This document shows positions 1 to 49,059 of a stretch of 49,059 bases of DNA, piece by piece. The translations under genes and the position numbers were made by a program. This DNA comes from a virus: positions 1-49,059 of IMG/VR virus record IMGVR_UViG_3300042923_001772; one strand, written 5' to 3'. Numbering within the stretch: the first letter of the stretch is position 1; the number at the start of each line of letters is the position of its first letter. The notes under the pieces are model-generated. The model worked only from the letters and a program-made list of their open reading frames with translations, searched no databases and had not been told where the DNA came from.

Positions 1-1032
1 CTATAAATTCAAAGTTCCTTCCAACTCGCTATGTTTAATTATTATCGATTTCTTTATTTCACTCGCTAGAGTACTTTTTTCTATGATATCTTCCAACTGG
101 CTCTGTAACTTATCATCAGCCCAAGGACTTAATATAATTACTAAATTCCTGAACATTTCTTGCTTTAATCTCAAATCAATATACATAAACTCAGAAAATT
201 CCTGTTTGTCTAGACAGCATAATATTCGGCTTTCTCTTTCATAATCCCAAGGATTTGATTTTTGCCTCCCAAGACAGTCTGGTTTAAATGTCTTTATACC
301 TTTCAAAACTGTCTGTCCTGAATTACTCGAAAATTTGCTTACATCAATATCCGATGCACCTGCAAAATCTGTAGTAAAAACATCACTATCTGACGAAACA
401 TAATCCACATCCAGTACTTCTAATCTACGTATACAATTGCAGATATTAAAGTCAGTGTTAATCTGTGGCAAACCAATCATCTGGCCAAAGTCACAATTAT
501 TGTTAAGAGTTTGCTTGTATTCGTCTGAATAGAAAAACAGTTTTTTATTATCTGCTATTAAGCAATAATCCATGTTTATGCATTCATCAATATGTCGTGC
601 AAAATTCTCGAATTTTAATAATACCTTTTTGGTTTTATCATTTCCACCATAATATGCCCAGAATGGAACACTTTCATGGTCTATATGAGAAAAGCATGTA
701 ATAAATCTTCCATTTGCAAACTGCGAAACTCCAATACGCTCTTTTTCTTTGTAATCGTTTAATTTTACATTAGAAAGGCTACTGCTTCTGATAGTCATAT
801 TTTCAAATATCAGACCAACGGTTCCTACATCTGTGGTATAGCACATTCTATCATGTTTTTTTACTTCGTCACTAACTCGCACCATCAATTCTTGCAGTTC
901 ATCTTTAGATGTTAAAGCTGGACCAATAACAATCTCTGGCATATCGCTTTCAAATGGAATTCCATTTATTTTAAATCTGAATTTTGATTTGGCAATATCC
1001 AATGCATCTTTATTTTTTCCCTTTTCATCCAT
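1..1032 (-). CDS. DUF2971-like protein
   Basis: A 343-residue soluble protein with no signal peptide or membrane segment. The stretch ITCFSHIDHESVPFWAYYGG followed by a variable region and, near residue 265, NPWDYERESRIL resembles the DUF2971 family, whose members carry an FS...W..Y...G block and a W.YE.E.R block. The molecular function of that family is unknown; members are often found in accessory or defence-rich regions. The ATG is preceded by GGGGGAT seven bases upstream. It is divergent from the nuclease lipoprotein gene, and a TGTTATAAT extended -10 lies 73 bases upstream. It ends exactly at the window edge, so its downstream neighbour is not visible. Whether it belongs to the host flank or the element cannot be decided. 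Family assignment is moderate. Confidence 0.6.
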   Translation of the reverse strand: MDEKGKNKDALDIAKSKFRFKINGIPFESDMPEIVIGPALTSKDELQELMVRVSDEVKKHDRMCYTTDVGTVGLIFENMTIRSSSLSNVKLNDYKEKERIGVSQFANGRFITCFSHIDHESVPFWAYYGGNDKTKKVLLKFENFARHIDECINMDYCLIADNKKLFFYSDEYKQTLNNNCDFGQMIGLPQINTDFNICNCIRRLEVLDVDYVSSDSDVFTTDFAGASDIDVSKFSSNSGQTVLKGIKTFKPDCLGRQKSNPWDYERESRILCCLDKQEFSEFMYIDLRLKQEMFRNLVIILSPWADDKLQSQLEDIIEKSTLASEIKKSIIIKHSELEGTLNL

Positions 1033-1104
1033 TTACATATCCCCCACATACAAATAAAGCTTCAACTTTTATATTACTTAATCTACATATACAATTTTAT
1101 GTAC

Positions 1105-1113
1105 ATTATAACA
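1105..1113 (-). promoter_or_regulatory. Extended -10 promoter for the DUF2971-like gene
   Basis: On the minus strand TGTTATAAT gives an extended -10 with a perfect TATAAT. No good -35 is present 17 bases upstream, which is common for extended -10 promoters. It lies about 73 bases upstream of the DUF2971-like start codon. Confidence 0.5.
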
Positions 1114-1128
1114 GAAATCGCATTGCAA

Positions 1129-1157
1129 TTGTACAGTCTTTAGATGTAAACTATAAT
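1129..1157 (+). promoter_or_regulatory. SigA-type promoter of the nuclease lipoprotein gene
   Basis: TTGTAC (1129-1134), a 17-base spacer and a perfect TATAAT (1152-1157). The expected transcript start is about 17 bases before the ATG at 1182, giving a very short leader. Confidence 0.7.
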
Positions 1158-1181
1158 TAAAACAAATGAGTGAGGAATTAT

Positions 1182-2165
1182 ATGAAGAAGAATTTTTTAG
1201 CACTAATAATAATACTAGTAATGTCCTTTTCAATAACGGCATGTGATGATACATATCAAGCTAACGAAGAAAGCTTACCTATTGAAAGGGAACATCAAAC
1301 TGAAGAACCAACACAAGAGATAGAAACACAAGAATCAGAAACTGAAGAGCCGGAAATAACTAATGAACCCGAGACAACGGATGAAGCTGATATTAGCAAA
1401 ACGGAGGAAAAGCCGGTAACTGCAGAAAAATCTCAGCAAACCACATCTTTTGAAGGATATAAAATTATTGAAGTTGATGGCGGTGATCTTTCTGGCTATC
1501 GTGAACCAAACGTAGCTGTAGATATAGGCTTTGGCGATAGGCAATATTGGGCGTTTACGAACGAATATGGACAGTTAGTTAAGGTTATTGCAGACGAGAT
1601 AATCTTACAAGACGATGATAGTGAGCCAGTTACCTCCGACGGCAGATATTACAATGATGAGGCAAAAGTGCCTGGCGTAGAATCAGATAAATTAGATGAA
1701 GGTCATATCATTGCGGACAGTTTAGGAGGGGTTTCTAATGCCTATAATATTACACCCCAAAACAGCACCCTTAACAGGCACGGTGACCAAGCTTATATGG
1801 AAAAGGTAATCCGTGACGCTGGCGGATGTTCTGACTTTGAAGCAATTATCACATACTCAAACACAGAAACTCAGATACCAAGCAAATACAAATATACCTA
1901 TACATTAATGGGAAATGTTATTGTTGATGAGTTTGAGAACATAAACCCTGACGAATACAATGAGACGTCGGGCATAACAGAAGGTAAAACCAACACTTCT
2001 CAGAATAACGAGGAGCATGATATTAGTAGTATTGACCTAAATGGAAATGGACAAATATCTATAAAAGAGGCAAAAAGTGCTGGCTTTAAAATGCCTATTA
2101 CAAGGGATCACTGGTTATACCAATACATGACTGATGCAGATGGTGATGGCATGGTTGGCGAATAG
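1182..2165 (+). CDS. Secreted DNA/RNA non-specific endonuclease lipoprotein with EF-hand-like C-terminus
   Basis: The product starts with a lysine pair and hydrophobic stretch (MKKNFLALIIILVMSFSITAC), a lipoprotein signal with the lipid-bearing cysteine near residue 21. A long acidic E/T-rich linker follows (about residues 22-85). The domain around residues 100-250 has GHIIADSLGG, NITPQN and LNRHGDQAYMEK, which match the DNA-entry/NUC1-type nuclease core: the catalytic His in the GH motif and the Asn of the N..PQ motif. The C-terminus has DLNGNGQISIKEA and DADGDGMVGE, two calcium-loop-like motifs of EF-hand/excalibur type. Known members degrade extracellular DNA or RNA or help DNA uptake. Start choice: an in-frame GTG lies at 1170, but GAGG six bases before the ATG at 1182 and the lysines right after it favour 1182. 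A terminator follows. Confidence 0.8.
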   Translation: MKKNFLALIIILVMSFSITACDDTYQANEESLPIEREHQTEEPTQEIETQESETEEPEITNEPETTDEADISKTEEKPVTAEKSQQTTSFEGYKIIEVDGGDLSGYREPNVAVDIGFGDRQYWAFTNEYGQLVKVIADEIILQDDDSEPVTSDGRYYNDEAKVPGVESDKLDEGHIIADSLGGVSNAYNITPQNSTLNRHGDQAYMEKVIRDAGGCSDFEAIITYSNTETQIPSKYKYTYTLMGNVIVDEFENINPDEYNETSGITEGKTNTSQNNEEHDISSIDLNGNGQISIKEAKSAGFKMPITRDHWLYQYMTDADGDGMVGE

Positions 2166-2186
2166 ATAATATCATGTAATAATTTA

Positions 2187-2222
2187 CCCGCAACTCAGGC
2201 AAAGAGCTGCGGGTGATTTTTT
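2187..2222 (+). terminator. Intrinsic terminator after nuclease gene
   Basis: CCCGCAACTC and GAGCTGCGGG form a stem with one mismatch around a 7-base loop, followed by TGATTTTTTATT. It lies between the convergent nuclease and recombinase genes. The left end of the element may fall near here, but no attachment core can be identified without the other end. Confidence 0.75.
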
Positions 2223-2227
2223 ATTGC

Positions 2228-3798
<1,571 letters not shown>

Positions 3799-3802
<4 letters not shown>

Positions 3803-4218
3803 TCGTTCACCTCACTTTCTATTAAGCTGTATACGTATTCTGCCTGTATAAAAGGATCCTCATATTTGACTTGTACCTTTGGCATTTTAAAACCTGTAGC
3901 AACCTGGCTTACTTTGTCTGGTTTCTTATCAAATACTCTTCCAAGCTTAGTTTGTCTTTTAACACGTTCGGCTTCTGCTGCATCAAAGGTCTCTTTATCT
4001 ATAATCGCCGGATAATAATCGTCTCCAAGGTAATACTTATTTTGCATCATTTTCTTTGCACTTGTGTGGTAAAGCTTAAGTCCGGCAGCTTCTGCGGCAG
4101 GCATGTAGGCAAGACCAGAAAGATATCCTTTGTAGAGTTTCCTTACTTGCTCTGCTTTTTCTTTATCAATGACGGCTTTACCGTTTTCAATTCTGTATCC
4201 ATACGGAATATGGCTCAT
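3799..4218 (-). CDS. Recombinase fragment without catalytic domain
   Basis: A 139-residue protein resembling only the central recombinase (Pfam Recombinase-like) domain of serine integrases: [31 protein letters not shown], then [24 protein letters not shown]. There is no resolvase domain, no catalytic serine and no zinc ribbon. It sits between two complete serine recombinases, 4 bases after the upstream one and overlapping the downstream one by 4 bases. Such tight coupling argues for a retained accessory DNA-binding factor, perhaps a directionality or heterodimer partner, and against a decaying pseudogene. That role is inference. The C-terminal 45 residues, rich in K and V, match nothing I recognise. 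Confidence 0.75.
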
Positions 4219-4222
4219 TCTC

Positions 4223-5782
4223 TCACAACCTTTCCTTAAGATTTAATCCGCACTTGAGCATGAAGCCAATTTCACTTCTGTTGTAAACTACAATGTGGTC
4301 GACGTGTGCTTCAAATGCCTCTGCGTCAAATTCTGTAAATCCTGTACAATCGTTTATATGCTTTAGTAATCCGTTCACTGCTTCTGCATTCTCAAGCTCT
4401 CCATTAACCGAGCGGTATAAGGTTTCCTTTTCATTTCTCAACTCCTCAGCTTCAGCTAAGAGCTCGCTATTCTGCTTGGCATAAAGTGCGGGCTCAATGT
4501 ATTGCTTTGAAAGAAGATTTGTAAGAACTTGCCTTCGATCAAAGTTCTGTTCCAAGGTTGCTTCAAGTTCGTTAATTCGAGCAAGTGCACTTACCTGATT
4601 AATACTTTTCAGGCCATTAAGCAAGGGTTGTAAAAGAACCTTTTTACTAAAAATCAGCTTGTTCATCATATTTATAAAAGCAACCTCAAAATCTGTTTCC
4701 CTGATAAAAAGTTGACCGCATTTACTCTTGTCCTTCAGATGAGTTTTGCAGGTGTAAGTATAGTATTTATCCTTGCTAGAAGTATGTGTTCTTCTTTTCC
4801 ACGTGGCACCGCATTCAGCACATATTATTTTCCCTGAGAACGGGTAACGGCTTAGGTACTTCTCATCTTCCGTTACAACATTCTTTTCTTTTGATCGCTG
4901 ATCAATAATTAACTGTGCTGCTTCATAATCCTCATCGCTGATAATTGCCTCATGATGATCTTTGACGTAATACTGTGGCTTTTCGCCACGATTGGAACGC
5001 CTGTTAAATTGCGAATCCGTGAATGTTTTTTGTAAGAGCACGTCTCCTTTGTACTTTTCATTTTTCAGGATTTCTTTAACTCCACTAGAACTCCATTTTC
5101 CACCTTTTTTTGTAGGTACCTTTTTCTCTCTAAGAGCTTTTGCTATTGTATAGCAGCCTTTTCCCGAAAGACACTCCGCAAAAACTAATCTTACAATCAC
5201 TGCTTCTGCTTCATCGATAACCATCTTGCCATTCACATTCTTATAGCCGTATGGCGGATATCCAATTTTAAAGGTACCGTTTTGAAACCTTTTCTGAATA
5301 GCCCATGTCTCATTCTCAGAAATGGTAACGGATTCACTTTCCGCAAGGCTACTGAAAATGGTAAGTAATAACTCGCTTTCCATTTCACCGGTGTTGATGT
5401 TTTCCTTCTCGAAATAAATAAAGACCTTAAGCTTAATAAGCTTTCTGACTGCTTCAAGACATTCAGTCGTATTTCTAGCAAAGCGGCTAATGGATTTAAT
5501 TATGATAAAATCAATCAAGCCTTTTTCACAATCAGAAATCATCCTAAGAAGGCCATCTCGTTTTGCCATATTTGTACCGGATAAACCCTCATCATAATAA
5601 AGGCCAACATACTCCCAGTCTGGGTTGTTTTTGATATAGACTTCATAGTGATTTTTTTGGGCTTCTAAGCTGGCGAGCTGTTCACGGCTATCTGTTGAAA
5701 CACGAGCATATGCAGCAACACGAAGTTTCTTATTTGTCATCTGCAACTTCTCATTTGCTTCAATCTTTGTTATCCGTTTCAT
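4223..5782 (-). CDS. Large serine recombinase (second of a pair)
   Basis: A 519-residue serine recombinase. The resolvase domain has YARVSTDSREQ with the nucleophile at Ser29, GTNMAKRDGLLRMI and SRFARNTTECLEA. The recombinase domain has YPPYGYKNVNGKMVID and LKNEKYKGDVLLQKTF. A zinc ribbon (CAECGATWKRR, then C...C) and a coiled coil of about 100 residues follow. It is clearly diverged from the 3' recombinase, so the pair is not a recent duplication. A strong AAAGGAGGT lies ahead of the ATG, and 20 bases upstream is a promoter-like element (5802-5841) shared with another operon in this window. It heads the cluster of recombinase, fragment and recombinase, all in tight coupling. Confidence 0.93.
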   Translation of the reverse strand: MKRITKIEANEKLQMTNKKLRVAAYARVSTDSREQLASLEAQKNHYEVYIKNNPDWEYVGLYYDEGLSGTNMAKRDGLLRMISDCEKGLIDFIIIKSISRFARNTTECLEAVRKLIKLKVFIYFEKENINTGEMESELLLTIFSSLAESESVTISENETWAIQKRFQNGTFKIGYPPYGYKNVNGKMVIDEAEAVIVRLVFAECLSGKGCYTIAKALREKKVPTKKGGKWSSSGVKEILKNEKYKGDVLLQKTFTDSQFNRRSNRGEKPQYYVKDHHEAIISDEDYEAAQLIIDQRSKEKNVVTEDEKYLSRYPFSGKIICAECGATWKRRTHTSSKDKYYTYTCKTHLKDKSKCGQLFIRETDFEVAFINMMNKLIFSKKVLLQPLLNGLKSINQVSALARINELEATLEQNFDRRQVLTNLLSKQYIEPALYAKQNSELLAEAEELRNEKETLYRSVNGELENAEAVNGLLKHINDCTGFTEFDAEAFEAHVDHIVVYNRSEIGFMLKCGLNLKERL

Positions 5783-5801
5783 TGTCTCAACCTCCTTTTC
5801 A

Positions 5802-5841
5802 CAGTACTATTAATCACTCTAAATGCCCTATTTATCAAGTC
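5802..5841 (-). promoter_or_regulatory. Shared promoter-like element, copy 1 (recombinase operon)
   Basis: On the minus strand: GACTTGATA, then TTTAGAGTGATTA and ATAGTACTG. The same framework occurs at 27233-27274. TTGATA can serve as -35 and ATTAAT, 18 bases on, as -10. The element ends 20 bases before the recombinase ATG. Conservation outside the -35/-10 hexamers (TTTAGAGTGAT, TAGTACTG) suggests a bound regulator or a special promoter class. Confidence 0.55.
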
Positions 5842-5843
5842 TT

Positions 5844-6059
5844 TTAGCCCATTATCTCCGCTAAAAATGGAGAGAAAGTATCACGGTTTTTGGCCATAAT
5901 CTTGTCAAATTCACTCTGGTTAATAAAACCCTTCTCAAAAAGTTTCTTTGTAAGATTTTCTGCAACCAAATATTCGTACTCATTTTTTAGTGAATCCTCT
6001 GTAGGTTTTGCCACTTCAAATTTTACCGTTTCAACTGCTTCTAATTTTGTAACTTGCAT
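5844..6059 (-). CDS. Small SHOCT-like protein ahead of recombinases
   Basis: A 71-residue protein. The C-terminal half, LTKKLFEKGFINQSEFDKIMAKNRDTF, has the pattern of a SHOCT-like short helical domain (long-short helices with a G.I...EFD.I step). Such small proteins commonly precede serine recombinases in clostridial elements; the function is unknown. Start choice: an in-frame ATG at 6098 exists, but AGAGGTC eight bases ahead of the ATG at 6059 makes 6059 the better start. It is preceded by one of the four regulon elements (6101-6138) and followed at once by the promoter-like element of the recombinase operon, so it may be separately controlled. Confidence 0.7.
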   Translation of the reverse strand: MQVTKLEAVETVKFEVAKPTEDSLKNEYEYLVAENLTKKLFEKGFINQSEFDKIMAKNRDTFSPFLAEIMG

Positions 6060-6087
6060 TTTCTCGACCTCTTTCCGAGGGAACATA

Positions 6088-6126
6088 TCAATCAACACCC
6101 TCTAATAGTCCCAGGACAGAAATCAT
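6088..6126 (-). other. Possible 12-codon leader peptide in regulatory element A
   Basis: An ATG inside element A opens MISVLGLLEGVD then TGA, 28 bases before the next start codon. The same reading frame in the other three elements gives (S/T)VLGL(L/V)(E/K), with several differences at third codon positions. No clear ribosome binding site precedes it, so translation is uncertain. Confidence 0.25.
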
Positions 6127-6138
6127 TGATTTGAACGG
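6101..6138 (-). promoter_or_regulatory. Regulon element A (recombination module)
   Basis: Minus strand: CCGTTCAAA, 10 bases, CTGTCCTGGGACTATTAGA. The same block with identical 10-base spacing occurs at 35021-35060 (minus), 35961-35998 (plus) and 36041-36079 (plus), always pointing toward a gene. The core GTCC-TG-GGAC is a short inverted repeat. Here it lies about 42 bases before the SHOCT-like start codon. The leader between contains CCTCGGAAAGAGG, a small hairpin that covers the ribosome binding site. Confidence 0.7.
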
Positions 6139-6244
6139 AAATTTTAGAAAAATATATTAAGATTTAGCTACTAACATAGCTTAATAGATAATGTTGTATT
6201 GCACACTTTTTATAAGGCAATTTGAAACATAAGAGTATTAACAA

Positions 6245-6273
6245 TTGTATATTAATGGTTAAAATGTTATAAT
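6245..6273 (+). promoter_or_regulatory. SigA-type promoter of the 130-aa gene
   Basis: TTGTAT (6245-6250), a 17-base spacer and a perfect TATAAT (6268-6273), 28 bases before the start codon. It is one of the best constitutive-type promoters in the window. Confidence 0.8.
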
Positions 6274-6301
6274 CTGTTTATTAAACAAAGGAGGAGTATC
6301 G

Positions 6302-6694
6302 ATGGACAGAAATGACGTTGTTAGAATAATTAATGCTGCAACAAAGGCATGCCAGAAAGATTTCAACGTTTATAAAATTAATGATTATACCATAGGTAGT
6401 AAATCCGTAATTCCGTTTACATCCAAAACACTAAGTAGTAGAGTAGTATCAAGTTGGGGAACGGATGAAGATGAAGACAAGTATTTATGGTATTCTGCTA
6501 ACGGGTGGGAAATATGTTGGCAAACTACACAAGTTGGTGCAGGTGTGCAAAAAGTCGTCAAAGAAAGTATTAGTAGCATTAATTCTGAAGACGTAATAAA
6601 TAATTATGATCAAATGGATACATTACAACAATTAGAATTTTTAAGTGTATGTTATAGAGTGCTAGCTGTATCAGAATTTAGACATGAAATATAA
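6302..6694 (+). CDS. Unrecognised 130-aa protein, lone transcription unit
   Basis: I do not recognise this protein. It has 130 residues, is soluble and mildly acidic, with a W/Y-rich middle (DKYLWYSANGWEICWQTTQVGAG) and a helical C-terminus (VINNYDQMDTLQQLEFLSVCYRVLAVSEFRHEI). There is no signal peptide and no obvious catalytic motif. GGAGGAG precedes the ATG with ideal spacing. It is the only rightward gene between the leftward recombination and lysis modules, has its own strong promoter and its own terminator, and the surrounding DNA is AT-rich. This is the arrangement of a lysogeny-expressed extra gene (a moron) in a prophage, perhaps in superinfection exclusion or host fitness; that is inference. 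Confidence 0.75.
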   Translation: MDRNDVVRIINAATKACQKDFNVYKINDYTIGSKSVIPFTSKTLSSRVVSSWGTDEDEDKYLWYSANGWEICWQTTQVGAGVQKVVKESISSINSEDVINNYDQMDTLQQLEFLSVCYRVLAVSEFRHEI

Positions 6695-6703
6695 TAGTCT
6701 TAA

Positions 6704-6741
6704 AATACTAACCGTCAATATTCGATGGTTGGTATTTTTTT
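6704..6741 (+). terminator. Intrinsic terminator of the 130-aa gene
   Basis: AATACTAACCGTC and GATGGTTGGTATT pair over 13 positions, two of them G-U, around a 7-base loop and run into seven T residues. Confidence 0.85.
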
Positions 6742-6947
6742 ACTTAAAATAATACCCTTCAAATAAAAATTAAATTATTTACTAGGCGGGTTTACAGTGA
6801 TATATAAAAAAAATAGATTTGAAAAATATAAGCCTTAGATAAAGGCATAGATAAGAAAATTAGAATTAGAACAAGTCCGGTAAACTGAATTTTTTTATGA
6901 AAACAAGATATTTCTTCTATCTTCTTAGTTTGAAAAAATGAACTCCT
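6742..6947 (-). other. AT-rich intergenic stretch without a gene
   Basis: About 200 bases with no supported open frame, promoter or repeat. It separates the terminators of the 130-aa gene and of the leftward late operon. Confidence 0.5.
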
Positions 6948-6987
6948 CAAAAAATAGCCGCTAAGTGAATTTAATCACCCAGCGGCT
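6948..6987 (-). terminator. Terminator at the end of the late operon
   Basis: AGCCGCT and AGCGGCT form a 7-bp stem, extended inside by a GTGA/TCAC pairing. On the minus strand the stem runs into ATTTTTTGAG. It lies 11 bases after the amidase stop codon and closes the long leftward array. Confidence 0.85.
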
Positions 6988-6998
6988 TTATCAATAGG

Positions 6999-7703
6999 TT
7001 AATCTTTTTTAATGAAAGCATCCTTAAATCCAGCAGCCATGACCTTGTCAAGAAGGTCTTCAGCATTATTTTTAGAAGAAAACGCTCCAACCTGCACCCG
7101 ATAATATTTCTTCTCTTCATTCTCTTCTTCTGTCCGAAGTCTTTCTTTCACAGCATTTCTAAAAGAGTCCATGGTCTCACCATGCCTTGGAAACCAGTGC
7201 ATTACATCCGCATGATTACTGGCTATTCCAAGTTTATATCCTTCACTGTGACAGATAATATTGTTTTCATTCAGACCATATAGCTTGCAAAGATACACGC
7301 AAAGTTCTACTGCCTCGTTAAATACCTTACGGAAGTATACTCTGTCGGTTAAGTTATCCTCACAGATCTCAAAACTAATATGTGTGTCATTACCTGATCC
7401 TTTCCATCCACTACTACAATGCCACCCACGATGGTTCCAAGATAATGTTTGATAGGTGGCTATAGAGCCATCCGCTAATTTACCAATGAAGGCATGAACG
7501 CAAACTTGCTTTCCACCTGGCTTATCTTGGTTCCAGTGGTTATTGTATTGGTTCTTGCCAAGCAGTCCATCATCCGGGCCAACATAACGTTTCAGCCATG
7601 GATTACTGGCACCAGTGGAATGTACCATAATTCCTTTTGGTGTAATGGTTTTGCCTGCTTTGTAACATGCATTTTTCGTAAGTATCAATTTATGCAAATT
7701 CAA
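6999..7703 (-). CDS. Endolysin: N-acetylmuramoyl-L-alanine amidase with SPOR domain
   Basis: A phage lysin that cuts the amide bond between MurNAc and the stem peptide. The amidase_2/PGRP-type domain covers about residues 20-190: the first zinc ligand lies in GIMVHSTGA, with SWNHRGWHC in the middle and SNHADVMHWFPRHG carrying the last ligands. The C-terminal 40 residues (YYRVQVGAFSSKNNAEDLLDKV) are a SPOR peptidoglycan-binding repeat, probably a single partial copy ending at FIKKD. Start choice: the longer frame begins at a GTG at 7712 that lies inside the AAGAGGTG binding site. The TTG at 7703, six bases after that site, fits better. It is last in the late operon, directly after the baseplate and holin genes. 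Confidence 0.88.
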   Translation of the reverse strand: MNLHKLILTKNACYKAGKTITPKGIMVHSTGASNPWLKRYVGPDDGLLGKNQYNNHWNQDKPGGKQVCVHAFIGKLADGSIATYQTLSWNHRGWHCSSGWKGSGNDTHISFEICEDNLTDRVYFRKVFNEAVELCVYLCKLYGLNENNIICHSEGYKLGIASNHADVMHWFPRHGETMDSFRNAVKERLRTEEENEEKKYYRVQVGAFSSKNNAEDLLDKVMAAGFKDAFIKKD

Positions 7704-7721
7704 TATTATCACCTCTTAATT

Positions 7722-9107
7722 TTAATTGGCTGGTAGAGTTAATGGATACAGATGATAAGTAAATTTCAAATCGCAATAAGCACTAGCCGAAGTACCATCA
7801 CTTCCCATACTGATATACAGCCCATAACCAGAAGGTACTCGGCCTTGACGCATTTGAATATCAGTATGCAACCCTGCATTTGAACTTTCAGCGCCGATAG
7901 GTGTGCTGCGTGATATTCTGGTAAAGTTCACTTCATCGTTTGATATATATAAGTCTAATTCTTTTTCACTTGTATCCGATTGACGGCAAAGGGTAACCAG
8001 ATGACAATCATAAGCCGTCGGACAAAGCAATCCGTCCTGTCCACCTATAACCACACTACCAATGGGCAATAATGTGTGCAAGGGTCCTCGAATACTATTA
8101 GCACCACCTGCTCCGGTAGCATTACCGCTAAGGACATATCTTAAATAGCTTGCTCTGGTGAATGCGTTAATCGCGGCCGTTGCGGTAGAGGTAAGCGTCA
8201 ATGTTGACGTCGCATTTTCCGCTCTTTCCAATAAGAATAGACTCTCACCAGAAGGAATGGTAATATCGCCAATGGAAAAAATCCGACTCGTCCAATAAGC
8301 TGTGCAAGCCGGATTTGGCGATGTTCCTGAACCATAAACAATGTTTGCTACATCTTGGATGCCCCTTACAGCTTCTGCAAGTTTTTTGACAGTATTGCGA
8401 AGGGTACCTTGGTTTAGCACCTGCACATTGTTTGCAGCAGGGCTACCCAAAGCCGTAACAAATGTATAAGTTACCGTACCGATTACTACGTTGTTGCCTA
8501 TATTTATGCTTGCAAAAGTGATGGCCCCTCTTCGACTAACCATATCCGGTGCAGTAGCAGTTTCTATCGGATGCATATGGTTGAGAATAATACCTGTCCG
8601 CATGTATAATGAGTCACGCATATCCTCGATTAGACCATGAGTTGTGTTAAGCAAATTGTAATTATCATTTAATAGATTATAGATGAGATTGAGTAGACTA
8701 TTTATTTCTTCAACATCTAATTCGGCTAATGCCGATAGTACATAATTCAACCATTCTTGTGCAGGAGGTTCCGGTGGCTCGGCGATCCCGTCTACAAGAG
8801 CATCCTCGACTACGGTTAAAACTCGTACGCTTTTTCCTACAACATCACCGTCCGTAACTCTTATTTCTAGTCTTCCTACACCTACCTGTACTGTATCTGT
8901 TGCACTTGGGGACCATGTAAGAACTCCATCCGTGTAGTTCGTTACAACAGGATAAGCAACCCCATCAGGCCTTCTATAAATTGCATTTAAGGATGCTCCA
9001 GGGTATTTATCTTCCAATAGGTTAGATACATCAAATTCAATATTACGATAGTTGTGCTCACCGCGCCGACCAATGAACACGGTTGCTACTTGCGTTAAAT
9101 CAATCAT
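7722..9107 (-). CDS. BppU-like baseplate/receptor-binding protein
   Basis: A 461-residue structural protein. Residues 1-110 resemble the N-terminal domain of BppU-type baseplate upper proteins (IEFDVSNLLEDKYPGASLNAIYRRPDG, then VLTWSPSATDTVQVG), which attach to the baseplate. A proline hinge (AEPPEPPAQEW) is followed by a helical, probably trimeric coiled-coil region (about 120-180, rich in NLL repeats). The C-terminal 270 residues are beta-rich and of low complexity in S/T/A/G, likely the exposed receptor-binding part. The start codon overlaps the holin stop by one base (TAATG), with AGGAGG upstream. Its place between holin and endolysin is unusual for a tail gene but is seen in clostridial prophages. 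Confidence 0.72.
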   Translation of the reverse strand: MIDLTQVATVFIGRRGEHNYRNIEFDVSNLLEDKYPGASLNAIYRRPDGVAYPVVTNYTDGVLTWSPSATDTVQVGVGRLEIRVTDGDVVGKSVRVLTVVEDALVDGIAEPPEPPAQEWLNYVLSALAELDVEEINSLLNLIYNLLNDNYNLLNTTHGLIEDMRDSLYMRTGIILNHMHPIETATAPDMVSRRGAITFASINIGNNVVIGTVTYTFVTALGSPAANNVQVLNQGTLRNTVKKLAEAVRGIQDVANIVYGSGTSPNPACTAYWTSRIFSIGDITIPSGESLFLLERAENATSTLTLTSTATAAINAFTRASYLRYVLSGNATGAGGANSIRGPLHTLLPIGSVVIGGQDGLLCPTAYDCHLVTLCRQSDTSEKELDLYISNDEVNFTRISRSTPIGAESSNAGLHTDIQMRQGRVPSGYGLYISMGSDGTSASAYCDLKFTYHLYPLTLPAN

Positions 9108-9544
9108 TACTTTTCCTCCTGCGAACCGTTCTCTTCTCGCTTATGCAGTTGCTTTAGTACATCCTTAAGTTTTTCCGGGATAGGTAATCCGATGTGAGCT
9201 GCATTTTCGAGGATAGAAATTCCTTCATTACTTAGGTAAAAGAAAATCACTGCTGTACGCAGAACATTTGCATCTGTATTGCCTACAGCTCCTAAAACAT
9301 TTGTATCTAGTACATGCCCCACACCTACCAATACAAAAATAAGCACCTTTTTAAAGATGCCTCTAGCTCCTATTTTACTGCATAGGTTTTTATCAATGAC
9401 TGCACATAACACGCCCGTTATATAATCAATTACAACAAAGGTAATGAGTGCATAGAGAAAGCCATCAAAACCACCGAGAAACCAACCAACAAACCCTCCC
9501 GCGACTGTCAGCGCAGCCTGTATCTTGTTCCATATCTCTTTCAT
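9107..9544 (-). CDS. Phage holin, holin_4_1/TcdE-like family
   Basis: A 145-residue membrane protein. Hydrophobic segments: about 12-32 (AGGFVGWFLGGFDGFLYALITFVVIDYITGV, continuing to 45), 65-85 (KKVLIFVLVGVGHVLDTNVLG) and 95-115 (AVIFFYLSNEGISILENA). The motifs ALITFVVIDYITGVL and FYLSNEGISILENAAHIGLPIPEKL are typical of the phi-CD119/TcdE-type phage holin family. The C-terminal tail is charged (KQLHKREENGSQEEK). The role is timed permeabilisation of the membrane so that the amidase reaches the wall. GGAGG precedes the ATG, and a terminator-like hairpin lies just upstream. Confidence 0.9.
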   Translation of the reverse strand: MKEIWNKIQAALTVAGGFVGWFLGGFDGFLYALITFVVIDYITGVLCAVIDKNLCSKIGARGIFKKVLIFVLVGVGHVLDTNVLGAVGNTDANVLRTAVIFFYLSNEGISILENAAHIGLPIPEKLKDVLKQLHKREENGSQEEK

Positions 9545-9575
9545 TCTCTAATCCTCCAATCATATTTTTGCATAC

Positions 9576-9604
9576 AAAAAGCGCCCCCGGTTATCAAGAG
9601 CGCT
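9576..9604 (-). terminator. Terminator-like hairpin between tail fibre and holin genes
   Basis: On the minus strand AGCGCTC and GGGCGCT pair (one G-U) and run into TTTTTG. It lies directly after the fibre gene stop, so lysis genes would need partial read-through or antitermination. Confidence 0.6.
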
Positions 9605-9609
9605 ATACA

Positions 9610-12078
9610 TTATAGTATCAGTATCAATTCTTGTAATTGCGTCATTACGTCTGCCTTTGGTCTTCCAACACCAAAAGGTATCCATTCTACTGGTGGTATG
9701 TCAAATGTAGATGTATCATCAAATTCATTAATTTTAGTGATAACCGGTTTAAGTGCAGCGCGTAGCTCTTCTATGTGCTGTGGCCACCTTTCTATTGTGG
9801 TTTTTGAAGAAATGATTTCCTCACCCCATACAATCGGAGTTATACAGTGGAATTCACGAATGGTATTAATAGCAGTACGAAGAGCATTAATGTGCATAGC
9901 CTTAACAGATGTTACATTTGCGGTAGTCGTCTCAAAAGGTGATGGCTGAACATTGAATGTTTTAACTATCTCTGCACTTGATGTCATCAAGTCACTATCT
10001 AAGCATCGGATGGTCACTGAATGGCTTCCATAAGATAATGCTGAAGCTTGAAATACTGTTTTTGTGTTATCTCCGAGATAGCCACTTATAGAGAACATCT
10101 CAGGATGATCAACACTATTGTACCATGCACCCGAGTTAATCCTAACTTCAACAATCTGCGTCTGACCATCTGGCTCTATACCAGTTGTGATCATAAAACG
10201 AGGTGTTGTGTTGTATGTGGTTCTACCGGACATTGGACATCCAATTGTAGGTGCGGTGGGAGGACTATTTTTTCTGACTGTATTACTATTCACATATGCG
10301 GACACCGCATCTAGTGTATCTGTAACGCTGATACGATATCTTGTTGATGTTCCAGGAATATTTGATGCTTCCGCTACATAAATACCAGATGTTTCACTAG
10401 ATACAATCGTTGCCAATGTTTCGTATGATGACCATGGTGGATTACCCATATATGACGTACTACGTTGAATAACATAATGTTTGATTGGACTGGTTCCAGG
10501 TAGCGTTCCACTCCAAGTTATCGCTACTGTTGGAGTTTCATATAATGCCGGTGAAACCGTTAAGATCGAAGGCGGTGTTGGTAGTATATTTTTACGAACA
10601 CTGTTTACTGAGGTCTTCCAATTAGAATAATAACTACTACCTGCTGTTCCCAGTGTACGGATTCTGAACCTTCGGTAATACCCACGTGTTGATGGAGGGG
10701 ACGTGCCCGTTGATCCACTGTTTCCAGCGGTCATAACTGTTTTAAGTGGACTCCACACACCCCAAGTACTATCATCACTAGAATCGCTATACTCCAGCTC
10801 ATAACCTATAATTGCATTACCAGCTCCTGCAGTAGCCCCATTCCAAGAAAGAGTAAGACCACCTTCAGCTACAATGGTGCTTAAAGAAAAAACGGTCGGT
10901 TCACCACAAGCTGTAATATTACATAAAATACTATTGCTGATTTTCTCTGATGAGATGGCCCCGAGAACATCAATGGTCCTAATACGAAACTGCGTATAGG
11001 TTCCTGAAATATTAGTAACTAAGGGATTATAACTACCACTACTGGCATTAAGATTAAGTGTTATGAGTTCATCCCATTCACTCCATGTATTGTTATCAGT
11101 AGATGTTCGGCTTGAAATCTGATAGCCTTTAATTGCACTTGTTCCTCCATCTGCTCCAGACCAAGTCAGTGTAATGATCTCATTGCTGTGAATTTCCGGT
11201 GAAGCTATTGCTGTTGTAGGAGCAGATGGCAGTATATTCTTCCTAACAGTATTTGACGAGACCTTCCACCCCGAGTAATAGGAACTACCTGCAGTACCAC
11301 GTGTACGGATACGAAATCTTCTAAAGTTTCCTCTGGTAGATGGAGGAGAAACTGACAAACTTCCACTGGTAGCAGTAGAATTTATAATAGTAAGCGCTGT
11401 CCAACTCCCCCATGTAGAGTTATTCGTAGAATCACTGTACTGAATTTCATAGGCTGATATATCATTATTTGTTCCGGATTTAGCACCACTCCAGGATAGG
11501 GTTACATTACCCTCGGCAAGTGTACTACTAAGTGAGCATGACGTTGGTGCACTAGCTGCAGTCGTACGGCTTTCCCAGTTAACTGTTAGTACAATCTTTG
11601 TAAGGTCGTTTCTTCCCTTAAATGACATGTAATGAGTTGTGCTAGACCCTGCATCAATAAAAAGGCAATTACTAGCTCCACTTCCTATGGAATCAATTAA
11701 TGCAGTTGAAATATCTATAACTTTATCACCCTGCCCTGCGGAGATATCATAATTGTAGGCAGAACTTACTTTGGTTGGGCGGGGAGCATTTATATTCGTT
11801 GAAGAGCTCGTTGATGGGATACCTGTTTGGTTTCCCGCATAAAGCGTCATTGTACGCTCGCTGCCCCAAGCACCAGCTCCTGTTCGGGTAAGTGCAAGGG
11901 ACGCACTTGTTGGGTAATAATCCTCATATTGATTTCGTATAGATGTTAGATTAAATATCATAACACCGACACATTGACCTAAATCTTCAAATACTCCTTG
12001 CCTAATATCTTCCGTAGTACCTGGGATATATCTCCCATCACGCCATGTACATGCATTTGTGGCTTGGTAATTTGCCAT
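9610..12078 (-). CDS. Tail fibre-like protein with tandem fibronectin III-type repeats
   Basis: An 822-residue virion protein. The N-terminal 170 residues are a beta-rich domain with no clear match (DISTALIDSIG, MSFKGRNDLTKIVLTVNW). Four or five FN3-like units follow, recognisable by (L)SWSGA..G...I..YEIQYS.S and RFRIRT..T. Units 1 and 3 are near copies (both contain PPSTRG, RRFRIRT and TAGSSYYS), as are the linkers RKNILP, so the array arose by duplication of a two-unit block. A C-terminal helical domain (about 720-822) ends in MTQLQELILIL. FN3-type repeats are common on virion surfaces and are thought to bind carbohydrate. Host-range protein is the likeliest role. Confidence 0.75.
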   Translation of the reverse strand: MANYQATNACTWRDGRYIPGTTEDIRQGVFEDLGQCVGVMIFNLTSIRNQYEDYYPTSASLALTRTGAGAWGSERTMTLYAGNQTGIPSTSSSTNINAPRPTKVSSAYNYDISAGQGDKVIDISTALIDSIGSGASNCLFIDAGSSTTHYMSFKGRNDLTKIVLTVNWESRTTAASAPTSCSLSSTLAEGNVTLSWSGAKSGTNNDISAYEIQYSDSTNNSTWGSWTALTIINSTATSGSLSVSPPSTRGNFRRFRIRTRGTAGSSYYSGWKVSSNTVRKNILPSAPTTAIASPEIHSNEIITLTWSGADGGTSAIKGYQISSRTSTDNNTWSEWDELITLNLNASSGSYNPLVTNISGTYTQFRIRTIDVLGAISSEKISNSILCNITACGEPTVFSLSTIVAEGGLTLSWNGATAGAGNAIIGYELEYSDSSDDSTWGVWSPLKTVMTAGNSGSTGTSPPSTRGYYRRFRIRTLGTAGSSYYSNWKTSVNSVRKNILPTPPSILTVSPALYETPTVAITWSGTLPGTSPIKHYVIQRSTSYMGNPPWSSYETLATIVSSETSGIYVAEASNIPGTSTRYRISVTDTLDAVSAYVNSNTVRKNSPPTAPTIGCPMSGRTTYNTTPRFMITTGIEPDGQTQIVEVRINSGAWYNSVDHPEMFSISGYLGDNTKTVFQASALSYGSHSVTIRCLDSDLMTSSAEIVKTFNVQPSPFETTTANVTSVKAMHINALRTAINTIREFHCITPIVWGEEIISSKTTIERWPQHIEELRAALKPVITKINEFDDTSTFDIPPVEWIPFGVGRPKADVMTQLQELILIL

Positions 12079-12089
12079 TCTTACTCACC

Positions 12090-12593
12090 TCATTCATACA
12101 CTGCTGTAACTAGAGAATTCACTGTTCCGCATAGAGTAGAATTTAATCTCGTATCTGTGATATTTCCTATAGTTATAGACGTAGCTGCCTGCGGAACCAA
12201 TACCTCTGCTAGACACAATTCATAGACATCAGAGTTTCGTGTTAAAGCAGGCGCACTTGGTGATGCAGTTGCTGTCCCAGTCAGAACTGCTACAACGATA
12301 TTCCTTTCAAGAAAGCTCCATCGCATAACAATCCGATCAATCCTAGGGAATGAACCATTTGCTGTTTCTAGTGTCTTGCTAAGCACTGCAGTATTCTCAT
12401 AATGATAGCCGTTGATCCAACCACTTCCAGCTGCTATATTTACTGCCATTCCAGAATCAGGAGTAACCTGCAGATTTGTAGTATCCTTATAAAATATGCC
12501 ATTCGAAACTAGGCTGCCAAAATAGGTAGCAAAGTCAGTGGCATCGTAAATCCGATCACCATTGGAAGAGTTAAAAAATCCACTCTTTTCCAT
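12090..12593 (-). CDS. Phage tail/baseplate structural protein (167 aa)
   Basis: Residues 1-60 (KSGFFNSSNGDRIYDATDFATYFGSLVSNGIF) and the following GMAVNIAAGSGWINGYHYEN form a pattern seen in minor structural proteins of Firmicute siphophages, where an N-terminal attachment segment precedes a beta-rich region. It has a conserved-looking RIDRIVMRWS block near residue 90. It lies between the Gp37-like tail protein and the FN3 fibre, so it is probably a baseplate adaptor or short fibre. AAGGAGGG precedes the ATG. Precise function is not known. Confidence 0.6.
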   Translation of the reverse strand: MEKSGFFNSSNGDRIYDATDFATYFGSLVSNGIFYKDTTNLQVTPDSGMAVNIAAGSGWINGYHYENTAVLSKTLETANGSFPRIDRIVMRWSFLERNIVVAVLTGTATASPSAPALTRNSDVYELCLAEVLVPQAATSITIGNITDTRLNSTLCGTVNSLVTAVYE

Positions 12594-12627
12594 AGTAACG
12601 CCCTCCTTCTTTTATTAATTATTTATA

Positions 12628-14892
12628 TTAACTCGGATCAGCTAAAAAGCATACGCTAAACGGAAGCCACTCATTTCCTGTGATGTTTGATGCATATGTG
12701 TCTGTACCATATCGAGCTGCGGTGCATTGACCGTTTTCTCCTACAACAAAAAGCCACTTATTAGTACTTGAACCTTGACACAAGGTACGAAAATCATAGC
12801 TTGGCCTGAACCCTACTGGCAATGTGAACATACTCGTCGCTGAAGCTGAGTTTATGGTCGCACCCGCGGGCGGAGAACATGCACCAAATAAATGCACCAC
12901 CCGCCCAACTCTTCGGTATCTAGGCCGCTGTGCTGTTCCTCCTGTATAAGCTGCAAAGCCATTTTGAAATTCTGCGTCCTGTACAAATTGCCAACCAGTA
13001 TCTCCTCCATAAACAATGCCTGTGGTAGCGTCTCCATTCACACAAACAGGTCCACCTTCTAAGTTTAAATACATAGTCGATGAAGATCCGTTATTACGTG
13101 TCATAATCTCATTACCGTCAAATACCATATTTGCACCATTAGATAGGCCTATCTGTAATGGATTATCAGACGACGTAAGACTTATATCACGATTTGGCAA
13201 CTGTAACGAATAAAATTCACCTTTTTCACTATAAGTAGATGTTCTTACCGTCCCATTATCAACCGTCGATACTGTGAATGTTTCGCTATTATAATCGAAC
13301 ATACTTGATACCGTAGGTAAACTGGCCACAGGCAGCAGTTCTCCATTTCTGGGATCGGCAATCAAATTGCCTGTTTCGGTAAGTGCATATAATCCATTTA
13401 CATATGCAGTACCATAGTCTGATAACCAAACGTATATATCCCATATTGATTTTGTAGAACTTGTGGACTTAACTACTTTGATATCAGTCGGTAAAAATGG
13501 ACTCTTATCTCTTGTATAAGCTTGCACAAAGGATTGAATGGATATAGTTTCAAAAGATGAGGTAGAATAAACATATCCTTCAATGGTACCCATCTTAGGG
13601 GTTGTTCCAGTACCAATGTAATCAAACTTAAAGGCAATACGGTTAAATGATCCATTAATGACAACCCTTGCAACATGAAAATATTTTGCCAGTGTTGGGT
13701 CATTGCCTCCTGCAGTTGATGTATTTGCTGCAAGTTTTGCAGAACTTATCATTACACCACCTGAGAATTTTTGAAGATCATCCCACTCATTTGATGACTC
13801 GAGCATTTCCGTAAGACCTGTCGGGGCTCCAAGAGAGGTCCTTACTTGACTGAAATCTGATTTTATTTTTTGAGCAATTGTTAATTCTGCCTTCCCAAAG
13901 GTAACATTTATACTCTGTCCTTCTGCATCATAGCTTTCTTCCACTTCTTCAATACGGGCTGTCATGGTAACTCCCCACTTTTTTGATATGACCTGTACAA
14001 TCTGACCGAGGTCATAATCCGTCTTATAGGTTAAGTTACTGTGGTTATTGACAATTACATCAAAGGAATGAGACATGGAAAGCTCAGTGAGTCTTGTCAG
14101 CCCACGAAAGGTTAATGCTTCATCATAGTCTGTTGGAAAATCGGTAACACGAAGATCTTTTGCATCTACAAATACTTCTCTGCGTTCTTCACCAGTGCCG
14201 TTTGAGATATACTCAAAAATACGTCCTTCCTCACCCTCTCCTTCTCCTCCAATCTTAGCTGTGTTGGCATATGTTGCTGTGTTTTTTGTAAATGTTTGAT
14301 CCAGTAAGTTATCATATTCCTTTGAAAACACAGCCTGAGATGACGTTCCGATATACAATGTAACTGTTAAATGACCAGACTCCGGCGCAAAAACAGTTTT
14401 AATACCAACGGATGCTGCTGTGCAAAGTTCCTGTATTTCATCTAAAAGATTGCTATACGACACCTGCTGCTTCACTGGTATATTCAGATTTGGCGATGAA
14501 AAACTAATATTCGTAATTTGCCTATCTGAATCAGATGGTGATATGACATTGTTGTTTACTAATTGCCCTATACAAGATGATAAGTCACCGTTAAGTTTTT
14601 CTGTATTCCAGATAATTCTCCGCCCTAATAGCACTGTTGCAAACCTTCCACTGACAGTTATGATTTCACTATCTGTTTGAGATAGCTGTTGAAACTCAAT
14701 TAATCCAATTTCATCATCATCGTTCTTCCAGATATAATTGCCCACCTGAAGTAGTGTTGCATTTTCATTGGATGCATTGGCCTTTAACTCAAATGATCCG
14801 CACTGGGAGTAACGCCTAGTCCATCGTAGGTATTCAAAGGACTCTACGATTCCGATTAAGGCTCGATTTTGATTAAATACATATAGCTCCAT
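12628..14892 (-). CDS. Tail-associated protein, siphovirus Gp37-like
   Basis: A 754-residue protein. The first 350 residues match the siphovirus ReqiPepy6 Gp37-like family of tail tip proteins (MELYVFNQNRALIGIVESFEYLRWTRRY at the N-terminus, later VNNHSNLTYKTDYDLGQIVQV and VTARIEEVEESYD-type strands). The C-terminal 350 residues are a separate beta-rich region (VCNGDATTGIVYGGDTGW, RPRYRRVGRVVHLFG) resembling carbohydrate-binding or fibre-tip modules. It directly follows the distal tail protein (3-base gap), the usual place of the tail-tip/Tal protein. No peptidase motif was seen. Confidence 0.78.
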   Translation of the reverse strand: MELYVFNQNRALIGIVESFEYLRWTRRYSQCGSFELKANASNENATLLQVGNYIWKNDDDEIGLIEFQQLSQTDSEIITVSGRFATVLLGRRIIWNTEKLNGDLSSCIGQLVNNNVISPSDSDRQITNISFSSPNLNIPVKQQVSYSNLLDEIQELCTAASVGIKTVFAPESGHLTVTLYIGTSSQAVFSKEYDNLLDQTFTKNTATYANTAKIGGEGEGEEGRIFEYISNGTGEERREVFVDAKDLRVTDFPTDYDEALTFRGLTRLTELSMSHSFDVIVNNHSNLTYKTDYDLGQIVQVISKKWGVTMTARIEEVEESYDAEGQSINVTFGKAELTIAQKIKSDFSQVRTSLGAPTGLTEMLESSNEWDDLQKFSGGVMISSAKLAANTSTAGGNDPTLAKYFHVARVVINGSFNRIAFKFDYIGTGTTPKMGTIEGYVYSTSSFETISIQSFVQAYTRDKSPFLPTDIKVVKSTSSTKSIWDIYVWLSDYGTAYVNGLYALTETGNLIADPRNGELLPVASLPTVSSMFDYNSETFTVSTVDNGTVRTSTYSEKGEFYSLQLPNRDISLTSSDNPLQIGLSNGANMVFDGNEIMTRNNGSSSTMYLNLEGGPVCVNGDATTGIVYGGDTGWQFVQDAEFQNGFAAYTGGTAQRPRYRRVGRVVHLFGACSPPAGATINSASATSMFTLPVGFRPSYDFRTLCQGSSTNKWLFVVGENGQCTAARYGTDTYASNITGNEWLPFSVCFLADPS

Positions 14893-14895
14893 ATA

Positions 14896-15747
14896 CTACA
14901 CCCCCAAAAACTGCGGACGGTAATGTAAACTCACGTCCAATAATTCCAGATTACTTGTTGCATCATAACGGAGATTATTCATGCCGGGTTCTAGCTGAAA
15001 GAAATTAGAAGCAGTATCTAATAGATAAAATGCATTGCTTTCTGTATTACTGATGATGCTTATTACCCTTTTTTCAGCAAAGTGCGTGTATATGTGAAAT
15101 TCATCTCCATTGTTCATTGTTGTAAGAATTCTCACATACTCACCAGTATCTAAAAGCAAAAGCTCCGGATTAGTAACAGGGCCTGATGCCCTGAATATAA
15201 TTTCACAACCACAAGGCACATCTCCGAAATTATCCACAGCAATAATTTGACTTGGCTGTCTTAACCCAAACTCGATGCCCTCCTCCGGTATCTCTAATTC
15301 AAATTCTAGTAAAGGGTCCCAAGAAGCAAGGTCATGCCATACATCATCCAAAGTCTCAAAGAACGGATTCGGACAAAGTAGACTTAAAAAGAAATTTGGT
15401 ATCCTTTCTCTCGAGGAAACTGACAAAACAGCCTCTTCAACAACACAGGAAATTTGCCTCTCCCGGTATTTTATTACTCCAGACTTCTTAGGGCTGAATA
15501 ATCTTAGGAAGCTTTTACGCAGATCATATGCTTCATCTGGTGTATTTCCTATAATCGTGCCCTCTATCGTAATGTTTCGCATATCCATTGTTGATGACAC
15601 ATAAAAAGCACCGTCCTGTTCCGGTGCCTTGAAAGTGTTAACGGTCTGGCGTATGTTGCCTGTACCGTCTATCTTAGTTATAAAAAATGGGCGGCCTTGA
15701 TTAAGTGTGATACTTTCACCGCTTGAGTTGATATAGGTAAGTTCCAT
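14896..15747 (-). CDS. Distal tail protein (Dit), phage tail family
   Basis: A protein of about 283 residues with the siphovirus tail-family pattern: ITLNQGRPFFITKIDGTG near the N-terminus, TMDMRNITIEGTIIG, then YDLRKSFLRLFSPKKSGVIKYR, and a C-terminal domain with LNP-like CPNPFFE. Dit forms the hexameric hub linking tail tube and baseplate. Start choice: the frame opens with a GTG at 15753 that overlaps the GAGGAGG binding site; the ATG at 15747 has a six-base spacer and is preferred. It lies between the tape measure and Gp37-like genes, as expected. Confidence 0.85.
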   Translation of the reverse strand: MELTYINSSGESITLNQGRPFFITKIDGTGNIRQTVNTFKAPEQDGAFYVSSTMDMRNITIEGTIIGNTPDEAYDLRKSFLRLFSPKKSGVIKYRERQISCVVEEAVLSVSSRERIPNFFLSLLCPNPFFETLDDVWHDLASWDPLLEFELEIPEEGIEFGLRQPSQIIAVDNFGDVPCGCEIIFRASGPVTNPELLLLDTGEYVRILTTMNNGDEFHIYTHFAEKRVISIISNTESNAFYLLDTASNFFQLEPGMNNLRYDATSNLELLDVSLHYRPQFLGV

Positions 15748-15759
15748 AGCCACCCTCCT

Positions 15760-18183
15760 CTATAATTCAAGTGATAATTTACGTGATAGGTTTTTAAATT
15801 CCCTGGACAGTTCCTTTTCAGATAGAGCCTTTGGTGTAACAACCGATATGTTTTGTGTGATGCCTGCACCAACGGTATTTACACCACCCTGCCCTATACT
15901 TCTATAATTCATATCAAAGCTTGTTGGTATCACATTTTGCATATCTCTTGATACTGTTTCCATTGCATCTTCAAATCCCACACCAATGCCTTCGCCCATA
16001 TTGTGTCCAAGACCCGCGAATAATTTTGATGGAGATGCAATACCAAAAAAATCTTTTATTTTTGAAACTACATTTCCGAAAAATCCTGAGATCTTATCCC
16101 ATAACCACGCTCCTGCATCCGTAATGCCCTGCCAAAGACCTTTAATCAAATCATCACCAATATCGGACATATCGCTTATATAATCGGAGAATGCATTAAT
16201 GAGTCCTTCAATAATCTGTGGTACTGCTTTTATTACTTCCACAATTATCTGAGGAAGATTTTCAATAAGAGCAACAAACAACTGAACTCCTGCAAGAATG
16301 ATCTGGTCGATATTATCTACAATAGCACCTACCAATGAGGTTACAATCTTCGGAATCGCGGCTACTACTGTCGTAATAATCTGTGGTAATGCTTGAATTA
16401 ACGATATTAAAAGGCGAATGCCCGCATCGATAATCATTGGAATGGAATCAATAACTGCATTAATAATGTTATCGATGATTTCTGGAATTGCTTCCAATAT
16501 TGCATCGATGATCGTAGGTAGAGCTGTTACTAATGAAGTCAACAATTGAATACCGGCATCAATAATCTGTGGAATAGCTTCAATTAGAAAATCCACTACC
16601 GCTGAGATTATAGCTGGCAAAGCTAAAATAAGCTGAGGGATGGCCTCCACTAAGCCTTGTGCTAACCCTAATATTAATTGCAAAGCCGCGTCTAGGATCA
16701 GAGGTAAGTTTTCAATTAGCCCTTGAACAATCTGTATGATAGCAGAAACTGCTGCAGGTATAAGCTGTGGTAAAGCACTGCTAATACCCTCCACAAGTGC
16801 AGTTACCAAAGTTATAGCTGCATTTATGAGTAGCGGTAGATTTTCGATTAACGCTCCAACAATCATCATAATAGCAGTAACCGCCGCCGGTATAAGTTCG
16901 GGTAGTAGACTTAAAATTGTTTCAAGTACCTGGGTAAATATACTTATCACGGTTTCAAGAAGCGAGGGAAGCAAATCTGCAACCGCTTCTAATATTGCTC
17001 CTGTAGCTGCTGGTAAAGCTGTTACGATATTCTCTAAAACCGGTACAATGTTAGCAACAACTGCTTGGAACGCATCCACTAGATTTTCCGTGAGGTTTGT
17101 CATATCCGCATCGGCATTGCCGAGTCCAGCAGTAAAAGAACCAAGTGCAGCTTGTAACAAACCAATAGAACCGGAAATTGTCTGAGTTGACTCTTTCGCA
17201 AAGTTTCCAGCATACTGCTCTGTGTTCTCAAAGAACATCTGCATTGCAACTTCGGCTTTCTCTGCTTGCGTTGCTGTTTTCCATGTGAAATCCAACCCCT
17301 TTGAGAGAGCATAGGCTTCAATGTTTGTAGCGTTCATAGCAACACCTAAATTATCCATCATGGTAAAGTTGCCTTTTGCTGCACCAGTGACGGCTTCCAT
17401 CGCAGAGGACATATCGATACCCATAACGGATGCCATATCCGCAGCACGTTGCATTGCTTTTTCAGTCAACTCAAGACTTTTCTGTTGTTCGATACCAGAA
17501 CCTTGGAATAATGCACCCATTTTGTTGGCAGTTGCAAGGTAATCGCTTTGGGAAACGCCAAGGTTTTTATAGGCTTCCTCGCCTGTTTTCTGAATCGATG
17601 TAGCGTATTTGCCGAAAACTGCCTCTGAGCCACCAAGGTTCTGTTCCAACTCTCCGAATTGTGTAACTACCTCTTTCCCTAATTTTATAGCAGCAGCTCC
17701 TGCAGCAACTGCAACCGTGCCCATTGCTACACCAATACCACTCAGTATGCCACCGAGCTTATCAAACTTGCCACCAGCATCTTCTGCACTTTTGCCTGAG
17801 TCTTCAAGTTCATCTCCAAGATTATCCGCTTCGACTGTAGACTGCTCTAGTTCACGCTCCATGCCATTTAGTTCTGCTTGAGCCTTATTTAATTGTATCT
17901 GCCAGTTTTGGGTACGACGATCATTTTCACCGAAAGAGGAGGCAGCATTATCAAGCGCAGCCTTAAGGGTAGAAATCTTATCTTTTTGTGCGTCGATTTC
18001 TTTATTCAGAACCGCATTCCGGGCAGTGACCGACTGTATGGATTTATCGTTTTTATCAAACTGACTGGTTACTAAAGACATTTCACTTCCTAGAACCTTA
18101 AAGGATTGATTGATTTCAGAAAGTGCCTTCTTAAATTCACGCTCTCCCTCAACGCCTATCTTTAATCCAAAATTGTCTGCCAT
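15760..18183 (-). CDS. Tail tape measure protein
   Basis: An 807-residue protein that sets tail length and leaves the tail during DNA injection. Residues 1-130 are a coiled coil rich in K/E/Q. Residues 140-370 form the phage-related TMP core (GILSGIGVAMGTVAVAAGAAAIKLG, TGAAKGNFTMMDNLGVAMNATNIEAYALSKGL in pieces). Residues about 370-670 are strongly hydrophobic repeats of the type LPQIIDAGIQLLTSL. The C-terminus (FFGIASPSKLFAGLGHNMGEGIGVGFED) carries the SPSK block usual in Firmicute tape measures. By the rule of about 1.5 angstrom per residue this implies a tail of roughly 120 nm. It immediately follows the frameshifted chaperone gene. Confidence 0.92.
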   Translation of the reverse strand: MADNFGLKIGVEGEREFKKALSEINQSFKVLGSEMSLVTSQFDKNDKSIQSVTARNAVLNKEIDAQKDKISTLKAALDNAASSFGENDRRTQNWQIQLNKAQAELNGMERELEQSTVEADNLGDELEDSGKSAEDAGGKFDKLGGILSGIGVAMGTVAVAAGAAAIKLGKEVVTQFGELEQNLGGSEAVFGKYATSIQKTGEEAYKNLGVSQSDYLATANKMGALFQGSGIEQQKSLELTEKAMQRAADMASVMGIDMSSAMEAVTGAAKGNFTMMDNLGVAMNATNIEAYALSKGLDFTWKTATQAEKAEVAMQMFFENTEQYAGNFAKESTQTISGSIGLLQAALGSFTAGLGNADADMTNLTENLVDAFQAVVANIVPVLENIVTALPAATGAILEAVADLLPSLLETVISIFTQVLETILSLLPELIPAAVTAIMMIVGALIENLPLLINAAITLVTALVEGISSALPQLIPAAVSAIIQIVQGLIENLPLILDAALQLILGLAQGLVEAIPQLILALPAIISAVVDFLIEAIPQIIDAGIQLLTSLVTALPTIIDAILEAIPEIIDNIINAVIDSIPMIIDAGIRLLISLIQALPQIITTVVAAIPKIVTSLVGAIVDNIDQIILAGVQLFVALIENLPQIIVEVIKAVPQIIEGLINAFSDYISDMSDIGDDLIKGLWQGITDAGAWLWDKISGFFGNVVSKIKDFFGIASPSKLFAGLGHNMGEGIGVGFEDAMETVSRDMQNVIPTSFDMNYRSIGQGGVNTVGAGITQNISVVTPKALSEKELSREFKNLSRKLSLEL
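16170..17075 (-). repeat. Repetitive hydrophobic coding repeats in tape measure gene
   Basis: This part of the tape measure gene encodes a long run of units of about 20-40 residues on the pattern (A/N)LPQII.A.I.L(L/I)..L, with nucleotide similarity between units. Copy number in such genes tracks tail length and can change by recombination. It is coding sequence, not a CRISPR array. Confidence 0.7.
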
Positions 18184-18197
18184 ACCATCACCTCCCC

Positions 18198-18772
18198 TTA
18201 TATACCTGGTGGAATAATATCATCAATCGATCGAGTTCTTCTTGGTTTCTCGATTCCGTGCCATTGCTTATGACAGGTCCATAAATCAAAAAACAGTCCA
18301 ATTGGCATGAGCCAGAATTCCTCTGCATTCATGCCCATCTGAACTGTTCCATAGTAAAAAAGCCGGGTAAAGACTTCAGTGTCTGTTACCCGACTTCCAC
18401 GTTTTTTGGTGTTTCTTCTTCACTTTCCACATTTCGTTTGGTACCTTTAAACATAGCTTCTGTAATTGCGTTTTTATATGCTGCTAGATCAAACGGTGTG
18501 GTTAGGATTTCTACCTCATCCTCGGTTAGCAACTCTTCTGGTGAATTTTTGTTTCTAAGATTCCGTATTAATATAGACTGGTTAGCAAGTATTGTAATTA
18601 ACCATATAATCTCATCTAATGCCATCTCGAAATTCTCTGACTTCATCAGCTTTTCACCGAGATTTTCTAGACCACCGTAACGACCAGCAATCGCCTTTGT
18701 TGCACGTGTAGTCAAGATCAATTCATACTCTTTGCCCCCAATGTTGATAACCGCACTTCTCTCACTATCCAT
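18198..18772 (-). CDS. Tail assembly chaperone, long form by -1 frameshift
   Basis: A 191-residue fusion predicted from a programmed -1 frameshift. The first 124 residues are shared with the short form (18386-18772). At AAC (18403-18401) the ribosome slips back one base and reads 67 more codons in an otherwise gene-less stretch, ending at TAA 18200-18198. The new part includes FTRLFYYGTVQMGMNAEEFW, LMPIGLFFDLWTC and PRRTRSIDDIIPPGI. This is the gpG/gpGT arrangement of siphophages: both forms bind tape measure and tube protein during tail assembly, directly upstream of the tape measure gene. The extension lacks its own start codon and ribosome binding site, and it fills the 200-base gap exactly. 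Confidence 0.82.
18362..18407 (-). promoter_or_regulatory. Programmed -1 frameshift signal
   Basis: Slippery heptamer A-AAA-AAC at 18407-18401, in the correct phase (CCA AAA AAC). After a 6-base spacer a 9-bp stem follows: GTCGGGTAA (18394-18386) with TTACCCGGC (18370-18362), one G-U pair, plus an inner AGAC/GTCT helix. The zero-frame stop codon lies within the stem. Spacer and stem are within the usual range for stimulatory hairpins. Confidence 0.85.
18386..18772 (-). CDS. Tail assembly chaperone, short form
   Basis: A 128-residue zero-frame product (gpG-like). It starts with VINIGGKEYELILTTRATKAIAGRYGGLENLGEKL, the pattern of the DUF6096-like tail chaperones of Firmicute phages, and ends with an acidic tail (VESEEETPKNVEVG). 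It lies between the major tail protein and tape measure genes, the standard chaperone position. AGGAGG precedes the ATG. The slippery site lies five codons before its stop codon, so a fraction of ribosomes should make the longer form. Confidence 0.88.
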   Translation of the reverse strand: MDSERSAVINIGGKEYELILTTRATKAIAGRYGGLENLGEKLMKSENFEMALDEIIWLITILANQSILIRNLRNKNSPEELLTEDEVEILTTPFDLAAYKNAITEAMFKGTKRNVESEEETPKNVEVG

Positions 18773-18783
18773 GATTTCTCCTC

Positions 18784-19374
18784 CTACGGTTCTGGTGTAT
18801 AAACAGGCTCATAAACTTCAGTGAACCAGCCAGTGATAGTTTCAGCAGAGACACCTGCATCACCTTCGGTTACTTCTGCTTTCCATGGATGTTTTCCCAT
18901 ACCATCCAGCTTGTTTCTTCGCATTACCGTCCCTTCAATAGTGGGTGTAGAGAATGTAATAGAATCCGCCTTTGTCTGAAGGTTGGTTGCTGGCAAACCG
19001 AACTTTACACGATACAACCAGAAATATCGGTATGTTCCATTGGCTTTTTGAGCACGAAATCCTACCGCGACAGGAGTCCCCACGTTCTCACTTGCTGAGA
19101 TTAGTACCCCGTTGTCATCTGTAGTTGCACCAGTTAAATCTGCTGCCACTGTAGGGCCAATGTCATCTACACCAAGAGTGAGTGTGCCGCTATTAAAGTC
19201 CTTCACGACCTCAGCGGCACCATCATCTGCATACAAAATTGCTTCTACCAGCTCCACAGAAAGTTCGGCTGTAATGGCTTTTGCAAGCACTGAAGGTACA
19301 GCATAGGTTTCTTCACCATTTGTGTCTTCAGTAATTTTTGAATAGTACAATCTATCAAGACCGATTGTTGCCAT
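18784..19374 (-). CDS. Major tail protein, phi13-type
   Basis: A 196-residue tail tube subunit. IGLDRLYYSKITED at the N-terminus, KAITAELSVELVEAILYADDGAAEVV and the GTLTLGVDDIGPTVAADLTGATTD block match the phi13 family of major tail proteins of Gram-positive siphophages. Later AVGFRAQKANGTYRYFWLYRVKFG and PTIEGTVMRR are also typical. It polymerises into the tube around the tape measure protein. Spacing to the chaperone gene is 11 bases. Confidence 0.88.
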   Translation of the reverse strand: MATIGLDRLYYSKITEDTNGEETYAVPSVLAKAITAELSVELVEAILYADDGAAEVVKDFNSGTLTLGVDDIGPTVAADLTGATTDDNGVLISASENVGTPVAVGFRAQKANGTYRYFWLYRVKFGLPATNLQTKADSITFSTPTIEGTVMRRNKLDGMGKHPWKAEVTEGDAGVSAETITGWFTEVYEPVYTPEP

Positions 19375-19377
19375 AAG

Positions 19378-19719
19378 TTATTCCTCCAATCTATAGTTTT
19401 TTGCCACATCAATGGCATAATGGTGATATCCGGTATCATCCTCGTGACCAATATACCGGCGCTCAGTCACCGCAAAATCTGCATCTAGTAATGCCATTGT
19501 GAGCTGTCTTTTCTTCTCTAAATAATTACTTTTGGAGAACAGAGATATCCTTGCTTCTTGCACATCAAATCCTGGGCGGTTATCCGCATGGACTTCAAAT
19601 ATATCTGAAAGCGGCAGTATCACAGCATACTCATCTGGTGCTAAACCTGAAAAAACCCCGGTTTCCACGGGGAGTGGTATAGCGGTAACGAGGGTATTGA
19701 GTTCTTCTAAAATATTCAT
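19378..19719 (-). CDS. Tail terminator/minor tail protein
   Basis: A 113-residue protein (MNILEELNTLVTAIPLPVETGVF, EYAVILPLSDIFEVHADNRPG, then RRYIGHEDDTGYHHYAIDVAKNY). Length, position and the strand pattern match the tail completion or terminator proteins that sit between the gp10-like and major tail genes in HK97-type modules. The frame is open up to 19767, but the ATG at 19719 overlaps the preceding stop codon as ATGA, the usual coupled arrangement, so that start is used here. Confidence 0.7.
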   Translation of the reverse strand: MNILEELNTLVTAIPLPVETGVFSGLAPDEYAVILPLSDIFEVHADNRPGFDVQEARISLFSKSNYLEKKRQLTMALLDADFAVTERRYIGHEDDTGYHHYAIDVAKNYRLEE

Positions 19720-20147
19720 ATCCTGCTGATCTCCTCCTCCAGCTTGGCTATCATTGCATTCATACAAGGTTTTCTAGATGCAGTTCTCGCTGGTTTCATG
19801 AAAGGTTTTGCAGGTTGACCATGCTTGCCGTATTCAATGATACTTGCAATTTTAGCGTTACTCTCTCCATCTGATCGTGGCTCTGCAAAACCAACTTTCA
19901 CATTGAAGTTTCCGTCTCTATCCTGCTTTGCATCCGACAGTCCTAATGAAGATAACAACTCACCACTGCTTCTGGATGGATACTTGGTATCTGTGCCGAT
20001 TACTTTATTTAGATTGCCTTTGACTTTATCCAGCACTACTTCACCACCGACTTCCAAAACTTTAGGAAGAATTACATCGGTCTGATCAGCTAACTGAGAC
20101 ACTTTCAATAGAAATTCCTCCGGCATCTTGATATTGACTTTTGCCAT
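19716..20147 (-). CDS. HK97 gp10-like tail/connector protein
   Basis: About 143 residues. The pattern VNIKMPEEFLLKVSQLADQTDVILPKVLEVGGEVVLDKVKGNLNKVIG, then TGELLSSLG-like SSGELLSSLGLS and a C-terminal YGKHGQPAKPFMKPA matches the HK97 gp10 family, where the last motif is diagnostic. Members sit at the head-tail interface. The first in-frame codons are GTG (20156) and ATG (20153), but the ATG at 20147 has GAGGTG six bases ahead and is preferred. Confidence 0.85.
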   Translation of the reverse strand: MAKVNIKMPEEFLLKVSQLADQTDVILPKVLEVGGEVVLDKVKGNLNKVIGTDTKYPSRSSGELLSSLGLSDAKQDRDGNFNVKVGFAEPRSDGESNAKIASIIEYGKHGQPAKPFMKPARTASRKPCMNAMIAKLEEEISRI

Positions 20148-20152
20148 GTTCA

Positions 20153-20488
20153 TCACCTCACAGTTGGTTCTAGCTTTTCAGCTAAAACCTCAACATACAT
20201 CCCACGGTTTCTTACATCCTCTACACTCAAAATTTGATATCTACCGGCATCACAGACTATGACCATTTCTGTTGTAACCTTAAGACCAGGAATTTTCCTA
20301 AACCGAAATAGGCAAGAGGCCGTAGAAAATGAAGCCATATTTGTCCACCGCTCACTGCCGTGACGATCTTCCTTATAAGCACGTACACTAGCGAGTATGT
20401 TATCTCCCTTTATAGAAAAGCCTTCCTTATCTTTAATTGGCACGGTGCTGATGATATTGATTAAAATGTTCATCTTTCCATAACTCAT
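20153..20488 (-). CDS. Phage head closure protein
   Basis: A 111-residue protein resembling the SPP1 gp16/HK97 head-closure family: VRAYKEDRHGSERWTNMASFSTASCLFRFRKIPGLKVTTEMVIVCDAGRYQILSVEDV in outline, with the (RF)R.I....T..M.I...G..Y.I..V pattern. It joins the connector to the tail. It is placed between connector and gp10-like genes, with AAGGTG ahead of the ATG. Confidence 0.8.
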   Translation of the reverse strand: MSYGKMNILINIISTVPIKDKEGFSIKGDNILASVRAYKEDRHGSERWTNMASFSTASCLFRFRKIPGLKVTTEMVIVCDAGRYQILSVEDVRNRGMYVEVLAEKLEPTVR

Positions 20489-20491
20489 AAT

Positions 20492-20809
20492 TTACACCTT
20501 CCAATCCCTGTCAAGACGTAGAAGTAGGTTCACCGTATTCCAAACCTGCTGACCTGCCTGCACGCTATCGGCAAAGAAACCAGCCGTCGAACCATCTCTA
20601 CTTTCATAGAAATGACCCGACAGCATGATTATTGCTTGTTCAGTGGTGGGTGGCATCGTATTTTCAGTATAATAGCCCTCAGCAACATGCTGGTAACTCT
20701 CTGCGTAGGAGACGGCAGCTTTGATGTAATGTAACAGAAGGTCGTCATCTACATCATGTGTCAAAATCAGGTTTGCTTTTACTTTGGGGAGAAGATTATC
20801 TGTCGTCAT
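20492..20809 (-). CDS. Head-tail connector protein (gp6-like)
   Basis: About 105 residues, mostly helical: LLPKVKANLILTHDVDDDLLLHYIKAAVSYAESY, later TEQAIIMLSGHFYESRDG and VWNTVNLLLRLDRDWKV. The LI..D.DDDLL..YI.AA..Y and the ML..H.YE.R blocks are typical of the Phage_connect_1/gp6-like adaptor that docks to the portal. The open frame begins at 20827, but the ATG at 20809 has AGGAGG eight bases upstream and is taken as the start. Confidence 0.85.
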   Translation of the reverse strand: MTTDNLLPKVKANLILTHDVDDDLLLHYIKAAVSYAESYQHVAEGYYTENTMPPTTEQAIIMLSGHFYESRDGSTAGFFADSVQAGQQVWNTVNLLLRLDRDWKV

Positions 20810-20830
20810 ACCAACCGCCTCCTTCAATGA

Positions 20831-21046
20831 TTATTCATCTGCTACCATCAGACCCGCCGCTTTTAACTTGGCAAGTAGAGCATTGAAATCTGTTACCAAA
20901 CCAGTTGCCTCGGTGGCGGTGCTGTCTGCCTGATTCTCTGCAACTGGAAGCCCCGTTACCGTGGCCTCCTGTTTAATCTCCAATGTACCACCAATAACGG
21001 TTTTATCGCCGCCCTGTTCGGTGTAATTCTTTGTGTTATAGCTCAT
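20831..21046 (-). CDS. Head fibre-like protein
   Basis: A 71-residue protein, KNYTEQGGDKTVIGGTLEI then TVTGLPVAENQADSTATEATGLVTDFNALLAKLKAAGLM. The strand-turn-strand start and LVADFN-type C-terminus match short phage head-fibre proteins with a phi29 head fibre-like domain, found directly after HK97-type capsid genes. It probably decorates the capsid surface. Expression would be high, as it follows the capsid gene by 12 bases. Confidence 0.75.
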   Translation of the reverse strand: MSYNTKNYTEQGGDKTVIGGTLEIKQEATVTGLPVAENQADSTATEATGLVTDFNALLAKLKAAGLMVADE

Positions 21047-21058
21047 AATGCACCTCCA

Positions 21059-22267
21059 TTAAGCTTTCTGCTGAAGTACTTTAATTGCTTCGGGCAGGAT
21101 CAGTTTTCCGTCTACACGCTGAGTAGCTACAAAGCCTACTTGGCCAGTAACGGCATAAAGTTCATTAAGTCTCTTAAATACACGACCTTGACGGTCAGCA
21201 ACCCAGTAATAACTGAAATCCCCAAATGCTATTGTCTTCGCTCCTGCTGCAATCGTTGGCACGTAAGAAGATGTATACAACGGACGGTTAAGAATAGTAT
21301 CTGGAGTCCCAGCTTGTATAGATGGCTGCCATAAATACTGACCTTGACCATCTTTTAGCTTGCGAATTGCCTTTACTGTTGAGTCATTCATGATGAATAC
21401 AGACTTATTACGGTAAGGTGCCTTTAGTGAATAGAACAGGTCAAGCACTTCATCAAGAGTAATAGCTGTAGCACCAGCAGTAGTTACTCCTAGTTGAGCT
21501 CCTCCTGTAGTGGCCAGGATACCTGTCGGTTTACCAGAACCATCACCAGTAAAGAAAGCTTCCTCTTCCTTATTACCGATACGTCTTGCAAATTCCCTTG
21601 AAATATAAGGTTCAAGTTGAAATACGCTATCGTTTAGAAGTTCCTCAGAAACCTTGATCATTGTACCCAGCTTATAAGCTCCTATTGAAACTTGGCCGAA
21701 GCTATCATCACTTTCAGGAATTGTGCCTTCCTCATCAATCCATGATGCTGTACCCTTAGATGCTACCACCGGAATTTTTCTATCACCGGAAGCTGTTGTA
21801 ATGACATTTGCCAGTCTGCGGAAAATGTTCTCTTCCTCCAAAGCCTCTACAAGGGTTCTTTCAAACTCGTCAGGGACTAGGTATCCACCTTCGGAATCAG
21901 TGCCAACCTTAAGAGCATTTTTTATGATGGGATCAAGACCCTCACCCGCACGTGTACGCATTGCGTTCCAGAATGCTTTCCTGTATTCGTCGGATGCTCT
22001 ACCTGTCTTTCCTTCCATTTTTGGAGCAGCTGGTTTTCCTGTCAACGGATTAGCCATAGGAGCGTTAAGTTCAGCATCCAATATGGCCTGTTTTTCTAAG
22101 CGGTCGATTTCCTTACCAAGAGCAACTACATCGGCTTCCATCTTGTTGTAGGTTGCTTCATCCTCAGCAGAAATCAAACCGTCTGTACCACGCTTTGTGT
22201 CTAAGAACGCCTTGGTAGCGTCCCAAGCTTTAGCGCGTTTCTCGCGCAGTTCTAAAATCTTGTTCAT
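21059..22267 (-). CDS. Major capsid protein, HK97 fold
   Basis: A 402-residue shell protein. Residues 1-105 are the charged helical scaffold-like delta domain (LREKRAKAWDATKAFLDTKRG, KEIDRLEKQA), expected to be cut off by the neighbouring protease. The mature part has GGYLVPDEFERTLVEALEEENIFRRLANVI, KIPVVASKGTASWIDEEG, and later FFTGDGSGKPTGIL and GQYLWQPS, all classic HK97-family blocks. The ATG follows GGAGGAAAAGATT. It sits in the usual order portal, protease, capsid. Confidence 0.95.
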   Translation of the reverse strand: MNKILELREKRAKAWDATKAFLDTKRGTDGLISAEDEATYNKMEADVVALGKEIDRLEKQAILDAELNAPMANPLTGKPAAPKMEGKTGRASDEYRKAFWNAMRTRAGEGLDPIIKNALKVGTDSEGGYLVPDEFERTLVEALEEENIFRRLANVITTASGDRKIPVVASKGTASWIDEEGTIPESDDSFGQVSIGAYKLGTMIKVSEELLNDSVFQLEPYISREFARRIGNKEEEAFFTGDGSGKPTGILATTGGAQLGVTTAGATAITLDEVLDLFYSLKAPYRNKSVFIMNDSTVKAIRKLKDGQGQYLWQPSIQAGTPDTILNRPLYTSSYVPTIAAGAKTIAFGDFSYYWVADRQGRVFKRLNELYAVTGQVGFVATQRVDGKLILPEAIKVLQQKA

Positions 22268-22282
22268 AATCTTTTCCTCCTA

Positions 22283-22981
22283 TTAATGAATGATGTTGTT
22301 GAGCCGCTTTTCAAGTAAATCAGCGGATATGCCTTTTTTAGAAAGCGTTTTCTTGGGACATATTTTATCAAGTAACGAATTTGTGACTGCTCTACGGCTA
22401 AAAGCATAGATGACATCATCTTGTTGGATGCGTTTTTTCTCATCCTCCAAAACCTCATCTGCAAAACCGAGTTCAATTGCCTTATTGGCGTTGAGCCAAG
22501 TTTCTGCATCCATAAGGTGAGAAAGCTTGGTCCTTGATAAGCCAGTCTTGATTTCATAGGCATTGATGATGCTTTCCTTTACCTCCGAAAGCATATCTAT
22601 AGCTTTTTGCATCTCTTCGCTGTCACCGATAGCTACGGTCAATGGGTTATGCACCATCATCAGTGCAGTAGGTGCCATAAATACAGTCGTTCCTGCCATA
22701 GCAATTACAGATGCTGCAGATGCTGCGATGCCATCAATCTTGATGGTAACTTTACCTTTGTAATCCATCAGCATGGTGTAAATTTGACTAGCAGCGATGC
22801 AATCACCACCCGGTGAATTCAACCAAATAACAATGTCACCCTCACCGGCAAATAAATCTGATTTAAAAGCCTTAGGGGTGACATCATCATCAAACCATGA
22901 TTCCTCGGCAATCACGCCGTCGAGATATAACGTTCGGGTGCCAGATTTCTCATCCTTTACCCAGTTCCAAAATTTCTTCAT
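22283..22981 (-). CDS. Head maturation protease, ClpP-like
   Basis: A 232-residue self-encoded prohead protease with a ClpP/crotonase fold. The catalytic Ser is at about residue 88 in GIAASAASV, His at 111 in MVHNPLT, and the Asp probably at about 161 in MDAETWLNANKAIELGF. The oxyanion-type NSPGGD motif is at 55-60. It is expected to remove the capsid delta domain after shell assembly. Its ATG overlaps the portal stop by 4 bases, so it is translated with the portal. The length is normal. Confidence 0.93.
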   Translation of the reverse strand: MKKFWNWVKDEKSGTRTLYLDGVIAEESWFDDDVTPKAFKSDLFAGEGDIVIWLNSPGGDCIAASQIYTMLMDYKGKVTIKIDGIAASAASVIAMAGTTVFMAPTALMMVHNPLTVAIGDSEEMQKAIDMLSEVKESIINAYEIKTGLSRTKLSHLMDAETWLNANKAIELGFADEVLEDEKKRIQQDDVIYAFSRRAVTNSLLDKICPKKTLSKKGISADLLEKRLNNIIH

Positions 22982-24234
22982 TGGGTTTCCTCCAATCTTG
23001 TTGTATTTGCGAACGCACCAGCGTCCTGTAATTTGGTCATAGCTCCATTAATAAGATAGAGATCACCGCCAAGTTCTACTGGTATTCGGTCAAGGTTCTC
23101 AAGCTCTCTGATGTCATTTGCACTCATCCATCCATTTTGTCTGGCTGTTGCGTAGCCACTCATACGGCTTACATAATCACCCCGAAGTAAACCGTCCACG
23201 TTGAATTTAATGAAAACAGTATTTTTTTCGCTTTCCATAAGAAGAGAACGAAACATATTTTGCTCCCAGCGCACTACCCAAGGATCAAGAGTGTATTTGA
23301 CAAATTCTAGTGACTGCTGCTCAATATTCGAAAAGCTACTTTTCTCAAGGTCAGCCAGCATATGAGGTGGTATTCTAAAAATACGGGCGATTTCATTTAT
23401 CTGGAATTTCCGTGTCTCCAGAAACTGTGCTTGCTCAGGAGGGATGCCTATTTGCTGATACTTCATACCTTCTTCAAGAACAGCCACCCTATGAGAATTA
23501 GTTGAACCTTGATAGGCGGCATTCCAGCTTTCTTTTACCTTTTGCGGATCTTTGATTGTGCCCGGATGTTCCAGTACACCACCAGGAGCTGCTCCATTAG
23601 CAAAGAACTTCGCTCCATATTCTTCTGTAGCCATCGCTAATCCAATAGCATTTTTAGCCATAGCAATCGGTGAATAGCCCATTAATCCATCAAATCCTAA
23701 GCCTGGGATATGAAGCACATCGGATGGGTCTAAATAGACAAAGCTGTCTTTACCAAGGGTGGGCGCATCCTCTATACTTCGTTGATATAAATAAAAAAGC
23801 CGGCCGTTATTGTCCCGGTCGACTGTCATTTTGTTTGGCATAAGCGGATAGAGAGCAATAACCTCGCCACGCGCGTTTCTAATAATCTGTGCATAAGCAT
23901 TTCCCCATAATAAAAGATGACTCATCAGCGTTTCACGAAACGTAAATGAAGTCATCTCAGGGTTTGGCTCATCATGAAGCAGTTTATATAATGGATGTTG
24001 TAAATATTTCTCTTTTCCGCCACTATCGTTGTATTTATAGACATGAAGTGGGAGTCCAGCTAATGTTTCGGCTAGTATCCTCACGCATGAGTAGACCGCC
24101 GTCATCTGCATTGCCGTATGTTCATTAACAGGTTTTCCAGCAGTAGTTCCTCCAAAAAAGAAACTATAACGGCTTCCACCTAAACTATCTTTAGGCTTAT
24201 CACGAGCCTTAAATATTCCTTGAAGTATTCCCAT
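22978..24234 (-). CDS. Portal protein, HK97 family
   Basis: A protein of about 418 residues forming the dodecameric DNA gate of the head. NEHTAMQMTAVYSCVRILAETLAGLPLHVYK at residues 35-70, HPLYKLLHDEPNPEMTSFTFRE and later GNAYAQIIRNARGEVIALYPL are standard for the family. LEFVKYTLDPWVVRWEQ lies near residue 290. The open frame starts at a GTG (24243) inside the AAAGGAGAGTG binding site; the ATG at 24234 has the correct eight-base spacing. It is coupled to the protease gene by a 4-base overlap. Confidence 0.94.
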   Translation of the reverse strand: MGILQGIFKARDKPKDSLGGSRYSFFFGGTTAGKPVNEHTAMQMTAVYSCVRILAETLAGLPLHVYKYNDSGGKEKYLQHPLYKLLHDEPNPEMTSFTFRETLMSHLLLWGNAYAQIIRNARGEVIALYPLMPNKMTVDRDNNGRLFYLYQRSIEDAPTLGKDSFVYLDPSDVLHIPGLGFDGLMGYSPIAMAKNAIGLAMATEEYGAKFFANGAAPGGVLEHPGTIKDPQKVKESWNAAYQGSTNSHRVAVLEEGMKYQQIGIPPEQAQFLETRKFQINEIARIFRIPPHMLADLEKSSFSNIEQQSLEFVKYTLDPWVVRWEQNMFRSLLMESEKNTVFIKFNVDGLLRGDYVSRMSGYATARQNGWMSANDIRELENLDRIPVELGGDLYLINGAMTKLQDAGAFANTTRLEETQ

Positions 24235-24252
24235 AGATATCACTCTCCTTTA

Positions 24253-25893
24253 CTAAAAAATAAGCAGACCACGTTCATCATAAACAGAAGAACCTGAACC
24301 TCCACCACAGCGAATTGCACGGTCAAGTGCCATAATCGTAGCAACTGCACCGTCAATCTTCTCGGTAGACTTTTCCTTATCTGCCTTGATATTTCCGGCA
24401 GGGTCGGTTCTGACAAATATGTTGTCCATCATCCACCGAAGGACTGGATGTCCGCCATGAGCAATTTTTTGTTCTAAGGTCAGTTTCATTAATTCTTTAG
24501 TCGGTGGAGACATATCTTTAAAGCCCTGACCAAAGGGAACAACCGTAAAGCCGAGGTTCTCAAGATTCTGCGTCATTTGCACAGCACCCCAACGGTCAAA
24601 AGCGATTTCTCGAATGTTATATTTTGTTCCTAGCTCTTCAATGAATGTTTCAATAAAGCCGTAATGTACTACATTGCCTTCAGTGGTTTGTAGAAATCCT
24701 TGCTTTTTCCATACATCATAGTTCACGTGATCACGACGTACTCGCAAATCGATGTTATCCTCCGGTATCCAGAAGAATGGCAGTACGGTGTATTTATCAT
24801 CCTCAGCCAATGGTGGAAAGACCAGCACGAAAGCCGTAATATCGGTCGATGAGGAAAGGTCAAGACCTCCGTAACAAACTCGCCCACGCAGTGATTCCGG
24901 GTCAACAGCAAATGCGCAAGCATCCCATTTTTCCATAGGCATCCAACGCACTGCCTGTTTAACCCATTGATTGAGCCTAAGCTGCCGGAAGCTGTTCTCT
25001 TCAGCAGGATTCTGTCTAGCTGATTCAAAGGCTGCTTTGACTTTATCCATGCTAACCGTAATGCCGAGGGAAGGATTTGCTTTCTTCCAGACTTTCGGAT
25101 CTGTCCAGTCATCTTCCTGTGCCGCCCCGTATATCACCGGGTAAAAAGTCGGGTCATGCTTTCTACCGTCTATAATATCCAGGGCCTTCTGGTGTACCTC
25201 CCAACAGATACTATTCTGGTTGTCTCCAGCAGTAGTTATAAGGAAATACAGTGGCTGCATTCTTGCATCACCGCTACCTTTGGTCATAACATCGTACAGC
25301 TTTCGGTTAGGTTGGGTATGAAGCTCGTCAAACACTACACCGTGGGTGTTAAAGCCATGTTTGTTTCCGACATCGGCTGAAAGTACTTGATAAATACTGC
25401 CTGTCGGTTGATAAATAAGTCGTTTCATAGAGTCAATGATTTTTACTCGCTTTGACAGAGCTGGGCACATTCGTACCATATCTGCTGCCACGTTAAAAAC
25501 GATGGATGCCTGGTTGCGGTCGGCAGCACAGCCATAAACCTCGGCGCGTTCCTCGTTATCTCCGCAGGTGAGCAACAGGGCAACAGCCGCCGCAAGTTCA
25601 CTTTTCCCCATCTTCTTAGGTATCTCTACATAAGCAGTGTTGAACTGCCGATAGCCGTTCGGCTTCAGAGTTCCGAACACATCACGTATAATCCGCTCTT
25701 GCCAGTCGATTAGTTCAAATGGCTTTCCCGCCCATGTGCCTTTGGTATGGCAGAGTGCCTCTATAAAGGATACGGCGTAATCAGCTGAGGACTTATCGTA
25801 GACCGAATCAGACGACTTAAACCGTGTCGGGGTGTATTTCTTAAGTTTTCGTATATCCGCCGCCTCCTTTCGAGCACAAAAATAGACCTGCAT
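24253..25893 (-). CDS. terL: Terminase large subunit
   Basis: A DNA-packaging motor protein. The ATPase domain has a Walker A variant in EIPKKMGKSELAAA (about residue 95), Walker B in GVVFDELHTQ (about 200), and ITTAGDNQ as coupling motif. The nuclease domain has an acidic cluster in YGGLDLSSSTDIT (about 345) and later AFDRWGAVQM and EKIDGAVATIMALDRA. Start is uncertain. TTG (25896) and ATG (25893) lie upstream with a weak binding site. A strong AAAGGAGG lies within the first 12 codons and points, with an 8-base spacer, at an ATA codon followed by RKLKKYTPTRF, where relatives of this protein usually begin. An ancestral ATG may have mutated to ATA. The small subunit gene is five genes upstream. 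Confidence 0.94.
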   Translation of the reverse strand: MQVYFCARKEAADIRKLKKYTPTRFKSSDSVYDKSSADYAVSFIEALCHTKGTWAGKPFELIDWQERIIRDVFGTLKPNGYRQFNTAYVEIPKKMGKSELAAAVALLLTCGDNEERAEVYGCAADRNQASIVFNVAADMVRMCPALSKRVKIIDSMKRLIYQPTGSIYQVLSADVGNKHGFNTHGVVFDELHTQPNRKLYDVMTKGSGDARMQPLYFLITTAGDNQNSICWEVHQKALDIIDGRKHDPTFYPVIYGAAQEDDWTDPKVWKKANPSLGITVSMDKVKAAFESARQNPAEENSFRQLRLNQWVKQAVRWMPMEKWDACAFAVDPESLRGRVCYGGLDLSSSTDITAFVLVFPPLAEDDKYTVLPFFWIPEDNIDLRVRRDHVNYDVWKKQGFLQTTEGNVVHYGFIETFIEELGTKYNIREIAFDRWGAVQMTQNLENLGFTVVPFGQGFKDMSPPTKELMKLTLEQKIAHGGHPVLRWMMDNIFVRTDPAGNIKADKEKSTEKIDGAVATIMALDRAIRCGGGSGSSVYDERGLLIF

Positions 25894-25921
25894 CAAGCAA
25901 GCCTTTAAAATATATCTGTAC

Positions 25922-25952
25922 GAGAAACAGAGCCGTTTCTGGCACTGTTCTC
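25922..25952 (-). other. Hairpin upstream of terL
   Basis: GAGAA/TTCTC, CAG/CTG and GCC/GGC stack with two small symmetric A-A mismatches around a 6-base loop. There is no T-run, so it is more likely an RNA processing or stability element than a terminator. Confidence 0.35.
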
Positions 25953-25969
25953 TGCAAGTGTTTAGTTAT

Positions 25970-26149
25970 TTATTCCTCTTCGCCGGTCAAAATGAAGCGG
26001 GCATAGGCGCCAGTGTTATCAGCGAGGAAAGCAAGCAACTCAGCGTATCCTTCACGCATAGCGATTTCCTGTACCTTTGATACATCAAACATGTTCGTTT
26101 CGCCTGTGGAGCTGATTGCGAATATCTGTTCCTTTATTTTTATATCCAT
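25970..26149 (-). CDS. DUF5049-like small protein
   Basis: A 59-residue protein (MDIKIKEQIFAISSTGETNMFDVSKVQEIAMREGYAELLAFLADN, in outline). The I..QI.AI..TG.TNMFD...VQ..A.REG...L..F pattern matches DUF5049, small phage proteins near packaging genes with unknown function. The ATG at 26149 has AGGAGG six bases upstream, while the in-frame ATG at 26155 abuts the binding site. Confidence 0.75.
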   Translation of the reverse strand: MDIKIKEQIFAISSTGETNMFDVSKVQEIAMREGYAELLAFLADNTGAYARFILTGEEE

Positions 26150-26188
26150 TTTCATCCTCCTTTGAGTTTCCTACCATCTCACAAATCA

Positions 26189-26413
26189 TTACAGCTTTCG
26201 AACCGCATCCTCTCCATATACAATGCCGAGGGAGGAACCGAAATCCCAGGAGCAGAAAATTGTACCCGTGTCGTCCATGAAATCCACGCTTCCTTGGTCG
26301 CCGGGCCTTAGTTTGGAATAAGGGTCGTTCATGTGTACCAATTCCACTCGTGTACCAGATGGATATAGCTTACGGAGACGTTCTACTATCTCCCTCGAAG
26401 GAAAGTTATTCAT
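26189..26413 (-). CDS. DUF4314-like small protein
   Basis: A 74-residue protein: YPSGTRVELVHMNDPYSKLRPGDQGSVDFMDDTGTIFCSWDFGSSLGIVYGEDAVRKL. The PGD.G.V..(I/V)DD.G.I...WD.GS.L....G.D block matches DUF4314, an SH3-like small fold common in Firmicute phages and conjugative elements; function unknown. It overlaps the upstream gene by 8 bases and so is probably translated with it. Confidence 0.82.
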   Translation of the reverse strand: MNNFPSREIVERLRKLYPSGTRVELVHMNDPYSKLRPGDQGSVDFMDDTGTIFCSWDFGSSLGIVYGEDAVRKL

Positions 26414-27209
26414 TAGTTATTACCTCCTCAGTTTTAGTTGGGGCTCCATTTTTAAAAGCGCTATTGCCTGATAAGTTCTTTAGCAGGATTTTACGCTCCG
26501 CTTTGTGTTCTGTCCCTACGAAACCAAGCCGTAGTAGGAAGCAGCAAAAAGCATACTTCTCATTCTCCACTTGCTTTTCGGTAGCATTGACTCTTTTTTG
26601 TGTTTTTGCCATCTTGCAAAGCGCAGTAACAAAATGGGTGTAGGCATTGACCTCATCTGAGGTAAGCTCTCCTCGAAACCAAGGGAAGCTGATAGTTTCG
26701 TCTCCTGTAATAATAGGGGTGCAATCTACGCCAAGAGCTTTTTTGATCAGGGCTGATTTACTTTCAACTATTCGCTTGAGGTTTTCAAGAGCCATATCGG
26801 TGAAGGCCAACCTTGGCATCTCGATGGTCATATGGTTGGCTTCAAATGCATCACCTTGCTCGGGTTCCCCATATACGGGTGGCTCCTCATAATCGTGGTA
26901 GGGGCTGATCCTGCCACCAAGAGCGGCTTCGTAAGGAATTTGAACATCCTCCGGTACAGGTTCTGCTTCAGGGAGTGGAGTGTCATATTCCTCCGTAATT
27001 GCCTTAAAGTCATGCAATCCCTGCAGGTCGGCAACCAATTCGGGATTATCAGCTCCTCTAAGTAACCCGTTCTTGTCGATATTGTAGCTACCAACTTCGT
27101 AAGCGAAGGTAGGTGCGCCGAGGTATTTTGTCGGTGTATTTAGTTCCTGACTGATTGCACCCACCAGTAATTTTCTTTTTTCTCCTGTAACATTATAATT
27201 AATCTTCAC
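26406..27209 (-). CDS. Phage protein of the so-called virulence-related family
   Basis: A protein of about 267 residues. VKINYNVTGEKRKLLVGAISQELNTPTKYLGAPTFAYEVGSYNIDKNGLL at the start and VNAYTHFVTALCKMAKTQKRVNATEKQVENEKYAFCCFLLRLGFVG near the end match a family routinely labelled virulence protein in clostridial prophages. That label is historical; no function is established. The frame opens at an ATG (27227) that precedes the AAAGGCGGT binding site; the GTG at 27209, six bases after it, is the likely start. A promoter-like element shared with the recombinase operon lies just upstream, so this gene may start its own transcript. Confidence 0.72.
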   Translation of the reverse strand: MKINYNVTGEKRKLLVGAISQELNTPTKYLGAPTFAYEVGSYNIDKNGLLRGADNPELVADLQGLHDFKAITEEYDTPLPEAEPVPEDVQIPYEAALGGRISPYHDYEEPPVYGEPEQGDAFEANHMTIEMPRLAFTDMALENLKRIVESKSALIKKALGVDCTPIITGDETISFPWFRGELTSDEVNAYTHFVTALCKMAKTQKRVNATEKQVENEKYAFCCFLLRLGFVGTEHKAERKILLKNLSGNSAFKNGAPTKTEEVITNE

Positions 27210-27232
27210 TTTTATACCGCCTTTCATTTTTT

Positions 27233-27274
27233 CAGTACTACATATATCACTCTAAACGCTGTAAATAGCAAGTC
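27233..27274 (-). promoter_or_regulatory. Shared promoter-like element, copy 2
   Basis: Minus strand: GACTTGCTA, TTTAGAGTGATATA and GTAGTACTG, matching the element at 5802-5841 over most of its 40 bases. TTGCTA can act as -35 and TATATG, 19 bases on, as a weak -10. It lies 24 bases before the GTG start, compared with 20 bases in the other copy. Confidence 0.55.
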
Positions 27275-27340
27275 ATTTGAGCATATTTCTGTGATATAAT
27301 TAATAGATCATAGGCGGTTTTTATGCATAGACGGAGTTTA

Positions 27341-28579
27341 CTAATCAGCCTTTACTTCCGGCAGATCACTGTATCGAATTTCAGAACCATCTCTTAAAAG
27401 ATATACACCATCATCATTTCCGACTTGCTCTATATACCTTTTTACAATGACATCACAATACTTTTCATCAAGCTCAATGGTGTAGCAAATGCGCTCTGTC
27501 TGATCACAGGCAATGAGTGTACTTCCTGATCCTCCAAAAGGATCTAGCACGATGCAGTTAGTCAGACTAGAGTTGAGGACCGGATATGCTACCAGTGCTA
27601 CCGGCTTCATGGTTGGATGGTCACCGTTTTTCTTCGGCCTCTCAAATTCCCAGATGGTAGTCTGCTTACGATCGGCATACCAGTTGTGCTTTCCAGACTT
27701 CTTCCAACCAAAAAGAACAGGCTCATGCTGCCATTGATAAGGTGAGCGACCAAGAACAAGCGACTGCTTTTTCCAGATACAAGTACCGGAAAGGTAGAAA
27801 CCTGCTTCAGTGAATGCCTTTCTGAAATTTAAGCCTTCAGTATCCGCATGGAACACATAAATAGAAGCATCCTTCGCCATTACCGCTTCGATGTTCCTAA
27901 ATGCATCAAGCAGAAAAGTATAGAATGCTTCATTTCCCATATTATCGTTTTTAATTTTACCTGCCGTACCTTCATAGTTGACATTATACGGAGGGTCGGT
28001 TACTACAAGATTTGCGAGTTTCCCGTCCATCAGTATTGTGAAAGTACAAGCCTTAGTGGAATCACCGCAAACTAACCTATGCTGGCCAAGCTTCCAGACA
28101 TCGCCTTGCTTGGTGAGTGCAGGCTTTTGCAGTTCGGCATCTACATCGAAGTCATCATCATGAATACCGTCCTTAAGCGAATCTTTAAACAACGCATCAA
28201 GTTCGACAGGTTCAAAGCCGGTTAGGGACACATCAAAGTCTGCTCCCTGTAAATCTGTAATGAGGAGAGCAAGCTTATCCTTATCCCAATCACCGCTGAT
28301 TTTGTTGAGGGCAATATTGAGGGCTTTCTCTTTTTCCTCATCCATTTCAATAACCACACACTCAACTTCGGTGATGCCCATATCAAGTAGCACCTTCAAA
28401 CGTTGATGACCACCTACAACATGAGATGTGGTCTTATTCCATATAACGGGTTCAACATAGCCAAACTGCTCGATGGAGCGTTTCAATTTCTCGAATTCCG
28501 GATCGCCAGGTTTTAAATCTTTACGAGGATTGTAATCGGCCGGGATCAACAGTTCAGTTTTCAGTTTTTCTATCTGCAT
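27341..28579 (-). CDS. ParB-domain DNA methyltransferase
   Basis: A 412-residue fusion. Residues 1-100 are a ParB/sulfiredoxin-like nuclease domain (NPRKDLKPGDPEFEKLKRSIEQFGYVEPVIW, GGHQRLKVL). The rest is an N6-adenine or N4-cytosine methyltransferase with the catalytic DPPYNVNYEGT near residue 196 and the AdoMet-binding DPFGGSGSTLIAC near 350, i.e. catalytic motif before binding motif, as in beta-type enzymes. HPTMKPVALV is also typical. It probably modifies phage DNA to evade host restriction or mark it for packaging. Its place between the terminase subunit genes supports a packaging or protection role. No cognate nuclease is adjacent, so it appears to be an orphan enzyme. Confidence 0.92.
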   Translation of the reverse strand: MQIEKLKTELLIPADYNPRKDLKPGDPEFEKLKRSIEQFGYVEPVIWNKTTSHVVGGHQRLKVLLDMGITEVECVVIEMDEEKEKALNIALNKISGDWDKDKLALLITDLQGADFDVSLTGFEPVELDALFKDSLKDGIHDDDFDVDAELQKPALTKQGDVWKLGQHRLVCGDSTKACTFTILMDGKLANLVVTDPPYNVNYEGTAGKIKNDNMGNEAFYTFLLDAFRNIEAVMAKDASIYVFHADTEGLNFRKAFTEAGFYLSGTCIWKKQSLVLGRSPYQWQHEPVLFGWKKSGKHNWYADRKQTTIWEFERPKKNGDHPTMKPVALVAYPVLNSSLTNCIVLDPFGGSGSTLIACDQTERICYTIELDEKYCDVIVKRYIEQVGNDDGVYLLRDGSEIRYSDLPEVKAD

Positions 28580-28602
28580 ATCGTAATCTCCCTTAAACTA
28601 TT

Positions 28603-29154
28603 TTATATTCCTTTCCTAGCAGTAAGTAACCGCTCCATCACATCATCCTGAGGATTAGCGCCACTGTATTCACCGGTGCAGTTTTCTTTGACGATCTGAA
28701 AAATCTCCATCCACAACCGATTGGTTTGGTTCATATAATTCTGACCCATCGCCACATAAGGACTTTGAATTGCATTACCCGTAGTAGGGTGTTTTGCTAA
28801 AAAGCCATATTCAGTTACAGCTTCTTCACATTGAACCCAACGAGCCACGCTCATTGCGTAGCGTTCTAACAACTGTGGTGATACGAGGACTGCACAACCG
28901 CGTTCGTTAAGCCACTTCCATGTGTTTCTGTAGATTTCTCCAGCCACCAGTGCTTTACCATCTTTTTGTATAGCTTCAAGCATTTTATTTGGCTCAGGCA
29001 TTTCAAGTCCTTTTAGATCTGCCGTATCCTTAAATTCCATCACTGTTAGCTTCCTGCCACCGGGATTGCCTTCGGCGATTTTGTCAGCCAAGGGCTTCTT
29101 TTTCGCGCCTGCACCTACACGAGCACCTCCTCGATTTGTACCGTCTTTAGCCAT
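28603..29154 (-). CDS. terS: Terminase small subunit, P27 family
   Basis: A 183-residue DNA-recognition subunit. The basic N-terminus (RGGARVGAGAKKKPLADKIAEGNPGGRKL) and LVSPQLLERYAMSVARWVQCEEAVTEYGFLAKHPTTGNAIQSPYVAM (in pieces) match the P27 family, in which P.TGN...SP is characteristic. It binds the packaging start on phage DNA and recruits the large subunit. Unusually, four genes (methyltransferase, virulence-type, DUF4314, DUF5049) separate it from terL. Confidence 0.92.
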   Translation of the reverse strand: MAKDGTNRGGARVGAGAKKKPLADKIAEGNPGGRKLTVMEFKDTADLKGLEMPEPNKMLEAIQKDGKALVAGEIYRNTWKWLNERGCAVLVSPQLLERYAMSVARWVQCEEAVTEYGFLAKHPTTGNAIQSPYVAMGQNYMNQTNRLWMEIFQIVKENCTGEYSGANPQDDVMERLLTARKGI

Positions 29155-29249
29155 ATGTTCACCTCACTTTGCAGGGCATGGGCTATTCCCTTGTTTGAAA
29201 CCGCGTTTTTGTACGCGTTGCCCCACGCCGCTGTCCACTTTAAAGAGTT

Positions 29250-29618
29250 TCAGAGATTTGATCTCCCCCACCGGCCACCGCTCTCGGCAGTGATTCGAGA
29301 GTGACAGGATTTGCAAAGAGCCATGAGATTGCTCTTTTCATTGCCACCGCCTTTGGATAGAGGAAGTATGTGGTGTACCTCTTCAGCCGGAGTGAGTTTC
29401 CCTTGCTTCTCACACTCCTCACAAAGAGGATGCGACTTGATGTAGCGGTCACGGATACGCTTCCAAGCACGACCGTATCGTTTGTTGGATGTAGGGTCGC
29501 GTTCAAACTGGTTGTAGTGTTTATCCATTACTTTTTGATGCTCGGCACAGTATTGCTCGCGTACAGCAAGCCGACCGCAGCCGGGATAAGCACAAGGACG
29601 CTTTGGTTTATAGGGCAT
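29250..29618 (-). CDS. HNH endonuclease (packaging-associated)
   Basis: A 122-residue nuclease. It has an N-terminal zinc-binding stretch (CAYPGCGRLAVREQYCAEH), then RYGRAWKRIRDRYIKSHPLCEECEKQGKLTPAEEVHHILPLSKGG (in pieces) and NLMALCKSCHSRIT. The VHHI histidine pair, the Asn and the second CxxC form an HNH motif. Family members next to terminase genes help cut concatemers at the packaging site. It is probably the first gene of the late transcript: the terminator at 29646-29677 and a promoter lie directly upstream. Confidence 0.92.
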   Translation of the reverse strand: MPYKPKRPCAYPGCGRLAVREQYCAEHQKVMDKHYNQFERDPTSNKRYGRAWKRIRDRYIKSHPLCEECEKQGKLTPAEEVHHILPLSKGGGNEKSNLMALCKSCHSRITAESGGRWGRSNL

Positions 29619-29645
29619 TGGTTCACCTCACTTTCAGAGCATAAC

Positions 29646-29677
29646 AAAAGCCACCATAGGATCTCTCCTGCGGTGGC
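29646..29677 (-). terminator. Terminator just downstream of the late promoter
   Basis: Minus strand: GCCACC and GGTGGC with an inner AGGA/TCCT pairing, running into TTTTGTT. It starts about 20 bases after the expected start of the promoter at 29703-29730 and would leave a short RNA of about 50 nt unless transcription is antiterminated. Confidence 0.75.
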
Positions 29678-29702
29678 CTGTGTCTACACTTTCTATAATA
29701 CC

Positions 29703-29730
29703 ATTATACTATATTCTAGAATAACCTCAA
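29703..29730 (-). promoter_or_regulatory. Putative late promoter with palindromic operator
   Basis: Minus strand: TTGAGG (29730-29725), a 16-base spacer and a perfect TATAAT (29708-29703). The spacer contains TATTCTAGAATA (29712-29723), a perfect 12-base palindrome suited to a dimeric regulator. It abuts the stop codon of the ArpU-like gene and faces the HNH/terminase genes. Confidence 0.65.
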
Positions 29731-29737
29731 CTCTCCT

Positions 29738-30154
29738 TTACTCTCCACTTGCTTTGACCACAACTCTCTTCAAAGCCCTATCACGCATTCGGTAAGTATG
29801 CTGGATGCTGTAGCCCATCTTGATAGCTACTTCCTCCCAGGTACAACCGCAAAGGAAACGAAGCTCAAGTAACGTCTGGTATTCCTTATTGTCTACGGCT
29901 TTGATACTAGCAACAATCTGCCGCTTAATGTTAATTAACCGATGAATGTCACGGTCAATTTCCGTTTGAAGGTCCACGATCTTTGCAACGGCATCTGCCA
30001 TAGAAGATATGCTATGGTTAGGATTGCGAGGCATATCAGTGATGGTAGATGTGCATTTCATGGCCAGTTCATTTAAGGAAGCAATCTGTTCAAGCTTGCT
30101 GTCGATGCGAAGATCCAACCGGTATGCTTGGCTTAGGAAATCTAAGGCAGTCAT
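29738..30154 (-). CDS. ArpU/RinA-like late transcription regulator
   Basis: A 138-residue protein with the DUF1492/ArpU pattern: TALDFLSQAYRLDLRIDSKLEQIASLNELA, coiled-coil middle (VDLQTEIDRDIHRLINIKRQI), then a sigma-region-4-like helix-turn-helix LLELRFLCGCTWEEVAIKMGYSIQHTYRMRDRALKRV (in pieces). Such proteins activate phage late genes, and here the gene ends eight bases from a promoter with a palindrome in its spacer. The open frame begins at 30175, but the ATG at 30154 has GGAGGTG at the right distance. It belongs to the early operon and would link replication to late expression. Confidence 0.82.
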   Translation of the reverse strand: MTALDFLSQAYRLDLRIDSKLEQIASLNELAMKCTSTITDMPRNPNHSISSMADAVAKIVDLQTEIDRDIHRLINIKRQIVASIKAVDNKEYQTLLELRFLCGCTWEEVAIKMGYSIQHTYRMRDRALKRVVVKASGE

Positions 30155-30155
30155 A

Positions 30156-30437
30156 TTAGCCCACCTCCATTTCACGAATCTGTTTTAATAGGACATCACC
30201 ATCCAGAGCAGTGAGTTCCCCAAACCAACCGGATCGGAAAAAGCGTTCTACACCATCCCGCTCTCCTTCATTCTTAATGATTTTATTTCTTAGAGCAATC
30301 TTTCGAATATCCTTTTTTGCTTCCTCAGTATCAAGATCCGGCGTATGTGGATGGTGCTTTAAGAAATGAATTGCTTCCCGGTAGTCCTTGACTGCCTGTA
30401 TAATAATCGCATTTGCTAAAGCTTCATATGGTTTCAT
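30156..30437 (-). CDS. Conserved-type phage protein of unknown function (93 aa)
   Basis: A helical, charged protein: YEALANAIIIQAVKDYREAIHFLKHHPHTPDLDTEEAKKDIRKIALRN then a short FFRSGWFGELTALDGDVLLKQIREM. The last block (F.SGWF..LT.LDG..L...I) recurs in small clostridial phage proteins found just before ArpU-like genes. Function unknown. It ends one base before the ArpU-like start codon, so they are coupled. Confidence 0.72.
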   Translation of the reverse strand: MKPYEALANAIIIQAVKDYREAIHFLKHHPHTPDLDTEEAKKDIRKIALRNKIIKNEGERDGVERFFRSGWFGELTALDGDVLLKQIREMEVG

Positions 30438-30485
30438 AATCGTACCTCCAAATTATTATTTCTCTCGGATTGGCACGGATTGTCT

Positions 30486-31859
30486 TTATTTGACTCTGAT
30501 TTGCAGATCAGCTTTGACAGCTTCGATAAGCGCCGACTGGCTTCTATCCTTTAAGGAAAGTGCCCTCAAGATACGCTCATCAATAGTGCCTTTGGTAACG
30601 ATGTGCTGCACCACAACCGTTTCAGCTGTTTGGCCCTGACGCCAGAGCCTAGCATTTGTTTGTTGATATAATTCTAATGACCAAGTAAGACCGAACCACA
30701 CAATACAAGAGCCACCTGCTTGAAGATTTAAACCATGTCCTGCAGATGCAGGATGAATTAAACCGACTGGTATTTCTTTGTTGTTCCACTTTCGAATACT
30801 TTCAGCAGTATCCAGCTTAGAAAATGGAACCTTAATGTTTTGAAGCTTTTCTACGATTCTTTCGTAATCATGCTTATACCAATAGGCCACAAGTATCGAC
30901 TTTCCGGCAGCTGCTTCAATAATGTCCTCTAAAGCATCCAACTTTTGATTATGAATAGTTTGAGTTTCTCCACTATCTTTATAAATGGCACCATTAGCCA
31001 TCTGGCAGAGCTTGTTGGAAAGTGCTGCAGCATTTGCAGCTGTAACCTCACCACCAGGAAGCTCAAGTATAAGATCTCTTGCTAATTCATCATAGCGTTC
31101 TGCCTCTTTTTCAGAAAGCACAACTGTGTATTCACTACTAACCAGTTCTGGCATCTTAAGATAGTCCGTAGATTTCATAGATATTGTAATATCAGAAATT
31201 TTCTTATAGATACATTTCTCTGCTCCAGGAAGAGGCTTGTAACTGTAAATGATCTGCCCATTTCTCTTATCCGGCATGAAGTAGTTGTTACGAAATGCAG
31301 TTATGAACCTTCCAAGCCTTACACCCATGTCAAGCAATTTAAACTCAGCCCATAGATCCATTAAGCCATTGCTGCTTGGTGTTCCCGTCATTCCAATGAT
31401 GCGCTTTACTCTAGGGCGTACCTTCATAAAAGACTTAAAGCGCTTGGCCTGATGATTTTTGAAGGAAGAAAGCTCATCAATTATAACTGTATCGAAATCA
31501 AACACAAGTCCACTCTCGTCAATGAGCCAGGAAAGATTCTCACGATTAATTACATAGATATCGGCTTGGACCTTTAACGCTTGCAACCGTTCAGAAACGC
31601 TTCCTACTGCAACAGAAACGATCAGGTCAGTTAGATGATCCCATTTTTCAATTTCAGCAGGCCAGGTATCTCTTGCTACTCGAAGAGGTGCTACTACTAA
31701 CACTTTATGGGCATCGAAGAAATCAAATAGCAGGTTATTTATTGCAGTAAGAGCGATACTTGTTTTTCCTAAACCCATATCAAGCAGTACTGCTGACACC
31801 GGACGAGATTCGATATAACTGATTGCGTACTTCTGATAATCATGAGGATTGTACTGCAT
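30486..31859 (-). CDS. SNF2-type DEAD/DEAH helicase
   Basis: A 457-residue superfamily 2 ATPase. Walker A is LDMGLGKT (about residues 27-34), the Walker B equivalent is VIIDELSSFKNHQAKRFK (about 125), motif III is MTGTPSSNGLMDLWAEF, and motifs V-VI are ASAGHGLNLQAGGSCIVWFG and QQTNARLWRQGQT near residue 400. It is typical of phage replication modules, where it is encoded beside a VRR-NUC nuclease, and probably remodels protein-DNA complexes or forks. It overlaps the VRR-NUC gene by 20 bases. Confidence 0.92.
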   Translation of the reverse strand: MQYNPHDYQKYAISYIESRPVSAVLLDMGLGKTSIALTAINNLLFDFFDAHKVLVVAPLRVARDTWPAEIEKWDHLTDLIVSVAVGSVSERLQALKVQADIYVINRENLSWLIDESGLVFDFDTVIIDELSSFKNHQAKRFKSFMKVRPRVKRIIGMTGTPSSNGLMDLWAEFKLLDMGVRLGRFITAFRNNYFMPDKRNGQIIYSYKPLPGAEKCIYKKISDITISMKSTDYLKMPELVSSEYTVVLSEKEAERYDELARDLILELPGGEVTAANAAALSNKLCQMANGAIYKDSGETQTIHNQKLDALEDIIEAAAGKSILVAYWYKHDYERIVEKLQNIKVPFSKLDTAESIRKWNNKEIPVGLIHPASAGHGLNLQAGGSCIVWFGLTWSLELYQQTNARLWRQGQTAETVVVQHIVTKGTIDERILRALSLKDRSQSALIEAVKADLQIRVK

Positions 31860-32121
31860 CTAAAATCCCTCCAATCTGACTCTCGTCGTCTAGTACAAAA
31901 ACTAAAAAGCCTAATCCTCTAAGCAATTTGTGTCTTGCCATCTGTAAAGGGCGTGGGCGTTTACCAGGGGACTTTACTTCCACAAAAGTAATAATCCCAC
32001 CAGGTATTAGAACGATTCTATCCGGCATACCATCAAAACCCGGAGATACAAACTTCAGTGCCAGCCCGCCACGCTTTTTTACTTCCAAAGTTAACTTCTT
32101 TTCTATTTCTTTTTCTCTCAT
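31840..32121 (-). CDS. VRR-NUC domain nuclease
   Basis: A 93-residue stand-alone VRR-NUC protein of the PD-(D/E)XK superfamily. GGLALKFVSPGFDGMPDRIVLIPGGIITFVEVKSPGKRPRPLQ (in pieces) has the active-site Asp in MPDRI and the ExK in VEVK. Family members cut DNA structures such as junctions. Start choice: the frame opens at a TTG (32142), but the ATG at 32121 has GGAGA seven bases upstream. It lies downstream of a repeat-rich block that may be the origin. Confidence 0.9.
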   Translation of the reverse strand: MREKEIEKKLTLEVKKRGGLALKFVSPGFDGMPDRIVLIPGGIITFVEVKSPGKRPRPLQMARHKLLRGLGFLVFVLDDESQIGGILDAVQSS

Positions 32122-32143
32122 CGCTATATCTCCATCAATCAAT

Positions 32144-32278
32144 GGTGCAGGTCGGTGAAGGTCATAGCATAAACCCCCTATAGGCTATTTTTTTACTAAA
32201 TTTCCTCTATAGAGACTTTTTATATAGGACCTTCATCGACTTGCACCTTTTTGTTTTATGCAGGTCGGTGCACGTCAG
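32144..32278. repeat. Iteron-like repeats around an AT-rich core, candidate replication origin
   Basis: Block 1 is GGTGCAGGTCGGTGAAGGT (32144-32162), a tandem pair of the 10-mer GGTGNAGGTC. Block 2 (32229-32247) is the inverted copy, differing at two positions of 19. Block 3 (32259-32278), TGCAGGTCGGTGCACGTCAG, is in the same orientation as block 1. Between blocks 1 and 2 lie 66 bases that are AT-rich and contain CTATAGG and CTCTATAGAG palindromes. It sits between the VRR-NUC and primase/helicase genes. Confidence 0.5.
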
Positions 32279-34527
32279 TTCAGAAAATCTTCTTCTTTTA
32301 AGTGCACGCCATAAATGAAAACTCCATTCTTTGTCTTTTTGCGTTCAAACCCAGCTGCCTCCAAAGCAGTGTAAAAATCGGTTGTGCTTCTTGTGTACTC
32401 GCCGTTACGCCCACAATGTGCACGGTATTCCTGATAAAACTCACCGGATTTTTGCTGGTATGTTTTATCCACTTCGCAGCAATCTTCTAAAAAGGAAGCA
32501 AGCCAGTCATTATTTTCTCTGTACGCTTCAATAGCCTCCTGAACACATGCTGGAACACTGAAATGGTAGTTAGCCTCAATAGCTTTCTTTGCACCTTCGA
32601 TGATCCAGCTCATAATGTACGAGCCTGCATTCTTAACAAGGTAGTCGGCATAGTTTTTGATGTCACTTTTATTCTCAATTCTTGCATTAAAGGGAATGAC
32701 GATGAGACGTCTCCAGGTGCCATCATCATTGGCACCGACTCTCGGAAGATGATTCGTATAAAGCACCAGTGTATGAGAAGGCTCAAACTTGAACGGGTCC
32801 TTATACTTTTTCTCAGCTTCGATTTCATCCGTAGAGCTAAGCTGTTTAACAATTGAAGTGTTCAGGCGCATGCCCTCTTCAAGCTCGGATGCAATAATGA
32901 GGCGTTTGCCTTTAAGCTCTGCCATTTCAGGTTTTACGTTTCTGCGGCAACCTACTGTAAGTGTATCTGCTGAGATAGCACCGCTGTAGGAGCCAAGCAC
33001 TCTTGAGATGCTGTTCCAGAAGGTTGATTTACCATTGCGACCTCCTCCATAAGCGATGATAATAGCTTCGAGATAGACTTTACCGATTGCAGAAAGGCCA
33101 ACAATCTGCTGTACGTAATCAATCAACTTCTGATCATTACAAAAGAAGGTATTCAGAGCCTCTAACCAAATTTGCTCACCCTTATCTCCTGGAGAAGCGG
33201 TTGTTTGCTTTGTAATATAATCCACTGCATCCGGAGCACGACCACCGGCCAGACCCTTACGAAGATCAAAAGTAACACCCGGCGTATTAAGTAGGAATTC
33301 ATCCTTATCTAAATCGCTCACCTTGATTTCCAGCATAGGCTTTGCTGCTTGTAATGCTGAAATGACATACTTCATATCCCTGCGCTTCATTACAAAAGCT
33401 CTATAGGCAACAGCCGACTGATACTTCTTAAACGCCTTTAATGGTTCTCCTGAAAGTGAAGCTTCATACTTTTTACCGCCAGCAAGAATAGCTTCTTCCT
33501 TTTCACCCAAAGCAACTAATGCATTCAAGGCGCTTTCCACCTCATCGAGGGCATCTTGAAGCTGTAAATCGAGGAACTCTTCCATTGCACCAACCGACTG
33601 TTGCCTTGATTCCATCCAATACTCACCGTTAAAACGAAGATAATCAGTAGCATCGGTGTAGCAGAGCTCATTACCATATTCACGAGTCAGCACCTTTGCC
33701 TGACCAATATCAGAAAAGTCAGAAGGTCTGAGCGTGTCAAAGTCGGCATTATAGTCATTAGGAGGAACATACCCATCCTGGCCTTGAACCTTCCTAGCAA
33801 ACTTGATAGCACTATTCCAGATTGCTGTAAGTTCTTCGTCATCCAAAGGTGGATCGCACTTCCTTGCTTCTTCCAGAAAAATTTCATGAGCTTTATCTGT
33901 GCTGCCGTATCTCTTTACAACGCGACCAGCAAAACGAGACAGAGTATTATTACGTTGACCTTCAGGTATTGAGTTGCTGTAACCTGAGTTTGTAGGTGCA
34001 GGAACATTCTCCACCAACTCATCAATAGTGAGCCAACCTTCATGCCAGATAACATCGCCGGTATCAGCCCCATAAATGAAACGCGCTGCATCCAGAGCGT
34101 TATCATCAAAGAACGGAAACTGAGCTTGGATAGCTCTTTTCATAGCCACATATCTTTCCGCATCTGTTATCTCTTCTATAGCAAAGTAAACATGGAACTT
34201 GGGTCTTGCTACCTTTCCATCCTTAGAAAGCATGTTATGGCGGCTGGGAGCAATTCCATATGAAACATCCATATAAAACTCATCCAAAGCCTCTGGGGTT
34301 ATCCACTCATCCGGATTTTCGGTGTGATCATTATCGCAATCCATCACGATAACATCAGACTTTAAGAAATTATCTGCGCTACGGTAGTTGTTCTTATATT
34401 CAGCACAGACGTGGTCGAGTTTCACTGCTTCCTTTAGTTCATCTTCCGTGGTAACAAGTCTTTTATTTGGATAGAGGCAGTTCTTCTGATTACCGACACA
34501 GTTTGCAGTACAAATTGTTAGTTGCAT
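32275..34527 (-). CDS. Phage primase/helicase (P4-type C-terminal domain)
   Basis: A 750-residue replication protein. The N-terminal part (about residues 50-240) looks like an archaeo-eukaryotic primase-type domain: SDVIVMDCDNDHTENPDEW, ARPKFHVYFAIEEI and AARFIYGADTGD. A primase C-terminal helical segment follows (NNTLSRFAGRVVKRYGSTDKAHEIFLEEA). The helicase part has Walker A IAYGGGRNGKSTFWN (about residue 495), IIASELEEG and VLYTNHLPRVGANDDGTWRRLIVIPFNA (in pieces), as in D5/P4-like superfamily 3 helicases. The C-terminal 90 residues resemble the DNA-binding tail of that family. It overlaps the upstream gene by 10 bases and is followed by the iteron block. Confidence 0.92.
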   Translation of the reverse strand: MQLTICTANCVGNQKNCLYPNKRLVTTEDELKEAVKLDHVCAEYKNNYRSADNFLKSDVIVMDCDNDHTENPDEWITPEALDEFYMDVSYGIAPSRHNMLSKDGKVARPKFHVYFAIEEITDAERYVAMKRAIQAQFPFFDDNALDAARFIYGADTGDVIWHEGWLTIDELVENVPAPTNSGYSNSIPEGQRNNTLSRFAGRVVKRYGSTDKAHEIFLEEARKCDPPLDDEELTAIWNSAIKFARKVQGQDGYVPPNDYNADFDTLRPSDFSDIGQAKVLTREYGNELCYTDATDYLRFNGEYWMESRQQSVGAMEEFLDLQLQDALDEVESALNALVALGEKEEAILAGGKKYEASLSGEPLKAFKKYQSAVAYRAFVMKRRDMKYVISALQAAKPMLEIKVSDLDKDEFLLNTPGVTFDLRKGLAGGRAPDAVDYITKQTTASPGDKGEQIWLEALNTFFCNDQKLIDYVQQIVGLSAIGKVYLEAIIIAYGGGRNGKSTFWNSISRVLGSYSGAISADTLTVGCRRNVKPEMAELKGKRLIIASELEEGMRLNTSIVKQLSSTDEIEAEKKYKDPFKFEPSHTLVLYTNHLPRVGANDDGTWRRLIVIPFNARIENKSDIKNYADYLVKNAGSYIMSWIIEGAKKAIEANYHFSVPACVQEAIEAYRENNDWLASFLEDCCEVDKTYQQKSGEFYQEYRAHCGRNGEYTRSTTDFYTALEAAGFERKKTKNGVFIYGVHLKEEDFLN

Positions 34528-34979
34528 GTTTCAACCTCCTCCATTTCCTCGGTAAAATAACGAATTATCATGTGCCGCTTCTTCTTTGCTTTATCAATCT
34601 CCATCTGCATACCATTTGTAATGTTCTTACCAAACACCCACAGCTCATCACATTTGCCTAAGAAGACCAAATTCATGAACAGAGCAAGCTCGCGTTCCGC
34701 AGGATCATCTTCTGAAAGATATAAAGGAAAGAGTAGATGAGGAGCAAAGGCAATAGCATTTCTTTTTATAACAGCGAAGCGGCTATAAAGCTTTGCCATT
34801 TCTGTATTTTTCTCTACATCATCCGCAAAAGGTGAGCAGATAAACACAAGCGGCCTGAAGACCTTATCTTCCTTTTTAATGTTTGTCAGCGCCTCGTATG
34901 CGGTAGGGTCGGGATAGCCTTCACTGTTTTTCTTGTCCACTCCGCCGGTACCATATTTACATCTCATCTGTTCGTTCAT
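34518..34979 (-). CDS. DUF7768-like protein (nucleoside deoxyribosyltransferase-like fold)
   Basis: A 153-residue protein. RPLVFICSPFADDVEKNTEMAKLYSRFAVIKRNAIAFAPHLLFPLYL (in pieces), then ERELALFMNLVFLGKCDELWVFG and NGMQMEIDKAKKKRH. The SPF...N...A..Y and DE.WVFG...S.GM..EI patterns recall the DUF4406/DUF7768 group, related to nucleoside 2-deoxyribosyltransferases; activity in phages is unproven. It is the first gene of the leftward early operon, 42 bases after regulon element B, with an ideal AGGAGG. Nucleotide salvage or modification is a guess from the fold. Confidence 0.72.
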   Translation of the reverse strand: MNEQMRCKYGTGGVDKKNSEGYPDPTAYEALTNIKKEDKVFRPLVFICSPFADDVEKNTEMAKLYSRFAVIKRNAIAFAPHLLFPLYLSEDDPAERELALFMNLVFLGKCDELWVFGKNITNGMQMEIDKAKKKRHMIIRYFTEEMEEVETCN

Positions 34980-35020
34980 AAGCGAACCTCCTTATTAAGA
35001 TTCGAGCGGCATAAAAGTCC

Positions 35021-35060
35021 CTCTACCAGTCCCAGGACAGAAACTGCTACTTTGAACGAA
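35021..35060 (-). promoter_or_regulatory. Regulon element B (leftward replication operon)
   Basis: Minus strand: TTCGTTCAAA, 10 bases, CTGTCCTGGGACTGGTAGAG. It differs from the other copies at only a few bases and lies about 42 bases before the DUF7768-like ATG. Confidence 0.7.
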
Positions 35061-35128
35061 TTATTGATTAATTTTTTCGGATGTAAGCGATCCAGATTTC
35101 TACGAGCAAAAATATTTATATTTCTGTA

Positions 35129-35176
35129 TTGACAAAAGGTATGTCCCTGCCTTATAATGAATTCAAACGTAGGGAC
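35129..35176 (+). promoter_or_regulatory. Promoter and operator of the control cassette
   Basis: A perfect TTGACA (35129-35134), an 18-base spacer and a perfect TATAAT (35153-35158). The inverted repeat GTCCCT (35143-35148) and AGGGAC (35171-35176) flanks the -10, and the 8-mer CCTGCCTT occurs twice, at 35146-35153 and 35176-35183. This suits repression, possibly autorepression by the ribbon-helix-helix-like product. Confidence 0.72.
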
Positions 35177-35224
35177 CTGCCTTTCGCAAGTCCATAACAT
35201 TTTAATCTTAAGGAGGAGCATATT

Positions 35225-35572
35225 ATGTCTACAACAGTCAAATTTACTATTTCAGATGAAAACTACGAGGAACTTTGCAATCGCGCAGATGAACACAGAC
35301 TTTCCATTCAAGACTACATTCGCAGAGAATTATTTAGTGAATATAACACAATTACTCCAATGGATGGTGTTAATAAAGCTCTGTCAAATTATTCTAAAGG
35401 CGATACTTTCACAGTTCCTGAACTCTTCGGAGACGCTTGGGACCTTCCTAACGGAGTAGCTGGTCAATTTGGGAAGAAGTTTTTCTCTCTTGTTGAATCT
35501 GAGTACAGCACCAGAATTCGTTTTACTGGTAATTTCAATAGCAAAAAGCATGCAATTTATGAAATACTATAG
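35225..35572 (+). CDS. DUF1413-type protein with ribbon-helix-helix-like N-terminus
   Basis: A 115-residue protein. Residues 1-45 (VKFTISDENYEELCNRADEHRLSIQDYIRREL in outline) follow the strand-helix-helix pattern of ribbon-helix-helix DNA-binding proteins. Residues 55-115 (SKGDTFTVPELFGDAW, LPNGVAGQFGKKFFSLVE, and a final HAIYEIL) match DUF1413, function unknown. It lies between the two divergent early operons, has a near-consensus promoter with an inverted repeat, and has AGGAGG eight bases before the ATG. It is a good candidate for the lysogeny or copy-control regulator of the element. That is inference from position and fold. Confidence 0.78.
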   Translation: MSTTVKFTISDENYEELCNRADEHRLSIQDYIRRELFSEYNTITPMDGVNKALSNYSKGDTFTVPELFGDAWDLPNGVAGQFGKKFFSLVESEYSTRIRFTGNFNSKKHAIYEIL

Positions 35573-35586
35573 TTAGGAGGTACACA

Positions 35587-35796
35587 ATGAAGCGAGCTCA
35601 AATAAATATTCGTATAAGAGATACAATCATTCGTTACGTGATGAGATATTCTAGATTTCCTACGCGTAGAGCAATACAACTGCTAGCCAAAAGATATCAT
35701 GTTCCTAAACAAGTTGTTTCTGGAAATATATCTTGGATTGTAAGATCAAAGCAACTTAATATAATGCGCTGCAAGCCAAACTCGTACTTGTACTAA
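35587..35796 (+). CDS. Small basic helix-turn-helix-like protein
   Basis: A 69-residue, strongly basic protein: RIRDTIIRYVMRYSRFPTRRAIQLLAKRYHVPKQVVSGNISWIVRSKQL (in pieces). The segment RRAIQLLAKRYHVPKQVVSGNISWIV could form a helix-turn-helix with a winged end, as in small MarR/PadR-like or replication-control proteins. No family is recognised with certainty. It follows the DUF1413-type gene by 14 bases with TAGGAGG and shares its promoter and terminator, so the two probably act together. Confidence 0.65.
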   Translation: MKRAQINIRIRDTIIRYVMRYSRFPTRRAIQLLAKRYHVPKQVVSGNISWIVRSKQLNIMRCKPNSYLY

Positions 35797-35813
35797 CCTA
35801 TAATTATCATGAG

Positions 35814-35843
35814 GGATCCATATTTTCTGGATCCTTTTTTTTT
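35814..35843 (+). terminator. Terminator of the control cassette
   Basis: GGATCCA and TGGATCC form a perfect 7-bp stem with a 7-base loop, followed by eight or nine T residues. Confidence 0.88.
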
Positions 35844-35928
35844 ATGGTATTCACCATATCAATCATAAGAAATTAAGTTCACGACATTGAAAAGTCTTTA
35901 AAAATTATTTTTCCTTCCTTATATAAGC

Positions 35929-35961
35929 GACAGAAGACCTAAAAAATCTTCTGTCTTTTTT
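35929..35961 (+). terminator. Second rightward terminator
   Basis: GACAGAAGA and TCTTCTGTC form a perfect 9-bp stem followed by six T residues. The T-run merges into regulon element C. It insulates the rightward early operon from the control cassette; the 85 bases between the two terminators hold no gene. Confidence 0.85.
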
Positions 35962-35998
35962 CGTTCATTTCTGCTCTTAGTGTCCTGGGACTATTGAA
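35961..35998 (+). promoter_or_regulatory. Regulon element C
   Basis: TCGTTCATT, 10 bases, GTGTCCTGGGACTATTGA. It is the first of a tandem pair; the second starts exactly 81 bases later. An ATG nine bases after the element opens a 28-codon frame that runs through element D. Confidence 0.65.
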
Positions 35999-36040
35999 GG
36001 ACATGAAAAATGTGTTGTCTGAAAAAATCATAAAAGTTTT

Positions 36041-36079
36041 TTCGTTCAAACCACACAAAACTGTCCTGGGACTATTAGA
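36041..36079 (+). promoter_or_regulatory. Regulon element D (rightward replication operon)
   Basis: TTCGTTCAAA, 10 bases, CTGTCCTGGGACTATTAGA. It lies 37 bases before the first gene of the rightward operon. The leader has CCTCTCGGAAAGGAAGG, similar to the leader after element A. Confidence 0.7.
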
Positions 36080-36115
36080 AAGGAAGTAAATCCTCTCGGA
36101 AAGGAAGGTAACACC

Positions 36116-36289
36116 ATGCAGACACAGACGAATGAGGCTTCAAAAGATCAGCAACTTGATGAAGAACTTGCTGACACCCTCACAGCCATAAGCGTTGTAT
36201 CCAAGAGACTGGCTCAGAAAATCAAAGCCCTGTCTGCAAAGGAACAAGAAAAGAAGGAAGGAGGTACTCCTAATGAGCAAGATGAGTGA
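36116..36289 (+). CDS. Small acidic/helical protein (57 aa), first gene of rightward operon
   Basis: A 57-residue protein (starts MQTQTNEASKDQQLDEELAD, then TLTAISVVSKRLAQKIKAL, and a charged tail of K and E). I recognise no family. It is predicted to be one or two helices, perhaps a coiled coil. AAGGAAGG precedes the ATG. Its 3' end contains the AAGGAGG binding site and the first codons of the next gene, with a 17-base overlap. It lies right after elements C and D, so it should be among the first proteins made on induction. Confidence 0.7.
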   Translation: MQTQTNEASKDQQLDEELADTLTAISVVSKRLAQKIKALSAKEQEKKEGGTPNEQDE

Positions 36290-36602
36290 ACTTAGTCAGG
36301 TTATTGCTGAACTTAAGGACTGCGGTAAATCTCTCATTAACATTGCTGACTCGCTTACAGAGATTTTCTCAAGTACAGATGTCGAGCCCGAGGATGTTAT
36401 AGAAAGACCTGCAATACCGCCAGAGGAACCGAAACCAGAGTATTCATTCTTAGATGTTCGTAAGAAGTTTACAGAAATGTCTAGAGCCGGATACACAGAA
36501 GCGATTAAAGGGCTTCTGAAAAAATACGGTGCGGAGAAGCTCTCCAGCGTAGACCCGTCACAGTATGCCGCATTACTTGCGGAAGCGGAGGCAATTAAAT
36601 GA
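36273..36602 (+). CDS. Conserved-type phage protein of unknown function (109 aa)
   Basis: A 109-residue protein in two parts. The N-terminal helix is SKMSELSQVIAELKDCGKSLINIADSLTEIF, followed by a P/E-rich linker. The C-terminal domain has YSFLDVRKKFTEMSRAGYTEAIKGLLKKYGAEKLSSVDPSQYAALLAEAE (in pieces). That second domain (F...SR.G......LL.KYGA..LS.(I/V)DP..Y..L..EAE) recurs in clostridial prophages directly ahead of DUF2800 genes; database names for it are unreliable. It may be an accessory to the DUF2800/DUF2815 pair. The frame is open from 36195, but AAGGAGG eight bases before 36273 fixes the start. The stop overlaps the next ATG. Confidence 0.75.
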   Translation: MSKMSELSQVIAELKDCGKSLINIADSLTEIFSSTDVEPEDVIERPAIPPEEPKPEYSFLDVRKKFTEMSRAGYTEAIKGLLKKYGAEKLSSVDPSQYAALLAEAEAIK

Positions 36603-37723
36603 GTGTAAAACATGCCCTACTTTCAGCTTCATCCGCGCACAGGTGGATATCTTGTCCGCCATCGGCACTACTTAGTAAGAAGTTCGAAGATACTTCCAGC
36701 AGCTTTGCACAGGAAGGCACTGATGCCCATGCACTCGCGCAATATAAGCTTGAAAAATTGCTGGGACTTGATACAAAGGACCCAACTGAATCCTTAAACT
36801 TCTACGATGAGGAAATGAACAGCCATGCCGAATATTACGCATCCTTTGTACTTGAACAGCTTGAGGCAGCGAAAGAAACCTGTGCTGACTCTCAGATACT
36901 TATAGAGCAGAAGCTTGATTTCTCAAGATATGTCCCTGAAGGTTATGGCTATGTTGACTGTCTGATTATCGCAGACGGCACTCTCACCGTAATTGACTAT
37001 AAATACGGACTCGGAATCGAAGTATCATCTGAAAGAAATCCGCAAATGCTCTGCTATGCTCTTGGAGGCTTGGCTCTTTTCGATGGCATTTACGACATCG
37101 ACCAAATCCACCTTATTATCTATCAGCCGCGTAGAGAAAACATAAGCGAGCACAGCATCTCTAAGAGCGAACTAATCAAGTGGGCTGAAGAAGTTTTGGC
37201 TCCTACTGCACAGCTTGCTATCAAGGGTGAAGGTGAATACATGGCTGGTGAACACTGCCAGTTCTGCAAGGCTAAAGCTACTTGCAGGAAGCGTGCTGAA
37301 TACTATCTGGAGCTCGCAAAGTATGACTTTGAGGAACCTGCCACTCTCGATAATGATGAAATAGCAGCTATCCTTACAAAAGCAGATGAGCTGGTTTCCT
37401 GGGCCAACGATGTCAAGGAATATGCTCTGAAGGAAGCTCTGAACGGTACTAAGTTTGAAGGTTTCAAAGTAGTCGCTGGTCGTTCTAACAGAAAGTTCAC
37501 CGACGAAGCTGCTGTAGCTGATGTAGTTATTGCAGCCGGAAAATATCCATATGAGAAGAAACTGCTTGGTATCACAGCCATGACAGCGCTTCTCGGCAAG
37601 AAAACATTTGAAGATATTCTCGGTAGCCTAACCTATAAGCCACCTGGAAAACCGGTCCTTGTTACCGCTTATGACAAGAGGCCTGAATTCAACTCGGCAT
37701 TTGAAGATTTTAATGAAAATTAA
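36599..37723 (+). CDS. DUF2800 protein, PD-(D/E)XK (Cas4/RecB-like) nuclease
   Basis: A 374-residue protein. It starts ASSAHRWISCPPSALLSKKF, the usual N-terminal block of this family, followed by EGTDAHALAQYKLE. The nuclease core has GYVDCLIIADGTLTVIDYKYG, where Asp and D.K form the PD-(D/E)XK site. A C-terminal cysteine group (HCQFCKAKATCRKRAEYY) resembles the iron-sulfur cluster site of Cas4/AddB-like nucleases. It is likely a single-strand exonuclease for recombination-dependent replication, working with the DUF2815 protein encoded 14 bases downstream. Its ATG overlaps the previous stop by 4 bases. Confidence 0.88.
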   Translation: MSVKHALLSASSAHRWISCPPSALLSKKFEDTSSSFAQEGTDAHALAQYKLEKLLGLDTKDPTESLNFYDEEMNSHAEYYASFVLEQLEAAKETCADSQILIEQKLDFSRYVPEGYGYVDCLIIADGTLTVIDYKYGLGIEVSSERNPQMLCYALGGLALFDGIYDIDQIHLIIYQPRRENISEHSISKSELIKWAEEVLAPTAQLAIKGEGEYMAGEHCQFCKAKATCRKRAEYYLELAKYDFEEPATLDNDEIAAILTKADELVSWANDVKEYALKEALNGTKFEGFKVVAGRSNRKFTDEAAVADVVIAAGKYPYEKKLLGITAMTALLGKKTFEDILGSLTYKPPGKPVLVTAYDKRPEFNSAFEDFNEN

Positions 37724-37737
37724 GGAGGAAATAAATT

Positions 37738-38301
37738 ATGACAAAGACAGTTAATCCGTTAAAAGTAGTTACTGGTCCTGATACCCGTTGGAGCTATGTG
37801 AATGCATGGGAGCCTAAATCTATAAATGGTGGCACTCCAAAGTATAGTGTATCTCTCATTATCCCTAAGTCCGACACTAAGACAATCGCTAAGATAAAAG
37901 CTGCGATTGAAGCAGCTTACCACGAAGGTGAAGGCAAGCTCAAAGGCAATGGCCGTACAGTTCCGCCTCTTGCTACACTAAAAACTCCTCTTCGCGATGG
38001 CGATGCAGAACGACCTGATGATCCTGCTTATGCAAACGCATATTTTATGAATGCCAACAACAGCTCTGCGCCTGGCATCGTAGATGCAGACTGTCAGCCT
38101 ATCATCGAGCGCTCTGAGATTTATTCCGGCGTTTATGGACGTGCCAGTCTAAACTTCTACGCATTCAACACCAACGGAAATAAGGGCATCGCTTGTTCCC
38201 TTAATAACCTTCAGAAGATCCGCGATGGTGAGCATCTTGGTGGTAAGTCAAATGCCGAAGATGACTTTGCTACTGAGGATGATGAAGACTTCCTTTCCTA
38301 A
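37738..38301 (+). CDS. DUF2815 protein, ssDNA-binding-like
   Basis: A 187-residue protein. TRWSYVNAWEPKSINGGTPKYSVSLIIPKSDTKTIAKIKAAIEAAYHEG (in pieces), LKTPLRDGD, and IIERSEIYSGVYGRASLNFYAFNTNGNKGIACSLNNLQKIRDGE fit DUF2815, which is thought to adopt an OB fold like T7 gp2.5 ssDNA-binding protein. The acidic tail (NAEDDFATEDDEDFLS) is a hallmark of phage and bacterial SSBs that contact partner proteins. Pairing with the DUF2800 nuclease and polymerase supports a role in replication and recombination. Confidence 0.87.
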   Translation: MTKTVNPLKVVTGPDTRWSYVNAWEPKSINGGTPKYSVSLIIPKSDTKTIAKIKAAIEAAYHEGEGKLKGNGRTVPPLATLKTPLRDGDAERPDDPAYANAYFMNANNSSAPGIVDADCQPIIERSEIYSGVYGRASLNFYAFNTNGNKGIACSLNNLQKIRDGEHLGGKSNAEDDFATEDDEDFLS

Positions 38302-38319
38302 ACGGTAACTAAGAACCCG

Positions 38320-38341
38320 GGTGGTAGGAATACCTGCCACC
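38320..38341 (+). other. Hairpin after the ssDNA-binding gene
   Basis: GGTGGTAGG and CCTGCCACC pair over 9 positions (one G-U) with an AATA loop. No T-run follows, so it may protect the upstream mRNA or attenuate rather than terminate. Confidence 0.5.
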
Positions 38342-38371
38342 TAAGACAATCAAAGAAATGAGGTAAATCAT

Positions 38372-38524
38372 ATGGAAACTATTCTTGTTATTGAAGCTAT
38401 TACTTTGTTCGGTATTTTTAACATTGGAGCACTACTTTTGCTCGTAAATGAGATTAATGACACCATCAAAAAGCACAAGAAAGAGAAAGCAAAGAAAAAC
38501 TTTGATCCACTCGATAAGTTTTAA
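38372..38524 (+). CDS. Small single-pass membrane protein (50 aa)
   Basis: A 50-residue protein: METILVIEAITLFGIFNIGA then LLLLVNEINDT, then a very basic tail of about 12 lysines and histidines ending in NFDPLDKF. The hydrophobic stretch of about 25 residues is one membrane helix with the positive tail inside the cell. GAGGT lies seven bases before the ATG. It sits between two hairpins, ahead of the polymerase gene. No family is recognised; membrane anchoring of replication or host takeover are both possible. Confidence 0.65.
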   Translation: METILVIEAITLFGIFNIGALLLLVNEINDTIKKHKKEKAKKNFDPLDKF

Positions 38525-38530
38525 TTGCTC

Positions 38531-38556
38531 GGGCGGTGGCACTCCTGCTGCCGCCC
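38531..38556 (+). other. GC-rich hairpin before the polymerase gene
   Basis: GGGCGG and CCGCCC form the base of a hairpin with an imperfect inner TGGCA/TGCTG part, followed by TTATTCTATT. It is a weak terminator or attenuator between the small membrane protein and polymerase genes. Confidence 0.5.
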
Positions 38557-38580
38557 TTATTCTATTGAAAGGATGATGTT

Positions 38581-40572
38581 ATGGAAGATATAAAGACACT
38601 TTCTATTGACCTTGAAACTTACTCAGACGTGGACCTTAGCAAATGCGGTGTATATCGATATGCAGAATCTCCAAACTTTGAAGTCCTCCTGTTTGGTTAT
38701 GCAGTTAATGGCGGTGCGGTACATGTTATTGACTTAGCCTTAGGGGAGAAAGTCCCAGAAGACATATTAAATGCACTAACCGATGTTAACATAATTAAAT
38801 GGGCATTTAATGCTTCTTTCGAACGTGTCTGTTTATCCTATTGGCTTCGAAAACATTACCCAGATAAGTTTAGTAGCTACAGCACCCCAGAAGACACTGT
38901 TGGAGGTTACCTTGACCCATCTTCTTGGCGTTGCAGCATGATATGGGCTGCTTATATGGGCTTACCGCTTTCACTTGAAGGCGTTGGTTCAGTTCTAAAT
39001 CTAGGTGAACAGAAACTAAAAGGCGGCAAAGATCTCATCAAATATTTCTGTGTTCCATGCAAGGCAACCAAAATAAACGGTGGCCGTACTCGCAACCTGC
39101 CTGCACATGATATGGAAAAATGGTCCTTATTTAAGAAATACAATGTCCGAGATGTTGAAGTTGAACAAGCAGTTAAGAAGCGGCTAGAAAGCTATCCGGT
39201 ACCTGAGTTTATTTGGGATGAATACCATCTGGATCAAGGGATAAATGACAGAGGTATCCTACTAGATATGTCTGTCGTTAAAAACGCCATTGTATTTGAT
39301 GAGAGATCGAAAGAAGAACTCACTGCAGCAATGAAGGAACTTACTAACCTTGATAATCCAAACAGCGTTTTGCAGATAAAACAGTGGCTTTCAGATAATG
39401 GCGTTGAGACCGAATCACTTGATAAAAAGAAAGTCACAGACCTAATAAAGACTGTACCAGAGGAGCAACGTGACGTGCTTCAAATTCGCCAACAGCTTGC
39501 AAAAAGTAGCGTTAAAAAGTATCAGGCCATGCAAAACACCGTCTGCTTAGATGGCAGGGCTCGTGGCATGTTTCAATTTTATGGTGCTTCACGTTCTGGC
39601 CGCTGGGCAGGCAGACATATACAACTGCAAAATCTTCCTCAGAACCATATCCCTGATTTGGAAGATGCACGGTCCCTTGTAAAGCTTGGAGATTATGATG
39701 CAGTAAAACTTCTTTATGAAGATGTGCCGGATACTCTCTCTCAGCTTATCCGAACCGCTTTTATTCCAAGACCAGGATACAAATTTATTGTATGCGACTT
39801 TAGTGCTATCGAGGCTAGGGTTCTCTCCTTCTTAGCCAGGGAGCACTGGCGATTAGACGTATTTGAAAATGATGGTGATATCTACTGCGCTTCCGCTTCT
39901 GCCATGTTCCATGTACCGGTTGAGAAGCACGGAATAAATAGCCACCTCCGTCAAAAAGGCAAAATCGCAGAATTGGCACTTGGATATGGCGGTAGTGTTG
40001 GTGCACTTAAGGCTATGGGCGCGTTGGAGATGGGCCTTACTGAAGAAGAATTGCAGCCGCTGGTTGATTCTTGGAGAGCATCAAACCCAAATATTACTAA
40101 GCTGTGGTGGGATGTTGACAGAAATGTTAAAGAAGCTGTTCGTTTAAGAACACATACCAAAACACATGGCATTAATTTCTACTACCAAAAGGGTATGCTG
40201 TTTATTGAGCTTCCTTCCGGCAGAAGACTTTCCTATGTAAAGCCTAAGATCGAACAGAACCAGTTCGGCGGTGAGTCTGTCACATACGAAGGGACCGGTA
40301 ATACTAAGAAGTGGGAGCGTATAGAAAGTTACGGCCCGAAGTTTACGGAAAATGTTGTCCAGGCAATCAGCCGGGATATCCTGGCCTACGCTATGAAAAC
40401 ACTTCGTCATTGCTTTATCTGTGGTCACGTCCATGACGAGTTAATTATTGAATGTAGTAAGGATGCTTCCCTTGAAGTAGTTTGTAAGCAGATGGGAAGA
40501 ACTCCGCCCTGGATGAAAGGTTTGGCACTAAGAGCAGACGGTTATGAGACACTATTTTATAAGAAAGATTAA
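38581..40572 (+). CDS. Family A DNA polymerase with 3'-5' exonuclease domain
   Basis: A 663-residue replicative polymerase. Exonuclease domain: SIDLETYSDVDL (Exo I, residues about 8-19), WAFNASFERVC (Exo II) and YNVRDVEVEQAV (Exo III). Polymerase domain: VCDFSAIEARVLSFLA (motif A, about 403, with the catalytic Asp), RQKGKIAELALGYGGSVGAL (motif B, about 458) and HVHDELIIE (motif C, about 613). Between exonuclease and motif A, GASRSGRWAGRHIQLQNLP is the usual conserved block. There is no 5' nuclease domain, as in other phage PolA-like enzymes. It is last in the rightward early operon. Confidence 0.95.
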   Translation: MEDIKTLSIDLETYSDVDLSKCGVYRYAESPNFEVLLFGYAVNGGAVHVIDLALGEKVPEDILNALTDVNIIKWAFNASFERVCLSYWLRKHYPDKFSSYSTPEDTVGGYLDPSSWRCSMIWAAYMGLPLSLEGVGSVLNLGEQKLKGGKDLIKYFCVPCKATKINGGRTRNLPAHDMEKWSLFKKYNVRDVEVEQAVKKRLESYPVPEFIWDEYHLDQGINDRGILLDMSVVKNAIVFDERSKEELTAAMKELTNLDNPNSVLQIKQWLSDNGVETESLDKKKVTDLIKTVPEEQRDVLQIRQQLAKSSVKKYQAMQNTVCLDGRARGMFQFYGASRSGRWAGRHIQLQNLPQNHIPDLEDARSLVKLGDYDAVKLLYEDVPDTLSQLIRTAFIPRPGYKFIVCDFSAIEARVLSFLAREHWRLDVFENDGDIYCASASAMFHVPVEKHGINSHLRQKGKIAELALGYGGSVGALKAMGALEMGLTEEELQPLVDSWRASNPNITKLWWDVDRNVKEAVRLRTHTKTHGINFYYQKGMLFIELPSGRRLSYVKPKIEQNQFGGESVTYEGTGNTKKWERIESYGPKFTENVVQAISRDILAYAMKTLRHCFICGHVHDELIIECSKDASLEVVCKQMGRTPPWMKGLALRADGYETLFYKKD

Positions 40573-40578
40573 AAGAAA

Positions 40579-40619
40579 GGCGGTACTGACTTTTACATCA
40601 GCACCGTCTATTTTATTAT
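40579..40619 (+). terminator. Terminator between convergent polymerase and sigma-like genes
   Basis: GGCGGT-A-CTGA pairs with TCAG-C-ACCGTC around an 8-base loop, followed on the plus strand by TATTTTATT. A purine-rich AAAAGAAAG on the other side would give a weaker T-run for the minus strand, so it may work both ways. Confidence 0.7.
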
Positions 40620-40622
40620 GCT

Positions 40623-41120
40623 TTAGATATAGTCTTCCAGACGATCTCTTAAGGATGCCATCAGCTTTTTAAACTGATACTCAAAACTCGACTGCGGAAT
40701 TGACATAATTCTAGCGATTTCACGCTTCGAACGGCCCTCCATAAGTAGTTCGCAGATACGCTGACTATTGGGATCTAGTTCCTCAAGAGCCATAAAGAGC
40801 TCTTCAAGAAGTATCTTTTCTGCAACAATCTCTGCAACATCCTGTGCGTGGTCCTCAACGCTATATCCAGCTTCTTCGAGACCATCTAGTGAAAGGACGC
40901 TGCCTTCCTTAGTGCGACTACATTTAGAGCAATCTTCTGTGCATCTTTTAAGTCCACCCTTACCATTACTAACCTGACAAATTTTCTGCCGATCATTACG
41001 CTTGTGCTCAGCCCAGATCGGACGTTTGTAGGCCCTGTACACCTCTTCGGTAACCTTCACCTCTTGACCATCGATGGTGAGATAATACTTCTTTGTTTCC
41101 TTATTGACTGTGTTTAACAT
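40623..41120 (-). CDS. Sigma-70 region 4-like transcription factor
   Basis: A 165-residue protein. The N-terminal half (KYYLTIDGQEVKVTEEVYRAYKRPIWAEHKRNDRQK, in pieces) and the cysteine cluster KRCTEDCSKCSRTKEG are typical of sigma-like proteins of clostridial conjugative elements and phages. The C-terminal part, LEELDPNSQRICELLMEGRSKREIARIMSIPQSSFEYQFKKLMASLRDRL (in pieces), is a region 4 helix-turn-helix. Region 2 is absent, so it is probably an activator or partial sigma. The frame opens at 41198, but GGAAGGA five bases before the ATG at 41120 marks the start. A hairpin partly covers that binding site, and a long structured leader lies upstream, which suggests translational control. Confidence 0.85.
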   Translation of the reverse strand: MLNTVNKETKKYYLTIDGQEVKVTEEVYRAYKRPIWAEHKRNDRQKICQVSNGKGGLKRCTEDCSKCSRTKEGSVLSLDGLEEAGYSVEDHAQDVAEIVAEKILLEELFMALEELDPNSQRICELLMEGRSKREIARIMSIPQSSFEYQFKKLMASLRDRLEDYI

Positions 41121-41154
41121 TTTTTGTCCTTCCCGCCTTTGGGAGAGAACTATC

Positions 41155-41278
41155 GCAAGGACACAGTCAGGTCTTTTCTGGTACCTCAACTTCGGCAAAA
41201 AGAGCGCAACGAAGTAAGGGTACAGGGTTGTAGATTTGCTCTTTTTACTAGAGTTCTACCAACCGTATGTATCCTTGC
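41155..41278 (-). ncRNA. Structured RNA in the leader of the sigma-like gene
   Basis: Read on the minus strand. P1 is an 11-bp stem, GCAAGGATACA (41278-41268) with TGTGTCCTTGC (41165-41155), one G-U. P2 is 9 bp with one bulged G, GGTT-G-GTAGA (41264-41255) with TCTAC-AACC (41234-41226). P3 is CTG-TACC (41225-41219) with GGTA-C-CAG (41185-41178), continued by ACTTCG (41215-41210) with CGAAGT (41194-41189). The P2 loop has AAAAAGAGC (41246-41238), perfectly complementary to GCTCTTTTT (41205-41197) in the P3 loop, a 9-bp kissing interaction. In all, 42 base pairs fit in 124 bases. The P1 G-U pair would be A-C on the other strand. I cannot match it to a known class. Confidence 0.72.
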
Positions 41279-41286
41279 CTAAGTTG

Positions 41287-41350
41287 CGCACCCGAAGGCT
41301 TAGATTTATTTGAAGCTTTAAGCTTCTATAAATATCATACTTCGGATGCG
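41287..41350 (-). ncRNA. Long upstream hairpin of the same leader
   Basis: Minus strand: CGCATCCGAAG (41350-41340) pairs with CTTCGGGTGCG (41297-41287), 11 bp with one G-U. Inside, ATTTAT pairs with ATAAAT, and GAAGCTT with AAGCTTC (palindrome at 41312-41326). It stacks directly 5' of the three-way-junction RNA. Confidence 0.65.
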
Positions 41351-41378
41351 ATCTTTCTTCGCAGAACGGTGAGTTCCG

Positions 41379-41407
41379 ATTTTATGGTATAAAAAAAGGC
41401 CTTACAA
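41379..41407 (-). promoter_or_regulatory. Promoter of the structured leader and sigma-like gene
   Basis: Minus strand: TTGTAA (41407-41402), a 17-base spacer and TAAAAT (41384-41379). The spacer holds the T-run of the upstream terminator. It gives a leader of about 250 bases before the sigma-like ATG. Confidence 0.6.
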
Positions 41408-41427
41408 CCATCTCTGGTCATAAAGCC
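41391..41427 (-). terminator. Terminator upstream of the sigma-like unit
   Basis: Minus strand: GGCTTTATGACCA and TGGTTGTAAGGCC pair over 13 positions (three G-U pairs) around GAGA and run into seven T residues. The G-U pairs would be A-C on the plus strand, fixing the direction. Confidence 0.85.
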
Positions 41428-41446
41428 ATGTTAATCCATGTTCAAA

Positions 41447-41467
41447 ACCGGAAGTGTGAGTTCCGGT
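41447..41467 (-). terminator. Terminator-like hairpin after the ImmA/IrrE-type gene
   Basis: ACCGGAA and TTCCGGT form a perfect 7-bp stem with a 7-base loop; on the minus strand TTTTG follows. It is 24 bases after the stop of the metallopeptidase gene, followed by the stronger terminator at 41391-41427. Confidence 0.65.
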
Positions 41468-41491
41468 CCAAACAAAACTTTTTAAATAAAT

Positions 41492-43405
41492 TTATAATTC
41501 CTTTCCCCAAGTGTGGTAACCCAGCTCTGTCAATTTTTCATTACACAATTCAAGGCTATCCATGTAGTGGTGCTCGATGATAAATCTGTTGAAGAAGCCT
41601 TCTTCATTCAAAGGATAATTATTGCGTGACTTCTCAATAAGGTCATTACTGAAGATAGGGTGCAGATGAAGGCCAATGCAAATAGCGCAGACGGTTCCTA
41701 AGCTTACATTTTTCTCTTCCTTACGAAGATCTTGAATGTATCTATCGCTTAGTCCTGTTCTTAAAGAAAGTTCCAGGTTCGTCATCTTTCTGCCATCCTC
41801 TTTTTCAATGCGTTTCATGTGAGCATCAAGTGTTCCTGAAAAGGACATTGGGAGGTTACGGTAAATTTCCATTATACGGCCTCCTTCTAACTTCAGTTTC
41901 TTCAACTCTACTGCACGCTGCTCTACATTTTGATTGTCTTCATCATCAATGTAGTTGCATTCGCAATAGGCTACTGCATTAACATCTTTGCAAAGAGAAC
42001 ATTGTGTATAGTAGGCATCACCATGTGCACTGTTTACTTTGAATTTCTGTTTAAACTTAAGGCAGCATTCATCAACATGTTGTCTGGCGTAGGAAGTTAG
42101 AGTACAACCACCGTCTTCTGTTTCTGTTACATACTTCTCATCGTTAATACAAAGCATATGATCAACGTAAATGAAGTCACCCTTTGAAAGTACAGCCTTT
42201 ATAGTATCATCGAAACTGGTCTCGTAGCAAGCATTCTTGGTATCGATAATATAACTTTCGTCCTTCCTCAGCGCTGTAGCCTTAAATGAGAAACTATGCA
42301 AATACTTGCCGTTAACATAATTCCAAACGCCTTGCGCCTGTGAGAAGCCAAGTTCAATGGCACGAAGCTTTGCAGCAAATTTTGAAACAGCAAAGAATTC
42401 TGCCAACTCTTGGATAGCCTCCTCCATGATATCTGACTCAGTTTTTTCTGGGTCTTCAACATGTAGACGGAGCAATATCTCATTTAGTTTTTGTCTTGTA
42501 GTGCTTGCCGGGAGCAATATGCGTGGAGTCAAAGCATTAGCCTGCCATTCTATCCACTGAAGTGCTCCCTCAAGGCCAGTATCCTTCTGACGCGTATGCT
42601 CTATAACCTCACAGGTAAGAGAATTGATGTCGCTGTTTAACAACTTCTGTAGCTCGAAGAATTTATCATGACGATCCCAATGCACACACTCATGCACTAC
42701 TGTGTTATTACGTGAGCCGATGTTACGCATGAAGTATATGTCAGGATTTAAAAGTATAGTTCCTGGATCAATGGTCTGTGAGACCACCTCTCCATCCTCA
42801 TTAAAAACATCAACCGTTGTTTCGGCAAAATAGGTCTTACCGAAAATATTACTCGGAAGTGGTGCCTCATAAAGCTCAAGACCCATATTAAACATGAGCT
42901 CATTAAGTGGAATGGGCATAGGCTCCTTTAGTGCTTGTCTACAATATTTGTATAAAAACTTTTCCGCTTCTTTCTCAAGGTCCTCGGTATAAAGATAAGG
43001 AACCAGATATTTTGATAGCGTCGAGTTCTTATCAAATTTATCTGCATAATAATCATCAATACCAGTTATGGTAACCATATTTAGGCCATCGCTTAAGTAA
43101 CCTGTGAAAGTAAGAGTGTACCAAGGATTCTTATAATCAGCATCATAATCTCTTTTTCCAATACCCTTAAGAATAACGTCCGCCTCTACTGCTGCGTTGA
43201 AAATAATCAAGTTTCCCTCTGTAGAATGGAAGGACACAGTTTTTACATGTATGTCGTCTACCTGGAAGTAAGATGGGTCTAAAACTGTATATGAATAAAA
43301 GCCATTATTCCGGCCTCTATTCAATATGAGGCCGGTGATGGCACGGTGTATATCGTTATAGTACTTATCCTCAAGATATTTTTCAAACGAAGCATATTGT
43401 TGCAT
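41492..43405 (-). CDS. ImmA/IrrE-type metallopeptidase with helix-turn-helix C-terminus
   Basis: A 637-residue protein. The N-terminal 190 residues are a beta-rich domain of unknown role. The zinc peptidase site is VVHECVHWDRHDKFFELQKLL (HExxH at about residue 238), followed by a substrate-channel helix and EWQANALTPRILLP, the E..A...A..LL block of the ImmA/IrrE (DUF955) family. A cysteine-rich part (VDECC, QCSLCKDVNAVAYCEC) may bind zinc. The C-terminal 100 residues (TNLELSLRTGLSDRYIQDLRKEEKNVSLGTVCAICIGLHLHP, in pieces) form an XRE-like DNA-binding domain. Known relatives cleave phage or element repressors. It follows hsdR by 15 bases, so it is probably co-transcribed with the restriction system. 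Confidence 0.82.
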   Translation of the reverse strand: MQQYASFEKYLEDKYYNDIHRAITGLILNRGRNNGFYSYTVLDPSYFQVDDIHVKTVSFHSTEGNLIIFNAAVEADVILKGIGKRDYDADYKNPWYTLTFTGYLSDGLNMVTITGIDDYYADKFDKNSTLSKYLVPYLYTEDLEKEAEKFLYKYCRQALKEPMPIPLNELMFNMGLELYEAPLPSNIFGKTYFAETTVDVFNEDGEVVSQTIDPGTILLNPDIYFMRNIGSRNNTVVHECVHWDRHDKFFELQKLLNSDINSLTCEVIEHTRQKDTGLEGALQWIEWQANALTPRILLPASTTRQKLNEILLRLHVEDPEKTESDIMEEAIQELAEFFAVSKFAAKLRAIELGFSQAQGVWNYVNGKYLHSFSFKATALRKDESYIIDTKNACYETSFDDTIKAVLSKGDFIYVDHMLCINDEKYVTETEDGGCTLTSYARQHVDECCLKFKQKFKVNSAHGDAYYTQCSLCKDVNAVAYCECNYIDDEDNQNVEQRAVELKKLKLEGGRIMEIYRNLPMSFSGTLDAHMKRIEKEDGRKMTNLELSLRTGLSDRYIQDLRKEEKNVSLGTVCAICIGLHLHPIFSNDLIEKSRNNYPLNEEGFFNRFIIEHHYMDSLELCNEKLTELGYHTWGKEL

Positions 43406-43420
43406 AGGCAGACCTCCCTA

Positions 43421-46330
43421 TTAATAATACTGTTCAATGTAGCTGTAAGCCTTATCGAATACTTCCTTATCCTTAATCTTATACTTAATCCATATGACGC
43501 TACGTAGTGCTTTCTTTACTTCATTTTTACCTGTAGTTGTTCTTTGCCAACCATCAAAACGAACAATCTTTACAATGTCGTCGATATCTGCAACGATCCG
43601 CTCAACAATGATAGGAGTTTTATCATTCTTAGCTCCTTTAAAGAGTTCTGTTAGTGCTGCTTTACCACGATCAATTTCTTCCTCCGGCACAACTTCCTTC
43701 TCTGCCTGCGCTGCTTCTTTTGCGAGTTCGAGTAAGAGCTTCAGAAACTCAATGCTATTAATCAGGCCCTGTTCATGACGTTCACGGAGTTCTTCAAGCT
43801 TCTCTCCTAGCTTTACAAATTTAGGGTCATTTGTATGTTCGCGAATTTTAGCAACTAAATCGATCTCTACCTTCATGGTTGTCTTCTTGATATCCTTCTG
43901 CTTACGGATAAACTCGTCAATCAGGTCTGCATCTAACGTTAGAATATCAAGATCATCATGAACTTCGCCAACTTCTATGTTTGAGTGAACAAGCTCCAAC
44001 GTCTTAGCGCCAAGAGCAGCCCATACAAGCGCACCACGGTTGTCAGTCGGCTTTACAGACTCATATACTTTAGTTAGCCATACATAGTCAAATTTGTATT
44101 TATCAAGGAATGGATCAGGGGACAGCGCATCCCAAGCTCTATTAAGAACTCGGTAATCTGCTGCGAACGCATCTTTATCCTTATTTGTAGGTATACACTC
44201 CTGTGCTGCAAGTAAACCTTCCCAGCCTTCAACGGTACGGTCAACTCCCATAAAGTAGCTCAGGCATTTTCTAAGAAGTGCAGGAACCTGCTTCTTAACT
44301 TCTTCGATATTAGTGATAACTTTCTTCATGCTGGCTTCATCAAAGTCCAAAGCCTTAGCAACATTATCAAAAATACCGATGTAGTCTACAATTAGTCCGT
44401 GTGTTTTACCTTCATCATAAGTACGGTTTGTACGGCAGATAGCTTGCAGAAGGTTATGATCCTTCATAGGCTTATCCAAGTACATTGCTTGAAGAATAGG
44501 AGCATCAAATCCTGTTAAAAGTTTAGATGTTACAATGACAAGCTTCAGAGGATTGCTCTTATCACGGAACTGATCCAGAACCTTTGCTTCCTCATCACGA
44601 CTGCGGCGATACTTCTTATAACGGTCTTCCTTATCATTATTGGTGTCCATTACGATTGTAGTTGCTTCAGGAGGAAGCAGCTTATCCAGCTCTTCCTTAT
44701 ACTTAAGGCAGCATTCACGGTCGTATGCAACGATCTGTCCCTTATACCCGTTAGGCTCAATCTTCTCTTTATAATGCTTTACGATGTGTTCACAAACTTT
44801 GCGGATACGTTTAGGATCATACATGATAGCCTTCATATTTACGCGTTTGGAAAGCTCTGCACGGTCTGCATCTGAAAGTGTTTCTGTAAGAGCATCAAAT
44901 TCAGCATCTATCTTGTCCTTATCAACATGCAGATCTACTGGAACCGGCTCAAAATTTAGCGGTAGAGTTGCATTATCTCTGATGGAATCCGAGAAAGTAT
45001 ATCGGCTCAAATAACCACTCTTATCTTCTGTTGCACCAAAGGTACGGAATGTATTCTTATCAATACGGTTAATAGGAGTACCAGTAAGTCCGAAGAAGAA
45101 AGCATTTGGAAGTGCTGCGCGCATCTTTTCACCGAGGTCACCTTCCTGAGTTCTATGTGCTTCATCGACCATGATGATTATGTTATCTCTTAGATTGAGA
45201 ACACCTTCAACATCGCCAAAGCGGAAAATAGTCGTAATGGCAATCTTACGAATATCCTGCTTGAAGAAGTTCTCAACATCTTCCTTCGTAGCAAGTGACA
45301 CTAAGTTAGGAACATCAGAAGCATTAAAGGTTGCTGTAATTTGTGTTTCTAAATCAAGACGATCATCAACTATTACAACTGTCGGGTTCTTAAGCTCAGG
45401 GATCATACGAAGCTTCTGTGCAGCAAATACCATCAGCAACGACTTACCAGAACCCTGGAAATGCCAGATAAGGCCTTGCTTAGGATATCCGGCAACAACA
45501 CGTTGCACAATAAGGTTAGCGCCTTCATACTGCTGATATCGGCAGATAATTTTGTACTTAACATGCTTCTTATCAGTTGCAAAAAGGGTAAAGAACTGGA
45601 AAATATCCATAATCTTCTCAGGCGTAATCATATCGCCTACGCTTACTTTAACATCGGCAAGACTACCTTCTGACTTATGGTCAGGAGTATGCCAAGGTCC
45701 CCACATATTAATAGGCATTCCTACAGAACCATAGCGATAGCATTTACCTTCAGTAGCAAAGTTGAATACATTAGATACGAACATCTCAGGAATACTCTTT
45801 TCATAGGAGGCTATATCGCTGGCAGCGTCTAACCAGGTTATAGCATTACGTACCGGAGTCTTTAGCTCACCGATAGCAATTGGGAAACCATTGATCAGTA
45901 GAACAATATCGAGACGCTTGCCACCCTCAGCCTGAGGGTAAACCCACTGGTTAGTAACTACGTATTCATTAAGCGCTAAATCTTCTTTTCGCATTGTGCC
46001 AAAAAATCGAATCGGAATCATTCGACCATCTTTGCCAAAGGGATAGGCGTTTTCCTCAAACACCATTTTCTTAAAGAGCTCATTCTGGGTGATAAGGTTA
46101 CGTGGCTGCACCGACAGAATGATTGTTCGCAGTTTATATATGACCTCATCTGCACGGGACGGTTCTTCTGCAATCTCCGGGTTTAAGCGGATAAGTGCCT
46201 CTTTGACCATTGGCTCTACCATGACATCAGAATAAATTCGAGGCAGCTCTTCTGCAGGGATATAGTTCCATCCATTGCCCTTTAGAGTTGAGATAACCAT
46301 CTGCTCTATTGTATTATCTTCATTAAACAT
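43421..46330 (-). CDS. hsdR: Type I restriction enzyme R subunit
   Basis: About 969 residues. The N-terminal nuclease domain has RLDIVLLINGFPIAIGELKTP (the D...ExK catalytic pattern, about residues 145-165). The motor part has WHFQGSGKSLLM (Walker A, about 300), VIVDDRLDLETQI, MVDEAHRTQEGDLG (about 395), FFGLTGTPI, and LVIVTSKLLTGFDAP with QAICRTNRTYD. It translocates DNA in an ATP-dependent way and cuts away from the recognition site, working with HsdM and HsdS. Start choice: a TTG start five codons earlier overlaps the GGAGG binding site; the ATG at 46330 has correct spacing. No frameshift or active-site loss is seen. Confidence 0.95.
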   Translation of the reverse strand: MFNEDNTIEQMVISTLKGNGWNYIPAEELPRIYSDVMVEPMVKEALIRLNPEIAEEPSRADEVIYKLRTIILSVQPRNLITQNELFKKMVFEENAYPFGKDGRMIPIRFFGTMRKEDLALNEYVVTNQWVYPQAEGGKRLDIVLLINGFPIAIGELKTPVRNAITWLDAASDIASYEKSIPEMFVSNVFNFATEGKCYRYGSVGMPINMWGPWHTPDHKSEGSLADVKVSVGDMITPEKIMDIFQFFTLFATDKKHVKYKIICRYQQYEGANLIVQRVVAGYPKQGLIWHFQGSGKSLLMVFAAQKLRMIPELKNPTVVIVDDRLDLETQITATFNASDVPNLVSLATKEDVENFFKQDIRKIAITTIFRFGDVEGVLNLRDNIIIMVDEAHRTQEGDLGEKMRAALPNAFFFGLTGTPINRIDKNTFRTFGATEDKSGYLSRYTFSDSIRDNATLPLNFEPVPVDLHVDKDKIDAEFDALTETLSDADRAELSKRVNMKAIMYDPKRIRKVCEHIVKHYKEKIEPNGYKGQIVAYDRECCLKYKEELDKLLPPEATTIVMDTNNDKEDRYKKYRRSRDEEAKVLDQFRDKSNPLKLVIVTSKLLTGFDAPILQAMYLDKPMKDHNLLQAICRTNRTYDEGKTHGLIVDYIGIFDNVAKALDFDEASMKKVITNIEEVKKQVPALLRKCLSYFMGVDRTVEGWEGLLAAQECIPTNKDKDAFAADYRVLNRAWDALSPDPFLDKYKFDYVWLTKVYESVKPTDNRGALVWAALGAKTLELVHSNIEVGEVHDDLDILTLDADLIDEFIRKQKDIKKTTMKVEIDLVAKIREHTNDPKFVKLGEKLEELRERHEQGLINSIEFLKLLLELAKEAAQAEKEVVPEEEIDRGKAALTELFKGAKNDKTPIIVERIVADIDDIVKIVRFDGWQRTTTGKNEVKKALRSVIWIKYKIKDKEVFDKAYSYIEQYY

Positions 46331-46368
46331 AAACGTTTCCTCCAATCATTATGTTTTTTATATCTATG

Positions 46369-46394
46369 CCGGTCAGCATATTTGCGCTGACCGG
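46369..46394 (-). other. Hairpin between hsdS and hsdR
   Basis: CCGGTCAGC and GCTGACCGG form a perfect 9-bp stem with an 8-base loop. No T-run follows in either direction, so it is more likely a processing or attenuation element that sets R subunit level below M and S. Confidence 0.55.
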
Positions 46395-46418
46395 GTAAAA
46401 AGTTCGTTTCTTTGGTAT

Positions 46419-47570
46419 TTATCTCAAGTTTTCAGAAATTATCTTCTTACTGGTAGCTATTAATTCTTCAAGTGCTTGTTCCATTTGGAGTTTTGATTTA
46501 TTGCTTTGTCGCACAAAGCCTTCAAATTGCTCTTGTAGTTTAATAGGCGGTAATGAAATTGGATATTGATCCAAATACGTAATCGGGACTCTCCTTTGTC
46601 CACCTGTACCCGTCATAACCTTTTCAGCATCACCTCTGAACTTACTAAACATAGTAATAATATACAGCCAGTACGGGTTACTTTTCCCAATTATAGGACG
46701 CAGTACATGGAACTCTGTGGAACCGAACCCTGCTCCATTTTTGAGTCCTACTGCTACTCCTCCCTTACCATTTTCCATACATGGTGTGATCTTTGCGAAT
46801 AACACATCATTTTCTGCAAAGTATGTAAAACCTTTGCAGATTTCTGAGTAAGGTCTCAGAATACTTGTGTCAATAATGCCTTTTTCACTGACTGAAGGCA
46901 TTGCTACAAAAGAATACTCAACTTCATCATTCATATCCTTTGGCCTTCGCGGATTAAGCTCGCAGCAGTTTCCTAATGTGGTCAATCCCCAGCCTTTTGT
47001 ATCGCTACCAGGTTTGCCAAACATCTCGACAAATTGAGCTTTTACCAGTTCATCGGTTTTCTGCAGTAGATGTTGGTAGGATCTCTTTGTGGCATCCATT
47101 GCCCACAGCACCTTGGCCAACTCACGTTGTTTTTCAATGTCAGGTAATTCAAACTCATAATCTGCAAGATCTGAGAACAGTACATACGGATTTGTTGAGC
47201 CTTTTGACTTCATAATTGACCATTGTGTAAATCCTTCCGAGAGCATAACAAATGGAAGCAATTCTTGAAGAAACTTTTTCTCATCACTGGTTTCAAGGAC
47301 GAATGTCGTATTGGCTGTTACCCCATCAAAATCAGCTACAGCAACCTTCTTTAAATAAGTTCTCCTAGAACCATATAATACTTGACCCACTTTAAATTCT
47401 CTGATAAATGCTGGCCCAACATCGTCAGTTGCAAATTTCCCTTTACGATGAATTTCAAGGTCTTCAGAATCCATATGATCACCAGCTACATAGAACTCAT
47501 AAGGGTTATTGTTTCGGTCCACCTTATTTTTTACATCTGTCACTATATCACCGAATCTGACTCTACTCAT
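46419..47570 (-). CDS. hsdS: Type I restriction-modification specificity subunit
   Basis: A 383-residue DNA-recognition subunit with two target-recognition domains. The first runs from residue 1 to about 150 (MSRVRFGDIVTDVKNKVDRNNNPYEFYVAGDH, in pieces, ending FELPDIEKQRELAKVL). The second is about 195-350 (GWGLTTLGNCCELNPRRPKD, FAKITPCMENGKGG, PISLPPIKLQEQF). Each is followed by a conserved helix (ATKRSYQHLLQKTDELVKAQF; RQSNKSKLQMEQALEELIATS). The first domain starts almost at the N-terminus, and the asymmetry is normal. The specific bipartite site cannot be read from sequence. No inverted repeats for hsdS shuffling were found in the window. It overlaps hsdM by 8 bases. Confidence 0.94.
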   Translation of the reverse strand: MSRVRFGDIVTDVKNKVDRNNNPYEFYVAGDHMDSEDLEIHRKGKFATDDVGPAFIREFKVGQVLYGSRRTYLKKVAVADFDGVTANTTFVLETSDEKKFLQELLPFVMLSEGFTQWSIMKSKGSTNPYVLFSDLADYEFELPDIEKQRELAKVLWAMDATKRSYQHLLQKTDELVKAQFVEMFGKPGSDTKGWGLTTLGNCCELNPRRPKDMNDEVEYSFVAMPSVSEKGIIDTSILRPYSEICKGFTYFAENDVLFAKITPCMENGKGGVAVGLKNGAGFGSTEFHVLRPIIGKSNPYWLYIITMFSKFRGDAEKVMTGTGGQRRVPITYLDQYPISLPPIKLQEQFEGFVRQSNKSKLQMEQALEELIATSKKIISENLR

Positions 47571-49059
47571 TTTCTTTAACCTCCTCTTCCACCATAGTAT
47601 TTAACTTTGCAAAGCTTTGTTTCGCAGTTTCAGATACCCCTCTCCAGTTCTCGTAGCATTCCTGCACAGAACGCTCATCAACTTCACCCTCTCGTAAAGA
47701 ATGTTTGATGTAAAGAGGAATGCTAAGAGAAAAGTTATTATCCTCAATGTCCTTGATCGTAACTACCTTTGCGAAATCCGGGATGGATTCATATTTCTCA
47801 TAAGCTGATGCGATATTCTGGATATGCCTATCTTCTAAATAGCTTTGTGCATTTTTTCTCTCTACTTCATTAATAGCATTGATTAGAAGAACCTTTCCTC
47901 TACGTTCTGGCCTCTTAAAGGTCCTACAGATTACAATGCACGCTTCCATACTCGCGTTATAGAATAAATTTGGCCCTAGGCCTATAACACATTCTAACAA
48001 GTCGTCTTTCACAAGTTTTTCACGCATTGCACTTTCTTCATTTCTAAAAAGAATTCCATGAGGAAGGAGAATAGCACAGCGTCCAGTACCTTGCTTTAAG
48101 CTTTTTAGAATATGTTGGATAAAGGCATAGTCGGCACGACCTTGCGGCGGGATTCCCAGGAAGTTGCGTCCATATTTATCGCTAGCAAAAGCCTCACGGT
48201 CCCACTGACTAATAGAATACGGAGGATTCGCAAGAACCATATCAAATTGCTTGAGTTTTCCATTTTCAACGAAAGCTGGAGATTTAAGTGTATCACCATT
48301 CACAATTTCAAAGTCCTTCACACCATGAAGAAATAGATTCATCTTGCCGATTGCAGAAGTTAATGCATTGATTTCCTGACCGAAAATAGCAACATTACGC
48401 CATTCCTTTTTCTGCTGCTGTAGGTATGCAATAGCAGAGATTAACATGCCAGCACTGCCGCATGTCGGATCATAGATTGATTCGCCAGATTCAGGCTTAA
48501 GCATCTCTGTCATCAGATGGACTACGGTACGGTTAGTGTAGAATTCCTGAGCCGTGTGACCACTGTCGTCAGCAAATTTTTTAATCAGATATTCATATCC
48601 CTGGCCAAGTTCGTCCTCTGGACAGTTTTCGATAGACAATGTCTTAGTGCTGAAATGCTCGATGAGTTCTTTCAGCAGGCGGTCTGGTAAACGACTCTTA
48701 TTTGTCCAAGCACCATCACCAAAAATGCCTTGTAATTTGTCTAAATTTGCATTTTCTATCTTGCGAAATGCGTCTACAATGGCAACACCAACATTTTCTG
48801 AAACCATCCTAACATCATTCCAATGTGCACCTTTGGGAACCTGGAATCGGTGATTTTCTTCGAACTCCAGGGCTTCTTCATCACCGTATTCTTCTATAAT
48901 CCGCTGACACTCTTCATCGTAAACGTCACAGATACGTTTAAAGAATAGTAAAGGGAAAATGTACTGTTTATAAGCCCCGGCATCTATGCTGGTACGGAGA
49001 AGAACAGCAGAGTTCCAAAGATAGGTCTGCAGTTCTTCAATTGTTATTTGTTTACTCAT
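47563..49059 (-). CDS. hsdM: Type I restriction-modification methyltransferase subunit
   Basis: A 498-residue N6-adenine methyltransferase subunit. The N-terminal HsdM_N domain (about residues 5-140) has ELQTYLWNSAVLLRTSIDAGAYKQYIFPLLFFKRICDVYDEE (in pieces). The AdoMet-binding motif is DPTCGSAGMLI (about 199), and the catalytic NPPYSISQW is near 280. GQEINALTSAIGKMNLFLHG and GRCAILLPHGILFR are also typical. It is the first gene of the leftward M-S-R operon. The start codon is the last triplet of the window, so the promoter and anything upstream lie outside. Confidence 0.95.
   Translation of the reverse strand: MSKQITIEELQTYLWNSAVLLRTSIDAGAYKQYIFPLLFFKRICDVYDEECQRIIEEYGDEEALEFEENHRFQVPKGAHWNDVRMVSENVGVAIVDAFRKIENANLDKLQGIFGDGAWTNKSRLPDRLLKELIEHFSTKTLSIENCPEDELGQGYEYLIKKFADDSGHTAQEFYTNRTVVHLMTEMLKPESGESIYDPTCGSAGMLISAIAYLQQQKKEWRNVAIFGQEINALTSAIGKMNLFLHGVKDFEIVNGDTLKSPAFVENGKLKQFDMVLANPPYSISQWDREAFASDKYGRNFLGIPPQGRADYAFIQHILKSLKQGTGRCAILLPHGILFRNEESAMREKLVKDDLLECVIGLGPNLFYNASMEACIVICRTFKRPERRGKVLLINAINEVERKNAQSYLEDRHIQNIASAYEKYESIPDFAKVVTIKDIEDNNFSLSIPLYIKHSLREGEVDERSVQECYENWRGVSETAKQSFAKLNTMVEEEVKENE

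Follow-up and report, generated by a model that had tools for sequence, protein, structure and literature searches.

A conserved leader RNA of sigma-like genes that probably switches between two folds in phages and genomes of Clostridia and their relatives

The virus record IMGVR_UViG_3300042923_001772 is temperate-phage-like: the window, by which we mean the whole analysed stretch of 49,059 nucleotides, carries genes for terminase, portal, major head protein, helicase/primase, exonuclease, an annealing/single-stranded-DNA-binding protein and DNA polymerase. On its minus strand it also encodes a sigma-like protein that matches phrog_13787 (E 4e-36) and, under the curated cut-offs, the sigma-70 family model TIGR02937 (E 2.4e-8) and Pfam Sigma70_r4_2 (E 0.004). 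The 3' end of this gene adjoins a terminator-like hairpin close to the end of the polymerase gene, so the gene is probably transcribed alone. Immediately upstream of its leader lies a gene for a 637-aa protein (41492-43405, minus strand) that matches phrog_4031, a family of unknown function (E 5e-166), and beyond it one for a 974-aa protein (43421-46345, minus strand) that, judged by eye, looks like a type I restriction subunit. The question raised by this locus is whether the leader is a structured cis-regulatory RNA, as a preliminary description had proposed, and what such an RNA would do for the gene behind it. The strands that matter for the answer are the following, all on the minus strand.

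40623-41120 (-): sigma-region-4-like regulator gene, 165 aa, an open reading frame with a ribosome site
41125-41134 (-): D, the ribosome binding site, GGGAAGGACA, of which AAGGACA would pair with C in the closed state
41155-41165 (-): C, UGUGUCCUUGC, the putative switching strand, partner of A (open state) or D (closed state)
41181-41185 (-): E, GGUAC, partner of B (GUACC), at the position of the Z hairpin loop of other clades
41190-41210 (-): Y, 3' strand of the long X:Y helix, GUUGCGC (41204-41210) and CCGAAG (41190-41195), separated by a U-rich internal loop
41216-41224 (-): B, UGUACCCUU, partner of A (closed) or E (open)
41226-41264 (-): H, the hairpin between A and B, earlier called P2
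41268-41278 (-): A, GCAAGGAUACA, partner of C (11-bp stem) or B
41283-41297 (-): X, 5' strand of X:Y, CUUCGG (41292-41297) and GCGCAAC (41283-41289)
41340-41350 (-): upstream strand CGCAUCCGAAG, which can pair with X at 41287-41297, a local competitor of X:Y if transcribed
41141-41150 (-): GUUCUCUCCC, which can also pair with the ribosome binding site (41126-41134), in the window's clade only
41106-41113 (-): ACACAGUC, within the beginning of the gene, able to pair with GACUGUGU (41161-41168) beside C
41197-41246 (-): the complementary 9-mers AAAAAGAGC (41238-41246) and GCUCUUUUU (41197-41205), whose function is unsupported

Protein searches found relatives whose identity ranged from 92% down to about 27%; the leaders of some had diverged too far for BLAST alignment. 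By eye and by folding, the leaders of the relatives share one order of strands: X, A, H, B, Y, Z, C and D, the last being the ribosome binding site. MAFFT alone misaligned the divergent leaders; the models R1 and R2 were built from a hand alignment with N padding, and R3 from model-aligned matches rather than from the hand alignment. With E-values that are rough for these models, R1, made from seven hand-aligned leaders, recovered the left-out leaders L056 (E 2e-4) and L060 (E 8e-4), and R3 recovered the left-out L030 (E 7e-5). Of 391 Clostridia genomes, 10 had a match to R2 at E 0.05 or below (eight of them at 2e-5 or below), and R2 also matched 6 of 299 genomes from one family. R3 matched 24 of 226 genomes of one order, with three copies in one genome, and, among 199 genomes from the phylum of G003, it matched 8, probably falsely in one case. 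An 18-base piece of the RNA matched 47 viral contigs. Two matches, L087 and L148 (a weak genome match before a QueT-like gene), look like false positives.

The carriers are phages and genomes of Clostridia and their relatives, among them Anaeromicropila populeti (L003), Peptoclostridium acidaminophilum (L060), MAGs of Gracilibacter (L002) and Desulfitobacteriaceae (L004), and phages from the human gut filed under Ca. Heliusvirales (L055-L057, L059). Several loci had features of their own. The Peptoclostridium plasmid record has two group II intron maturase genes beside its sigma-like gene (L060, 1331-4514), and L139 contains, at 605-701 on the minus strand, a match to the pemK RNA family (RF02913, E 4e-7), within a genome region that also carries a copy of the leader RNA. 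In L141 (335-496; PV036425.1, 15711-15872) and in PV036431.1 (15255-15416), a small hypothetical protein is annotated over the leader RNA; since the frame is not conserved, it is probably no gene.

For the comparison of helices, we aligned 70 leaders to the model (alignment A9); 53 of them are distinct and 35 fall below 85% identity. In A9, 37 of the 48 model pairs have changes on both sides, in 269 cells; the slid controls never exceed 22 pairs and 82 cells. Because A9 was fitted to its own structure, pairings outside the model provide the fairer test. A:C is such a pairing, and it had 32 double-change cells (at most 27 when slid) and was 81% paired (at most 57% when slid). We also used a register-free strand-swap test, in which the pairing energy of a strand with its own partner is set against its energy with partners from other sequences, on the 35 representatives below 85% identity. 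The permutation has no tree term, and unrelated strand pairs are null: this held for the control pairs A:D, B:C, X:C and Y:D. Cognate strands paired far better than swapped ones for X:Y (z -8.1; outer half alone, z -6.9), A:C (z -8.4), C:D (z -6.6) and B with the Z loop (z -8.7), a pairing that played no part in building the alignment, as well as for the hairpin stems H (z -9.5) and Z (z -7.1). The A:B signal was weaker (z -2.7, p 0.008), in a test that is low in power because the A and B strands hardly vary. An eight-clade version of the test agreed with these results, its X:Y row being noisy with the window's Y mislocated, an error from which the test on 35 representatives is free. Segments GGAUAC, GUACC and UUGCGC are near-invariant among the representatives. 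Two further candidates were discarded, namely P0, a hairpin of X on itself, as a part of the open state (z -1.2, 35 representatives), and a hairpin between C and D (z -0.4 in a column-based test).

Comparison of relatives thus shows that the leader RNA is real and conserved, and that compensating changes have preserved X:Y, A:C, H, Z, B:Z-loop and C:D. The structured cis-regulatory leader proposed earlier for the sigma-like gene is supported, and so are two of its stems: the 11-bp closing stem (41268-41278 with 41155-41165) is A:C, and the hairpin P2 is H. Another stem, the 6-bp ACUUCG/CGAAGU (P3), can be drawn, but its CGAAG pairs with X in the relatives. The 11-bp upstream hairpin (41340-41350 with 41287-41297) and a hairpin covering the ribosome site (41141-41150 with 41126-41134) can both be drawn as described; the strand of the former is kept in four near relatives read by eye and not in most clades. 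As an overall reading, the preliminary description was right about a leader RNA on the minus strand with a closing stem and no named class, and wrong or unsupported on the partner in a kissing contact, the likeness to purine riboswitches and the promoter; the contacts that relatives conserve are X:Y and B:Z-loop.

The strand deserves separate mention. Against dinucleotide shuffles, the folding energy of the 280-nt leader is lower by 4.9 SD and that of the opposite strand by 5.1 SD; as both strands score alike, folding energy alone cannot pick the strand, and we rejected it as proof. The homologues do so instead. In well-paired columns there are 205 G-U cells against 52 A-C cells, which indicates that the RNA is the sense-strand transcript and agrees with the earlier assignment of the structure to the minus strand. 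The promoter placed earlier at 41407-41379 fared worse: it scores 9/12, shuffles also reach such scores, and near relatives do not keep its -10 element. All four near relatives that were read do keep a TATGAT found at 41334-41339. If this is used as the -10 element, the leader would be shorter and the upstream hairpin would not be transcribed.

What the preliminary description missed is that the 3' strand of the closing stem, C, also pairs with the ribosome binding site, so that two folds compete. Strand C can serve either A:C or C:D, but not both at once. A:B is incompatible with A:C and with B:Z-loop, and X:Y fits both states and crosses A:C. With A:C and C:D both supported, the leader has mutually exclusive helices over the ribosome site, one of the features that mark riboswitches as a functional class, another being direct ligand binding that alters expression. 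We consider it likely that the leader is a conserved two-state RNA switch that acts on translation and usually also on transcription. In the proposed open state, X:Y and A:C would form a pseudoknot and B would pair with the Z loop, giving, on the pairing map, a double pseudoknot that leaves D free, and the sigma-like protein would be made. In the proposed closed state, A would pair with B and C with D, and the ribosome site would be hidden.

The energies are consistent with such an exchange. Summed mean duplex energies for A:C plus B:Z-loop and for A:B plus C:D were about -22.7 versus -18.5 kcal/mol in the 35 representatives and -28.5 versus -25.5 kcal/mol in the eight-clade test, and a difference of a few kcal/mol between the two strand sets is what would be expected of a switch. 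In nested folding, which scores no pseudoknots, the closed state was lowest in all 16 leaders folded, with the open state 2 to 20 kcal/mol higher, and in most of the 16 the ribosome site was more exposed in the open state. Among the observations that speak against a two-state view, A:B, which the closed state requires, reaches a z of only -2.7, and no B:E pairing could be made out in L012 and L056. What is firm in this account is the structure together with its conservation; the two-state mechanism is a strong inference.

Most relatives have a U-run behind Z, and the switch would probably also halt transcription there. Of the 35 representatives, 23 have a stable Z hairpin with 4 or more U in the 8 bases behind it, compared with 13 of 105 shuffles, and this U-run also forms the 5' end of strand C. 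It is a better candidate than the U-run after Y, which we rejected as a terminator because it is not conserved (for example, CCCAAAUUAGG in L064). The window's clade has lost both the Z stem and the terminator, and L012 also has no terminator. Most members therefore probably act on both transcription and translation, and the window's clade on translation alone. There, the B:E pairing is only 5 bp (GUACC/GGUAC), and the predicted exposure of the ribosome site rises just from 0.21 to 0.38, as an extra strand can cover the site even with A:C formed. The complementarity of 41106-41113 to the strand beside C could add to closing in this clade; like the upstream strand on X and the pairing of 41141-41150, it is a putative, clade-specific pairing.

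Leaders of another kind were seen at other sigma-like genes. A second leader type (L041, L042, L022, L050, L051 and L077) has a long inverted repeat round a strong terminator-like hairpin, with a 3' strand that has a second possible partner close to the ribosome site; the sequence is different, and the strand logic looks similar. The unlike leaders of the sigma-like genes of L058, L067, L011, L021 and L025 each contain one strand whose complement occurs twice, in an upstream strand and in the ribosome binding site, as illustrated by GAAACGGAG/CUCCGUUUC in L058.

We then considered the genes downstream of the RNA. In nearly all matches it lies directly before a sigma-region-4-like gene. When 54 proteins were compared (53 downstream of the RNA and the window's own), 52 fell into one similarity group, sampled members of which carry sigma-70 region 4 signatures, several above Pfam cut-offs; the other two (L137 and L140) are Cro/CI-like HTH proteins. 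Further matches likewise precede sigma-like genes. RNA identity and protein identity have an overall rank correlation of 0.38. Under autoregulation, RNA and protein should diverge together, and despite this correlation they do not in L135 and L120, whose RNAs are 95% identical and whose downstream proteins are 23% identical; other such pairs exist. Binding by the sigma-like protein, which had been suggested earlier, is thus unlikely as a common principle, near-identical RNAs preceding proteins that are 20 to 30% identical, and a shared external signal is likelier than autoregulation. The trigger would most likely be something that many hosts or infections have in common, a molecule or a factor, and would act by stabilising or blocking the pseudoknot.

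What kind of signal this might be separates the readings of the switch. A narrower form, which we put forward tentatively, is a riboswitch proper for a small molecule or ion, with the X:Y/A:C pseudoknot and B:Z-loop as the aptamer and a ligand that reports the state of the host. The RNA might then represent a new ligand-responsive riboswitch class of phages and mobile elements of Clostridia-type bacteria, in which a double-pseudoknot aptamer reads a host or infection signal and turns on sigma-like regulators through the terminator and the ribosome binding site. The compact multi-pseudoknot fold with its near-invariant GGAUAC, GUACC and UUGCGC segments, the occurrence of one RNA before proteins 20 to 30% identical, and the many members that have both a terminator and ribosome-site masking are all in keeping with this reading. 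On the other hand, it comes without a ligand candidate, the regulator genes downstream give no metabolite hint, and GGAUAC and GUACC may be fixed solely through having two pairing partners each.

Somewhat less probable, in our judgment, is that the leader is the binding site of a protein or RNA factor made by host or phage, such as a repressor, an antiterminator, a ribosomal protein or a small RNA. Protein-mediated attenuation in leaders is common, and an RNA shared by many mobile elements is consistent with a host factor. However, autoregulation by the sigma-like protein fits badly with the L135/L120 pair, and no conserved single-stranded protein site stands out. An improbable alternative is a ligand-free kinetic timer, in which folding order and transcription speed choose the state: the alternative strand pairings are near-balanced, and strand C and the ribosome site are the last to be transcribed, but the conserved fold appears more elaborate than a delay would require.

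Slightly more doubtful still is leader-peptide attenuation, in which a ribosome would translate a short frame within the leader. A looks like a ribosome site in some members, where UUG and a frame open to the gene follow it, one frame is free of stops in 10 of 26 leaders (about 2.9 expected from shuffles), and a small protein is annotated there in two phage records. Against this, 9 of the 26 clusters have no start codon near A, the frame has 10 codons or fewer in 6 and is fully open in 6, and leader lengths fall in all three classes modulo 3. Across the 26 clusters, a search for a conserved translated short frame found that neither start codon, length nor frame is conserved.

The structure drawn in the preliminary description, a three-way junction held by 9-bp kissing loops of P2 and P3, is very improbable. 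The 9-mers are indeed complementary in the window and in two near relatives, L008 and L010, but across the relatives cognate strands pair no better than swapped ones (z -0.4, p 0.35) and L002 has changes that break the pairing and are not compensated. For each of the two strands another partner is better supported. The AGAG of one 9-mer is part of the P2 tip stem in the predicted fold, and the other 9-mer overlaps Y, which is paired with X in the relatives. Functionless chance folding, for which one could cite the equal stability of the opposite strand, is hardly credible and is refuted by comparison, given compensating changes over 53 distinct sequences and models that recover left-out relatives.

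A scan of the whole window against Rfam 15 gave no match at the curated gathering score, in line with the earlier statement that no named class fits, and at permissive thresholds the leaders of the window and its relatives gave nothing relevant in Rfam 15. In the part of the literature covered, we found no report of this leader RNA. As a recurrent RNA absent from the RNA family databases searched, it looks like an undescribed gene switch, and it would add to Rfam a large pseudoknotted RNA class that is missing there. A complex RNA common to many phages and elements, almost always before a transcription regulator, suggests a common signal that times mobile-element expression. The covariation map makes this testable by naming the pairs to disrupt and repair, and every member of the family, phage or element, could be used.

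Comparison with known systems places the leader RNA among several without equating it with any. The purine riboswitch (Rfam RF00167) likewise has a closing stem round hairpins with loop contacts, but the leader RNA is larger and has the crossing helices X:Y and A:C; the likeness proposed earlier is not supported, as the region 40500-41600 of the window had no Rfam match at E up to 10 and the P2-P3 loop contact is not conserved. With ribosome-site-masking riboswitches in general it shares a 5' leader position, a pseudoknotted conserved core and a strand exchange that would hide or free the ribosome site; it differs in that it would regulate regulators of phages and mobile elements and matches no Rfam family in sequence and fold. 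The vmlR leader of Bacillus subtilis also combines transcription and translation attenuation within one leader and requires a translated upstream reading frame (PMC9226507), whereas no upstream reading frame is conserved in the leader RNA. In the fhsA motif (WRC-63-1), the loop of the terminator hairpin may pair with an upstream hairpin, which was suggested to prevent termination, with a folate-related ligand suggested by the authors (PMC11109978). The leader RNA would use a comparable loop pairing, but it precedes a sigma-like gene and would add masking of the ribosome site.
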